IMG/VR virus record: IMGVR_UViG_3300031261_000021
Coordinates: 1 to 46,572 of that record
Strand: one strand, 5' to 3'
Length of the DNA: 46,572 nt
Source of the DNA: a virus
Shown here: positions 1 to 46,572 of the stretch, piece by piece
Numbering within the stretch: position 1 is the first letter of the stretch
Layout of the letters: every line of letters starts with the position of its first letter
Made by a program: the position numbers and the translations under genes
The notes under the pieces: model-generated
Databases searched by the model: none
Seen by the model: the letters and a program-made list of their open reading frames with translations, nothing else
What the model was told of the DNA's origin: nothing

Positions 1-127
1 TTAACGAATATGGAGCCGAGCAACTTTTAGGCAAGGGAGATATGCTTATAGAAAGCCCCTTATTCGAACAAGTAACAAGATTCCACGGACCATATGTAAG
101 TATGAATCACATTGCAAATGTAATCGC
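1..127. repeat. Left copy of exact 127-bp terminal repeat
   Basis: These bases are identical to 46446-46572. The repeat lies inside the FtsK-like gene, so it is the overlap left when a circular or circularly permuted molecule is assembled, not a biological terminal repeat. Joining the copies restores an intact reading frame across the junction. The length of 127 matches a common maximum assembler k-mer, which is inference. Confidence 0.95.
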
Positions 128-176
128 TAATTCGGAACAGATTCGGGATTCTTATAAGATGCTTAATAGAGCCTAA
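1..176 (+). CDS. FtsK/SpoIIIE-like DNA translocase, C-terminal part (continues from 45509)
   Basis: This is the end of the gene that starts at 45509. Codons begin at base 3 and run to a TAA at 174-176. Read across the junction, the whole protein is 370 aa. This part carries the end of the FtsK core (NEYGAEQLLGKGDMLIES), then a short tail ending in KMLNRA. There is no room for the winged-helix gamma domain that guides chromosomal FtsK along KOPS sequences. See the entry at 45509 for function. Confidence 0.93.
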   Translation, partial: NEYGAEQLLGKGDMLIESPLFEQVTRFHGPYVSMNHIANVIANSEQIRDSYKMLNRA

Positions 177-252
177 TTTTGAGGCCGACCCCCACCAGAG
201 CCTCTAGGCCGTTTTCGGACTAACTACCCTACTTTGAGAGACTTACGCGACC

Positions 253-281
253 TTGACGGGGGTGTATACGCGCCGTATACT
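253..281 (+). promoter_or_regulatory. Sigma70-like promoter of the left early operon
   Basis: TTGACG (253-258) and TATACT (276-281) are separated by 17 bp, close to the sigma70 consensus. It lies in the 217-bp gap between the FtsK stop (176) and the first gene of the replication block (394). The spacer holds two GTATAC boxes, so a bound protein would block RNA polymerase. Confidence 0.75.
264..280. promoter_or_regulatory. Paired GTATAC operator, copy 1
   Basis: GTATAC at 264-269 and again at 275-280 are separated by 5 bp, so the repeat is 11 bp, about one helical turn. Each box is itself a palindrome. The site sits between the -35 and -10 of the 253 promoter and overlaps the -10, as a repressor site would. 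The same spacing recurs at 37700-37716. Confidence 0.6.
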
Positions 282-310
282 CTATACATGGGTGCGGTAC
301 TTCGAGCTTT

Positions 311-359
311 GTCGTCTGGTCTTCGCGTGTACTTTGCGAAGGGTACCCCCAAAACGACG
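311..359 (+). promoter_or_regulatory. Candidate structured 5' leader of the left operon
   Basis: Within the transcript expected from the 253 promoter, an outer stem GTCGT/ACGAC encloses an inner stem CTTCGC/GCGAAG (321-326 with 336-341). The fold ends about 35 nt before the first start codon. It could affect transcript stability or translation. Nothing was recognised as a known riboswitch. Confidence 0.35.
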
Positions 360-393
360 GGTAGAAAACGCAATCCACTAAGGACTTAATAAA

Positions 394-612
394 ATGTCAA
401 CTTTCTCAAATAATCGAATCTTCGATGGATTTAATAAAAATACAGGACAGAGTACTGAGGTTATGGCGGTTCGAGTATTCAGCTCTCAAAAGGAGCTTTT
501 GAATAATTGCTATACTGGAAACACCTCTGTCCTGATCCGTCTTTTACTTAAGCATTATTTCGAGGGGAAGTTGCCAGAAGTAGCTAAAGAGTTCTTACAA
601 CTTACAAGATAA
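394..612 (+). CDS. Small ribbon-helix-helix-like protein, possible operon regulator
   Basis: This 72-aa protein is the first gene after the operator-bearing promoter and has a good ribosome site (AAGGA, 9 nt before ATG). Residues about 24-57 (VMAVRVFSSQKELLNN..TSVLIRLLLKHYF) follow the pattern of ribbon-helix-helix DNA-binding proteins: a short strand, a helix, a turn, then a second helix. If that is right it could bind the GTATAC boxes upstream, since RHH dimers often bind paired short palindromes. The family assignment rests on pattern only. Confidence 0.5.
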   Translation: MSTFSNNRIFDGFNKNTGQSTEVMAVRVFSSQKELLNNCYTGNTSVLIRLLLKHYFEGKLPEVAKEFLQLTR

Positions 613-625
613 TAGGGGAGTAAAC

Positions 626-1237
626 ATGCCGAAATATCCAAGCGATGTTATCCCAACATGCGTGGAATGTGATAAACGAAATCAGACTAAAGTATGTATA
701 AAATGTGGCGTAGTATTTTGCAAGCACTACGCATCTGGGACAGATTACAGATACTGCGCTAATTGCATAAGCGATTTCGCAATAAAAGAAACAATAATGG
801 AAAAAGTTGTCGAGCATGAACGTCCCGATGGTACGGTTACATTCTCACGAAAATACCAAGCGAGGCATATCATGTTACAAGGTACAGATTGGTTGTTTGC
901 AGCGCATAAAATTGAAGAGCTAGATGATGCTGAAATAGAGGCTACGATCGAATATCATCGTGCAAATGTAGGACTTCTACTAGACGAACGTCAGTCGAGG
1001 CAGCATGAGAGATATAAAAAGCTGGCGGGAATTAAGGTTGTATCTATTAAGCACGAGACACAAGAAGATCGCGAGAAGCGTGAAGCGAAGGAACTTGCAC
1101 GCGCGACTCGTAAATCTCGCACCAAGACGAAAGATGTTACTGTGGACTCGATGGTAGCTGCACTTACGCAACTTGCTAAGGGCGGGCTTACTAAGGAGCA
1201 GATTTTGGAATTGCTTTCGAAAGGTAGTAAGAAATGA
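626..1237 (+). CDS. Zinc-finger protein with basic C-terminal half
   Basis: The 203-aa protein has an N-terminal metal-binding region (C13, C16, C24, C27, then CKH and CANC near 32-49), resembling B-box or treble-clef fingers. A charged helical region follows (REKREAKELARATRKSRTKTKD near 147-168), and a short C-terminal helix ends in LTKEQILELLSKGSKK. GGGGAG precedes the ATG. It resembles the N-terminal arrangement of the product at 43201 in being a two-zinc finger followed by charged helices. A nucleic-acid-binding role is plausible; the family is not known to me. Confidence 0.8.
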   Translation: MPKYPSDVIPTCVECDKRNQTKVCIKCGVVFCKHYASGTDYRYCANCISDFAIKETIMEKVVEHERPDGTVTFSRKYQARHIMLQGTDWLFAAHKIEELDDAEIEATIEYHRANVGLLLDERQSRQHERYKKLAGIKVVSIKHETQEDREKREAKELARATRKSRTKTKDVTVDSMVAALTQLAKGGLTKEQILELLSKGSKK

Positions 1238-1419
1238 ATGATGGTAATCCACAAAGCGGAGAACGATTAGTGCCGCGGATATTAAATTCATCTAGAGATT
1301 TAATTATCGATGAGGTTCTAGTAGAAATGCTTAAGTATTTAGGACCAAAACATAAGGCAGTAGAAGCTGTTGAAGCCCTGAAGGGAAATAAAAATGACTA
1401 TAGAGGAATTATGCGTTAA
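1234..1419 (+). CDS. Hypothetical 61-aa protein
   Basis: The start codon overlaps the previous stop (ATGA), which indicates translational coupling. The 3' end overlaps the nuclease gene at 1394 by 26 bp. The protein is charged and probably helical, with VEMLKYLGPKHKAVEAVEALKG in the middle. No family was recognised. Confidence 0.6.
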   Translation: MNDGNPQSGERLVPRILNSSRDLIIDEVLVEMLKYLGPKHKAVEAVEALKGNKNDYRGIMR

Positions 1420-2431
1420 ATATCATTGGCTCAAAATCGGAGATGATGGCGTCTTAGAAATGTATTTAGATCATCATGCTCTATCAACTTTTCGTCAATG
1501 CGAAGCTGCTTTTGAGCTTTCTATAATGGCGAATATTAAAGGCAAGCATAAGAGTTGGAATCTTGAGTTTGGAATTATGTTTCACCGAATGGTTGAAATA
1601 TTCTATATTCTGAAGAAAGAAGATCGCTTTGAACTAACAAGTTGGATTCAATTTGCAGCACATCTTTGGGATGCTTATAAGATGGACGAACAATTCTCAG
1701 AGCATAAGATGTATAGAACTCTCGGCGGATTGCTCGGATTCATGGCTATGCTAGGGCAGTATGCTAATCATTTTGCAGCGGAGATGGATAGGCTTAGAGT
1801 TATTGGTATTGAAATTACTTTTGGTAAGAATAAGGAAGTGCCGCTTGGAGATTTTTCAGTAACTCAAGATTGGGATTCGCCAGAAGCTTCAATGAATAAA
1901 GCTTGGGTGAGATGCTACCTAACAGGCCGTATAGATTTCCTAATGGACTCTGGTTCAGCAATAGGCCCGCTGGATCATAAAACAACCGCGTTTATCCGAG
2001 ATAACCCGGCTAATAGTTACGATCCTCAAGATGGTATGACTGGATATATATATGCATCGCAGCGTATTATTAAAGACAAATTCCCAGAACTTCTAAGCAC
2101 TCGTAAAGTAGATAGAATCTGGATGAATTTTGCACAAATCGCACCAGAAGCGGATGCAATGAAGCGATTTCGCAGGATTCCAATCTATAAAACGGAGTAT
2201 CAACTTGAAGAATACAGAAAAAGACAGCTTAGAACCTTTCATAAAATATATGATCTTCTCATCTTGGGTGAAAAACCCGACTGGAACACCAGTATATGTA
2301 ACAATTTTTTCCACTCCGAATGCCAGTATAGAAATCTGCATAGACAAAATACAGCCTCCTCAATGCTCCAGATACTTAATTCCGATTTCGTAGTTGGTGA
2401 AGAATGGAATCCAGAAACTTTAAAGGACTAA
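1394..2431 (+). CDS. PD-(D/E)XK nuclease, Cas4/RecB-like exonuclease
   Basis: The 345-aa protein shows the RecB-type nuclease signature: H64 (MFH), GRIDF with D181, DHKTT with D194 and K196, and a downstream YDPQDGMTGYIYA motif like the family's QxxxY. Cysteines at residue 36 and in the C-terminal SIC..SECQYRNLH resemble the Fe-S ligands of Cas4/AddB nucleases, although the last ligand appears to be histidine or absent. Phages commonly pair such an exonuclease with a Sak4 recombinase and an SSB, as here. The likely role is end resection for recombination-dependent replication. An upstream AAGGGA supports the start. Confidence 0.85.
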   Translation: MTIEELCVKYHWLKIGDDGVLEMYLDHHALSTFRQCEAAFELSIMANIKGKHKSWNLEFGIMFHRMVEIFYILKKEDRFELTSWIQFAAHLWDAYKMDEQFSEHKMYRTLGGLLGFMAMLGQYANHFAAEMDRLRVIGIEITFGKNKEVPLGDFSVTQDWDSPEASMNKAWVRCYLTGRIDFLMDSGSAIGPLDHKTTAFIRDNPANSYDPQDGMTGYIYASQRIIKDKFPELLSTRKVDRIWMNFAQIAPEADAMKRFRRIPIYKTEYQLEEYRKRQLRTFHKIYDLLILGEKPDWNTSICNNFFHSECQYRNLHRQNTASSMLQILNSDFVVGEEWNPETLKD

Positions 2432-2432
2432 T

Positions 2433-2597
2433 ATGAACAAACAACCCCGCTGTCAGCAGATGTTAGATAATCATTGCCAATGTGCAAATGATTCAGTCCC
2501 GCCCTCTTTATACTGCAAGCTACATATTGCACTAGAGGAAGGCCGAAAAGTATCATCGCTTCCATCACAGGAACCACTTAAAGTTACAGAATCCTAA
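2433..2597 (+). CDS. Small cysteine-rich protein, 54 aa
   Basis: The protein reads MNKQPRCQQML..CQC..YCKLH, so Cys7, Cys15, Cys17, Cys28 and His31 could bind one zinc. AAGGA precedes the ATG with good spacing. It lies between the nuclease and the Sak4 genes in the same operon. No named family is recognised. Confidence 0.65.
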   Translation: MNKQPRCQQMLDNHCQCANDSVPPSLYCKLHIALEEGRKVSSLPSQEPLKVTES

Positions 2598-2606
2598 AGG
2601 AAAACT

Positions 2607-3398
2607 ATGCCATACGAAAATATAAGTGGACTGCTCGACTTAGACGCTGAGCAGAAGTATAAAATCGCGATCGTGGGAGAGCCTAAAACTGGAAAAAGCT
2701 GGCTCGCTATGAGTGCGCCGGGTAAAGTATTTGTATGTGATTTCGATTCTCGCTCAGAATCAATTCGTGAATATATCCGAGTATCTAAACGTAAGGATGA
2801 AATAGATGCTAAAACTTATTGGGATTTTAATCCTAGCATTCCTGTCGCTGTATCTACATTGGAAGCTGATATCTCGATGTTCGAGTATAGCAAGCAGCAA
2901 GGAAAAAGCATACCTGATTGGTTTATACTCGACTCTATCACTTTCTTACGTGCTGCTTGTGAGCATGAGTTAATTAAACAGCACCCAACAATGAGCCGCA
3001 CTATTAAACTAGGCTCTAATCAATTAAAGATTCCTCAAGGCTGGGACATTGTAAATGGCAACAAAGCTTACTTGGAATATCTCATTGGTCGCCTCTCTGA
3101 GCTTGGAAATGTTATCGCAGTTTTTCACGAGCTTGACGAGACCGACAAGCAACGCTCCACTAAGGACGAGAAGAAATACACAGGTAGACGCACTATACAA
3201 CCACAGTACCTTTCAAGTCTGCTTAGTATTTTTAATGATATTTTTCGTATTACAATTGATTATAGCGGCACTCGCTTAGTACAGGTACAACCGACAACAG
3301 AATTTTTAGCTAGTACTAGCATGAGTGCTTTGGCCCCACAAGAAACAGCTGATCTAGCCAAAATGATTGCAAAACAAAAAAAGGCTTCCAATGTCTGA
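2607..3398 (+). CDS. Sak4-type RecA-like ATPase (single-strand annealing/recombination)
   Basis: This 263-aa protein has one compact RecA-fold ATPase domain: Walker A GEPKTGKS at 24-31, the CDFDSR strand at 44-49, and a Walker B-like WFILDS at 105-110. This matches the AAA_24/Sak4 group of phage recombinases, which load on SSB-coated DNA and anneal homologous strands. It lies between the PD-(D/E)XK nuclease and the SSB-like gene, the usual Sak4 context. AAGGA lies 5' of the ATG. The stop overlaps the start of an HNH pseudogene. Confidence 0.85.
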   Translation: MPYENISGLLDLDAEQKYKIAIVGEPKTGKSWLAMSAPGKVFVCDFDSRSESIREYIRVSKRKDEIDAKTYWDFNPSIPVAVSTLEADISMFEYSKQQGKSIPDWFILDSITFLRAACEHELIKQHPTMSRTIKLGSNQLKIPQGWDIVNGNKAYLEYLIGRLSELGNVIAVFHELDETDKQRSTKDEKKYTGRRTIQPQYLSSLLSIFNDIFRITIDYSGTRLVQVQPTTEFLASTSMSALAPQETADLAKMIAKQKKASNV

Positions 3399-3852
3399 TA
3401 TTTGTAAAAAAGGTCATTTACTTATTCCGAGTAATATCTTAATTAGCTGGGCTAGAGATAGAATCACACCAACAATAAGATGTCGAGAATGTAGAAGAAT
3501 TGCATCCGAAAAATAAAGTCGTAAACGTGGTATTTTAAAAAGAGGTACTATAGAATACAAGAAAGCTTTATTTGAAAAGCACGTAGCTAAAACAAGTACT
3601 TGTTGGATTTTTACAGGCTACACAGATACCAAAGGGTATGGTCGTGTAGGTAATCCAGATTTTCAAAGTTTATCAATGGCTCATAGATATGCTTATGAGT
3701 TATATAAAGAACCAATCCCAGAGGGTTTGCAGATAGATCATATTTGCGAGAATAAAAGTTGTGTTAATCCAGAGCACTTGCAGCCAGTTACAAATCTAGA
3801 GAACCAACGCTTATACTGGGAACGTAGGCAAGTAGATTTAAAACTTAAATAA
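3391..3852 (+). pseudogene. HNH homing endonuclease interrupted by an in-frame TAA
   Basis: One frame reads from ATG 3391 to TAA 3850, broken only by a TAA at 3514-3516. The first 41 codons give a zinc-binding start (CKKGH..CRECRRIASEK). The rest gives CWIFTG..GYGRV..MAHRYAYELYKEPIPEG..IDHICENKSCVNPEHLQPVT, a typical HNH_3 core. Homologues usually have an arginine/tyrosine-rich stretch at the break, so TAA probably came from TAT or TAC. Other genes here end in TAA, so recoding is unlikely. A C-terminal fragment could start at ATG 3677 and keep the HNH residues. The gene looks like a homing element inserted into the recombination operon. Confidence 0.88.
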
Positions 3853-3882
3853 AAACTAAAAAACTAAAAGGACAAACTAATC

Positions 3883-4383
3883 ATGGCTTTTCAGATGAAA
3901 GTATCTAATAGCAAAATCGAAGGTCAAGAAGTCATCCCGCCTCAAGTATACGAACTCAAGCTTGTTGCATTTAATCCTAAGCAGTCGAAGAACGGCGGCT
4001 CGGTAAATTTGAATCCTATTCTCGAAGTAGTATCCCCAGTAGAATACGCTGGGCGTAAAGTATTTGATACCTTAAATACCGGAGGCGCTTGGACTTATCC
4101 TGATTTCTGTCATGCATTTGGGCTCCCGATGGAAACAGATGGTAATGATTCTTGGCTCCCCGGTCAGTGGGATGGAGATCCGACTAAGTTTAAGGAAGAT
4201 GATGCTTCGACTTGGGTTTATAAAGGACCGCTTGTTGGACGTACTGCAAAGGTAGAAGTTGCAGTTGATAATTATAACGGCCGGGATAATAATAAGGTCC
4301 GGCGTTATTTCTGCGCTGTGCCGGATTGCGCAACGAAATTCCCAAAAATCAGACACAGTGAAGATTTGTTGAAGAAGTCGTAA
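3883..4383 (+). CDS. SSB-like protein (DUF669-type)
   Basis: The 166-aa product has an OB-fold-like layout: a long charged strand start (VYELKLVAFNPKQSKNGGSVNLNPILEVV), GRKVFDTLNTGG, a middle helix, then LVGRTAKVEVAVDNYNGRDNNKVRRYF. This fits phage proteins of the DUF669 kind that accompany Sak4 recombinases and serve as single-strand DNA binding proteins. AAGGAC precedes the ATG. The assignment rests on the pattern and the neighbourhood. Confidence 0.65.
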   Translation: MAFQMKVSNSKIEGQEVIPPQVYELKLVAFNPKQSKNGGSVNLNPILEVVSPVEYAGRKVFDTLNTGGAWTYPDFCHAFGLPMETDGNDSWLPGQWDGDPTKFKEDDASTWVYKGPLVGRTAKVEVAVDNYNGRDNNKVRRYFCAVPDCATKFPKIRHSEDLLKKS

Positions 4384-4391
4384 TAAAGCTT

Positions 4392-4492
4392 GGGCTAATG
4401 TAACTAGTAATAGTTATGTCGCGTGTTAATACTGGTATAAGCGGGACGAGTTATTAATAGGGCTCTGTCTGTAATCAGCGACCAGTTAGCCT
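4392..4492 (+). ncRNA. Candidate structured RNA between the SSB-like gene and the next gene
   Basis: The 131-bp gap folds into nested pairs. GGGCTAA (4392-4398) pairs with TTAGCCT (4486-4492). TAACTA (4401-4406) pairs with TAGTTA (4411-4416) around a GTAA loop, which is a GNRA tetraloop. CTGGT (4432-4436) pairs with ACCAG (4481-4485), stacking directly on the first stem. GGACGAG pairs with CTCTGTCT (4445-4478 region) with one bulge. A T6 run follows at 4496-4501. The end stem resembles a tRNA acceptor, but there is no T-arm or CCA. It could be a leader, processing element or small RNA. Confidence 0.5.
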
Positions 4493-4514
4493 AAATATTT
4501 TTTAAGGGGATAGA

Positions 4515-4754
4515 ATGGCACAAGATATTATTACAGTGGCAGAACGACAATTGGATAAGAAATTGGAAGCAGATAAACAACTAGCAGGTGCATTGCAAGC
4601 TGGCTATACCCAACCAAATATCAAGCAACAATTGCAACTAAAACTAGTGCAGCACGAACAGGATCAAAAGAAGCTTAATAAGCTAATTGAGCTTTATGAT
4701 TCAAATCCAGCGGTAGCGGAATTTGCAGAACTACTTGGAATTAGATTGGGATAA
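4515..4754 (+). CDS. Hypothetical 79-aa coiled-coil-like protein
   Basis: AAGGGG lies just upstream of the ATG. The protein is glutamine/lysine-rich and probably helical (QLDKKLEADKQLAGALQ; KLVQHEQDQKKLNKLIELYD). It has no cysteines or membrane segment. No family was recognised. Confidence 0.65.
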   Translation: MAQDIITVAERQLDKKLEADKQLAGALQAGYTQPNIKQQLQLKLVQHEQDQKKLNKLIELYDSNPAVAEFAELLGIRLG

Positions 4755-4764
4755 GGAGATATTT

Positions 4765-4896
4765 ATGGCTATCTGTACAGAATGCGGTGAAGAGTTTGAT
4801 GCACCTAGTATTTTTAATACTATCTGTGAAAATTGCGAGGAAGAGCTAGATGACGACGAAGAAGTCGAAGACTTTGACGACGAAGACGATGAATAA
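4765..4896 (+). CDS. Zinc-ribbon protein with acidic tail, 43 aa
   Basis: The product starts MAICTECGEEF..ICENCEEE, a two-CxxC zinc ribbon, followed by a tail of about 20 residues that are nearly all Asp and Glu. AAGGAG lies upstream of the ATG. Acidic tails of this kind occur in DNA-mimic or protein-binding small phage proteins. The function is unknown. Confidence 0.7.
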   Translation: MAICTECGEEFDAPSIFNTICENCEEELDDDEEVEDFDDEDDE

Positions 4897-4984
4897 AGAA
4901 CCAAAACTTCAACTTCTAGCAGAAGCTACTCCTAAAATTAAAACTAAGAAAGTAAAAAATGCCTTACATTCACAGCAAAGGTAG
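4889..4984 (+). CDS. Possible 31-aa basic peptide
   Basis: This short frame starts at an ATG overlapping the end of the zinc-ribbon gene and ends inside the exonuclease gene. It is lysine-rich (TPKIKTKKVKN). No clear ribosome site is visible, so it may only be a chance frame that bridges translation to the next gene. Confidence 0.25.
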   Translation: MNKEPKLQLLAEATPKIKTKKVKNALHSQQR

Positions 4985-6068
4985 CATTACATCGCCAGTT
5001 TGGGTTATTTTAGACACCCCTTATGCGGGAGATATCGCAAAGGGGTATCTTTTTTCATCTGGCTATGGATATGTTTTCGACCAGATGATGAAGGATGCTG
5101 GATTTAATGATTATTATGTAACATGCTATCGGCCTGATACAGATCATAAGGATGCTTATAGGAATATAGAAGGTGAGTTAAATCAATATAAACCTCCGAT
5201 TATAATCTTGCTCGGTGCTGTAAGCCAGCATCTACTACCACAACTTAAATTAACTACACGCAAGAAGAACTATAATCCAGACAAAGATTCTGCTATATCA
5301 AAATGGGCTGGTTCATTATGCACGAGTGATAGATTGCACTATCCCCATTATATAGTTCCAACCTTTACACCAGAAGATATTACTAAGCAATGGAAACAAC
5401 GAGATATAGTAGTAAGTTGTGATCTGGCTAAAGCACAAGCGGAATTAGAATATTGGCAAAAGCATGGCGTGCTTAATCCGCTGCCAGTTATAGATGCCAA
5501 GATAGATTTTGAGTTTGATGAGCTTCTTTTTATCCTTAAAGAAATGATGCACGCGGAGTGGGTGTCGAATGATATCGAAACAATTTATCCTAAAAAGCCA
5601 ACTAAAACTCAACCTTCGCAGTTTTATAAGATTCTTCCGGGCTACCCTATTACTATTGGTCTTGCTACCTCTAATACTGCTGGAATTTCTTTTGAACTTT
5701 TTCGTGAATCTAATACCGAAAGCGTGGAATTATGGAAAACTCTGGCGAAGTTGCTCAAAAATGTTAGAAGTGTTGGACAGAATTTTTTCAATTTTGACGC
5801 GAATTTTTATGAAATGCTCGGATTCATTTTACCGTTAGCAGACTGCCGCGATACTATGATTTTGCATCATCAATTATGGCCGGAGCTTCAGCACAAACTT
5901 CAATTTCTAGCTCGGCAATATACTCGTCACCCCTATTGGAAAGACGAAGCAGCCGGCTGGAGTTTAAAGCATATGAGAGAAATGAAAACATATAATGTCA
6001 AAGATGTTTGTGTAACTTTGGAAATTTTTCATTGTGAGATAGCTGAATTAAAATCTAGAGGTCTCTAG
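4959..6068 (+). CDS. UDG-like domain fused to 3'-5' exonuclease; proofreading half of a split PolA
   Basis: The 369-aa protein has two domains. Residues about 10-150 resemble a family 4-like uracil-DNA glycosylase fold (VWVILDTPYAGD.., PPIIILLGAVSQHLL), but the usual GExPG catalytic motif reads LDTPY, so it may be inactive. Residues about 175-369 form a DnaQ-like exonuclease with Exo I D205/E207 (NDIET), Exo II N275/D280 (GQNFFNFD) and Exo III Y345/D349 (YNVKD). The protein ends where a family A polymerase domain would normally begin; that domain is encoded separately at 7736. The UDG-exo arrangement is known as the N-terminal part of some phage PolA proteins. Confidence 0.85.
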   Translation: MPYIHSKGSITSPVWVILDTPYAGDIAKGYLFSSGYGYVFDQMMKDAGFNDYYVTCYRPDTDHKDAYRNIEGELNQYKPPIIILLGAVSQHLLPQLKLTTRKKNYNPDKDSAISKWAGSLCTSDRLHYPHYIVPTFTPEDITKQWKQRDIVVSCDLAKAQAELEYWQKHGVLNPLPVIDAKIDFEFDELLFILKEMMHAEWVSNDIETIYPKKPTKTQPSQFYKILPGYPITIGLATSNTAGISFELFRESNTESVELWKTLAKLLKNVRSVGQNFFNFDANFYEMLGFILPLADCRDTMILHHQLWPELQHKLQFLARQYTRHPYWKDEAAGWSLKHMREMKTYNVKDVCVTLEIFHCEIAELKSRGL

Positions 6069-6119
6069 AATTTATCCGATAGCGCAATCTACAATTTCAG
6101 AATTACTTAGAGATAGATT

Positions 6120-6296
6120 ATGGGTATAAAATGTATTATGATCTGTTCGGTCATTTTAACGATTCCATTATCCTGCGGGACTTGGAGAAATGCATACAGC
6201 AATCGTCCGACAATGAATTATCCAGTAGATACTCCACCAGAAATAGTGAGAACACCATGCCAACAATCGTTAATGAAAAAACACAAGAAGAATTAG
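6120..6296 (+). CDS. Possible small exported or lipoprotein-like protein, 58 aa
   Basis: From ATG 6120 the frame gives MGIKCIMICSVILTIPLSCGTW.., a hydrophobic N-terminus ending near a cysteine, then a proline-rich, hydrophilic remainder. The lipobox is imperfect (IPLSC). The size and proline content recall Rz1-type outer spanins, but no partner is recognised. The ribosome site is weak (AGAGA). A competing frame begins at 6131, so this call is tentative. Confidence 0.4.
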   Translation: MGIKCIMICSVILTIPLSCGTWRNAYSNRPTMNYPVDTPPEIVRTPCQQSLMKKHKKN

Positions 6297-6466
6297 AATT
6301 TCAAATCTTAGCTATTCTAAACCAAATAGGACTAGAATTCTCAGTCCACGATACTATTCCAATAGCTGTGCATTTGAATCTTTTAGAACTTCGTAAGAAA
6401 TTCGTATCTTACGTTGATAACTCACGATTACTTAAAACTCAAGTAAAGGTAAATGAATCGTTATGA
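6257..6466 (+). CDS. Hypothetical 69-aa protein
   Basis: The open frame extends back to 6131, but ATG 6257 is favoured because the downstream part (EKTQEELEFQILAILNQIGLEF..) looks like a natural protein start and GTGAG lies 5' of it. The product is amphipathic and probably helical. Its TGA overlaps the start of the next gene. No family was recognised. Confidence 0.5.
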   Translation: MPTIVNEKTQEELEFQILAILNQIGLEFSVHDTIPIAVHLNLLELRKKFVSYVDNSRLLKTQVKVNESL

Positions 6467-6747
6467 AAATTAAATATATTTCTTTTCTACTGCTTGCTTC
6501 TACGCTACGTGCTCAAAATCCAACAACTGCACCGAAACTATCAACTGCCGAAACAGTAGCAATTACTGCTCTTGAGAATCAGAAACAAAAAGCTACTCAA
6601 GATTATCAAGGTGCAATGCAAGCAGAAAACAATATCGCAGCCGAGTTTGCAGTAATACATCCGGGGTATCATCTAAACCCGACAAATTTTGCTGTAGTTA
6701 AAGATACTACAGTGGATACAAAAAATACACCTAAGAAGGATAAATAA
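6463..6747 (+). CDS. Exported small protein with Sec signal peptide, 94 aa
   Basis: The start overlaps the previous stop (ATGA). Residues 1-18 (MKIKYISFLLLASTLRAQ) form a classical signal peptide with likely cleavage near LRA-Q. The mature part is an Ala/Gln/Glu-rich helix (ETVAITALENQKQKATQDYQGAMQAENNIAAEFAV) followed by HPGYHLNPTNF and a lysine-rich tail. It would act in the cell envelope, possibly in superinfection exclusion or lysis. It is odd to find it inside the split polymerase locus. Confidence 0.7.
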   Translation: MKIKYISFLLLASTLRAQNPTTAPKLSTAETVAITALENQKQKATQDYQGAMQAENNIAAEFAVIHPGYHLNPTNFAVVKDTTVDTKNTPKKDK

Positions 6748-6749
6748 TC

Positions 6750-7118
6750 ATGGTTTCTATCGAACTAGCACCCTCACAACTTGATGCGGCAACTAAGCTT
6801 CTTGCGGAAGATGATAATGGCAAGATTGATTATGCGGATGGATCTACAACCGCTGGGCATGTGCATACATCACAGATTGATGCGGATTTTGAATATCGTA
6901 AGCGTTCTGAGACTGAAGGAACGCTTGTATTTACGAATGAAGTAAAGCATGGACTTTATAAGTTCGTAAGTGATGCAATTATTGGTCAGCATCTTACTGC
7001 ATTGCTTGCTAAGCTAACTCCTCCGGCAGCCCCAGAAGAAGCTGTACCGGGAACTCCTCTGGATGCTAGTGCAGAAAATAATGCTCCTGTAAATTCCGAA
7101 CCTCTCGCACAAGCTTAA
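6750..7118 (+). CDS. Hypothetical 122-aa protein with Pro/Ala-rich tail
   Basis: AAGGAT lies upstream of the ATG, two bases after the previous stop. The first 90 residues look folded (HVHTSQIDADFEYRKRSETEGTLVFTNEVKHGLYKFVSDAIIGQHLTALL), and the rest is a flexible Pro/Ala/Glu tail. It is the fourth of five genes between the exonuclease and polymerase. No family was recognised. Confidence 0.65.
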   Translation: MVSIELAPSQLDAATKLLAEDDNGKIDYADGSTTAGHVHTSQIDADFEYRKRSETEGTLVFTNEVKHGLYKFVSDAIIGQHLTALLAKLTPPAAPEEAVPGTPLDASAENNAPVNSEPLAQA

Positions 7119-7134
7119 TAAGAAAGGTACTTAA

Positions 7135-7689
7135 ATGTCAGCTTATATAAGTGAGCTTGTTTTTAATTGTACATTGGCACAATTTAATACCATGGTAGGA
7201 ACTACCCTACCAGCAGTAGGTTTTAAAGTAATGCAAATGCCGAATAAATTCCAAGGACTTATTATTGGAAATACCCCATTTACATTTACCGCGACTACTG
7301 CGGTATCTACTGCTCTTACTGCATTATCTTCACTCGCTGGACTTTATGTTGGTATTCCAGTAAGCGGAGCTGGTATTCCAGCAGGTAATAGATTGGCCGC
7401 AATCGGTCCTGTTAATACCGCAACTCTTGCAATCGCTGCAACGGCAGCAGCCGCTGGAGTAGTAATCACAGCAACTCCAAACTTGGGGCAGCTTGATTTC
7501 AGCTATGATGGTGCGTACTATATTAGCTTCTTCGGAGCTAATATAGCACCAGTAGTACAACAGACTCAAACTGGTATTCCACAAAATCAGATGAGTCCTA
7601 ATCTAATCGCAGTTCTAACAAACGCACTCGCAGCAACACTCGGAGCACCTGTACCACCCAACCAAGTAGTACCACCTTCAGGCGCTTAA
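7135..7689 (+). CDS. Ala/Gly-rich protein with a tail-type beta module
   Basis: The 184-aa protein contains VSTALTALSSLAGLYVGIPVSGAGIPAGNRLAAIGPVNTATLAIAA split over about 60 residues. It resembles the repeat module common in phage tail and fibre proteins (STAGLxVGxxVSGxGIPAG..). A related STAGLAVGTTFNVSG stretch occurs in the tail protein at 24285-26285. The ribosome site is AAGG. A virion-type module in the replication operon is unexpected; it may be a decoration protein or an adhesion-type moron. Confidence 0.6.
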   Translation: MSAYISELVFNCTLAQFNTMVGTTLPAVGFKVMQMPNKFQGLIIGNTPFTFTATTAVSTALTALSSLAGLYVGIPVSGAGIPAGNRLAAIGPVNTATLAIAATAAAAGVVITATPNLGQLDFSYDGAYYISFFGANIAPVVQQTQTGIPQNQMSPNLIAVLTNALAATLGAPVPPNQVVPPSGA

Positions 7690-7695
7690 TCTTAT

Positions 7696-7727
7696 TAAGA
7701 GGGTAGGAAAACAAACCTACCCTCTTA
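7696..7727 (+). promoter_or_regulatory. Strong hairpin immediately before the polymerase gene
   Basis: TAAGAGGGTAGG (7696-7707) pairs perfectly with CCTACCCTCTTA (7716-7727) around an 8-nt loop. There is no U-tract, and the polymerase ribosome site AGGAG begins directly at the foot of the stem. It looks like an RNA processing, stability or translational control element, not a terminator. Confidence 0.7.
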
Positions 7728-7735
7728 GGAGTCTT

Positions 7736-9292
7736 ATGCAAGAACGAATTACATCACAGTATTTACACTCACTTCAAGCGGTATATCACAAGATCGATAG
7801 TCGTGGCATATCTGTCGATATAGGGAGATTGAAAGATGCATCTGCATATATTGATTCAGATATTACTAAGCAGTGCGGTATTGTTAGTAACATTTGGGGT
7901 GTGTCTTGCTATATTGGAAGCGGCAACAAGCCCATTGCTTCAAATATTCCGGGGTCCATTACTGCTAGTATTAACCTTAATAGCAGCTCTGGTTCTAATA
8001 CTCCTCTGGAACAATTAAAGCGGATGGGATTTAAAATCCCTAAAGTATCTGCACGAGATGAAGATGGAAATTATATCCAGAAGGAGTCTTTGAATGAACT
8101 CGTACTTCAAAAGATGTATGCGACGAATCAATTTAATACGATCGGTGGCGATCCTGCAATTCGCGCTATACTTCGTATTCGTGAGTTGGGTACACTTAGA
8201 ACGAGGTACATTAATGCTAACCTTATCAAGCGTGGAGAATTGGCTATATTTTTATCTAACTATAACTGCGCTGGTACCGTTACTGGCCGCAGGGGAAGTA
8301 GAAAGCACTCTTTTGGATATGGTGGAAATGCACAGAACTTCCCAAAACACGGAGAACTCGCTAAAGTCTTCCGACGTTGCTTAGTGGCTCGACCCGGCAA
8401 AATTCTATTAATGGTCGATCAGATGCAAGCAGAAGATTGGCCTACAAGTGCACTTGCAAATAACCACGAGGCATTAGATGATCTTATTAAAGGTATTGAT
8501 CGTCACCGTAAGTTGGGTTGTCTTATCTTTGATATCCCTTGGGATCACTATACTGACAGTGAATGGAAAGAATCTATTGAAAGATTTCTCGGTAAAAAGA
8601 CTCGTCATGCTAATAATTATGGTATGCGAGGGAACACTATGTCTGATTCTTTGGCTAAAGAAGGTTATTCATTAACTCCAATCCAATGTCAAAATATTTT
8701 AGATAAAGTCAACCAAGTTGATCCTTCTGTAGATAAAGTATTCCATCGTTATATAAAGGACTGTCTAGATGCTAATCGAACACTCAGAACACCTTTCGGT
8801 AGAGAACGAATTTTCTTTGGACTTAGACCCGGAGAAGCAGGAAGTAATAATAAAATTTTCAATGAAGCATATAGCTACATACCGCAATCTGTCGTGGGTG
8901 ACAACACAGGATTTGCCGTTCATAGACTTGAGACCGGAGATGAATCTACGAGGGGAGCTATCATACAAGAAGGCCATGATAGCATTGTTCAGGAACTTGA
9001 TGATAATGTTGATTCGATCTGGTTATACTTGCAAGCAACTAGAAGGGCTTTTGAAAGAAGAATTGAATTCCATAACGGTATCGATGTTAGAATTCCCGTC
9101 GAAGGTGAAATCGGATTCGACTTCTATCATACACAAACATTCAAATCCAAACGAACAGGAACTAAAAAGTTAGACGATTTAGATTACCAAGACGTGCAAG
9201 CCGCTTACTATAAGTTAAAAGAACACCAAGAGAAAGAGCTTCAAAAAGATGGCGCAACGGAAATTAAACACGAACTGGATCTCAGCATATAG
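7736..9292 (+). CDS. polA: Family A DNA polymerase, polymerase domain only
   Basis: The 518-aa protein lacks any exonuclease domain and starts where the PolA palm/thumb domain begins. TGR (near 183) and NAQNFP are typical template-binding motifs. Motif A is VDQMQAEDW with catalytic D228 and E233; the usual terminal Arg is Trp235. Motif B is RFLGKKTRHANNYGM, aligning R283, K287, H291 and Y295 with E. coli R754, K758, F762 and Y766, so His replaces Phe762. Motif C is GHDS (D415) instead of HDE. Catalytic aspartates are intact. Proofreading presumably comes from the protein at 4959. AGGAG precedes the ATG. Confidence 0.93.
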   Translation: MQERITSQYLHSLQAVYHKIDSRGISVDIGRLKDASAYIDSDITKQCGIVSNIWGVSCYIGSGNKPIASNIPGSITASINLNSSSGSNTPLEQLKRMGFKIPKVSARDEDGNYIQKESLNELVLQKMYATNQFNTIGGDPAIRAILRIRELGTLRTRYINANLIKRGELAIFLSNYNCAGTVTGRRGSRKHSFGYGGNAQNFPKHGELAKVFRRCLVARPGKILLMVDQMQAEDWPTSALANNHEALDDLIKGIDRHRKLGCLIFDIPWDHYTDSEWKESIERFLGKKTRHANNYGMRGNTMSDSLAKEGYSLTPIQCQNILDKVNQVDPSVDKVFHRYIKDCLDANRTLRTPFGRERIFFGLRPGEAGSNNKIFNEAYSYIPQSVVGDNTGFAVHRLETGDESTRGAIIQEGHDSIVQELDDNVDSIWLYLQATRRAFERRIEFHNGIDVRIPVEGEIGFDFYHTQTFKSKRTGTKKLDDLDYQDVQAAYYKLKEHQEKELQKDGATEIKHELDLSI

Positions 9293-10505
9293 CGCCATAA
9301 TGGGGCCTATCACTGAAGCTCCAGATTCCTACGTTGTCTGGAGTGCTATCTCGGTAATAAGTGCGATTCTTAAAAAGAAAGTGTGGATTCGACGTGGAAC
9401 GTATAAGGTGTATCCCAATCAATATATTGTGCTTGTTGGCCCACCGGGAGTTGGTAAAGGTACTGCGATCCACCCAGCCCATAGTTTTATTAAAGACTAC
9501 AAACCGGAATTATCAAACTATTTATCAGATCGTATTACTGCGCCAAAAATCATCGAAAAACTTGCAAATGGGTTCCAGACCCAAAGCATTATTGCAGGAA
9601 ATATTATCGTCTCGAAGGAATCAACAGCCATACTCATGGCATCTGAACTTTCCACATTTTTAGGTAGTAGCGATTGGATGACATCATTCCTTTGTGACAC
9701 ATGGGATAGAAATGAGTTTGAATATGACACTAAGAATAAAGGCTCATCGCATATTAAAGATATGTGCGTTAGTCTTATCGGTGCTTGCGTACCAGATTTC
9801 ATTCGGAAGATTAACGGTAAACAATCTAATGCATCCGAAGCGATTAATGGAGGCTTTACAGCAAGAACAATGTTTGTTTTTGCTAATGCGAAGTCCAAGA
9901 AGTTGGCCTGGCCAGTTGCTCTTGAGGATATCAAACATGTTGCTGCTTGTGGCGGCAAAACCGGACGTGAAGTGATAGCTGATTTACGCTATGATCTAGA
10001 ACAAATAGCTAACGTAAAGGGCGAATTTACATTCAGCCAAGATGCTATAACAATCTTCCAACAATGGTACCATGCACAAAAGCACGAGGATACAGATTCA
10101 GATGTAGTACGACATTTTAAATCACGTCAAGATGTACATATATTTAAAGTAGCAATGTGCTTAGCAGCAGCTTCTGGGGATTCTTTAGAGATAAGCGATT
10201 GGTGTATGAACACCGCAATTACTCTAGTTAAGGGAGTACTTGATACTCTCGATATTACATTCAGGGGAGTGGGTGAATCTACGTTAAGTGAAGCAACCGC
10301 TAAAATTCAAACATATATAGAGCGCAAAGGTCTAGCAACACGTCGCGAACTCATACGTGATAATCATCGACACGCGACCCTAGAAGATATCGAACGTATA
10401 ACTAGAACCCTTGAAGTATGTGGCTTCATTAAGTGTTTTAGTCAAAATGGACAGCAATTTTATGAGTACAATAATACGGTAAAGAAAGGTATAAAGATCC
10501 CATGA
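9249..10505 (+). CDS. DUF3987-type ATPase, probable replicative helicase/primase-helicase
   Basis: The 418-aa protein has Walker A VGPPGVGKGT near 63-72, a downstream DTWDR..EF segment, and VSLIGACVPDFI, as in DUF3987 proteins. Its C-terminal third (ATAKIQTYIERKGLATRRELIRDNHRHATLEDIERITRTLEVCGFI) reads as a winged-helix domain. In phages this family usually sits beside polymerase and is treated as a replication helicase. It overlaps the end of polA by 44 bp, so the two are translationally coupled. Confidence 0.75.
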   Translation: MAQRKLNTNWISAYSAIMGPITEAPDSYVVWSAISVISAILKKKVWIRRGTYKVYPNQYIVLVGPPGVGKGTAIHPAHSFIKDYKPELSNYLSDRITAPKIIEKLANGFQTQSIIAGNIIVSKESTAILMASELSTFLGSSDWMTSFLCDTWDRNEFEYDTKNKGSSHIKDMCVSLIGACVPDFIRKINGKQSNASEAINGGFTARTMFVFANAKSKKLAWPVALEDIKHVAACGGKTGREVIADLRYDLEQIANVKGEFTFSQDAITIFQQWYHAQKHEDTDSDVVRHFKSRQDVHIFKVAMCLAAASGDSLEISDWCMNTAITLVKGVLDTLDITFRGVGESTLSEATAKIQTYIERKGLATRRELIRDNHRHATLEDIERITRTLEVCGFIKCFSQNGQQFYEYNNTVKKGIKIP

Positions 10506-10783
10506 ATATATTAATATCATTTATTTTAATGTTGCAGATAAGTAACACGGTACCTAAAATACCGTTTAATGATAATGAAGATGTAGAACCGCAACATAAA
10601 AATTGCTCCGCGCAGTTAGATTGTGATTTTAACAGCTATAAATATTTAGAATGCCCGGTAAATTATTATTTACGTAAACGTTTAGCCGGAGATAAGTGGG
10701 TATGGGTTTGCAGGAAAAAAATTCCAATTATCGTAAACTGTCCTGTAAATGAGCCTTGTACAATACCAACAATTGATAATTAG
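10502..10783 (+). CDS. Small exported cysteine-rich protein, 93 aa
   Basis: The start overlaps the helicase stop (ATGA). A short hydrophobic N-terminus (MNILISFILMLQISNTV) is likely a signal peptide or anchor. The remainder holds six cysteines (CSAQLDCDF, ECPV, VWVCR, VNCPVNEPC), consistent with disulphides in the periplasm. No family was recognised. Confidence 0.6.
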   Translation: MNILISFILMLQISNTVPKIPFNDNEDVEPQHKNCSAQLDCDFNSYKYLECPVNYYLRKRLAGDKWVWVCRKKIPIIVNCPVNEPCTIPTIDN

Positions 10784-10793
10784 AGGAGCCGCA

Positions 10794-11381
10794 ATGAACA
10801 CAATTGAAAGCGCACAGCAAGAATTAATTGATCGTCCACTTAATGAACTAGAAACATCTAAAGACGTAGAAAACGTAATCTTCATCGTAGGAGGCAAGCT
10901 TGGACTTGAAGCTATTGGAAACAAGATACTCATACTTATCGACAAGTTTAAAAGCGGATATGAGTGCAAAGATTGTAACGAGACAGGAATATATATTGCG
11001 TGTGAATGTACTCGACGTGGTACGTTCGGATTTAAAGAAAGCGGTAAAACATGCCATTATCGAGAAGCGTGCGCACGGCAGATCGTGGGAGAGACTTGCA
11101 AAACTTGCAATGGAACTGGAAGCACCCTTAAAATTCCCGAAACCGCCAGAGCAATTCCAACCTCTGGAGTCATTGTGTCGGTAGGTCCAGAAACTACTAA
11201 GCGCAAGATAGGAGAACGAGTACTATTCGGTGCTCATACTGGATATTTTCTTCCATTCAAAGGCAACGCCAAAATCCGTTGCATGCGCGAAGACGAACCA
11301 CTTTGCATTATCTATGCAGTTGACACCAAAGAACAACTTGGTGAGTTCCTACAAATAGACGAGAGTGCATCTATTGATTAA
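10794..11381 (+). CDS. GroES-like co-chaperonin with a DnaJ-type zinc finger inserted at the mobile loop
   Basis: The start at 10794 is chosen over an upstream frame because AGAGGAG precedes it; the product is 195 aa. Residues about 41-54 (IGNKILILIDKFKS) match the first GroES strand. Residues 113-178 (KIPETARAIPTSGVIVSVG..IGERVLFGAHTGYFLPFKG..EDEPLCIIYAVD) match the rest of a GroES barrel. Between them, where GroES has the mobile loop that touches GroEL, lie C58/C61 (CKDCNETG), C70/C72, C87/C93 and C102/C105 (CKTCNGTG). This gives eight cysteines arranged like a DnaJ zinc domain. It may adapt host GroEL or act as a stand-alone holdase. It is the last gene before the terminator. Confidence 0.8.
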   Translation: MNTIESAQQELIDRPLNELETSKDVENVIFIVGGKLGLEAIGNKILILIDKFKSGYECKDCNETGIYIACECTRRGTFGFKESGKTCHYREACARQIVGETCKTCNGTGSTLKIPETARAIPTSGVIVSVGPETTKRKIGERVLFGAHTGYFLPFKGNAKIRCMREDEPLCIIYAVDTKEQLGEFLQIDESASID

Positions 11382-11402
11382 TTAAATATAATTTAAACAC
11401 AA

Positions 11403-11437
11403 ATGCCCTACTCTTAATTGAGTAGGGCATTTTTTAT
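11403..11437 (+). terminator. Intrinsic terminator ending the left operon
   Basis: ATGCCCTACTC pairs perfectly with GAGTAGGGCAT around TTAATT (11403-11430), followed by a T-rich run. It lies just after the GroES-like gene, where the plus and minus transcription blocks converge. In the minus direction the downstream tract is weaker. Confidence 0.9.
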
Positions 11438-11454
11438 TTGTATTGAAATTAGTC

Positions 11455-11562
11455 TTAAACCCCGCCACAATGAAACCATATAGTATGATTAGTTAATCCA
11501 GCTAAAGCAGTAGTACCAGCGTTTAAATATACTCGATTATTATACCCTCCAGCTATATGCAT
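11455..11562 (-). CDS. Possible 35-aa ORF or frameshifted tail of the fibre-like gene
   Basis: This ORF overlaps the end of the fibre-like gene by 10 bp in another frame and fills the space up to the terminator. It reads MHIAGGYNNRVYLNAGTTALAGLTNHTIWFHCGGV when split in two, which resembles the C-terminal end of a fibre. The junction is G/T-rich (GGGGGTATATAT), where slippage or a single indel would fuse it to the 728-aa protein. No ribosome site is visible. Confidence 0.4.
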   Translation of the reverse strand: MHIAGGYNNRVYLNAGTTALAGLTNHTIWFHCGGV

Positions 11563-13739
11563 ATATACCCCCAAACAAAAAGTTGAGATGCTGAGATTCC
11601 AATATTTCCAGAGGAGATTGTGAATTCTGTCGAATTCAAACTGGTGAGAACCACGTTAGAACTATTACTAGCAGCCTGTGAAGTCATCGGAAAAAATGAA
11701 CACGCATTAGGAGCAGAAGTAAGACTCCCAAAGAATGTGACTACAGCTATTGCTGTATTCGCGGTAGGTGATGTACCACTTGTAAAGCTAAATGTCCCGC
11801 TGGTATTAGTTCCTGAGATTGAAGGAATACTTGGAGATGTACCAGCTCCCAACCCAAGAGAAATCGTAGGTGTTCCTCCGGTACCTATAAATTGAGCAGC
11901 TCTTGAAGCTGGGGTAGAAGTGATTCCAGTTCCTGCGACACAGAATTGACTTGCAGTGCCGACTGAGAAATAGCATGAGGAACTTGGAGTAGGCGTTCCT
12001 ATACCAACTTGAGGAACACCTGATGTGCCACCGACAGCTATTAAATCATAAACACCAGCACCAGTATTTGTAAGACTTAAAAGTTCAAAACCTCCATAAT
12101 TTGTAGCAGAGGAACCAAAACTGAAAAATCGTCCATACTGAATACCACTGTTTGTATAATGATCTATAACTGCTAGCGATGTTTGATTTACTAATAAGGG
12201 GCTATTTGCAAGTAAATATCCAGTAGAAGTTTGTCCAGTAACATTAAGTGCTGGCATTAGAACTGAAGCATTACCAGTGGAACCAGTATAGGTAAATGTT
12301 AATTGAGTACTAGGATTTGATCCAGTGCCATAAGTACCTAGAATACTCCAATCACCCGGAGTGGAACTTCCGTTCCAGTATTGGGATGTAAAAATTAACG
12401 CGGCCGATGGTTGATTTATAGTCGAAGTTGCTGGACTTGTATTTGTTAAATTTAATTCAGGATCTTGAGCTGAGGCACCAGATGCAGATATAACTGGTGC
12501 TTGAACTGATTGGAAAGTAGCAGCCCCAGTACTATTAAATATACTCCATATCGCACCACCAGAATTTTGTCCCGTTATAGCTGATGCGTTTGCTGTGATC
12601 CAAGTACTTATAGATTCGTTACCTACTGTTAGAGTTGAAAACCCTCCAGTAGATTGCCCAGAGCCAAGGTTTCCAACGGGAGTGTTTAATATAGAACCCC
12701 CACTAATAATAGCATCGGGAGTAGTCATCGAAGGAAAAGTTGCCGCACCTGTTTGATTAGTAAGTATCCATGTAGGTGTTCCGAGCGCATTTACACCTTC
12801 TAAAACACTTGGATTACCAGTAACTCCTGCTTGTGTATCTAGATCTCCAATTTGGAAAGAAGAAAAACCTCCAAAAGCTTGGCCTGTTGTAGTTGTGCCT
12901 AGAGCTATGTTTAAAAGTGTCGATGTATTTCCAAGTACTCCAGCATTATCAATAAGTACATCACCAGATGTACCTCCGGTTATTGTTGTAGTCCCAACTG
13001 CAATGCTTGTAGCGGAAGCAGTTATAGTACAACTAGCACCAAGAGTGCAAGTCTGACCATTTACACTAGTGCTCGAATTAGCTAAAGCACTATTCGGAAT
13101 AGGACTAGCAGCTGCTGAAATAACTGCTGCCGTATTAGGATTAGCGACACTGAAACTTAACCACGATGGGGTAGTTCCGATACTAACAGATGTTACAGTC
13201 CCCCCACCGCCAGAACCGCTACCATTATTTATCCAAGCAGTACCATTCCAGATTCGTTGTATAGGAGTTAGTACATTATAATAAATCCCACCCGGAGGCG
13301 GTGTAGGATAAACTTCAGCATCCGAATATCCATAACTCGTAGCTCCGGCTGGAAATCTAGGAGCTACTATATGTGGATTTATAAGCGAAGTCATATTAGA
13401 ACTGACGGTATTCAGATTAAATACCGAACACTGGAAACTAGCGAGTGGGCAGATAATCCAATTATAATAGGCTCCAGCAGGTCCGATAGTAGCAGTATAA
13501 TATAGAGTAACACTCAAATTACCAGAACTATTTAAAGAGCCGCTTTGCTGAGTAGTTGGTACTGGGATACCATTATAAACAGGAGTACCGCCAGGAGATA
13601 CAAGTTGCACTGACCAAGTACCATTACTCCAATTCTGACCATCACCGTCAGTAATTGTAGCTGTAACTGCAACTTGTTGTGCGAAGATTGTAATTGGGAA
13701 TAAAAAAACTAATAGAAGAAACTTTATAACTCTATTCAT
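11553..13739 (-). CDS. Large fibre-like protein with Sec signal peptide, 728 aa
   Basis: Residues 1-21 (MNRVIKFLLLVFLFPITIFAQ) are a clear signal peptide. An Ig-like opening (VTATITDGDGQNWSNGTWSVQLVSPGG) follows. Ser/Thr/Gly/Ala-rich repeats include TSVNGQTCTLGASCTITA, IWNGTAWINNG, and several copies of NTGAATF or TGAATFPS. This looks like a phage fibre or adhesin. A signal peptide would send it through the membrane, which virion fibres do not need, so its route is unclear. It pairs with the related gene at 13758. It is the last gene of the late operon. Confidence 0.8.
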   Translation of the reverse strand: MNRVIKFLLLVFLFPITIFAQQVAVTATITDGDGQNWSNGTWSVQLVSPGGTPVYNGIPVPTTQQSGSLNSSGNLSVTLYYTATIGPAGAYYNWIICPLASFQCSVFNLNTVSSNMTSLINPHIVAPRFPAGATSYGYSDAEVYPTPPPGGIYYNVLTPIQRIWNGTAWINNGSGSGGGGTVTSVSIGTTPSWLSFSVANPNTAAVISAAASPIPNSALANSSTSVNGQTCTLGASCTITASATSIAVGTTTITGGTSGDVLIDNAGVLGNTSTLLNIALGTTTTGQAFGGFSSFQIGDLDTQAGVTGNPSVLEGVNALGTPTWILTNQTGAATFPSMTTPDAIISGGSILNTPVGNLGSGQSTGGFSTLTVGNESISTWITANASAITGQNSGGAIWSIFNSTGAATFQSVQAPVISASGASAQDPELNLTNTSPATSTINQPSAALIFTSQYWNGSSTPGDWSILGTYGTGSNPSTQLTFTYTGSTGNASVLMPALNVTGQTSTGYLLANSPLLVNQTSLAVIDHYTNSGIQYGRFFSFGSSATNYGGFELLSLTNTGAGVYDLIAVGGTSGVPQVGIGTPTPSSSCYFSVGTASQFCVAGTGITSTPASRAAQFIGTGGTPTISLGLGAGTSPSIPSISGTNTSGTFSFTSGTSPTANTAIAVVTFFGSLTSAPNACSFFPMTSQAASNSSNVVLTSLNSTEFTISSGNIGISASQLFVWGYICI

Positions 13740-13757
13740 AGTATCGCCCTTTAATTA

Positions 13758-15008
13758 TTAATAACCTATAGCTGACCATTGAACAATACAAGCAGGAGAA
13801 CTATTAAAATTCGCACCCCCGCCACCCGCTACAGCAAATTTACTTACGTTTACACTCGCGCCAGAAAGTGTTTGAGCTGATATTCCAGTTCCCAGTGGAA
13901 CTAAAGCATCACCAGTAACACAACCGCTTACTGTCTGACCCATTAAAGATAAGCTAAACTGTGTCGGAAATACATATGGAAAATTTATAGTAGCCGTACC
14001 TTGTGCAGTGGTGGATGGTGTTACTGTAACAGAACCCCACTCGAATACAGTGCCATCCGCTTCTATTTTAAAGCATCCATTAGCATTACAAGTTCTGGCA
14101 GTACCGTCCACTGGTACTGTGCAAGAACCATTTAAAGGACATGGAATTGTATTAATAGTAGTGGTCCCAGTACTAGGTACTGTACAACTTCCATTTAGAA
14201 CGCAGCCAACACCATTAATAGTTGTAGTACCGCCAGTTGGAATCGTACAAGAACCTGCAATATCACATACTTGGCCATTAACAGTTATATGACCACAATT
14301 AGTACCATTTGTAAGGCAGAAAGTACCGAGTAATGATGGATTAAGTACATAGTTAATAATACCCCCAGCTGGATTACTAGCTACTAGTGTATTATTACTC
14401 GATTCAAAATTAACTAATCCTTGGTTTGCAGTTAGAGTTCCATTAACTTGTATAGTAAGTGGTAAAGAAGTACTCAAGCAAGCCCATGAAGTTCCATTCC
14501 ATACTTTGAGACAACTTAATGTTGTATCATAGTACAGCCCACCAAGAGTAGGATTTAGAGTAATCTCACCGTTTAAATATGCCCGTGGAAAAGTAGTAGC
14601 CGGTAGTGAAATCGCTGGTATAATACCATTAACAATAGCACTAATATTATCCGAGCTGCCGCCGACAGGAATGCGAATAGATATACATTGAAAAGATGTA
14701 TTAGAACATATAACAAAATTCCAAGCTGAATTGCTAGGAGTTATAGTACTATTATCAGGCAAAGCTATAGTAGCAGAACCTGTGCCATCCAGATTAGCTA
14801 TTTGCGGAGTTAAATATTGATTAGGAAGATTAGCACCTTGCCACTGATAAGGGCCCTGAAAACCTGGAGCCGGACTAAATGCATAAGTAACATATCCATT
14901 AGCCCATACTTGTCCAGAAGGATCTACAACAGTCATACTAGTAGAAGTGAACTGAGCATCAGCACTTAGAACTAAAATAAAACTAAAGAGAATAAACAGC
15001 TTCTTCAT
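13758..15008 (-). CDS. Second fibre-like protein with Sec signal peptide, 416 aa
   Basis: The open frame extends to 15170, but ATG 15008 is preceded by GGAG and starts a signal peptide (MKKLFILFSFILVLSADAQ). The N-terminal region (TSMTVVDPSGQVWANGYVTYAFSPAPG) parallels that of the 728-aa neighbour. Three imperfect repeats of about 22 residues follow (TTTINGVGCVLNGSCTVPS type). The last third (FEWGSVTVT..INFPYVFPTQFSLSLMG..FAVAGGGGANF) resembles the beta-rich tip domain of many phage tail fibres. It may bind receptors. It overlaps the preceding gene by 26 bp. Confidence 0.8.
   Translation of the reverse strand: MKKLFILFSFILVLSADAQFTSTSMTVVDPSGQVWANGYVTYAFSPAPGFQGPYQWQGANLPNQYLTPQIANLDGTGSATIALPDNSTITPSNSAWNFVICSNTSFQCISIRIPVGGSSDNISAIVNGIIPAISLPATTFPRAYLNGEITLNPTLGGLYYDTTLSCLKVWNGTSWACLSTSLPLTIQVNGTLTANQGLVNFESSNNTLVASNPAGGIINYVLNPSLLGTFCLTNGTNCGHITVNGQVCDIAGSCTIPTGGTTTINGVGCVLNGSCTVPSTGTTTINTIPCPLNGSCTVPVDGTARTCNANGCFKIEADGTVFEWGSVTVTPSTTAQGTATINFPYVFPTQFSLSLMGQTVSGCVTGDALVPLGTGISAQTLSGASVNVSKFAVAGGGGANFNSSPACIVQWSAIGY
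14101..14282 (-). repeat. Tandem imperfect repeats coding INGxxCxLNGSCTVP
   Basis: The minus strand encodes three consecutive units: VNGQVCDIAGSCTIP, INGVGCVLNGSCTVP and INTIPCPLNGSCTVP, each followed by a Gly/Thr linker. Unit length is about 66 bp. A single unit of the same type occurs in the 728-aa fibre-like protein (near 13020-13080), so the two genes share this module. Confidence 0.75.
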
Positions 15009-15372
15009 AAGCACTCCAATTAATTCCCATCTCAAGCGCCAAAGCGCGTTCCATCCTAGTAGCTGTCTGATGCTGGACATAATATGGAGCTTGTGGATCA
15101 TCTCCAGGCTCGGAAGTAAAATCATCTTCCGCACGTTCACGCTCATATTGCTTATCAAATTCAGTAACATCTCGTTCTTTAATCCCAGCTTTAAGACAGA
15201 GCATAGCTTCTATTTGCTCGTGGTAAGCAATTAGGAATTCGTATAGTGGATTACCCAAATTTGATACAAATATGAATAAAGTTTGTGGATGTTCTTCATT
15301 ATCAAAATACCAATCCCCAACAGTCTCATACCGTTGAGATTCATGCGGAATAGTTCTAATATAAATATTCAT
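14983..15372 (-). CDS. HExxE-containing small protein, possibly zincin-like
   Basis: The 129-aa product has LIAYHEQIEAMLCLKAGI, with H-E-x-x-E in a helix. This resembles the metal-binding helix of minimal zincin-like proteins, and the following FDKQYERERAEDD and QTATRMERALALEMGI segments are well ordered. The ATG (15370-15372) overlaps the ATP-grasp stop (TGATG), so the two are coupled. Whether it cuts peptides is unknown; a third metal ligand is not certain. Confidence 0.65.
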   Translation of the reverse strand: MNIYIRTIPHESQRYETVGDWYFDNEEHPQTLFIFVSNLGNPLYEFLIAYHEQIEAMLCLKAGIKERDVTEFDKQYERERAEDDFTSEPGDDPQAPYYVQHQTATRMERALALEMGINWSAYEEAVYSL

Positions 15373-16646
15373 CAAAGCAGCCCCAAGTGTGACAGTTCGT
15401 TATAACGTTTAGTTGTCGTCTTTTCGAGATCGGTGCGAATTTGCATGTTAGATATTTTGATCCTATCTACTTTATCATCTATCCTATCCCAAGCTTCTGA
15501 TATCGATCTACCATAAGCAAGTGGGCAACATAGAAATCCAGAATGTCCAGCAGTTACTAGATGCTTTTTATCCAGCTGCAAATCATACATATATGTAGTT
15601 ATATAGTCTTCTTTTTCTATACCTTTAACTTCGATTCCTTGTGGATGCTTACCCTTAATTTCAGTTGGGTATGGGGGAATACTTAAACGTACTGAAGCTC
15701 CGAATTCCCCTTTCCAACTATCATCAGGTACTCGTCCAGTAGCTATTTTTTCAAATAGCTCGCCCATATTTCCACCGTACATGTTCAGCAAAGTTGCTGA
15801 AGCATCATATCCAAAACGTGGTGTCCATTCAAGACCGAATAATCCTTGCTCCGTTGCAATAGTATTAAGATCAATCATTCCAGTATAACCGATCTTTTGA
15901 AGATATGGCTTCATTTTCTCAAGACCTTGTTTATAAAGCTCCGCCGATTCACGAAGATAGAATACTAGATTTCCAGCACATCCAGTATTTGGTCCGTGAT
16001 TATCATTCATGAATTTCTTCTCTTCTAAAGTTACATTAACAAGATAAAAATCCTCACCATTAAACCAACCTTCAACACTTACTTCTGTTCCTTTTATAAA
16101 CTCCTGCAGTACAAAAGGTGCTGATTTTGTCTTAGCAAATAGTTTGTCGATATTAGCCAACATATCTTCTGGACTTGAGGCAACATATGTTGTATCTGTG
16201 TCATTATCTTGGCCGCCATCAGGCTTGTATACAAAACGTTTATTGCTTTTTCGTACATATTCCTTTCCGGCGCCAACATCTGTAAATCGTTCGTACGGAG
16301 GAACTTTAATTCCGCATTCTTCCATAGCCTCAAGCCCGAACATTCTATCATCTTCAACAGCACAATTAAAAGCGCCATCCCCAATAGTAGGACAACAAGA
16401 AGCACTATATTCAGCTTGTCTCTGTCGCCCTGTAAGATCAAATATAGATACATCATACTTAGAATAATTCGGAAAACTTCTATCCCCTTTAACTCGCACA
16501 AAAGGAGTTGGTACTATGCCTTTAAGAATATCTTCATAATCAGGTTCGCTTAGATAATAATCTACCTTATGCCCCTCCTCAAGCAAGCGTAAGGTAAACC
16601 AAGCTCCATAACCGGTGTAACTAGATAATGCAATCTTAAGCGGCAT
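15372..16646 (-). CDS. PurD-like ATP-grasp ligase
   Basis: The 424-aa protein starts with a Rossmann-like N-terminus (KIALSSYTGYGAWFTLRLLEEGHKVDYYLSE). An ATP-grasp core follows: FVYKPDGGQDND, VLQEFIKGTEVSVEGWFNGE, then LEEKKFMNDNHGPNTGCAGN, which matches the GPNTGGMG signature of phosphoribosylamine-glycine ligase, and later GMIDLNTI..LEWTPRFGYD. PurD makes an amide bond in purine synthesis. Here, among late fibre genes with no other purine gene, the substrate may be different, such as a peptide, a nucleotide or a virion protein. AAGGAAAGG precedes the ATG. Confidence 0.8.
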   Translation of the reverse strand: MPLKIALSSYTGYGAWFTLRLLEEGHKVDYYLSEPDYEDILKGIVPTPFVRVKGDRSFPNYSKYDVSIFDLTGRQRQAEYSASCCPTIGDGAFNCAVEDDRMFGLEAMEECGIKVPPYERFTDVGAGKEYVRKSNKRFVYKPDGGQDNDTDTTYVASSPEDMLANIDKLFAKTKSAPFVLQEFIKGTEVSVEGWFNGEDFYLVNVTLEEKKFMNDNHGPNTGCAGNLVFYLRESAELYKQGLEKMKPYLQKIGYTGMIDLNTIATEQGLFGLEWTPRFGYDASATLLNMYGGNMGELFEKIATGRVPDDSWKGEFGASVRLSIPPYPTEIKGKHPQGIEVKGIEKEDYITTYMYDLQLDKKHLVTAGHSGFLCCPLAYGRSISEAWDRIDDKVDRIKISNMQIRTDLEKTTTKRYNELSHLGLL

Positions 16647-16658
16647 AGTACCTTTCCT

Positions 16659-16796
16659 TTACTTCTCTTTTGATTGTGAATTCATCTTGACGCTCATCTT
16701 TTTACCACTACTTGGTTTAGAACCTTTATTACATTCAATAGAGCGGATGGTTGATTTAACTTCCTCACGAGTAAGCAATGCTGCTTGTCCGGCCAT
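16659..16796 (-). CDS. Small basic protein upstream of the ATP-grasp gene, 45 aa
   Basis: The frame reads MAGQAALLTREEVKSTIRSIECNKG.. and ends in a lysine/serine-rich stretch (KPSSGKKMSVKMNSQSKEK). TAAGGAGA lies ahead of the ATG, and only 12 nt separate its stop from the ATP-grasp start. The position would suit a substrate or accessory peptide for the ligase, which is speculation. It is also possible that it is a small virion protein. Confidence 0.65.
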   Translation of the reverse strand: MAGQAALLTREEVKSTIRSIECNKGSKPSSGKKMSVKMNSQSKEK

Positions 16797-16807
16797 TTTA
16801 ATTCTCC

Positions 16808-18583
16808 TTATTGATTCTGATCGAAACTATTACTAAATGGGTTATTACTTTCTTCTTTTGATTTAGTTCTACGATATGAATGATACTTCGTAGATTTTTT
16901 TGCATTTGGTATTAATTTATGGCTCAAAATAGAACCAATTCCATATGATGGAATATCGCTGAGAATATCACGTTCTAAAGATTTAGCGGCAGCGGGGTGT
17001 CTAGAATCTCCACTAATAGCTTTTGCTGTATCCTGCAATCCTTGGATAGCCATCGAAGCATCTGGGCCGAGAATTTGTTCTCCAAGCTTAGCTCTAGAAG
17101 CTCCTCTAATATAACCAGTAGCTACTCCAAATGATGCTATATGAGATAGATTCTCAATCATGCTATGTGCTACATGAGATGCACTTACTGTAGATTGTTG
17201 CCCAGTTAATTTATCATACACATATCCAGCTGGGGTACTCTTAATTCTATTTTCCAAGTGCCCGGTAGGATTATCCCAGTCGTTACCGCTTAATAGTCGT
17301 TCTGATTCGTAAATCATAGCTCCCATTACTGGAAAAGCCATACTCATTAAACCTACATTCCTAGCTATTCCTACAAAATCTCCCTGTTGGTACTGACGTT
17401 TAAATACATTTCTAAAGAATGAACTTTGATTAGATACATATTTATGGAATGCCCCCATAATTCTAAACATAGGAGATTGTTGTCCAAGAATTGTTCTTTT
17501 ATCTCCCTGATTCAAAAAAGCTCTAACATCTGTACCATGATGATAAATCTTATCAATATCTTCCGGTGCAAACTGACCACCTTGAGCTTTAATCTTGGCT
17601 GGATCTATTTTAAACTCATTGAACATAGGCAGAGCTTTCTTTAAATCCCCGCTCATTAAATGTTGAGCAGCCTCATCAGCAGCCATTTTGGATGCTATAG
17701 CACTCATTAGTACAGTATTATAACGTACAAAGCTCATACCGGGAATGAACATATTTCTATGTATAAATTCCCCAATAGAACCCGGAGCTATTTTTTTAAT
17801 TAAACCTTTATCAAATGCTTGCTTCTCTCTATAACCATTATATACGAGTTCGCTTATAGCATTAGTAGCAAGTACTTGCGCCTCTGCTGCTTTTCTTCCA
17901 GGTCCGAATGTAGTAGCTAAAGTTTTAGCATAAGTACCAAAACCATCACTCATTAATATATTTAAATTAGAAGCAAGATGCGGGATAGCAGCTTTATAGG
18001 CCAGAGTACGTTGGTGGATACCTGCTGCTTTTTCTATAGTATTTGGAGAACGATATTTAGAAGCCGGCGTTTCAAATCCGGCCTCGCCCCCGCGAGTCAT
18101 ATCTAGATCAAAAGTACTCTTACCTTTATTTGGACCTGCTTTAATTGGATTTTCTTGAAAAAGTACATTCAAATGATCGGCTAGAATGTCAGCTCTATTT
18201 TTAGATACGGTATTTTCAACATGTTTAAGTACACCTTGAATTACTTCTCTATTAGGCCCGAATACTTCTGCCATCGCTTTCTTTTTAGCTGCTCCATATA
18301 TTTCACTGGCCGGCATAATAGAACCAGCGGCTTTAGCAGCTTGCGTACCTTGAGCGGTATACTTATCTGTTAATTGATGAAATGGCCCAGAATAAGCATC
18401 CCAAAGTTTAGAAGCAGCCGGAATATCCTTAAACGCTGCTTCCGGCTTAAATACAGCATGATAGAATCCACTCTCTACTTTAGTTGCTATATCTTTCGCA
18501 GCCCCAGATTGGCCAATCTTAGAACCTATTTTTTCAATTCCAGTTTTAGCCAGATCAACAAACGCATTTGAAAAACCACCCAT
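16808..18583 (-). CDS. Large probable internal virion/ejection protein, 591 aa
   Basis: AGGAG precedes the ATG. The protein is Ala/Lys-rich and largely helical, with a hydrophobic stretch near residues 410-425 (VGLMSMAFPVMGAMIY). It follows two other large helical proteins downstream of the tail adaptor genes, the place where podoviruses encode the internal core or ejection proteins that form a conduit for DNA. No direct sequence family was recognised. Confidence 0.6.
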   Translation of the reverse strand: MGGFSNAFVDLAKTGIEKIGSKIGQSGAAKDIATKVESGFYHAVFKPEAAFKDIPAASKLWDAYSGPFHQLTDKYTAQGTQAAKAAGSIMPASEIYGAAKKKAMAEVFGPNREVIQGVLKHVENTVSKNRADILADHLNVLFQENPIKAGPNKGKSTFDLDMTRGGEAGFETPASKYRSPNTIEKAAGIHQRTLAYKAAIPHLASNLNILMSDGFGTYAKTLATTFGPGRKAAEAQVLATNAISELVYNGYREKQAFDKGLIKKIAPGSIGEFIHRNMFIPGMSFVRYNTVLMSAIASKMAADEAAQHLMSGDLKKALPMFNEFKIDPAKIKAQGGQFAPEDIDKIYHHGTDVRAFLNQGDKRTILGQQSPMFRIMGAFHKYVSNQSSFFRNVFKRQYQQGDFVGIARNVGLMSMAFPVMGAMIYESERLLSGNDWDNPTGHLENRIKSTPAGYVYDKLTGQQSTVSASHVAHSMIENLSHIASFGVATGYIRGASRAKLGEQILGPDASMAIQGLQDTAKAISGDSRHPAAAKSLERDILSDIPSYGIGSILSHKLIPNAKKSTKYHSYRRTKSKEESNNPFSNSFDQNQ

Positions 18584-18594
18584 AAAAACTCCTG

Positions 18595-20862
18595 CTAAAA
18601 TATAAACGGATTGCTATTAGCTATAGTAGCTGCTTTATGATATCTGTCTGCAGTATCGTTCAGTTGTTTAGTATATAGTACATATTCTTCAGGAGTTTGA
18701 ATATTAGGCTTAGTTGCATGTAAATTAGTAATAATAGTATTAAAAGCCTTTAAAGCTACTGGATGTTGTTTGAGAGCTTTTTGAGTTAATTGTATATCAG
18801 CCGCATCAGCTTCTGTAGAAAGCATTCGCTGCCACTTAGTCCAACTCATAGGGCCGCCACCGAGCTTGGAAGACCTATATATATTCCCTTCCTCTGCAAG
18901 TCTTCCGCTCTTAGCCATATTAAGCAAATGTACATGCAACCAATCAGCACTTGTTTTTAAATCCTTCGCAGATGCAAATTCGTTTCCTTTAACTTGACGC
19001 AAGCGATAAAGCAAAGTTCGCTGCAAACCCTCTGGAAGTTCTTTTCTATTCCCATAATGATAAAGCATCAAATGTGCTGGATCTTCAAAATGAATAGCCG
19101 GACTACTTTGCTTAAGTACGTCTATGAATTTATTCAAGCCAGCTTCACTTCTATCACTAATTGCCGCAGCTACTTGTACTCTATTACGTGGTGCTCGTAA
19201 ATACGCAACTGAGTCTGCTTTCAAAGAAACAAACTTCTGGGGGGTTATAATAGCTCCTGATGGAGCTTTAGAAGCTTTATCAACAGCAGCTACTTTATTT
19301 GCAGCGGCCCCATTATTAATAATCCCGGTCTCTCGTGCGATCTGCTCAGTATTATTATCAGTAACCGCATCTGCAAATTTAACACCGAGTTTTTCAAGAT
19401 CCCACATTAGTTGATTAGCTACTGGAGATTGCTTACGAAAATTATCAATATTTTCTTGGACCTCAGCTTTGTGCAAATCCGACAAATGCACTGGAGCTTC
19501 ACTTGCAGCTTGGTCTATAAGTTGCATTCTCTTAGCAAGTACCATACCACGTTGATTCTTAGAAAGTCCACTTAATGGCTTACCATGCAATGCAAGCGCA
19601 ATAGAATTAAGAGATACTTTCTCACCTTGATGAAGCTTATGCATTACAGGATCAAGCTTAGCTCGTTCTTCTTGAGCTCTCTGCCATTCTTGTACTAATT
19701 TAGCTCTAGAAGCCCGAGCCTCAGCAGATTCCTGTGTTTGCTGCATAAAACTTTTAACATCTTCAACACGCTTAATTTGCTCCAATCCTTCGCCGGTAGA
19801 AGGATTAATAATATCTGCATGAGCTGCTGAAAACTCTTCCTCAGCCATAGCACTTTTAGCAAGTTCTTCAGCAAATGGTTTACCAGCCATAGCTACAGTA
19901 TTAGCTGTCCATTTTTTAATAAGTGGATTAGAAGCTATTTTAGTACCTACTTTACCTGCAAGCTCTCCGCCCGCCCCAAAAGTTGCAAAACCTGCAGCCC
20001 CACCTACAGCTTCTTGTTTATTACCCCCACTAGTAGCTAAAGAAGCCAAATAACCATCAGTGGCGTTAATAAATCTATTCGCTACCCACTTACCAATCGG
20101 GCTTTTAATCAACTTTGCCGTAAGAGGTATACCAACAGTAGCTCCAATTTTTTCCACGCTAACTGCTTCATATAGCGGTAAAGTAGCAATTTGTTCCCCT
20201 ATATCTCCATCCAAGCGTCCAATAACAGTATCTCGCGGGTGGGTTTGAAGCCAAAAATCAGCAGTTTGGACTTTAGCTTTTTGAGCACTTATATAATTCT
20301 TAAGTACTTTAGGAGTCTCATATTTATTCAATTCATCCTTATACTTCTGCGGAGCATTAACTTGATCATTATGAGTAAAGTGATCTAATAAACTAAAAGT
20401 ATCTAGAAAAGCCGAATTAGCTACACGTGCACCGAATAACTTAAGCTGGGCTACTTGTTTAGTAAACCCGGCACCCATATCTTGATTTGATTCTTCATTA
20501 TGTCGCCAGTAATTACTCTTATTAGTAGTTCCAAAAGTATCAGAATACTTCATCCCGTTCATAAGATGGTCAGTATCTCTACCAGTAGCTCCAACCCAAG
20601 TTTTTTCATCCGGCAAAGGTAGATGATGCCCAGCGTACGATGGAACCACAAATTTCTTATACAAATCCGCTCTAACCGCAGCCTGCTTATACGCATCGAG
20701 TGCTTGATACTTAGGATTACTCTTAACTTCCTCCAACCTCCTAGCAATTGCAGAACCTCTATCTGCAATTGTAGGAAGATGGCTGATATAAGAATGATCA
20801 TGATGCTCAATAGCTGTCTGAGTCTTCGGAAGAATCGTTGCCAGATTCGTCGGATTCGTCAT
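18595..20862 (-). CDS. Large probable internal virion/ejection protein, about 755 aa
   Basis: The open frame begins at 20952. ATG 20862 is chosen because it limits the overlap with the 526-aa gene to 56 bp; ATG 20931 with AGAGAAG upstream is an alternative. The protein is long and helical (ARRLEEVKSNPKYQALDAYKQAAVRADLY; QQTQESAEARASRAKLVQEWQRAQEERAKL), with an Ala/Gly-rich hydrophobic segment (ATSGGNKQEAVGGAAGFATFGAGGELAG). It probably forms part of the ejection apparatus. Confidence 0.6.
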   Translation of the reverse strand: MTNPTNLATILPKTQTAIEHHDHSYISHLPTIADRGSAIARRLEEVKSNPKYQALDAYKQAAVRADLYKKFVVPSYAGHHLPLPDEKTWVGATGRDTDHLMNGMKYSDTFGTTNKSNYWRHNEESNQDMGAGFTKQVAQLKLFGARVANSAFLDTFSLLDHFTHNDQVNAPQKYKDELNKYETPKVLKNYISAQKAKVQTADFWLQTHPRDTVIGRLDGDIGEQIATLPLYEAVSVEKIGATVGIPLTAKLIKSPIGKWVANRFINATDGYLASLATSGGNKQEAVGGAAGFATFGAGGELAGKVGTKIASNPLIKKWTANTVAMAGKPFAEELAKSAMAEEEFSAAHADIINPSTGEGLEQIKRVEDVKSFMQQTQESAEARASRAKLVQEWQRAQEERAKLDPVMHKLHQGEKVSLNSIALALHGKPLSGLSKNQRGMVLAKRMQLIDQAASEAPVHLSDLHKAEVQENIDNFRKQSPVANQLMWDLEKLGVKFADAVTDNNTEQIARETGIINNGAAANKVAAVDKASKAPSGAIITPQKFVSLKADSVAYLRAPRNRVQVAAAISDRSEAGLNKFIDVLKQSSPAIHFEDPAHLMLYHYGNRKELPEGLQRTLLYRLRQVKGNEFASAKDLKTSADWLHVHLLNMAKSGRLAEEGNIYRSSKLGGGPMSWTKWQRMLSTEADAADIQLTQKALKQHPVALKAFNTIITNLHATKPNIQTPEEYVLYTKQLNDTADRYHKAATIANSNPFIF

Positions 20863-22387
20863 TTCCGATGAGGTTAATTCCTTGCTGTTTATTGGCTGGT
20901 TCGCTGCTTGCTGCGGGTTTAGTATCGGCATTTGGCTTCTCTTTACTATCAAACGATCCAGCTGGATAAGTTAGCATGTCAAAAATTTTACCAAGAATTC
21001 CCTCGCCCGCTTTAGGAGGAGCTTCTTCTGTAGTTGGTGGAGGTATATCTGGAAAATTCTTAGCTCTAATATCTTGAAGTGCTTTTAATTTATTAGTATC
21101 TTGTTGTCTGCTATAGTTCAAAGCATCCAAAGCTTGCTTCTTTTGAGTATCGCTCATCGTAGTACTATTTTTAATATCTGCTTCTCTCTGACCGTAAGTT
21201 TTTAATGCTTGCTCGGTTGCATTAATATGCTTATCAAGATCGGTAGCACCTTGTTGTTTTACGTTTTGAACTTGCTCTCTCGAAAGCCCATTAACTTGAG
21301 CAACCTTAACCGCAGCATTAGCTCTAATAGAAGCAGAAGCTATAGTAGCAGCATCACGCATTGCGGTTGTTTTGAGCGTAGTAGCATCTTTAGCGTCAGC
21401 GATATTTAATTTTGTAATATCATCCAATGCTTTAGCTCTAAAATCCGATGACGCTTTGAATACTTCCCTAGCTGCTGCGTTACCATCCCTAGCTGCTTGA
21501 ATCTGTGCTTTTGATTCAGTATCTATAAGATGCGGAATCATAGTAGCTAATTGTTTTTGAGCTGCTTGCTTTTGCTGTACTACAGCAGCGTATTGTGGAT
21601 TTTGAGCTATTGTTGGAGAATCTTTTTTAAGCGCCGCATCCGCATATGGTGTTTGACTTTTTTGTTGTTGCGGTTGTGTAGATTGCTGTGTTTGTACTGG
21701 CTGCTTTGACTGCGCTTGCCCCCCACCTTGCGCAGCCTGAGCCACTGCATATTCTTGTGGATTATCAGACGTAAAAGGTCCAGCAGCTTTAAATTCCTTT
21801 ACCGCTTGCTGATACGCTTGTACTTCTGGAGTTTTATTTTTATCCGGATCTACAAAACTAATATCCAGTGCTTTAGCCATTTCCTTCTGATGCTTCGGAT
21901 CACTTAATAGATCATTAAGTTGTTTCTTATTAGCATCAGCAACTTTCTGAGCCATCTGTTTCGCTTGTGGCGAAGCATTAGGATCGTTTAAAACAGTTTG
22001 CGCATTTTCCGCGTTCTGCTTATATTTCATCACATCTACAAGCCTATCTTTCAGTGCAGCCTGCTTACGTTCCTGAATCTTCTGACCAAAATTACCAATC
22101 ATATTAGCAAGACCAGCTACTGAATTCTGGCGACGTGCTCTATTTTTATCTTGAACATCACCTTGTATTGGGCGATTATCTCTATATTGCGAGGCTGGTA
22201 CTATTTGTTTTAGATGCGGTTCCGCTACTTGTACTCCTTGTGTATACGGATCAGGTACAGGTTGATTAGCTGCCGCTACAATTGGAGCCATTAATGATCC
22301 AATATCAGAAGGCGTAGCAACTCCACCAGCAGCACTCTGCGTGGGGGCCATCGTAGGAATATTAGGAATTTGAGGAGTATTTGCCAT
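20807..22387 (-). CDS. Gln/Ala-rich helical virion protein, 526 aa
   Basis: The N-terminus is proline-rich (NTPQIPNIPTMAPTQSA). The centre is Gln/Ala/Lys-rich coiled coil with a poly-Gln region (QSKQPVQTQQSTQPQQQKSQ), and the end is acidic (NDESDESGNDSSEDSDSY). The start is two bases from the previous stop with a weak ribosome site, suggesting coupling. Composition and place among the ejection protein genes suggest an internal virion protein. Confidence 0.6.
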   Translation of the reverse strand: MANTPQIPNIPTMAPTQSAAGGVATPSDIGSLMAPIVAAANQPVPDPYTQGVQVAEPHLKQIVPASQYRDNRPIQGDVQDKNRARRQNSVAGLANMIGNFGQKIQERKQAALKDRLVDVMKYKQNAENAQTVLNDPNASPQAKQMAQKVADANKKQLNDLLSDPKHQKEMAKALDISFVDPDKNKTPEVQAYQQAVKEFKAAGPFTSDNPQEYAVAQAAQGGGQAQSKQPVQTQQSTQPQQQKSQTPYADAALKKDSPTIAQNPQYAAVVQQKQAAQKQLATMIPHLIDTESKAQIQAARDGNAAAREVFKASSDFRAKALDDITKLNIADAKDATTLKTTAMRDAATIASASIRANAAVKVAQVNGLSREQVQNVKQQGATDLDKHINATEQALKTYGQREADIKNSTTMSDTQKKQALDALNYSRQQDTNKLKALQDIRAKNFPDIPPPTTEEAPPKAGEGILGKIFDMLTYPAGSFDSKEKPNADTKPAASSEPANKQQGINLIGNDESDESGNDSSEDSDSY

Positions 22388-22389
22388 AA

Positions 22390-23112
22390 TTAAAGTCCAG
22401 ACAATGCTCCGCCGATTTCACCGGCATCTGTAATTCCATTCATTAATGAATCTAAACCACTCTCATCCCCGCCATGAGCTTCACCTTCTTGGGTGAGAGA
22501 TTGCAGTAATTGAGATTGTTCTGATTCTTCTTCTGACCCAATAGTTTGCTGCAATTGGGAATTAACACCACTATAAAAATCTCCAGCAGCCAATGAAGCA
22601 GTGCTTGAATTAGCAGTAACTCCAGAAGCAGCTTCTCCGGATTGAATATTTGCATACTGCTTTCCAGCTGCTAAATCAGTATTAGCAATAGTAGCTTGTA
22701 TAGCACTAGAATCCACAGTACCCATATTTTGCAGAAGATCAGTAATAGCAGTACCGGTACCTTGACCATAAGTAGCTTCAAAATCTCCAGCCACGCTATT
22801 AGAAGCATCAGTTCCCTGGCTACTTCCATAGTTAATTCCATTGGATTGAATAGTACTAGGGCTATTGGAAGTTGTAGATCCGGTACTTGAAGTAGCTGGT
22901 ACTGTGCTAATCCCACTAGTACTAGCTGTAGCAGCAGGTGCCGCGTAAGGATTAGCTTGTGTTGTAGCTGTAGGATTTGTAACAGTAGGAACCGCCGTTG
23001 TAGGAGTAGCTGTACTATTAGTAGGATTAGAATTACTTCCAGCCGCTCCAGATGCAACTCCAGGAATAGTAGCAGTACCAGTAGCTGGATTTGTAACTTG
23101 ACCAATTGCCAT
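22390..23112 (-). CDS. Ser/Thr/Ala-rich virion protein, 240 aa
   Basis: The first 110 residues are low-complexity Thr/Ser/Ala/Pro. The second half is a more regular Ala/Gln/Glu helix region (GTAITDLLQNMGTVDSSAIQATIANTDLAAGKQYANIQSGEAA) ending in GEIGGALSGL. It resembles the small internal core protein of podoviruses (gp14-type) in place and composition only. GAAGGTGG precedes the ATG. Confidence 0.6.
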   Translation of the reverse strand: MAIGQVTNPATGTATIPGVASGAAGSNSNPTNSTATPTTAVPTVTNPTATTQANPYAAPAATASTSGISTVPATSSTGSTTSNSPSTIQSNGINYGSSQGTDASNSVAGDFEATYGQGTGTAITDLLQNMGTVDSSAIQATIANTDLAAGKQYANIQSGEAASGVTANSSTASLAAGDFYSGVNSQLQQTIGSEEESEQSQLLQSLTQEGEAHGGDESGLDSLMNGITDAGEIGGALSGL

Positions 23113-23113
23113 A

Positions 23114-23887
23114 TTACCACCTTCTATTCTGAGGTCTAATTTGTTTCATACCTTGATTAGAGACTATATCATTCTCCATCATAGATACTCTAGCTGTAAG
23201 TAATCCAATATCGCCTCTTTTCTTCGGATCACCGTAGAGTATATTATGATACTGAGTTGCATAATCCAGCATTCTAAGATTCCCTGCAAGTCTTAACGCA
23301 GCCGCATATTCAATAATTTCTCGCCAATCATCGTCAAGCAATATAGTATCAGTAAGAGCAGCGGGGTTACTAAAAGGATGCTGTATTTGATATCGCATAT
23401 ATGAAAAAAATGTCCTGTTAGGCATTGGTGCGATATATATTAAATTAGCATACCTAGTCCAATAAGCCGGAGTTCCGGGAGTTGAGAACATTAATTCAAG
23501 AGAATCAATGGATTTATAAGTAAGTCCGATACCCGGATTATAACCCGGCGCTCCAGCTATTGGTACATTATAAAACATATAAAACGATGGAATAAGCTTG
23601 GGGTTAGCTGTAGTTCCAAAGGTAGGAATATCTCCGGCGTTAACCCAAGTACTGAACGGATACGAATAAACTCCATTAGTCATTTGTACGGGAGTTGCAG
23701 TAGTTCTTTGCAGACCTTGAAAAGGGAAAGATTGACTTAATTCCAACGCCGCATCCGCTATAGCTTGTGGCCCATACGTAATAACATCCTCACGTTGCGA
23801 TAATTTATTCCAAACTCCCCCGTTAGCAGTCTCTGGAGTTTGATCGATGCCTACTAAAAGATCTTGAATTGTATAAGGATATGGCAT
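23114..23887 (-). CDS. Head-to-tail adaptor protein
   Basis: The 257-aa protein has a helix-rich N-terminus (IADAALELSQSFPFQGLQ), a central beta region, and LDDDWREIIEYAAALRLAGNLRMLDYATQYHNILYGDPKKRGDIGL. That last pattern is common in adaptor (tail tubular A-like) proteins of short-tailed phages, which join the portal to the tail nozzle. It is placed directly downstream of the large tail protein gene, as expected for that module. Confidence 0.65.
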   Translation of the reverse strand: MPYPYTIQDLLVGIDQTPETANGGVWNKLSQREDVITYGPQAIADAALELSQSFPFQGLQRTTATPVQMTNGVYSYPFSTWVNAGDIPTFGTTANPKLIPSFYMFYNVPIAGAPGYNPGIGLTYKSIDSLELMFSTPGTPAYWTRYANLIYIAPMPNRTFFSYMRYQIQHPFSNPAALTDTILLDDDWREIIEYAAALRLAGNLRMLDYATQYHNILYGDPKKRGDIGLLTARVSMMENDIVSNQGMKQIRPQNRRW

Positions 23888-23895
23888 CTTTTCCT

Positions 23896-24285
23896 CTAAA
23901 CTAGTACGAAAACTGTAACATCAGCAGAAGCGTCAGTGCATTGTAAGGTAGCATCCATTAACGAAGGAAGTACAGAACCCCAAAAAATATCACACGCTTT
24001 ACTTTTAGCTACTACTATAAATCCATAGGGTACAGCATTAAGATTATGAGCTATAATTAAATCAGTATTATCTGCGGGCCATTGATACTCTGTGCCTAAA
24101 GCATTTCCAGAAGCCCCGATTCTAATCAAAACCCCACTCATATTATCAACGCTAAAAGTAAGTGGCTGACCGTTAATATCAAAAGTAAGCCCATTTCCAG
24201 GGCTTACTTGGCCACTTAATACTTGACCAACAGATTTATTAAGCTGGTCTTGTGATAATGTAGGTGTTGGAGTTATAGGTTGCAT
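23896..24285 (-). CDS. Conserved small tail or fibre-associated protein, 129 aa
   Basis: The ATG overlaps the stop of the 666-aa tail gene (TAATG). The second half (NTDLIIAHNLNAVPYGFIVVAKSKACDIFWGSV..DATLQCTDASADVTVFVLV) matches the pattern of a small beta protein widely found near phage tail genes: a HNL-x-x-x-P-x-G-F core, then a T-rich last strand. The role is likely structural. Confidence 0.6.
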   Translation of the reverse strand: MQPITPTPTLSQDQLNKSVGQVLSGQVSPGNGLTFDINGQPLTFSVDNMSGVLIRIGASGNALGTEYQWPADNTDLIIAHNLNAVPYGFIVVAKSKACDIFWGSVLPSLMDATLQCTDASADVTVFVLV

Positions 24286-26285
24286 TAGTCGATATCTCCG
24301 TCCGCATATGATCCTGCCATCATTGCTTTTATAATTTGGCCTATAAAATTCTCACTGGTTATACTAAGCTGCGGATCTTCGCCAGTGTAGATACCTCGAC
24401 TTGTAAGGTATGTTCTAATAGTGCTAGTACCGTCAAGAATAATAGTACCGAAGCTTACATTACCTACATTAACCTGTAAAGTACCAGTACCGCAAGCTCT
24501 GACAACAACTCTACGTATAGTAGGCTTTCTACCAAGTTTTATCTCTTCTTGGCGAAATTTTAAATTAATAGTACCCGGAGGTAAAGTTACATTAACAGTA
24601 TTAGCAGTTACCGAGTCTACAAGATTAAAATATAGATATGTTTGAGTATGATTAACTCCGGCTAGTGTATATGTAAAGTTAATATAAGTGATATTAACAT
24701 TAAAATTAGTTATACTAGCAATAACACCAACACTTGCTGGATTTAAAAATATCGAAGCAGCTTTGATTGAATTAACTACTACATTGGTAGCTCCTGGAAC
24801 ATATTGACCTAGAAGCGAAGCTGCACTTAAAGTCAAAGAAGTCCAAGCTTTCAAATTCGGTTGGTAGAACCAAAATATAATATCCCCAGCTATAGAAGCA
24901 GTTATAGCTATAAATATATATTCCGAAATCGGAATCGTGTCATTATATGGATAAATCGAAAACCCGGATGAAATAAGTGAAGTTGAGGTAAAATTAGAAG
25001 AGGGTTGCAGATTAAAGCTAGAATAAATAGCTGCTCTAGCTGGCTCTGCTATAGGAGTAAATACCCCACCGTAAAACTGATATACATCAGAATCGGTAGC
25101 TAAAAACACAATTCGTCCAAACTGCTTTAACGTTTGAGGAAAAATAAGTCCTTGACCAGCTACAGAGTTCCAATAAGTAGTAAAATTAAAAGGTTGGATC
25201 GCAACCCCAGTTGCGGTAATCTGAGTTACACCTTCACGTTTAAATATATAACCAACATTATCTACAGCTACAAAACCAGTTATATAATCCTCGACCGAGG
25301 TAAGAAGCTGAAATCCGGCAGTTCTATTTACAGATGGGTCCCAGACACTAAATTGATCTGGAGAACTCCACGAAAAAAGAGTCGGTTGAATACCATCTAC
25401 GGTAGAATTACAATTAAGCTGTACCATATATTCATCGAATATATCGATGAATTGCCCAGCTGTAAAAGTACTAGCTACTATATAACTTATAGTTGGAGTA
25501 TAAGCATACAAAGTACTTGTACCATAAACACTTATATAAGCAACTCCAGCAACTACTTTAACCGCTGTAGGAATCCCATGATTAGTTGTAGGTCCATCAG
25601 AAGCAGTTTTATCGAGTTGAAATTTTACAGTGCCATCATTTTGTAATGTCGCAATATAAGCGAATCCATATTGATCTATGGCACAAAGATAATTCGAAGC
25701 GTTAAAAATCAAGCATATGTAAGCATCCGGCCAATCTTGCGGAACCGGAACTCCCGGTACGTTTGGATTCCAATATGTTAATTCCCCACCAACTGATGGT
25801 ACTGGTACAGAAGATGTTAAAATAGATGTATTCGTAGAAAATTGTGTGCCACTTATAATTCGAGCAATTGTATCAGTAATATTACAAGCAACTGTATCGT
25901 TTCCAGATACATTAAAAGTAGTACCAACCGCAAGTCCAGCAGTACTAGCAACAGTATACAAACGTGCAGGATATTGCGGTGGAGAACCAGATGCTGGAGG
26001 AATTCCAGCAATATTAGTAATAGCTACATTAACATACGCTCCATTACCACCAGAACCATAAGGTGCTATGCCGGTTGGTGTAATAAGAGTTAGTTCAAAT
26101 TCCGAATCCTGAGCAGCAATATTAGTATAGCATAAAATACCATTTCTGATAGTAAGTCCATCACAAACTACAAATTGATTCGGCTGTATATCTGTCTGAG
26201 ATAGATCAGAAGCTACTCCACCCCAAGGAGCTTCGTAGTATATTTCGAAATGTGGCTTACTAGTTTCGCGATATCCAGAAGACAT
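24285..26285 (-). CDS. Large tail protein, probable nozzle/hub beta protein, 666 aa
   Basis: The N-terminus (PHFEIYYEAPWGGVASDLSQTDIQPNQFVVCDGLTIRNGILC) has the Gly/Asn-rich opening typical of tail nozzle or stabilising proteins in short-tailed phages. The rest is beta-rich with repeated Tyr/Thr/Val strands, suggesting a propeller, plus one STAGLAVGTTFNVSG module near residue 110. GGATAG precedes the ATG. It is encoded just before the adaptor, so it probably forms the tail tip. Confidence 0.6.
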   Translation of the reverse strand: MSSGYRETSKPHFEIYYEAPWGGVASDLSQTDIQPNQFVVCDGLTIRNGILCYTNIAAQDSEFELTLITPTGIAPYGSGGNGAYVNVAITNIAGIPPASGSPPQYPARLYTVASTAGLAVGTTFNVSGNDTVACNITDTIARIISGTQFSTNTSILTSSVPVPSVGGELTYWNPNVPGVPVPQDWPDAYICLIFNASNYLCAIDQYGFAYIATLQNDGTVKFQLDKTASDGPTTNHGIPTAVKVVAGVAYISVYGTSTLYAYTPTISYIVASTFTAGQFIDIFDEYMVQLNCNSTVDGIQPTLFSWSSPDQFSVWDPSVNRTAGFQLLTSVEDYITGFVAVDNVGYIFKREGVTQITATGVAIQPFNFTTYWNSVAGQGLIFPQTLKQFGRIVFLATDSDVYQFYGGVFTPIAEPARAAIYSSFNLQPSSNFTSTSLISSGFSIYPYNDTIPISEYIFIAITASIAGDIIFWFYQPNLKAWTSLTLSAASLLGQYVPGATNVVVNSIKAASIFLNPASVGVIASITNFNVNITYINFTYTLAGVNHTQTYLYFNLVDSVTANTVNVTLPPGTINLKFRQEEIKLGRKPTIRRVVVRACGTGTLQVNVGNVSFGTIILDGTSTIRTYLTSRGIYTGEDPQLSITSENFIGQIIKAMMAGSYADGDID

Positions 26286-26293
26286 TTTCTATC

Positions 26294-26560
26294 CTACTTA
26301 TTAATAAATACACTAAGAGTACCACTAGCTAGAGTAGTAAGATTCAAACCATTAACCCAACCAAGAGTACCGAATGAAAACATAGGATCATTCGTATTAG
26401 CTACTGTATTGATAATCGTATTACCATTCTGATCGAGAATAACAAGAGCCGTCCCAGCCGTTGGTTTATTCCATATAAGTTCCTTAATGTAAACTCGGCC
26501 AGGCCAACGAAAACCGATCGTATCGAGATACCATGGATTCGCACTTTCATTATTTGGCAT
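26294..26560 (-). CDS. Small virion-type protein, 88 aa
   Basis: The product (MPNNESANPWYLDTIGFRWPGRVYIKELIWNKP split here, then ALVILDQNGNTIINTVANTND) reads as an all-beta domain. Similar small proteins lie between capsid and tail genes in many phages. Nothing more specific is supported. Confidence 0.55.
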   Translation of the reverse strand: MPNNESANPWYLDTIGFRWPGRVYIKELIWNKPTAGTALVILDQNGNTIINTVANTNDPMFSFGTLGWVNGLNLTTLASGTLSVFINK

Positions 26561-26561
26561 A

Positions 26562-26729
26562 TTACTCCTTAGAAGTAAAAAAAGCTGCTATAAATGCTAC
26601 TGGAGCTACTATTGGTGTTACTAAAACAGCTGCAATACTTGGAAGTGTCGGACCCATAAAATCTAAATTCTGGTCACTTTGAAACATTCCACCTACAGTA
26701 CTACCTACAGCTTTAAATGGATTTATCAT
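26562..26729 (-). CDS. Small membrane protein, 55 aa
   Basis: The frame opens at 26768, but AGAGGA just before ATG 26729 fixes the start (MINPFKAVG..). Residues about 30-52 (LPSIAAVLVTPIVAPVAFIAAFF) form one membrane segment. It could be a holin-like or tail-associated membrane protein. It lies two genes after the lysozyme. Confidence 0.6.
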   Translation of the reverse strand: MINPFKAVGSTVGGMFQSDQNLDFMGPTLPSIAAVLVTPIVAPVAFIAAFFTSKE

Positions 26730-26736
26730 ATATCCT

Positions 26737-27009
26737 CTAAATAAATATATCATCATTAAAACCATCAAGAGATGGCATTGTTAGTTTTGGATCGGGTTGC
26801 AAATCTGGGCTTGTTACAATATTAGAAAGTGCATCTGCAATACCTTTATCAATCTGGCCAATAAGTGGAAAACTATCAAAACATCGCGCATCCAGTAATT
26901 TTCCACGTTGCCATTGCATCTCACTAATGGGATTCCTATGCCCACATCTACCACAAAATGCCCATGGACCTCGATCAAATGTATGCTGATTAGGTAATCC
27001 TTGACTCAT
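26737..27009 (-). CDS. Conserved zinc-knuckle virion-region protein, 90 aa
   Basis: The protein contains WAFCGRCGHRNPISEMQW and GKLLDARCFDSF, a zinc knuckle of the kind seen in a short conserved phage protein found near structural genes. The remainder is an acidic tail. The role is unknown. Confidence 0.6.
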   Translation of the reverse strand: MSQGLPNQHTFDRGPWAFCGRCGHRNPISEMQWQRGKLLDARCFDSFPLIGQIDKGIADALSNIVTSPDLQPDPKLTMPSLDGFNDDIFI

Positions 27010-27017
27010 ATAACCTC

Positions 27018-27374
27018 CTACAAATACTTATCAATAATCGTATCTGGAGTAAGTCCAGTCCAGGTACATACATTATTGATGTAAGTATTAGTAGCATTCT
27101 CTACCGGCGGCGCATATTTATTGAGCATTTGCTCAATCGTCATACCAGAGTAATGCATTTGAAGCAATGCTTTCATAGCTGCATAACCAACTTCTACGGA
27201 TGGAAAATATGCAAAACGTGCTGGAAAATGTGCAGGAGCTACTTCAATTCTAGTAGCCCCATGCAATTTAGCAAAAGATCCATACTCAATATCCCCAGGA
27301 TTATTATTCCTGGCAGAACGAGAATTAGGAACCAAAAATCCTTCTTCTCTTGCAATAGCTTCGCAAATAGTCAT
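27018..27374 (-). CDS. Lysozyme-like muramidase/endolysin
   Basis: The 118-aa protein reads AIAREEGFLVPNSRSARNNNPGDIEYG, then FPSVEVGYAAMKALLQMHYSGMTIEQMLNKYAPPVENATNTYINNV. This matches small phage proteins of the lysozyme/transglycosylase superfamily, with a catalytic Glu in EEG (E11 or E10) and the RNNNPG motif. No signal peptide is present, so it depends on a holin or acts in the virion. Confidence 0.7.
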   Translation of the reverse strand: MTICEAIAREEGFLVPNSRSARNNNPGDIEYGSFAKLHGATRIEVAPAHFPARFAYFPSVEVGYAAMKALLQMHYSGMTIEQMLNKYAPPVENATNTYINNVCTWTGLTPDTIIDKYL

Positions 27375-27626
27375 TTAATACTCCAAATTAGCTACTGTAG
27401 TTGGAGTACTAGAAGATTCTCCAAGAGATGCCGAACCTGAACTAGATTTAGTGGGAGTAAGACTTTTAACAACTTTCTTGCCCATACCTACAAGCCCACC
27501 GCTCTTAGCCAATGAATTAATAGCACTGTCCGTATGATTATGGAAACTCTTCTTGGCTGGAGCAGTGCTAGAACCAGACGATACCGTAGTATTCGCACCG
27601 TTAAAAATACTAGATCCAGATGCCAT
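27375..27626 (-). CDS. Ser/Thr-rich small protein, 83 aa
   Basis: GAGGG precedes the ATG. The sequence is Ser/Thr/Gly/Lys-rich with little order (SSIFNGANTTVSSGSS, SLTPTKSSSGSASLGESSS). Its stop abuts the lysozyme start. It is the first gene after the 27657-27691 terminator. Likely a small virion or linker protein. Confidence 0.5.
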   Translation of the reverse strand: MASGSSIFNGANTTVSSGSSTAPAKKSFHNHTDSAINSLAKSGGLVGMGKKVVKSLTPTKSSSGSASLGESSSTPTTVANLEY

Positions 27627-27656
27627 ATAAATACCCTCATATAAAAATAATTTAAA

Positions 27657-27691
27657 CCCGGATATAACGGGAGATGAGCGTTATATCCGGG
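27657..27691 (-). terminator. Intrinsic terminator after the HNH gene
   Basis: CCCGGATATAAC (27657-27668) pairs perfectly with GTTATATCCGGG (27680-27691) around 11 nt. In the minus direction the stem is followed by TTTAAATTATTTTTAT. It ends the segment carrying the major capsid and HNH genes, so expression of the downstream tail genes needs read-through or a separate promoter. Confidence 0.85.
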
Positions 27692-27706
27692 CCGAGCAAT
27701 TAGTAG

Positions 27707-28264
27707 CTAGGCTAACTTCTGAGAAGCTGCGAGGACTAATTGCTCTAGCTGTTCGGGCGTAATGCCCTTTAAACTCTTAACTAGACTTCGTTGTAAAGCC
27801 ATTTGTTTGCGAGCTTCTGGTAAATTTGATGTATTATTATTTACAAACTCACGACCAGTATAGAATACTCTAGACTCCAATTTTTGTTTATATTCTTCTT
27901 TTGTAATACATTTATGAGGACAAATACCGCCATTTGCGGAACGCCCCGAATTACAATTAAAACATAAACAATCGTATTTATCTTTTGGATACCCTTCTTT
28001 TCGAGCTAGTCTAAGAATTTGTTGCTCGTTATATTTTTCTCTATGTAGATTTCCGTCATCTTTAACATGATCCAACGTTAAAAATCTACCATCGTCCAAA
28101 CCACAACATGAACATTTAAAATCAAAAGCAATTAAAAAATCTAGTTTTAATTGCGCTCTTTCTCTTAGACCGCGACATTGGTAACAAGCATTGTGTCTAC
28201 GTTTACCATTAACACAATTAAACTTACTCGCATCTTTTTCCTGCTCACAAATAGGACAAATCAT
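27707..28264 (-). CDS. HNH-type endonuclease with zinc pairs
   Basis: The 185-aa product starts MICPICEQEKDASKF..CYQCRG, then CSCCGLDDGRFLTLDHVKDDG, HREKYNEQQI and CLCFNCNSG. These are the cysteine pairs and the D-H motif of HNH homing endonucleases. It is an insertion between the major capsid gene and the lysozyme cluster, flanked by a terminator and a hairpin. Its only ribosome site candidate (GGGAGG) lies in that hairpin. Such placement is typical of mobile endonucleases. Confidence 0.8.
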   Translation of the reverse strand: MICPICEQEKDASKFNCVNGKRRHNACYQCRGLRERAQLKLDFLIAFDFKCSCCGLDDGRFLTLDHVKDDGNLHREKYNEQQILRLARKEGYPKDKYDCLCFNCNSGRSANGGICPHKCITKEEYKQKLESRVFYTGREFVNNNTSNLPEARKQMALQRSLVKSLKGITPEQLEQLVLAASQKLA

Positions 28265-28271
28265 AGGTTGA

Positions 28272-28324
28272 TAGCCTCCCTGTAGGTATGGTACATCGGA
28301 CCATCTGACCTATCAAGGAGGCTA
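28272..28324 (-). promoter_or_regulatory. Hairpin between capsid and HNH genes, burying the HNH ribosome site
   Basis: Read on the minus strand, TAGCCTCC pairs with GGAGGCTA, then AGGT with ACCT, and ATGGT with ACCAT around a CCGATGT loop. The 3' arm contains GGGAGG, about 11 nt before the HNH start codon. The stem follows the capsid stop by 20 nt and may also protect that mRNA end. Confidence 0.7.
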
Positions 28325-28344
28325 ACCCCTACGGAATCAACGAG

Positions 28345-29304
28345 TTACGCACCGTTGCTGCCCCAAGTACCGAGCCAATCTGATGCACCGGCAGACATAC
28401 GCATGGTAGTCTTCTGTTTCATAGCGCCAGTGTCGAAATCTTCATCAAACTCATCTTCTGGATTCTGCCGCATGAATACAGTGAGAGAGTTATTCTTTTT
28501 ACCTGCTAGTACAAACCAAGGACCAGCGTTTGTAAGATAATGACCAACCATATAGCTCAGATCTTCTCCGAGCAACGAGTTAATATCATTAGTATCCGTA
28601 GCTGGCTTACCACTGCTTCCGAATAGTTCGCGTGCGAGGAATCTATTCTCAGGAGCAATAAGTACAATCTCAGGCTTCAAATTAATCGGCAAACCCTGAG
28701 AATCAACCAAACGTTCAAACTGTGTAGTTGCAAGCTGTACACCAGTAAAGGACAAATCAATATCAGTAGCTGGCCGATTCGGAAAAGTACCAGCAGCACT
28801 GATAAGATTCGGCAGCGAAGCCCAAGTATTTGTTGAACTAACACCACCAAGTTGTGGATGCTGGTTGTTAAACAACGATACACCATCCGAAGTGGTTACG
28901 TTATTGCTAAAACCTTGATTAAAGATATTAAAAGCAATAATTTCCTTCGTATACCTAATCGACCTAGCCAATGCCTTTGGAGCCTGCTTAATAACTCCGT
29001 ACTTAGCATCCTGCCAAAGTTCCTTAGAAGTACGAACGGCGAGTGCATAAGTAAGATGAATATATCTTTTATCGCCACCCTGAATCATTTGTGTATACGC
29101 AACAGGCGTATTTTCTGGCTTTTCCTGAAGCGGCCCAAATCCGGCCATCTTCAAGTCCTGCTCGTACTCCGAAGTAGAAGTTTTTACATTAAAAATAGCC
29201 TGATACTCTTCAGCACGCTGTTCCGTCTCAAGTGCATCGACATAAATTTTATGCAACCCCGGAGCCATAAGTTTGGGGAATGCTCCACGTACTTGTGTAG
29301 ACAT
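28345..29304 (-). CDS. Major capsid protein (Mu gpT-like)
   Basis: The 319-aa product has the gpT-type pattern: KIYVDALETEQRAEEYQAIFNVKTSTSEYEQDLKMAGFG split here, then RYTKEIIAFNIFNQGFSNN, DGVSLFNNQHPQLGG, PEIVLIAPENRFLARELFGS and GPWFVLAGK. These match the HK97-fold Mu-like major head subunit. It sits after the head assembly genes in the late operon. Confidence 0.85.
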   Translation of the reverse strand: MSTQVRGAFPKLMAPGLHKIYVDALETEQRAEEYQAIFNVKTSTSEYEQDLKMAGFGPLQEKPENTPVAYTQMIQGGDKRYIHLTYALAVRTSKELWQDAKYGVIKQAPKALARSIRYTKEIIAFNIFNQGFSNNVTTSDGVSLFNNQHPQLGGVSSTNTWASLPNLISAAGTFPNRPATDIDLSFTGVQLATTQFERLVDSQGLPINLKPEIVLIAPENRFLARELFGSSGKPATDTNDINSLLGEDLSYMVGHYLTNAGPWFVLAGKKNNSLTVFMRQNPEDEFDEDFDTGAMKQKTTMRMSAGASDWLGTWGSNGA

Positions 29305-29333
29305 AGGTATTTAATCCTTAGAATTCATTTTTA

Positions 29334-29984
29334 TTAAACATAAAGCTGATGAGCAGTTGCAAGTACTTGGAAACGTACGCGAGCATTTACGATATAAGTT
29401 CCAGCAACACCGGGTACTTGATCGATTGGATTAATACCAACCATAACAACTACCGTATTAGTTCCAGGAGTAGTTTTGGCATTATCAACATACCACTGAC
29501 CATTTGCATCTACCGTCAATCCAAATTGAGTTCCAATCTGGGATTGCAGCGGAGTATAACTTGCAGCACTTCCGCCGGTAGAATTATCAAATACGGCTTC
29601 AAAAATATTTAGCGCAATTGCAGATTCGAACAAAGTACGACCGTCCGAAATCGGAGAACCTACTGCAATATTAACACCAGCAGGTTGATTCGGAACACTC
29701 CCATAAGTCTGAATCGAACCCGGAGCACCGATCTGTGAAAATCCACCAGGAGCACCAGCGCCATTTGTAGCAAGATTCAAACCACTAGTAAGTGAAAAAC
29801 CGGCAATTCCATTAGTAATAGTTGCGCCATCCCAGACCTGCGAATACCCCGCATTAATCTGAATCGGCACACCATAAGTAAACGTCTGCCCAGCCTTCTC
29901 AGGCGTAGCAACTGTTAGAGGAGTCAATCCAGAAGTAGTTTGCACTGTTCCGATCGGCCCGTGATAAAGCAAATTAGCTGGCAT
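29334..29984 (-). CDS. Probable head decoration/capsid-associated protein, 216 aa
   Basis: It is located just upstream of the major capsid gene. The protein is Gly/Ala/Thr-rich and beta-like (IQINAGYSQVWDGATITNGIAGFSLTSGLNLA; GSPISDGRTLFESAIALNIFEAVFD). This is the composition and position of phage head decoration proteins. No catalytic motif is seen. Confidence 0.55.
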   Translation of the reverse strand: MPANLLYHGPIGTVQTTSGLTPLTVATPEKAGQTFTYGVPIQINAGYSQVWDGATITNGIAGFSLTSGLNLATNGAGAPGGFSQIGAPGSIQTYGSVPNQPAGVNIAVGSPISDGRTLFESAIALNIFEAVFDNSTGGSAASYTPLQSQIGTQFGLTVDANGQWYVDNAKTTPGTNTVVVMVGINPIDQVPGVAGTYIVNARVRFQVLATAHQLYV

Positions 29985-30011
29985 AGTATTTTAATCCTTT
30001 AGAATAATTTA

Positions 30012-30743
30012 TTAAATTGAAATCCCAGCATCGTAGAATTCCATCTTCTTAGATGCCGAAGCAGTTGCAAAATCATTACTAGCTTCAGACTTTTGCATAT
30101 ATGAATTGGCCGCAGTAGCTGCTTTTTTAGCGATGCCAGCAGTGTTTGTAGTTGCCATAGCTCTAATATGAGCTGCGCGCAAAGCAGCAAAGTAGGTTGC
30201 TTTATCAATTTTCATAGCAACTACATCATTATAACAATAATGATCTTCCGCATCCTTTGCAGTTTGGATACCCTCAGAACTTGTAAGATCCTCTTGTGTA
30301 ATGAAAGTAAAACCTTTCCCAAGCATCTCACCAAGACGTTGGGGATTTTTATTAACCCAACGAGCTTCGTAATTAGTATCTTTCAAAGAAATCGAAAGAA
30401 CATCGGCACTCATAAAAGGCTTAGCTTCGATTGGAATACTAAGATCATAGACATCAGCAAGTGACAACTTGCTAAAATCCTTAATAGGAGTAACATTCTT
30501 CCTAACCGACTGTGCATTCTTACCAGAATCAAACGAAGCAGCTTCAATAGCTGCTTTTGTTTGCTCTTGTACAAGTTTAGAAACTGCAACAACCTGTTCT
30601 GGAGTTAGAGTATCCTCAAGTTTGATCGTAGGTTTTACAAAAGGCTTATGAATATTTTTAAGATCATCAGCTCTAAGATCATTTGTTAAATCTTCAACAG
30701 CCCCATCCCCAATCTTAATTTCGCGATCCTCACTATTAGACAT
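30012..30743 (-). CDS. Head assembly-region protein, 243 aa
   Basis: The start overlaps the scaffold-like gene stop by 8 bp. An acidic N-terminal half leads to a compact domain (KPFMSADVLSISLKDTNYEARWVNKNPQRLGEMLGKGFTFITQEDLTS split). The end is an Ala-rich helix (AALRAAHIRAMATTNTAGIAKKAATAA). The pattern of the middle domain appears in phage head proteins near capsid genes, but no name can be given. Confidence 0.55.
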   Translation of the reverse strand: MSNSEDREIKIGDGAVEDLTNDLRADDLKNIHKPFVKPTIKLEDTLTPEQVVAVSKLVQEQTKAAIEAASFDSGKNAQSVRKNVTPIKDFSKLSLADVYDLSIPIEAKPFMSADVLSISLKDTNYEARWVNKNPQRLGEMLGKGFTFITQEDLTSSEGIQTAKDAEDHYCYNDVVAMKIDKATYFAALRAAHIRAMATTNTAGIAKKAATAANSYMQKSEASNDFATASASKKMEFYDAGISI

Positions 30744-31440
30744 ATGTCAGCTCCTTTTTAGAACTCTTCCAATCTTTTTCGCTCAAACCAAGAGCAGAAG
30801 CTGCTGTTTTTTCATCTTGAGACATTTCTTCCTCGTTCTCGCCAGAACCCTTGCCGCTATGCCCACCAGTACCGTTAGATTCAAATGACGCTGAATTATT
30901 CTTAGCTTTAATCTTACCCTCAGCAATATCTTTCTGCTTATCATACATTATTAGTTTGTAACAATTTTCAATCACATTTGTATTCGAACGTTGTGCAAGT
31001 GGTTGTGCGTCGATCATTTTATCCACTTCATTTTTAATATCACCGAAGTAATATTCTTTATCTTCAAGAACTTCGCGCCTAGCCTGACGTGCTGCGAGAG
31101 ATAGTACAGCCATTTGAGTAGGTTTAAGCTTAGCTTCTACAGCCTTAGAAGGATCAAGAAGCCAATCTGTTTCATCTACTTCATTCTCTTTTGCAGCCTC
31201 GGCAGCTTTCTTGCGTGCCTCGGCAGCTACTCGTTCCTCGCGCTCTTTGCGCATCTCTTCAACAAATGAAAGAACAGGCTTCAATTGCTCATTCTGTTCC
31301 GTCTTAAACGTTTCAAGATGCTTACCAAAATCAGTTGACAAATCTTCTTTAAGTTTAGCTGGATCGATTTCAATATCCGACTTATTACGTCTTTGCTCCT
31401 CCGGAGAAAGACTTCCATCATCTTTTTTAAACCACGACAT
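30736..31440 (-). CDS. Scaffold-like protein, 234 aa
   Basis: The protein is very charged and helical (EMRKEREERVAAEARKKAAEAAKENEVDE), with an acidic, Ser/Gly-rich linker and a short C-terminal helix (MSQDEKTAASALGLSEKDWKSS). This layout is usual for phage scaffolding proteins, whose C-terminal helix docks on the capsid. It lies between the portal and capsid genes, as expected. Confidence 0.65.
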   Translation of the reverse strand: MSWFKKDDGSLSPEEQRRNKSDIEIDPAKLKEDLSTDFGKHLETFKTEQNEQLKPVLSFVEEMRKEREERVAAEARKKAAEAAKENEVDETDWLLDPSKAVEAKLKPTQMAVLSLAARQARREVLEDKEYYFGDIKNEVDKMIDAQPLAQRSNTNVIENCYKLIMYDKQKDIAEGKIKAKNNSASFESNGTGGHSGKGSGENEEEMSQDEKTAASALGLSEKDWKSSKKELTYV

Positions 31441-31451
31441 AATACTATCTC

Positions 31452-31676
31452 CTATCTACGTTCTGGTATTTTATAACGCTTCATGAAATTAGCAAGCCCT
31501 ATAATATCATTATAAACTAATTCTGAACCTTTAGTAGCAGCGATTTCAATATCAGTCGGGTGTGGTTTATCAAACAAACCATCTCTATTCTGCTCCGCCA
31601 TTGCTAGTAGGTACTCCAGAAAGATCCTGCCCGCTGGCGATTGGAACATTTCCACCAGTAGAATTTTGTGCTCCAT
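31452..31676 (-). CDS. Hypothetical protein overlapping the portal end, about 74 aa
   Basis: The frame extends to 31757 within the portal gene. ATG 31676 is preceded by GGAGG at longish spacing; ATG 31604 is an alternative. The region MFQSPAGRIFLEYLLAMAEQ and ATKGSELVYNDIIGLANFMKRYKIPERR look like one coherent helical domain. It overlaps the portal's low-complexity C-terminus by up to 92 bp. Confidence 0.5.
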   Translation of the reverse strand: MEHKILLVEMFQSPAGRIFLEYLLAMAEQNRDGLFDKPHPTDIEIAATKGSELVYNDIIGLANFMKRYKIPERR

Positions 31677-33561
31677 TAGGTTGCGGAGGGCTTCCTCCGG
31701 CTCCAGACTGCGCACTTGCGGATTGGCTTCTATTGCCAGACTGTGCATTAAGTTCATTTGGACGTCCTTGATCTAGTAAAGCTGGTCGTGGAATTAATCG
31801 AGCTGCATCATCATGACCAAAGTTTTGTACGATTTGTTTGTATAGCGCCTGTTTCGCGCGAAGAACTTCGGTGTAATAAGTTTTTAAATCATCCGGCATT
31901 CCTTGCATACCGAGTGATTGAATAATCTGAGCATCCGCTTGATACAAACCAGTAAGAGTTTGAGAAAGCATTATATCATTTTGCTTCTCAAGTTCTTTAT
32001 TCATCGAAGCAGTCGAAGCTCGGACACTAAGTCCTAATTTACCACTCTTAATATTCTCGAGTGCATCTCGCAACACATCAGCATTAGATCCGAACTGTCT
32101 AAGCTTCTTACCAAGTCCAAAGTGAGCGTAGAGTTTGGCAAATTTAGAGCCTGCTCTAGAGTGTGCACTTCGCATATCAGACATTCTAAGCCCAGTACGC
32201 GAGTTCTGTTGCTGTAAGACGGCAAAAGTTCCTTGACTAGAATAAATTCCACGTTTTGAATTAACGATCCCGCCACCAGTACCTCCCGTAGCCGGATCTA
32301 TTCCGGTTCGTTCTTTTACTAAAGCAAGCGATAAGTTCTCACCATCCAAAGAATCCGCTTGAGGATTATTTAATTCAAGTCTTTCGATCTCACCTTCATC
32401 AGCTGGAACAAGAACACCGGGGTAGAACTGTAGAATGGAGTGTAATTTTGAATTTTTATTAACTCTAAAAGCGGTCGTGTTACTAAGCGTCTTGGCGTTA
32501 ATTCTTTGGCGATGTAGTTCGCTAATTTCTTCTTGCAACGCTTTGAGCATTTCAGCGAAGCCGTAACCGTAATATTGGTCATCGTCGTAAGCAAGCTTTG
32601 CATCCTCGAATATACCTATATTTTCAGGGTAGTAATTATAAAATGCTTCGAGTCTTACATCGGCAGTGGGATAATGAATAGCTACAAGACTTAAATTAGA
32701 TCCATTATGCTGATATTTAAACCAGCACTCATATAGATCATATTCATCTGATAGATTACCATTACTCATTATATCAATACCTTGTGATGTTTCAAGATAT
32801 TGTTGTAGAACATCCCGCTGCGAACGAGTAGGTTGAGCTATAATCTGATCTAATTTATCAGAATCAAAGAATCCAAGTGCTTTACGATCTTCGAGTTGTT
32901 TACGACTTAGAGTAATTATATGACACTTAAATTTAGAATCCTCAAGTCTTTGTGTGGTAATATCAGTGAGGAATTTATTAAGTGGAACTACTTCCGGTCT
33001 AGGTCCATCAAGCTTAATAATCTCACGAGTTTCATACTTAGCAGCACTAAGATCAGTATCTTCTGTTGATATAATCTGATTCTCAATATGATAAAGCCAA
33101 GGAAACTTAATAATCCCTGTACCATTTCTGATAGTTGAAGAAAACCAAGCTTCTTCTACACGATAGAAATCTAATTCTGCTGGCTCAAGAGCCATATTAT
33201 TAAGAAACTTCTCGATTGCATCTCGTTGATCGTCACCATCACCTTTTTGTGGCCCAATATCTCCAAATATCTTAGCAGTCCAAAGAGGTTCGGTGAAATA
33301 CATCGACATAACCCGAGCTAAAAGTTGATCCGAATTAGTTGCAATTATCTGAATTTCAATATTAGAAGCTCCTGGCCAAGGTATATCTCGCATTTCATTA
33401 AGCGGAGTTCCTTTATATAGCCGAGCATATTCTTTTAATTTCTCTTCACGAAATCTTTTAGTACGAGCAAACCAATAATCCGAGGAATCTTCTACATACT
33501 TCCACATATCCTCTGTCGCATCTTTGCCGAAGTTAAGCTTAACTGGTCTGATCGCTGGCAT
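31585..33561 (-). CDS. Portal protein
   Basis: The 658-aa protein has the opening seen in portals of short-tailed and related phages: YWFARTKRFREEKLKEYARLYKG, PWPGASNIEIQIIATNSDQLLARVMSMYF and a WFSSTIRNGTGIIKFPWLY segment. The wing/stem portion (AEMLKALQEEISELHRQRINAKTLSNTTAFRV) follows. The last 60 residues are Gln/Ser/Gly-rich and overlap another gene. Portals form the dodecameric DNA gate of the capsid. AAGGT precedes the ATG. Confidence 0.85.
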   Translation of the reverse strand: MPAIRPVKLNFGKDATEDMWKYVEDSSDYWFARTKRFREEKLKEYARLYKGTPLNEMRDIPWPGASNIEIQIIATNSDQLLARVMSMYFTEPLWTAKIFGDIGPQKGDGDDQRDAIEKFLNNMALEPAELDFYRVEEAWFSSTIRNGTGIIKFPWLYHIENQIISTEDTDLSAAKYETREIIKLDGPRPEVVPLNKFLTDITTQRLEDSKFKCHIITLSRKQLEDRKALGFFDSDKLDQIIAQPTRSQRDVLQQYLETSQGIDIMSNGNLSDEYDLYECWFKYQHNGSNLSLVAIHYPTADVRLEAFYNYYPENIGIFEDAKLAYDDDQYYGYGFAEMLKALQEEISELHRQRINAKTLSNTTAFRVNKNSKLHSILQFYPGVLVPADEGEIERLELNNPQADSLDGENLSLALVKERTGIDPATGGTGGGIVNSKRGIYSSQGTFAVLQQQNSRTGLRMSDMRSAHSRAGSKFAKLYAHFGLGKKLRQFGSNADVLRDALENIKSGKLGLSVRASTASMNKELEKQNDIMLSQTLTGLYQADAQIIQSLGMQGMPDDLKTYYTEVLRAKQALYKQIVQNFGHDDAARLIPRPALLDQGRPNELNAQSGNRSQSASAQSGAGGSPPQPNGAQNSTGGNVPIASGQDLSGVPTSNGGAE

Positions 33562-33769
33562 TTGTTTTACCTTGATTCGTTTCTAAGGATAATGTTTTAT
33601 TTTGCAGGTGGTTAATACCACATAAGGTACTACCCACCCCTGCAAAATAATAACCTATATCAGCATTATAATGTGTTGCTATACGCATTGATAAAAGTAG
33701 CACTATAATCCCCCAAAAAGTGGGGGGTAAATTAGCAATAGCTTTTATCAATTCGATTATATTTTTCAT
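33539..33769 (-). CDS. Holin-like small membrane protein, 76 aa
   Basis: Residues about 15-30 (PTFWGIIVLLLSMRIA) and 38-54 (IGYYFAGVGSTLCGINHL) make one or two membrane spans, followed by a polar tail. The size and place in the late operon suit a holin. It overlaps the portal start by 23 bp. No specific family was recognised. Confidence 0.55.
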   Translation of the reverse strand: MKNIIELIKAIANLPPTFWGIIVLLLSMRIATHYNADIGYYFAGVGSTLCGINHLQNKTLSLETNQGKTNASDQTS

Positions 33770-33777
33770 TGTATTAA

Positions 33778-34233
33778 TTATAGAGAAGCATTTGTTACTA
33801 CAGTAGGGACCGCAGGAACAACTGCCGCTGGGGAAACTACAGCAGTTGTCGCTGCTACAGTCCCAGCTCCCAAAGTATTAAGAATAGTAACTAGCGCATT
33901 ATTAATAGTACTAAGATCAGTTGCTGTAGGAGTATTAAGTCCATTAGCTTGTGCGAATGCAAGAACTTGCGGAGTGATAGCAGAAAGTGCAATAGCTGCT
34001 TTTTGTGTACTTGAACCAGTAGCAGCAGAGGCAGCCGAAGCAAGAGCCTGAGTCTTGAAAATCTCAGACATCCAGTTATTAACAATAGTAAAAATCCCAC
34101 TCAAAGCAGGATCAATATCTGTAACTGCTGTCTCTACTGTAGTCACAATAGCTTGTCCTTTAGAGGAACTAAGAAATGAAAAAACCTTCTTAGCATCATT
34201 ACCGATTGTATCTAGAATACTTTTGAAAGACAT
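33778..34233 (-). CDS. Ala/Thr-rich protein of the lysis-gene region, 151 aa
   Basis: The N-terminus (MSFKSILDTIGNDAKKVFSFLSSSKGQAIVTTVETAVTDIDP split) resembles a small conserved phage protein often found near holin genes. The C-terminal half is Ala/Val/Thr-rich (VAATTAVVSPAAVVPAVPTVV). No function is proposed. Confidence 0.55.
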   Translation of the reverse strand: MSFKSILDTIGNDAKKVFSFLSSSKGQAIVTTVETAVTDIDPALSGIFTIVNNWMSEIFKTQALASAASAATGSSTQKAAIALSAITPQVLAFAQANGLNTPTATDLSTINNALVTILNTLGAGTVAATTAVVSPAAVVPAVPTVVTNASL

Positions 34234-34241
34234 AATATCTC

Positions 34242-34499
34242 CTATGTTAAATGTTTAAGTCCCAGATCAACTAATTTTACAATTACCGTAGTAACAATTC
34301 CAGCTACTGTAGAATATATTGCCATCTTAATCTTCAATTTCCAAACCTCATCACAAATAGTTTGAAGTTCATTATAAAGATTATGAATATCTTTTCTATT
34401 TTGTTTATGTTTCTCATCTTGCTCTTTAGTCAAATTACTAACCCGTTCTATAATTACCGCTTGTCCTTCACCTAACGAGTTTAAAGTATGCGGTGCCAT
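34242..34499 (-). CDS. XhlA-like protein: coiled coil with C-terminal membrane anchor, 85 aa
   Basis: The frame opens at 34700, but ATG 34499 directly after the terminase stop is favoured (GGGG 11 nt upstream). Residues about 15-55 are a charged coiled coil (IIERVSNLTKEQDEKHKQNRKDIHNLYNELQ). Residues 58-80 (LKIKMAIYSTVAGIVTTVIVKLV) form a C-terminal membrane span. This is the topology of haemolysin XhlA, which acts with holins in phage lysis. Confidence 0.6.
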   Translation of the reverse strand: MAPHTLNSLGEGQAVIIERVSNLTKEQDEKHKQNRKDIHNLYNELQTICDEVWKLKIKMAIYSTVAGIVTTVIVKLVDLGLKHLT

Positions 34500-34500
34500 A

Positions 34501-36339
34501 TTAATTGAGCCCCATGACTGTGTTTCTGATATTTCTCTGATATTGATATTTCCTTCGAAGTATTTCAGCCTCAATCTCTTCGGTATTAGTATCAAAATCC
34601 CAGACGCTAGGACCGTAACCCAATGTGTCAAGTACATCCACAAGTTTTCCGCTTGGGTAAGTTTCAAACTCTTCGTGGAATTCATCCATACCTCGTACAT
34701 TTATCCAAAATTCACCCCGCTCAAAAATAGGAGCAAGTCCATCAATACGCATTCGCTTAGCATTTGCGGTTTTAGGGGTTTTCAGTTCTACAATCTTTAA
34801 TCTTTGATAACGCTCGTCATCTCGTGCACGTTCTTTAATTAAATAATCCATGTGATACTTTAAATATTTTTGAGCCGCAATCGTTTCCAAGTGGATTTCA
34901 TCAAGTTTCCATACTTCGACGGCCATATGTAACATCGTCTCGATAAATGTATCTGTGCCGGTGGAGGCGGCCCACACATCAAGAAGATACACACGGCGCG
35001 GATTTTCAGCCACTCCCGTAACTGTAATAGCATGTCTACATCTTCCATCATTGCCTGAATGATTTGGATCAGCAATTATATAACGTTTAAGATTACGAGG
35101 AGCGATATCTTCTTCTACATCCCCCTCACGCACATGATGCCGAATCATTACTTTATGTCTAACACGAGTAGATGCTTGATTAAAAGGACTCACATCAGTC
35201 ATGCTGTAATTTGGATCTTTTACAAATTCGTAATATCTCAAACTCTTCTTATCAAACTTTACCTCAGCTGGATTAATAGGAGTATTAAGATACTGACAAG
35301 AAAATAAATAAGTACCAAGACGTTTTCTATATCGAGCCAGTTTTTCAACATTAAATGCTTCGGGAAAAATTGGTATTCCAACAGGATGCATAGGGCAGCA
35401 TCCACCAAGAGCAGAGTGTGTAGTGAAATTAAAATAATCTTCATTCTGGCGAATATAACTATTTAAGTCTTTATAAGACCACCTGTTACCAACCACCAGT
35501 TCATCATTATCCCTGCCGCCATCATTAATAGCAGCATCAAAAGCACCAACCAGAAGTTGATGATATTCAATAGTTTTCTGCATCGTAGTGTCAGATTCAA
35601 AAGCTGCTCTTCCGACCAAATCATCCTGAACTACAATATCATAGTGACGAGATTGAAGTGCTGAACCGACACCAATAAAATCAAATGTTCCTTCACCTTG
35701 CTGTTTGCCAGATTTACTACGCATCTGATGGAACGATTCATCGTTTTGAGTACAGCTTGAATCTGGCAGTATCTCTGGATAAAGATGTCGAAACATCAGA
35801 TTATCATTATAATGCGAATGTAATCTAACTCCGAGTTTTTTCGCATTAGTGATAATTTCAGACACAAGCAAAATTCTAATATCCTGCTTATGTACATACT
35901 TCATCCACTGAATCCATCGGTCCCCATATCCGAAGGAGCGCATGTAGTCTTCGTCTTGCGCAGTAAAAGGTAAAGCGCGCCAACTTGGATAACATTCGCT
36001 GAATACAGTACTCTTAAAATGATCGCGTGGTATTTCAACAACATCTTTAATACCATCTTTTTCAACTACCAAGCACATCTGATAATGAAGATTCTGATCC
36101 CGGATCGGATTCGTTTGAAATTTATGTTTACCAAGAACAATAGTTGCATGATAATATAGAGAACCCAAACTATTAAGACGATGAATAATGCGAAGCGTCT
36201 TATCATCTGAATGTACTGGAGGAATTATACGCCAACTATTAGTAATCGATCGTGGTATTAAAAGTCCACCCGTTTCATTATATGCACACTCATCTTGTAT
36301 TTTAAGCTGCTCCGCTATTTGTTTTTGTGAGTAGCTCAT
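34501..36339 (-). CDS. terL: Terminase large subunit (packaging ATPase-nuclease)
   Basis: The 612-aa protein contains a Walker A variant (PRDHFKST, 104-111) of the type seen in many large terminases. Walker B follows (HYDIVVQDD, D239/D240). A coupling segment and an RNase H-like nuclease start come next (YIIADPNHSG with D424; IHLETIAAQKYL later). It pumps DNA into the procapsid through the portal and cuts it. The start codon lies 2 nt from the HNH stop and has no strong ribosome site, suggesting coupling to the HNH gene. Confidence 0.9.
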   Translation of the reverse strand: MSYSQKQIAEQLKIQDECAYNETGGLLIPRSITNSWRIIPPVHSDDKTLRIIHRLNSLGSLYYHATIVLGKHKFQTNPIRDQNLHYQMCLVVEKDGIKDVVEIPRDHFKSTVFSECYPSWRALPFTAQDEDYMRSFGYGDRWIQWMKYVHKQDIRILLVSEIITNAKKLGVRLHSHYNDNLMFRHLYPEILPDSSCTQNDESFHQMRSKSGKQQGEGTFDFIGVGSALQSRHYDIVVQDDLVGRAAFESDTTMQKTIEYHQLLVGAFDAAINDGGRDNDELVVGNRWSYKDLNSYIRQNEDYFNFTTHSALGGCCPMHPVGIPIFPEAFNVEKLARYRKRLGTYLFSCQYLNTPINPAEVKFDKKSLRYYEFVKDPNYSMTDVSPFNQASTRVRHKVMIRHHVREGDVEEDIAPRNLKRYIIADPNHSGNDGRCRHAITVTGVAENPRRVYLLDVWAASTGTDTFIETMLHMAVEVWKLDEIHLETIAAQKYLKYHMDYLIKERARDDERYQRLKIVELKTPKTANAKRMRIDGLAPIFERGEFWINVRGMDEFHEEFETYPSGKLVDVLDTLGYGPSVWDFDTNTEEIEAEILRRKYQYQRNIRNTVMGLN

Positions 36340-36341
36340 AG

Positions 36342-36677
36342 TTATTCAAAGAGTTGCGGGAGCATTTGAGTAAGATTAATTCTAGACCAAGGTTCTAATT
36401 CATGATGACAATCATGACATACAACTAAAAGAATTCTTTTATCCAGTAATTGATCTATATTAAATTTAACACATCCTATATGATGTACTGTTAATTTAGA
36501 TCTAAAAAATCCTTTATTACACCACTGGCATCTTTTAATACTTCTAAGATCATTAGATAAAATAACCCAATCATCGCCATAAAAAGGAGATTTTCCAATC
36601 TTCTTTTTATAATTTTCGATCATTTTATCTTGCCATGATCGTCTTAGAAGATTTTGTGATATTTTAAGAACTATCAT
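36342..36677 (-). CDS. HNH nuclease next to terminase, 111 aa
   Basis: The protein shows CQWCNKGFF..LTVHHIGCVKF..LLVVCHDCHHEL, a full HNH core with two zinc CxxC pairs. Small HNH proteins beside terminase genes help in DNA packaging in some phages (for example HK97 gp74). It may do so here, or be a resident homing nuclease. The start could also be ATG 36623 (MIENYKKK). Confidence 0.8.
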   Translation of the reverse strand: MIVLKISQNLLRRSWQDKMIENYKKKIGKSPFYGDDWVILSNDLRSIKRCQWCNKGFFRSKLTVHHIGCVKFNIDQLLDKRILLVVCHDCHHELEPWSRINLTQMLPQLFE

Positions 36678-36840
36678 ATAATGGCCGCCTTCGGCGGTGG
36701 CCCCACTTTTTGCCCATGAAGATCCGGATACTTTTAGAGATTAAGTAAGACGAAGCCTTGTAAGTTATTATTTAAATTGCTTCATGGTTCCAAGTTGTGA
36801 GTGGGGTGCACAGTGCTGGGTGTAGTCAATTTAATTTTAG
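36678..36840 (-). other. Gap between small terminase and HNH genes, with hairpin
   Basis: This 163-bp gap holds a GC-rich inverted repeat CCGCC-TTC-GGCGG nested in GGCC arms (about 36684-36704) just upstream of the HNH start. No U-tract follows, so it is not a clear terminator. No small ORF with a ribosome site was found. Confidence 0.5.
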
Positions 36841-37512
36841 TTAGTTCGGCTTCGTCTTGATTTCGAGATCTGCAAGTTGGTCTACGGAATCTTCTTCCAG
36901 AGATACTTGTTGGATTGCACTATCCTTCGCGCTTAGAGTGAAGCCCGCTGTACTAAGAGCTTCGACTTCGCCCGGCGAGCCTGGTTGGATCTGTGGCGCT
37001 CCTGCAAGTAGAGCCATGATGTTACCTTGAACCGAAGGATCAATTTTTAAATCCGGGTTAGTAACTAGTGCCACGCTGGATTTAGATACCTTTGCCATAG
37101 AACCTTCGCGATCTAGGACTTCGAACGCGGCTTTAATACGTACATTTTCATTCTTCGAAAGCAACGCATTCCTAATCTGCATCATTGCAGATGGGACCAT
37201 CGAAGCAAGTTCCGCACGTGCATTATCCGTATCCATGCGTAAATCTTGATCATACTGCGAAGTTATTCCGGAAGTAACTTCAATCATCTTCGCATGAAAT
37301 TCTGGCAGTTGCTTAATTAAAACTATAGTTTGCGCAGTACAATTCAAATGATTCGCAATCTGCTCGTTCGAATATCCAACCGGATCAGCAACTAATCGTG
37401 CAACTTTCTCAATCTTAAGCGCACGCTTCCACGTCATCCTTAATTTCGGATGCATTGCTGTACGCACTTGCGCTGGATTCTTAGTCGATCCTAGTGGCCG
37501 GCCCTGTTGCAT
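36841..37512 (-). CDS. terS: Terminase small subunit-like protein, 223 aa
   Basis: The frame opens at 37575, but ATG 37512 (MQQGRPLGSTKNPAQ) has AAAAAGGA at good spacing and is the more likely start. Residues about 56-80 (PVGYSNEQIANHLNCTAQTIVLIKQLPEF) form a helix-turn-helix. A central helical region follows (MMQIRNALLSKNENVRIKAAFEVLDR), as in small terminases that recognise the packaging site. The gene leads the late operon near the large subunit, which supports this call. Confidence 0.7.
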   Translation of the reverse strand: MQQGRPLGSTKNPAQVRTAMHPKLRMTWKRALKIEKVARLVADPVGYSNEQIANHLNCTAQTIVLIKQLPEFHAKMIEVTSGITSQYDQDLRMDTDNARAELASMVPSAMMQIRNALLSKNENVRIKAAFEVLDREGSMAKVSKSSVALVTNPDLKIDPSVQGNIMALLAGAPQIQPGSPGEVEALSTAGFTLSAKDSAIQQVSLEEDSVDQLADLEIKTKPN

Positions 37513-37660
37513 TAGCTTGATCCTTTTTAAATTCCTCGATCGGATTAAAATCCTCGCACGCCCCATACACAACATCTTTATCCGCTCGCTCTTTTACAAG
37601 ATCATGCTGATATTTATCCTTAAACTCTTGTATAAGTGTGAGGATGGTCGGGGTGGGCAT
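37481..37660 (-). CDS. Hypothetical 59-aa protein, first gene of the late operon
   Basis: The frame reads MPTPTILTLIQEFKDKYQHDLVKERADKDVVYGACEDFNPIEEF split here and is acidic and helical. It overlaps the small terminase start by 32 bp. There is no ribosome site; a predicted promoter places the transcript start within a few bases of the ATG, so the message would be leaderless. Confidence 0.5.
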   Translation of the reverse strand: MPTPTILTLIQEFKDKYQHDLVKERADKDVVYGACEDFNPIEEFKKDQANATGPATRID

Positions 37661-37668
37661 GTACTAAC

Positions 37669-37695
37669 AGTATATAGATAAGGCTAAAAAATCAA
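37669..37695 (-). promoter_or_regulatory. Possible late promoter
   Basis: Read on the minus strand, TTGATT (37695-37690) and TATACT (37674-37669) are 15 bp apart, shorter than ideal. A weak core promoter with operator boxes just upstream (37700-37716) would fit activation by a phage protein. It points at the late operon beginning at 37660. Confidence 0.45.
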
Positions 37696-37699
37696 CACC

Positions 37700-37716
37700 G
37701 TATACACCCCGTATAC
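37700..37716. promoter_or_regulatory. Paired GTATAC operator, copy 2
   Basis: GTATAC at 37700-37705 and 37711-37716 with a 5-bp spacer (ACCCC). The geometry is the same as in the 264-280 site, and GC-rich runs flank both. Here the boxes lie just upstream of the minus promoter's -35, a place suited to activation, while copy 1 lies inside a promoter. Confidence 0.6.
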
Positions 37717-37912
37717 CCCCTTGACCGCTCCTTGCAAGAGCTTCGGGCGCGTGCGCCCGCAACTATTAACCTAGCACATACTGCTAGTGCTTAATAGATT
37801 TCCATAAGTCCGAATTTTTTAAAAAATTGTATAGATGCTCCCCGGACGCTGGAATTTACTTTTCGATTTTTTGACCCCGGGGGTGGTATTGTACAGCAGG
37901 AGAGCCCAGCGC

Positions 37913-37951
37913 GTCAAGGCGCTTGACAGATTTATTCGCATGCGATATGCA
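37913..37951 (+). promoter_or_regulatory. Early promoter with palindrome over the -35
   Basis: TTGACA (37923-37928) and TATGCA (37946-37951) are 17 bp apart. The inverted repeat GTCAAG-GCG-CTTGAC (37913-37927) overlaps the -35. The 10-mer GCGCTTGACA is shared with the promoter at 38976, suggesting one regulator acts at both. Confidence 0.5.
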
Positions 37952-37956
37952 CAGCT

Positions 37957-37965
37957 TTATCCACA
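37957..37965 (+). promoter_or_regulatory. Consensus DnaA box
   Basis: TTATCCACA matches the bacterial DnaA box exactly. It is single, and one such match is expected by chance in a sequence of this length, so only its place in the control region makes it of interest. Confidence 0.35.
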
Positions 37966-37975
37966 AGCAATAGCG

Positions 37976-38012
37976 TATAATGATCCTAGCGCGTGTATTA
38001 GATACACGCGCT
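37976..38012 (+). promoter_or_regulatory. -10 box followed by a perfect palindrome at the start site
   Basis: TATAAT (37976-37981) is a perfect -10, without a clear -35. The likely start site falls at the first base of AGCGCGTGTAT-TAG-ATACACGCGCT (37988-38012), an 11-bp perfect inverted repeat. It may be an operator or a 5' hairpin that stabilises the mRNA for the gene at 38044. Confidence 0.6.
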
Positions 38013-38043
38013 GTAATTCAATCTAGTACACGGAGTTATTACA

Positions 38044-38382
38044 ATGAAAGTTACAATAGAATTGAGCGATGCACAAGCACAGGCGTTGGAAGTTATTGGA
38101 GTTGATACGACTAAGCAGCGCGATGAGTTTGCGAACAGCGCGGTGAATAATAAGTTGAAGTCAACTGTCATGAACGCGCTCAAGCGTGTAGTAGTTGACG
38201 GCGAAGCGCAGTATAAGGCGCTCAGTAAGCATATGACGCTCCCGCTTTCAAGCGCGGAGTATATCGCTGCTGCGAGCACGAACTACTACCGCGTAGCACA
38301 ATCACTTGGCGGTCGCACGATAAAGCCGTTGGATGAGATTGTGCGCGATATCTTGAGCGGCGATAGCGCGATTGAAGAGTAA
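38044..38382 (+). CDS. Hypothetical early protein, 112 aa, possibly DNA-binding
   Basis: It is the first gene of the right-arm early operon. The N-terminus MKVTIELSDAQAQALEVIG is a strand-helix start like that of ribbon-helix-helix proteins, and two helical segments follow. Codon use is richer in GC than that of the left-arm genes. Ribosome site GGAG lies 8 nt before the ATG. Regulator status is an inference. Confidence 0.6.
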   Translation: MKVTIELSDAQAQALEVIGVDTTKQRDEFANSAVNNKLKSTVMNALKRVVVDGEAQYKALSKHMTLPLSSAEYIAAASTNYYRVAQSLGGRTIKPLDEIVRDILSGDSAIEE

Positions 38383-38449
38383 TGCCAAGTCGAAACGTGC
38401 TGAATCTAGCACGTCTATGCGTTATGCGCATACTGAGGAGACTTTATAC

Positions 38450-38689
38450 ATGGGCGAACTAATTCCAGAATATCAACGTCAGCTTGAGCAACTTCAGCGT
38501 AATGCAGCGGCTCTAGTAGAGCGTGAGCAAGCTACAATGCGTGCTGAATTCGCATCTATTGATCGCGCAGCTGCGATTAGAGCTTCTAATCATTCTAAAC
38601 CTCGTGCAACGCTCGCGCCGCCTACTATTCACGATCTTTGCGCCAACAATCCGCTCATGCGCAAGCTTATACGCGATATGCAGCGGTAG
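38450..38689 (+). CDS. Hypothetical helical protein, 79 aa
   Basis: The frame opens with TTG at 38372, but GAGGAG just upstream supports ATG 38450 (MGELIPEYQRQLEQLQRNAAAL). The protein is helical with a charged core (AALVEREQATMRAEFASIDRAAAIRAS) and PTIHDLCANNPLMRKLIRDMQR at the end. No family was recognised. Confidence 0.6.
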   Translation: MGELIPEYQRQLEQLQRNAAALVEREQATMRAEFASIDRAAAIRASNHSKPRATLAPPTIHDLCANNPLMRKLIRDMQR

Positions 38690-39024
38690 TGCATAGCGAG
38701 ATACCCTAGAAAACAGGGCCATCTTCGCTATCTAAGCCGTGTAACTTCTCTCTTTTCAACATCATCCACGCTGTGTCTCTAGGTCAGTTGCATGGGGTAC
38801 CCCCTCTCTGCAATTATTAACAAGCTTCTAAATCTATTAGAAAAAAAAAAAATTATAATCTAATAAAGAGAAGCGAATCTAGCAAGAGCTTAATAGATTC
38901 CACCGAGGGGGGGTGGCATGGTTTCATGATTTGGGAGGAGCGTGGGTAAGGCTCATTCTAAAGGGTTTAGCGCGCTTGACAAGCGACTTTGGCCTTGTTT
39001 ATACTCATTAGAGAGGGCGTGGTT
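38690..39024 (+). other. Gene-free stretch with hairpin, A12 run and a promoter
   Basis: No supported ORF was found in these 335 bases. They contain an imperfect hairpin (38693-38731; ATAGCG/CGCTAT, AGAT/ATCT, CCCT/AGGG) following the previous gene, and an A12 run around 38842-38853 flanked by TATTAG/CTAATA. A copy of GCTTAATAGATTCCA is also here (38888-38902), near-identical to 37789-37804 in the control region. The promoter at 38973-39005 closes the stretch. Confidence 0.7.
38973..39005 (+). promoter_or_regulatory. Strong sigma70-like promoter with palindrome over the -35
   Basis: TTGACA (38976-38981) and TATACT (39000-39005) are 18 bp apart. CGCTTG-A-CAAGCG (38973-38985) is a perfect inverted repeat covering the -35, so a bound protein would shut it off. 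The gene starts 20 bp after the -10. Confidence 0.8.
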
Positions 39025-39672
39025 ATGAATATGATAGATGTAAAAAGATTAGCTAAGATAGATGAGCAAATAATGGAGCTTGAGTATTTGTATACTCGCG
39101 AAGTTATGCGTGAGAAGGAATTGAATAAGAGGAATTTGCTTGTATCTAATGGGTATAAGTATAGAATTGATAATTTGCGCAGAGCACGCGCTAGGCTAAA
39201 AGCTTCGATTGTGAGTGCCCCGACGAAGCGGATGTTGTTTTCTATAACTCTAGCGGAGAAAAAAGCTAAGGTAGAGGAAGCAACTCAAGAGCTTGAGTAT
39301 TTGAAAAAAAGCTATCAGAATCTAATGACTCAAGTTATGCTCACAAAGGATGATAATATAGCACAACAAGCTCTTGATCTAGCTAGTGAGATAAAGAAAC
39401 AACAAGCTAGAATCAATGGGTATGAACGTGCTGTGCTCGCATTTTGCGAGCGCGGGGATAAACAAGTTTCTAAACAACTTAATTCACGTAGATATAAAAA
39501 TCACGATGCTGAATTAGATGCTTCGCAGATTTTAGCTGAAGAACCAAAAACTGAATATAGAACTATTGAATCTATTCTAGGAAATGATCCTAATTGGAAT
39601 TTGAAAGCTGAAAACAACGCAGGCGAGCTTTTTATGCCGAAGCAACGAGTAGTTATTGATTTTGATGAGTAG
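39025..39672 (+). CDS. Coiled-coil protein, 215 aa
   Basis: ATG 39025 is chosen because it follows the promoter and GAGAGGG; the open frame extends upstream with a TTG inside the promoter. The protein is mostly long charged helices (LAKIDEQIMELEYLYTREVMREKEL; TLAEKKAKVEEATQELEYLKKSYQNL) with a loose C-terminus. No enzyme motif is seen. It may be an early host-interaction protein. Confidence 0.7.
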   Translation: MNMIDVKRLAKIDEQIMELEYLYTREVMREKELNKRNLLVSNGYKYRIDNLRRARARLKASIVSAPTKRMLFSITLAEKKAKVEEATQELEYLKKSYQNLMTQVMLTKDDNIAQQALDLASEIKKQQARINGYERAVLAFCERGDKQVSKQLNSRRYKNHDAELDASQILAEEPKTEYRTIESILGNDPNWNLKAENNAGELFMPKQRVVIDFDE

Positions 39673-39700
39673 TTATTTTAATACGAAGGAGAATACTGAA

Positions 39701-39889
39701 ATGAACGACCTCGCATTAAATGCCAACTGGGCATCCAAGAGAACCGCGCATTATGTGCTTACAGCTAAGCAGCTTGAAGAATTTAATAAGAAATTCGAGC
39801 GGATATTTACCGGCGAGCAGTATTTAAACGCGCTGCGCACATGGGAGCGTAAATTCGGGTATCGTGTGGAAGAATCGAGGATAAACTAA
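39701..39889 (+). CDS. Hypothetical 62-aa protein
   Basis: The frame opens at 39656, but AAGGAG sits 11 nt before ATG 39701 (MNDLALNANWASK). The protein is basic and helical (TAKQLEEFNKKFERIFTGEQYLNALRTWERKFGYRV). It is followed by the structured intergenic element. Confidence 0.65.
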   Translation: MNDLALNANWASKRTAHYVLTAKQLEEFNKKFERIFTGEQYLNALRTWERKFGYRVEESRIN

Positions 39890-39955
39890 CTGGACGCGGA
39901 GCGGCCCACCTACGGTTTATAGTTGCACTAGCTGCTCTATTATTAATTCAAAAAA

Positions 39956-40060
39956 TCGCAAGGTTACTTACTTGCGAGATGCGCGTTAGGGATCATACAG
40001 TTGCGAAATTATATAAGCAGTGGTTTTACCACTTAAGTATAGTTCTCGACGCGCATCTCG
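39956..40060 (+). ncRNA. Candidate structured RNA/attenuator before a small membrane protein gene
   Basis: CGAGATGCGCGT (39975-39986) pairs perfectly with ACGCGCATCTCG (40049-40060). Inside, AATTATAT pairs with GTATAGTT (with two G-U pairs) and AGTGGT/ACCACT closes a TTT loop. Just upstream TCGCAAG (39956-39962) pairs with CTTGCGA (39971-39977), and this arm shares 3 nt with the long stem, so the two folds compete. The long stem ends at the GGAGG ribosome site of the gene at 40074. This suggests a switch on translation or a small RNA. Confidence 0.6.
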
Positions 40061-40073
40061 GAGGTAATTAGCA

Positions 40074-40175
40074 ATGATTTACATAATTATTGGAATACTA
40101 GCTCAAGTAGTATTCTTTCTACTGGCAGGTATTGCAGTATGCAAAGATCCAGATGGCCCAACAGATATTGGTTGA
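40074..40175 (+). CDS. Small membrane protein, 33 aa
   Basis: The frame reads MIYIIIGILAQVVFFLLAGIAVCKDPDG.., a single membrane span with a short polar end. GGAGG lies 9 nt ahead of the ATG, directly after the stem of the structured element. The role is unknown. Confidence 0.6.
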   Translation: MIYIIIGILAQVVFFLLAGIAVCKDPDGPTDIG

Positions 40176-40190
40176 AGAAAGGAATTAGAA

Positions 40191-40328
40191 ATGTCCAAAG
40201 TACTATGCCGTCGTGAAGCACAAACGCATCTTGAACTTGCACAATATTCACGCTGGAATAAATGGCGCGAGCATCATTTAGAACTCGCCGCAGCTTGGAT
40301 GGTGCTTTATGCTAGCAGAGCAAATTAA
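40191..40328 (+). CDS. Hypothetical 45-aa helical protein
   Basis: AAGGAA precedes ATG 40191. The product (CRREAQTHLELAQYSRWNKWREHHLELAAAW) is basic, aromatic and probably helical. It overlaps the next gene by 20 bp. No family was recognised. Confidence 0.6.
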   Translation: MSKVLCRREAQTHLELAQYSRWNKWREHHLELAAAWMVLYASRAN

Positions 40329-40572
40329 AGAATGTCTAGCATGCGAAGCAGCTTTTAAGCAATCGGATGCGATTCTGAAAGGTGTTTCAATAGCATTTAG
40401 TGAGCAATATTGCTCTAAGGAATGCGAAACAAGCTTCGAGCAATATCTAGCGGATGAAGTTCACAACGCAGTAGAGCGTGGTATTGCATCGGACGAACCG
40501 ATAAAACTAAACGAAGCAGAAGTGCGTAAGAAAGTAAATAACTTTCATCTCAAGCTTACGAAGGATAAATAA
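40309..40572 (+). CDS. Small cysteine-containing protein, 87 aa
   Basis: C9/C12 (CLAC) and C35/C39 (CSKEC) could bind one zinc, and the rest is an acidic helix (LADEVHNAVERGIASDEPIKLNEAEVRKKVNNF). Its start lies inside the preceding gene, so it is probably translationally coupled. Confidence 0.6.
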   Translation: MLAEQIKECLACEAAFKQSDAILKGVSIAFSEQYCSKECETSFEQYLADEVHNAVERGIASDEPIKLNEAEVRKKVNNFHLKLTKDK

Positions 40573-40728
40573 ATGCCCAAGTATGTAACAAAATTATCTC
40601 TCTCATTAGAGATAATCCTATTGCTCATAGTACTCGCTGGTATCCTTGCATGTATCTATTGCCGAATACCGCAATCCATACTCCCTGATGCTAAACCAAC
40701 CGCTACATATAATGGCGGAATTGATTAA
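40573..40728 (+). CDS. Small membrane protein, 51 aa
   Basis: The frame starts at the previous stop (TAAATG). Residues about 8-29 (LSLSLEIILLLIVLAGILACIYC) are one membrane span, followed by a short polar tail. AAGGAT precedes the ATG. No family was recognised. Confidence 0.6.
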   Translation: MPKYVTKLSLSLEIILLLIVLAGILACIYCRIPQSILPDAKPTATYNGGID

Positions 40729-40751
40729 TTCTAATTTAAAAGGAGAATAAA

Positions 40752-40997
40752 ATGTATATACTGGATAACGAAGACAACTCAATACACGAAGGAATGGAAA
40801 TCTCACAAGAGGAGGTAGCTATATTAGAATCCTTACCAGATGAGATTCAAGCTAATCCAGGCATATCCTACATCGCAGCTAGTGACCGGAAGAAAATCAC
40901 AGCACTCATTATAAGCAACTACCATATATCGCGTCGCGGCGTTCAAGACACCCCAACGGATAGTGGTTTCAAATTACTCGAAGTCGAAGAAGCTTAA
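40752..40997 (+). CDS. Hypothetical acidic 81-aa protein
   Basis: AAAGGAG precedes the ATG. The product is acidic (MYILDNEDNSIHEGMEISQEEVAI split) with a small helical domain. Transcription seems to end or restart after it, because a new promoter begins 9 bp downstream. Confidence 0.6.
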   Translation: MYILDNEDNSIHEGMEISQEEVAILESLPDEIQANPGISYIAASDRKKITALIISNYHISRRGVQDTPTDSGFKLLEVEEA

Positions 40998-41005
40998 AAT
41001 AACCC

Positions 41006-41034
41006 TTGACTTCTACATTCCTTCCCGCTATGCT
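41006..41034 (+). promoter_or_regulatory. Dedicated promoter of the 41124 gene
   Basis: TTGACT (41006-41011) and TATGCT (41029-41034) are 17 bp apart. A roughly 85-nt leader with GGAGA before the ATG follows. No palindrome overlaps it, unlike the two upstream promoters. Confidence 0.65.
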
Positions 41035-41123
41035 AAGTAATGTAGATGTGAATGGTTCTTTTTTATAAATCATTCTATCTTGCAATTGCAGTATAAATCA
41101 ATCCAAATGGAGATATAAATCTA

Positions 41124-41645
41124 ATGTCCACTTCCGCAGTTATCTCGCCCAACACGTCCGCTGCTCTGCCTGTAAAGAACGAGCTTGTTAATTTCGCCGT
41201 CGTCGTAACTCTTGATGCTGAGAGCAAGATCAGCAAGGTTCGGCATACATCCTCGGAGAAGGATATTACCGCTCTAAAGGCTCCTGATTACAAAGGCGAT
41301 GAAGTTATCGCATTCGAGCAGTCTGTACAGACTTATAAGATTGGTACACTTGAGGGATTCGAGCAGCTTATTCCTGATGCGGATGAGCGGCTTAATATTA
41401 TCAACAAGGGTATCGGTTCTAAGTTCAATCAAAAGATCAAGACCGTACTTACTGAAGTTGATGACAGCAAGAATCTTGTATTCCAGCCGGTTGAACCATT
41501 CTACGATGCACTCTCGCTGATTCAGGAAGCCGCACTTCGTACGAATCTTTCGCCGACGGATAAGGCTATCAAGATGCTCGCTGGTTTGCCCGAAGAGATG
41601 CGTGCTGCTATTATCGCGCAGTTCGCGAATGCTGGGCAGCAGTAA
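41124..41645 (+). CDS. Conserved-looking early protein, 173 aa, own transcription unit
   Basis: The gene has its own promoter (41006) and terminator (41683) and is visibly richer in C and G at codon third positions than its neighbours, as highly expressed genes often are. The protein is a mixed fold (VVVTLDAESKISKVRHTSSEKDITALK; KAIKMLAGLPEEMRAAIIAQFANAGQQ) without cysteines. No family was recognised. An abundant early product, such as a DNA- or host-binding protein, is likely. Confidence 0.7.
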   Translation: MSTSAVISPNTSAALPVKNELVNFAVVVTLDAESKISKVRHTSSEKDITALKAPDYKGDEVIAFEQSVQTYKIGTLEGFEQLIPDADERLNIINKGIGSKFNQKIKTVLTEVDDSKNLVFQPVEPFYDALSLIQEAALRTNLSPTDKAIKMLAGLPEEMRAAIIAQFANAGQQ

Positions 41646-41682
41646 TTTTAGCTTTACATTGATTCACTTGTACTACTTCCCG

Positions 41683-41722
41683 AAGCCACCTTATAGCTTG
41701 TATAGTATCGGGTGGCTTTTTC
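41683..41722 (+). terminator. Intrinsic terminator of the 41124 unit
   Basis: AAGCCACC (41683-41690) pairs with GGTGGCTT (41711-41718), and a TTTTTCT run follows. The 20-nt loop may hold a smaller fold. Confidence 0.8.
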
Positions 41723-41746
41723 TATTTGTACAAGGAGGTAATAACA

Positions 41747-41923
41747 ATGAGTGAAGGTATAGATCGCGCGTTAATTCAACAAGAAGAATCAGCTTTCGAA
41801 GATAGAACTAACTGGGCGTATTGCGATGTTTGTGATAATTATATGGAAGATTGTATTTGTGATCAGGAAATAGATGATTTGCCGCCACTGCGAAATCCTG
41901 ATGTTACAATGGTCTGGTGGTAG
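41747..41923 (+). CDS. Small acidic zinc-binding protein, 58 aa
   Basis: The frame opens at 41726, but AAGGAGGT before ATG 41747 fixes the start. The product contains WAYCDVCDNYMEDCICDQE, a four-cysteine zinc knuckle, and is acidic. Its 3' end overlaps the J-domain gene by 50 bp. Confidence 0.65.
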   Translation: MSEGIDRALIQQEESAFEDRTNWAYCDVCDNYMEDCICDQEIDDLPPLRNPDVTMVWW

Positions 41924-42521
41924 TTATATATGTCCTATATGTAAAATGTGGCTAATACCTAAACCGAAAGAGAGCTTAGATGTGCCAAAGCTAACATACG
42001 AACTAACACATAATAATACAATCGTAGCGATAAAATTCCATTCAATCGCATCTAAAGGCTGGTGGAAAGAAAATGTACAGCCAGCATTAGATTTTAGTAA
42101 AGCTTTTGTACCAGCTACAATGCGCTCTTATAATCCCAATAATTTTATATGGGAATTCGCAATTGAATACTGGCCAGCGTTGAAAACCGCATATGAAACT
42201 GGGTTTAAATTTACTTGCACCGAAGGCAAAGTATCTCCAGAATCCAACGACCCACTTAAAAATGTAAAAGTAGATGATTCTTATAAAGAGAACTTTTACC
42301 ACAAACAAGAGGTTGTAAAAACAGTAGAGAGTGCATCTTCGATCGCAGAAAAGCTTTCGACATATCTCGAAGTTAAAATAACAACTCAAGATATTAGTGA
42401 GCTTAAGAAACTATATCGTGCAAAAGCCCGCGAACTACATCCAGATATGGGCGGAGATGCCTCGAAGATGAGCGAGCTTAATAGATTGTGGACGTTGTAC
42501 ACAGCAGGAGGTATAAATTGA
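41874..42521 (+). CDS. Zinc-ribbon J-domain protein (DnaJ-like co-chaperone)
   Basis: The 215-aa protein starts with a zinc ribbon (C3/C6 CRHC, C20/C23 CPIC) and ends in a J domain (ISELKKLYRAKARELHPDMGGDASKMSELNRLW) with HPD at 189-191. A J domain stimulates DnaK ATPase, so it could recruit host Hsp70 to a phage target. The middle part is unassigned. A second chaperone-type gene, the zinc-finger GroES-like protein, is at 10794. Confidence 0.8.
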   Translation: MICRHCEILMLQWSGGSYICPICKMWLIPKPKESLDVPKLTYELTHNNTIVAIKFHSIASKGWWKENVQPALDFSKAFVPATMRSYNPNNFIWEFAIEYWPALKTAYETGFKFTCTEGKVSPESNDPLKNVKVDDSYKENFYHKQEVVKTVESASSIAEKLSTYLEVKITTQDISELKKLYRAKARELHPDMGGDASKMSELNRLWTLYTAGGIN

Positions 42522-42760
42522 AAGCTCGGATTAAAGATGCTCGTGATTTTCCTGAGTATATAAAATGTTGTCCAGATGCTATTATAGCTATGGCACCATT
42601 TCACGGTAGTATAATCGAAATCGACATTAAAAACACTACAACTAAAGTTAGGCCGTGCCCGTTTTGCGGCACTAGATTTAAAACTAATTTGTTTCTACTA
42701 CCAAATAATGTTGTAATCCCTACAGATTGTGTAGATATCGACGAAGGAGAAGCGAATTGA
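42518..42760 (+). CDS. Small zinc-finger protein with TTG start, 80 aa
   Basis: The frame is open from 42488, but AGGAGG sits 5-7 nt before TTG 42518, which overlaps the J-domain stop. The product includes CPFCGTRFKTN and a second Cys pair region (KCC, DCVD). It may bind DNA or RNA. The TTG choice rests on the ribosome site. Confidence 0.6.
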   Translation: MKARIKDARDFPEYIKCCPDAIIAMAPFHGSIIEIDIKNTTTKVRPCPFCGTRFKTNLFLLPNNVVIPTDCVDIDEGEAN

Positions 42761-43065
42761 AAATAAAAATCCATGCAGTACCAACTCGAACACCTGGACA
42801 ATTTTATTGGTCAGTCAAAATAGACGGCAACATAACCCACTGGCCACAACCTGTAGGTGCGTATGAATATGTTAAGAAGTATCTTAAGCATTATTATAAA
42901 GAGTGCGCTGCCTATAGCATGGTCACATCGCTCGCTGTTAATTTGCTTTCGGAGGATGAATTTAGTTTAGTTAAAAGTCTTAAGAAAAGCAAGTGTAAAG
43001 GTATTAGCATTAGGCAGTATGGATATTTAAAAGGGATACATGAACGTCAAATGAGGGAGTGGTAA
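42757..43065 (+). CDS. Hypothetical 102-aa protein with TTG start
   Basis: AAGGAG precedes TTG 42757, whose TTGA overlaps the previous stop; no ATG offers as good a site. The product is basic (MKIKIHAVPTRTPGQFYWSVKIDG split, then KYLKHYYKECAAYSMV). No family was recognised. Confidence 0.6.
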   Translation: MKIKIHAVPTRTPGQFYWSVKIDGNITHWPQPVGAYEYVKKYLKHYYKECAAYSMVTSLAVNLLSEDEFSLVKSLKKSKCKGISIRQYGYLKGIHERQMREW

Positions 43066-43066
43066 T

Positions 43067-43210
43067 ATGAGTGACGAGTGGTTTTACATGATGTGGTGTA
43101 TTTATTGTAGATGCAAAAGAACAAAAGAAAATATTAATGTAATATGTCCAAATAGAAATGGTCAAAATAATAGAAATGATAATAAACATATATTTTCAAC
43201 ATGGAAATAG
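43067..43210 (+). CDS. Small cysteine-rich peptide, 47 aa
   Basis: GAGGGAG precedes ATG 43067. The protein reads MSDEWFYMMWCIYCRCKRTKEN..ICPNRNG, with CxxCxC and another cysteine, and a basic, Asn-rich tail. It overlaps the next gene by 10 bp. Confidence 0.6.
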   Translation: MSDEWFYMMWCIYCRCKRTKENINVICPNRNGQNNRNDNKHIFSTWK

Positions 43211-43749
43211 ATAGAGTATGTAACGTATGCAACGAAGAAGCATCATTATTCTGTCGTATGTGCAAACAACATTGCTGCTGGGAGCATTTATGCTCCCATC
43301 TAGCAGTAGCGCATGAGGATAATAGTTATACTCAAAGATTAGGAGATGATTTTAATGAAAATGAAAGAAGCGATGAAAAACGATCCTTGGGGATACCCAG
43401 AGATAACTTGGAGACCGCTCAAGGAACGAATTTATTACCGCACGATAACCGCACTATACAATCGTATTCTCAAGCGGAGCTTCAAGAACGATACGATTAT
43501 CATCGTTCTCAAACGCGAAGAATTAAAGCTGAACTGGAGCGCCGTGCGTTATTTGATTCGGGTGCTATACCAAATGAACATTTATCAAGTGCATACTATA
43601 AAGAAAAGCTTCAACGTGTTCAACAGCGACGTAAAATATTGCCTAAGTCAGCTTCTTCCGCAGTATCATTATTGTCTGATCGATTGCGGAGTGGTCAAGT
43701 ATCAGTAGAGTATATTCAGCGTGAATTAAAGCGGTACTTGCGCGAATAA
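43201..43749 (+). CDS. B-box-like zinc-finger protein with helical tail, 182 aa
   Basis: The N-terminus is CNVCNEEASLFCRMCKQHCCWEHLCSHLAVAH, a cross-brace zinc finger like the product at 626. The rest is a helical region (SQTRRIKAELERRALFDSG; AYYKEKLQRVQQRRKIL). A second frame from about 43364 with AGGAG upstream is also open for 120 codons, so the 5' part of the helical region is not beyond doubt. Confidence 0.65.
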   Translation: MEIDRVCNVCNEEASLFCRMCKQHCCWEHLCSHLAVAHEDNSYTQRLGDDFNENERSDEKRSLGIPRDNLETAQGTNLLPHDNRTIQSYSQAELQERYDYHRSQTRRIKAELERRALFDSGAIPNEHLSSAYYKEKLQRVQQRRKILPKSASSAVSLLSDRLRSGQVSVEYIQRELKRYLRE

Positions 43750-44099
43750 TGCGTGAGACCGCTTTGATGTGCGCTGAGCGTACAATTGGAGCTTGTATGA
43801 GATCGCTATCACCTGTATATAATGAGGAGCTCGTAGTTGCAGAACAAGTAATAGCTCTAGATCAACCTGGATATTTACCACTTATCACATTAACCGTAAA
43901 TGAATTCGGTAATACGAGTCTCGCACGATATGAATTTACAGACGAGGAACGCAAACTTATTGCGGAAGGTGCGGATTTAGTAGTTGCTGAAATGTTATTC
44001 GGACGTGCTTATACTCCAATGGCATTAGAAGTTACTCCTAAAAATACTGCGCCAACTATGATTGATATTAAATTAATTAAGGAGAATGAGGATGAGTAA
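43749..44099 (+). CDS. Hypothetical 116-aa protein
   Basis: The ATG overlaps the previous stop (TAATG). The product is a mixed fold (EELVVAEQVIALDQPGYLPLITLTVNEF; ERKLIAEGADLVVAEMLFGRAYTP). It overlaps the vWA gene by 8 bp, so the two are coupled and may act together. Confidence 0.6.
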   Translation: MRETALMCAERTIGACMRSLSPVYNEELVVAEQVIALDQPGYLPLITLTVNEFGNTSLARYEFTDEERKLIAEGADLVVAEMLFGRAYTPMALEVTPKNTAPTMIDIKLIKENEDE

Positions 44100-44763
44100 C
44101 GAAATAATGAAACCAATCGCTCCGTTTAGAATCGGAGCACAAAGAACTGGACTCGCTGCACGTAAGAGTGCACAAGTAGATTCAAGCGTTCCGAAAGAGC
44201 CAAGTCCGGCTGAGATGGAACACAGAATTGGAATTGTATTCGATGATTCTGGTTCTATGGCTTCGAGCAATAAAATCACAGATGCACATGCAGGAGTAGA
44301 AGAATTCTTGCGTAGCTGTGAAGCTGGTAAAACTGCTGTAACTATCGCACCGATGTGCTCGGATGCGTATCCACTAACAACTAATTTACCGGCACTTTCA
44401 ATTCTAGTTAAAAATATTCGAGCACTCGGAGATTCAACTCCTCTATTGCGAACTCTTCGCAGAATGAAAAAAGAATCAAATCTAACTCGCGCGATTGTAT
44501 TCAGCGATGGTATTCCAGATTCAACGAATTTAGATGGGATCACAGAAGAATTTGGAATTGTAGATACAATTTTAATCTCATCGCAATATGGTACTAATGA
44601 TGCTGCGCGTAATTTTATGCGTTCATTTGCTGAACGAACTGGTGGTATATTTCTGGAATTTAAAGCCGGGCAATCGAACTTTCGTACGGCATTTAAATAT
44701 TTGAGCCCCGGACTTCGTTATATGCTCGCGGATAAAAGCTTCGTAGAACAAATTCAGAAGTAG
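44092..44763 (+). CDS. Von Willebrand factor A-domain protein with intact MIDAS
   Basis: ATG 44092 is chosen over 44086 because GGAG lies 8 nt upstream. The 223-aa protein carries the metal-ion-dependent adhesion site DDSGSM (D51, S53, S55), T116 (GDSTP) and D139 (FSDG), in order in a typical vWA fold (HRIGIVFDDSGSM..IVFSDGIPD). Such domains bind partners by metal-dependent contact; in bacteria they often pair with MoxR-type ATPases, which are absent here. Its role in the phage is unknown. Confidence 0.85.
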   Translation: MSNEIMKPIAPFRIGAQRTGLAARKSAQVDSSVPKEPSPAEMEHRIGIVFDDSGSMASSNKITDAHAGVEEFLRSCEAGKTAVTIAPMCSDAYPLTTNLPALSILVKNIRALGDSTPLLRTLRRMKKESNLTRAIVFSDGIPDSTNLDGITEEFGIVDTILISSQYGTNDAARNFMRSFAERTGGIFLEFKAGQSNFRTAFKYLSPGLRYMLADKSFVEQIQK

Positions 44764-44771
44764 GAGTCTAT

Positions 44772-45002
44772 ATGATTGTAAAAGTACAATGCCCTTTAGC
44801 ATGGCCAGAGGATCAGGAGCCTACTATATTAATCTATAACAAACGCAGAACAGTAGAGCTTCAAGCTCCATATACAGAACAATGGCAAGCCATGTTTGCC
44901 ATTATGGAATCGGCTCTAAAACTATTTTTTCATGCAGAGATAGATGAAGATAATAAACTTAATATTACTGGCAGACCTTTAAATTATGATCCTGGGTGGT
45001 AA
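44772..45002 (+). CDS. Hypothetical 76-aa protein
   Basis: AGGAG precedes the ATG, 8 nt after the vWA stop. The protein (MIVKVQCPLAWPEDQEPTILIYN..) has a beta-rich start and a helical core (QAMFAIMESALKLFFHAEIDED). No family was recognised. Confidence 0.6.
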   Translation: MIVKVQCPLAWPEDQEPTILIYNKRRTVELQAPYTEQWQAMFAIMESALKLFFHAEIDEDNKLNITGRPLNYDPGW

Positions 45003-45004
45003 CT

Positions 45005-45145
45005 ATGCAAAATCCTGGTAAAATAGTACAACTTATCTATTTTCGCAATATACTTATCTGCCTGACAGAAAATGGGCATATGTTTCTATATAACCCAGAT
45101 TCAAATACATATGAGTATCTTAATGAAGGAATACCATATGCATAA
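45005..45145 (+). CDS. Hypothetical 46-aa protein
   Basis: ATG 45005 lies 2 bp after the previous stop. The product (GKIVQLIYFRNILICLTENGHMFLY split) is a small beta-like domain. Its end overlaps the next start by 8 bp. No ribosome site is clear, so translational coupling is likely. Confidence 0.5.
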   Translation: MQNPGKIVQLIYFRNILICLTENGHMFLYNPDSNTYEYLNEGIPYA

Positions 45146-45320
45146 ACCTAACAAAATCCCCGGCATGAAGCTTAAAGGAATAGATCGAAAACGAGATAGA
45201 ACTGGTTTATATAGCAAGCGCGATCGATCTTTTAAAGCCGAACAAGCTAAAGTAGCAAAAGCCGAACGTGAGGAATCGAAACGAACTAGGAGTCTAAATG
45301 GAAAAAATATATTTTCATAA
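45138..45320 (+). CDS. Very basic small protein, 60 aa
   Basis: ATG 45138 is preceded by AAGGA. The product is rich in Lys/Arg (MKLKGIDRKRDRTGLYSKRDRSFKAEQAKVAKAEREESKRTRS split), probably disordered or helical, as nucleic-acid-binding proteins often are. It overlaps the next gene by 23 bp. Confidence 0.6.
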   Translation: MHKPNKIPGMKLKGIDRKRDRTGLYSKRDRSFKAEQAKVAKAEREESKRTRSLNGKNIFS

Positions 45321-45582
45321 AAAGAATAAAAAATATTTCATAGTAATTAGAGACGGTAAAAGTTCAAAGCATCCATTCCCCCACCCATCTTTAAAATTAG
45401 CTATAGCCGAAGCATGTAGACTTTCGGCTAATTTTCCAGATAGTTCATTTTCAGTTTATTGTTTTCTATTTAAAATAGAATCTGGGGAAGGGAGAAATAT
45501 TAAAACTTATGGAACTAACAAACGAACAAGCAGGAACAATAGCTCTAATGGTTCAGAAGCTTGCGGCGCTGCGGATAAATAA
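45298..45582 (+). CDS. Hypothetical 94-aa protein
   Basis: GGAG precedes ATG 45298. The first 60 residues fit a small domain (KIYFHKKNKKYFIVIRDG; SLKLAIAEACRLSANFPDSSF), while the tail (TYGTNKRTSRNNSSNGSE) overlaps the FtsK gene by 74 bp and is low complexity. Confidence 0.55.
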   Translation: MEKIYFHKKNKKYFIVIRDGKSSKHPFPHPSLKLAIAEACRLSANFPDSSFSVYCFLFKIESGEGRNIKTYGTNKRTSRNNSSNGSEACGAADK

Positions 45583-46572
45583 TATATTCCAATCCGTAGA
45601 GGCTGGACCAATTGTATCCACATACTACTTCAAACTCGGTGCAGATGTACCGATAGCTAAAATTCTAAAAGCAGAAGAAGACATGGCGCTTGCAGTAGGG
45701 GCGCCATCGGTTCTTATTACTAGAAGCGGAGGACAAATTGCGATTGCGATTCCGAATAAAGAGAAAGAAATTGTATCTTATGACAACTGTTTGCATAATC
45801 TTATGCAAAGTACTAAACAAAATCTTCCAATACTACTCGGTGTTGATACTAGAGGCAATCCACGAACCCTCGATCTTACCGAATGTCCACATATCCTTAT
45901 TGCCGGTTCGACTGGTGGAGGTAAGTCAGTATTACTTAGCGCAATTATCTCAGGACTTGCAACTGTTAAAACTCCAAAAGAATTAAAGTTAATGTTAGTA
46001 GATACTAAACAATTAGACCTTCCACTTTTCGAATCACTTCCACATGTAGTAGAAAGTGCTGATACTCTAGATAAAGTACATACTCTACTAGATCGCCTGC
46101 ACGTAATAGTCCGTCAACGCACAGCAAAAATGAAGGGACTCGCACGTAATATAGCCGAATACAATGCTCTCGGTCTAGGAGCGCATTTACCCTATTATGT
46201 AGTTATAATCGATGAACTTGCAGATGTATTAATGCAGGATCGCTCTAGAGGAAAAGGAGTTAGAGGATATGAAAAGGCAGAACATAAGTTGCAATCTCTA
46301 CTACAAATATGTAGAGCCAGCGGGGTTCATATTATCTGTGCCACTCAGCGGCCTTCGGTTGAAATTATTACGGGTGATATTAAAGCTAATATGCCTACCA
46401 GAATCGCGCTGCGTTTGCCCAGTGGAGCTGATAGTCGTACAGTTCTTAACGAATATGGAGCCGAGCAACTTTTAGGCAAGGGAGATATGCTTATAGAAAG
46501 CCCCTTATTCGAACAAGTAACAAGATTCCACGGACCATATGTAAGTATGAATCACATTGCAAATGTAATCGC
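45509..46572 (+). CDS. FtsK/SpoIIIE-like DNA translocase (continues to base 176)
   Basis: The gene crosses the junction and encodes 370 aa. Residues 25-90 match the FtsK alpha subdomain (GPIVSTYYFKLGADVPIAK..AEEDMALAVGAPSVLI). The beta ATPase has Walker A GSTGGGKS (133-140), Walker B VVIIDELADV (D235/E236) and the sensor block ICATQRPSVEIITGDIKANMPTRIALRLPS. There are no membrane segments and no gamma domain. FtsK is a hexameric pump for double-stranded DNA; here it might clear DNA, resolve genomes, or help partition or entry. The TerL gene is separate, so this is not the packaging motor. Confidence 0.93.
   Translation, partial: MELTNEQAGTIALMVQKLAALRINNIFQSVEAGPIVSTYYFKLGADVPIAKILKAEEDMALAVGAPSVLITRSGGQIAIAIPNKEKEIVSYDNCLHNLMQSTKQNLPILLGVDTRGNPRTLDLTECPHILIAGSTGGGKSVLLSAIISGLATVKTPKELKLMLVDTKQLDLPLFESLPHVVESADTLDKVHTLLDRLHVIVRQRTAKMKGLARNIAEYNALGLGAHLPYYVVIIDELADVLMQDRSRGKGVRGYEKAEHKLQSLLQICRASGVHIICATQRPSVEIITGDIKANMPTRIALRLPSGADSRTVLNEYGAEQLLGKGDMLIESPLFEQVTRFHGPYVSMNHIANVI
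46446..46572. repeat. Right copy of exact 127-bp terminal repeat
   Basis: These bases are identical to 1-127. See the left copy. The reading frame of the FtsK-like gene stays intact when the copies are merged, which supports circularity. Confidence 0.95.

Follow-up and report, generated by a model that had tools for sequence, protein, structure and literature searches.

A phage GroES-like protein with a predicted DnaJ/BSD2-type zinc module in its mobile loop

The DNA analyzed here, called the window throughout, is a stretch of 46,572 bases from a virus contig that encodes terminase, portal, capsid, family A DNA polymerase, and DUF3987 primase/helicase genes. On its plus strand, positions 10,794 to 11,381 contain a gene for a GroES-like co-chaperonin with a predicted zinc insert (Zn-GroES), whose product has 195 amino acids and a mass of 21.5 kDa. 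A GAGGAG Shine-Dalgarno sequence, read from the sequence at 10,783 to 10,788 (plus strand), lies 5 nt ahead of the ATG at 10,794, and an alternative ATG further upstream at 10,749 is a less likely start. A strong intrinsic terminator is found at 11,401 to 11,432 (plus strand), where the replication and structural operons converge, and the promoter scan returned no promoter-like sites above shuffles. In comparisons with relatives, where synonymous sites are near saturation, the barrel portion of the protein is under strong purifying selection (pN 0.12 to 0.22 versus pS 0.79 to 0.91), and the zinc insert evolves faster than the barrel (pN 0.22 to 0.45). The open reading frame is confirmed as real and protein-coding. 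Directly 5' of it is a 93-amino acid open reading frame (10,502 to 10,783, plus strand) that overlaps the end of the DUF3987 gene; its product begins with a signal-like hydrophobic stretch and contains several cysteines but has no family match.

Profile, fold, and loop motif all place the window protein in the Cpn10/GroES family. It scores 21.7 bits against the Pfam Cpn10 model (PF00166, cutoff 21.1) over residues 106 to 168, and its relatives score 30 to 40 bits (maximum 39.9), with some close relatives falling under the cutoff. The family profile aligns with the GroES profile in hhalign at an E value of about 1e-15 over 70 columns. An AlphaFold model built with 29 family sequences contains a GroES beta-barrel with pLDDT of about 85 to 96, and in a Foldseek search of the PDB every match at E ≤ 0.001 is a GroES/Cpn10 structure, T4 gp31 (1g31) among them; the match to 1p3h has a TM score of 0.67 by target length and a Foldseek probability of 1.00. 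Named matches in a viral structure library are mostly phage co-chaperonins. The C-terminal GroES barrel, which an earlier note had read from the letters of the window, is thereby supported by Pfam, hhalign, Foldseek, and alignment alike, at residues 110 to 178 (11,121 to 11,327, plus strand). It has a short roof loop, like other phage GroES, and the overall similarity of the window protein to E. coli GroES is low.

The N-terminal barrel part, which includes strand 1, precedes the insert at residues 36 to 55 (10,899 to 10,958, plus strand) and is placed by the AlphaFold model and alignment. The same note had assigned IGNKILILIDKF to the first GroES strand, and here sequence and structure give different answers. 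The N-terminal family profile alone did not find GroES above decoys, leaving strand 1 undetected by sequence, and joining the outer profile columns without the insert, a comparison the note had proposed along with structure prediction, brought no gain over the C-terminal part alone. In the model, strand 1 corresponds to residues 44 to 49, with a mean pLDDT of 95 for residues 41 to 50, and the Foldseek alignments cover whole GroES chains with a gap of about 50 residues. The predicted fold thus contains the barrel, and the cysteine block sits within the barrel chain, not as a separate domain outside of it.

This insert of about 50 residues is flanked by strand 1 on one side and by the latter half of the mobile loop on the other. 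It begins in the GroES mobile-loop region and stops just ahead of the equivalents of GroES I25-V26-L27. By positional equivalence and the family table, the counterpart of this GroEL-contacting IVL tripeptide is L112-K113-I114 (11,127 to 11,135, plus strand), in which the middle residue is Lys. I114 is 11 residues from the conserved Gly, the same distance as from L27 to G38 in GroES. The L27-equivalent is I, L, V, or M in 42 of the 47 family proteins; the remaining five comprise two anchor misplacements and three proteins with A or T at this site and hydrophobic residues just before it. GroES L27A cannot bind GroEL (PMC3514286). Since the tripeptide is kept at the GroES spacing, the insert appears to add to the docking loop and not to replace its business end. 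The cysteines had been described as standing where GroES carries its GroEL-binding loop, which is correct for the N-terminal half of the loop and too broad for the loop as a whole. The same retention bears on whether the protein alters the use of host GroEL or acts without GroEL, both of which had been proposed, and makes action with host GroEL the likelier of the two.

The insert proper spans residues 58 to 105 (10,965 to 11,108, plus strand). Its eight cysteines fall into four pairs, as the earlier note had it, consisting of an outer set (C58, C61, C102, and C105) and an inner set (C70, C72, C87, and C93). Pairs one and four are CxxC (CKDCNETG and CKTCNGTG), the two that had been likened to CxxCxGxG, and the inner pairs are CxC and C-x5-C. 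At the phage cysteine frequency of 0.97%, eight cysteines in 50 residues have a binomial probability of about 3e-8, calculated for one stretch. Close relatives keep all eight, with the third pair shifting somewhat. Among 48 distinct proteins the insert contains 8 or 9 cysteines in 41, 4 in 6, and 12 in 1. The outer CxxC pairs are invariant in the family, while the inner four cysteines are lost or gained as a set. In a quick tree built without the insert columns, in which some forks are open, all Zn-GroES proteins group together (SH-aLRT 98), separately from three plain GroES sequences, and a switch from four to eight cysteines or back occurs at least 6 times by an approximate count. The outer cysteine set of DnaJ is Zn1 (PMC8262869), and loss of the inner four with retention of the outer four is the outcome expected of two structural metal sites, one lying within the other in the manner of DnaJ.

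Profile and model comparisons were made with the DnaJ central domain. Against PF00684 (cutoff 32.7) the window protein scores 10.2 bits, the better relatives score 22 to 32, and the best (L133) scores 32.4, so that no family member scanned reaches the cutoff. In the window protein the insert is modeled at low confidence (pLDDT 54 to 66), and a relative with both sites, L027, gives a model with a mean pLDDT of 85 and insert block means of 81 to 95 over most of its length. The zinc part of L027 matches BSD2 (6ekb) with a Foldseek probability of 1.00, a TM score of 0.67 by target length, 33% identity, and an E value of 0.026; it also resembles Ydj1 and DnaJA2, more weakly than BSD2. A DnaJ-type assignment is therefore borderline for the window protein taken by itself, at 10 bits, and is sustained for the family by the scores of its better members, the structural matches, and the cysteine layout. 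We describe the insert as a predicted DnaJ/BSD2-type zinc module with an obligatory outer site and an optional inner site, in which zinc would presumably occupy the cysteine sites. A Pfam search found no J domain with HPD in the window GroES-like protein. On this count, and because the PF00684 cutoff is not reached, it does not qualify as a DnaJ. By sequence the sites of its insert are laid out as in DnaJ, and in L027 the modeled insert has the DnaJ/BSD2 fold. Two kinds of variant were seen elsewhere in the family. In addition to the mobile-loop block, L060 (5001-5672) and L133 (2980-3771) carry a second group of four cysteines at the position of the GroES roof hairpin. The mobile-loop insert of L038 (4902-5625) has 12 cysteines in six CxxC pairs; its gene is cut by one contig end, and a Cpn10 C-terminal piece lies at the other.

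Set beside known systems, the window protein shares with GroES/Cpn10 the barrel, the mobile-loop position, the tripeptide 11 residues from Gly, and the conserved C-terminal motif, but differs in its eight-cysteine module of about 50 residues before the tripeptide, its short roof loop, and its N-terminal extension. With T4 gp31 it has in common a phage-encoded GroES fold without a long roof loop and a presumed host GroEL partner; we know of no zinc module in gp31. The gp31 loop is simply longer, a flexible segment of 22 residues (PMC6318259). The central domain of type I DnaJ (PF00684) has the same four cysteine pairs and the same layout of outer Zn1 and inner Zn2, with CxxCxGxG-like motifs in many members of our family, whereas every family member scanned scores under the PF00684 cutoff, the protein itself lacks a J domain, and the inner site has often been lost. 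The best structural match of the L027 zinc insert, 6ekb, belongs to the BSD2/ZnJ2 Rubisco assembly factors. BSD2 is a free-standing DnaJ-like zinc domain linked to the folding and assembly of a chaperonin-dependent protein, but it is a separate plant and algal protein and not part of a chaperonin lid.

About 47 relatives of Zn-GroES were found, all on IMG/VR contigs and from many metagenomes. Two pattern-based, non-exhaustive scans of 84,980 species genomes gave no relative, and neither did 50,697 phage records and plasmids, where the matches were to the GroES half only or to unrelated multi-CxxC proteins. The whole architecture is covered by no family model in PHROGs, Pfam, or NCBIfam, and no published description of a zinc-finger GroES was found in the open-licence literature, in agreement with the earlier note, which knew of no co-chaperonin of this build. 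Three simpler origins for the reading frame were considered. A free-standing zinc finger with a chance GroES-like tail is rejected because the insert lies inside one conserved chain in all relatives. A chimeric or misassembled reading frame is rejected on account of the roughly 47 distinct homologs in many metagenomes and their conserved synteny. Derivation from a host gene is unsupported, with no relative in the pattern-based, non-exhaustive cellular genome scans, in plasmids, or in isolate phages.

The location of the gene differs between two clades. In the clade of the window (clade 1) Zn-GroES closes the replication operon behind UDG/exonuclease, polymerase A, and DUF3987, in that sequence; convergent tail-fibre-like genes follow, and this order is kept even where the GroES proteins are only 22 to 36% identical. 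The DUF3987 primase/helicase-like gene, at 9,249 to 10,505 (plus strand) in the window, is a near upstream neighbor in clade-1 relatives. In clade 2 the Zn-GroES gene is upstream of the genes for TerL and portal on the same strand, in 17 of 17 loci tested, and terminase and portal are homologous between the two clades. No Cpn60/GroEL gene was found among 21 phage contigs. Wherever Cpn10 was detected there is a single GroES-type gene per phage, the two matches in G019 being at the two contig ends. Other features of these genomes were noted in passing. The family A DNA polymerase of the window is divided between two genes (4,959 to 6,068 and 7,736 to 9,292, plus strand) with several small genes between them. 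One product joins a UDG-like part to a 3'-5' exonuclease, the other is the polymerase on its own, and the split is kept in relatives. An ATP-grasp protein resembling phosphoribosylglycinamide synthetase (PurD) is encoded among the tail-side genes (15,372 to 16,646, minus strand), with 44 to 76% identity in relatives. In L033 (about 1829-4216) the match to the terminase large subunit is interrupted for about 700 bases, perhaps by an intron, an intein, or an inserted gene.

A possible functional partner is encoded elsewhere in the window. The gene at 41,874 to 42,521 (plus strand) specifies a protein of 215 amino acids with an N-terminal zinc ribbon, a middle part with a YNP...W...YWP motif, and a C-terminal J-domain match that includes HPD. 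It is conserved in almost every related phage of clade 1. J-domain matches are present in 16 of the 23 Zn-GroES phage records first searched, among them all 13 contigs of at least 44 kb outside clade 2, and HPD is present in all 16 loci read; two further clade-1 records with a match were added later. Neither the longer clade-2 contigs (49, 50, and 48 kb) nor plain-GroES phage records gave such a match. These J-domain proteins are mutual BLAST homologs with that of the window, the weakest at an E value of 0.003 in a database of 16. In L147 the match (G012:C1:16800-16940) spans two in-frame TAG codons, possibly through recoding or a frameshift, and an open HPD-bearing frame is present in the same locus. 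Co-conservation of Zn-GroES and the J-domain protein among related phages makes the latter a possible partner and is no proof of interaction. Phage RB43 supplies a known case of a phage J-domain protein that acts on host DnaK, Rki (PMC3486835). Rki has a functional J domain, and the comparison with the window protein concerns that domain; the Rki phages are T4-like. The two genes could constitute a split DnaJ, in which the J-domain protein recruits host DnaK, the zinc finger of DnaJ type has been transferred to the lid of GroEL, and phage clients pass straight from DnaK to GroEL. We consider such a relay unlikely. If it were true, Hsp70 would be physically coupled to the chaperonin under a dedicated lid, and to our knowledge no physical coupling of this kind is known in cells.

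We expect that the protein is a lid for host GroEL, and we regard this part of the interpretation as likely, since it is favored by the tripeptide, the GroES-type fold, the single GroES gene, the lack of Cpn60 in the 21 contigs, and the precedent of gp31, which replaces GroES on GroEL, has no roof loops, and folds the T4 capsid protein gp23 (PMC6318259). The barrel, the insert position, the cysteine sets, and the tripeptide have support from sequence or model, and sequence likewise supports the head-module location in one clade and the finding that the contigs encode no phage GroEL. Seven copies would form the lid, displace host GroES, and cap host GroEL by way of the retained hydrophobic tripeptide. 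The host chaperonin would then fold proteins of the phage, with those of the virion (capsid or portal, for example) as the most probable clients, an idea favored by the position of the clade-2 gene upstream of TerL and portal and by the role of gp31 in T4 capsid folding. Each mobile loop would carry a DnaJ/BSD2-type zinc module in its N-terminal half, most likely providing an extra binding surface at the junction of lid and chaperonin that captures or holds clients as DnaJ Zn1 and BSD2 do. In DnaJ, unfolded substrates are bound and held by the zinc domain (PMC8262869), and BSD2 assists Rubisco assembly (PMC5780408). That holding clients is the main job of the module we propose tentatively. The reading as a whole, a gp31-like lid on host GroEL whose zinc module mainly captures or holds clients, has in our judgment about an even chance of being right. 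Counting against it, the clade-1 gene is located with replication genes and not head genes, the tripeptide has Lys in the middle, and the window insert is modeled at low pLDDT. The major capsid protein, a candidate client (28,345 to 29,304, minus strand; 319 amino acids), is only 35 kDa, so a special lid is not obviously needed for it. If the zinc module faces outward in the GroEL complex, contact with a client within the cage is impossible.

An alternative keeps the lid on host GroEL but has the zinc module serve docking instead of clients, by stiffening or extending the mobile loop, adding a contact to the GroEL apical domain, or raising the dome. Such a lid could outcompete host GroES, match a particular host GroEL, or enlarge the cage in the way of the longer gp31 loop. 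The module is indeed placed in the loop that docks on GroEL, and its faster evolution relative to the barrel is what a host-specificity element might show. The gp31 loop has 22 residues versus 16 in GroES, and the gp31 cage is 8% larger (PMC6318259). A capsid protein of 35.2 kDa does not obviously require a larger cage, however, and its small size disfavors cage enlargement as the reason for the module. A structured module of about 50 residues also exceeds the needs of mere loop lengthening, and the DnaJ/BSD2 domain type is otherwise known for client binding. We view docking as a possible but doubtful main role.

The protein could also have left GroEL altogether, with the barrel repurposed as a zinc-stabilized ring, or as an adaptor, that serves replication or the assembly of virions. 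This would suit the clade-1 gene in its replication operon, the Lys in the tripeptide, and the low overall similarity to E. coli GroES, but nearly all relatives have a hydrophobic tripeptide at the exact GroES spacing, the gene is the sole GroES-type gene in each phage, and gp31 is equally divergent (14% identity) and still a co-chaperonin (PMC6318259), which makes repurposing quite improbable. The idea that the cysteine module works as a switch, operated by redox state or zinc, that turns the lid on or off under oxidative stress by a logic like that of Hsp33 earns very little credence from us. DnaJ-type zinc centers can have oxidoreductase activity (PMC8262869), but the change of cysteines by fours around an invariant outer site is the pattern of structural metal sites, and no regulatory feature was seen.

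As far as we know, the GroEL-docking loop differs little in architecture from one co-chaperonin to another. Here a whole virus lineage has a predicted DnaJ/BSD2-type zinc domain in that loop, with putative metal sites gained and lost in full sets and, in two relatives, an apparent second module at the roof. The family is a natural series of one, two, and three predicted zinc sites with which the tolerance of the mobile loop can be tested, and it offers a possible link between the Hsp70 system and the chaperonin system. The architecture suggests that a chaperonin lid can acquire accessory domains by which clients or chaperonins are chosen.
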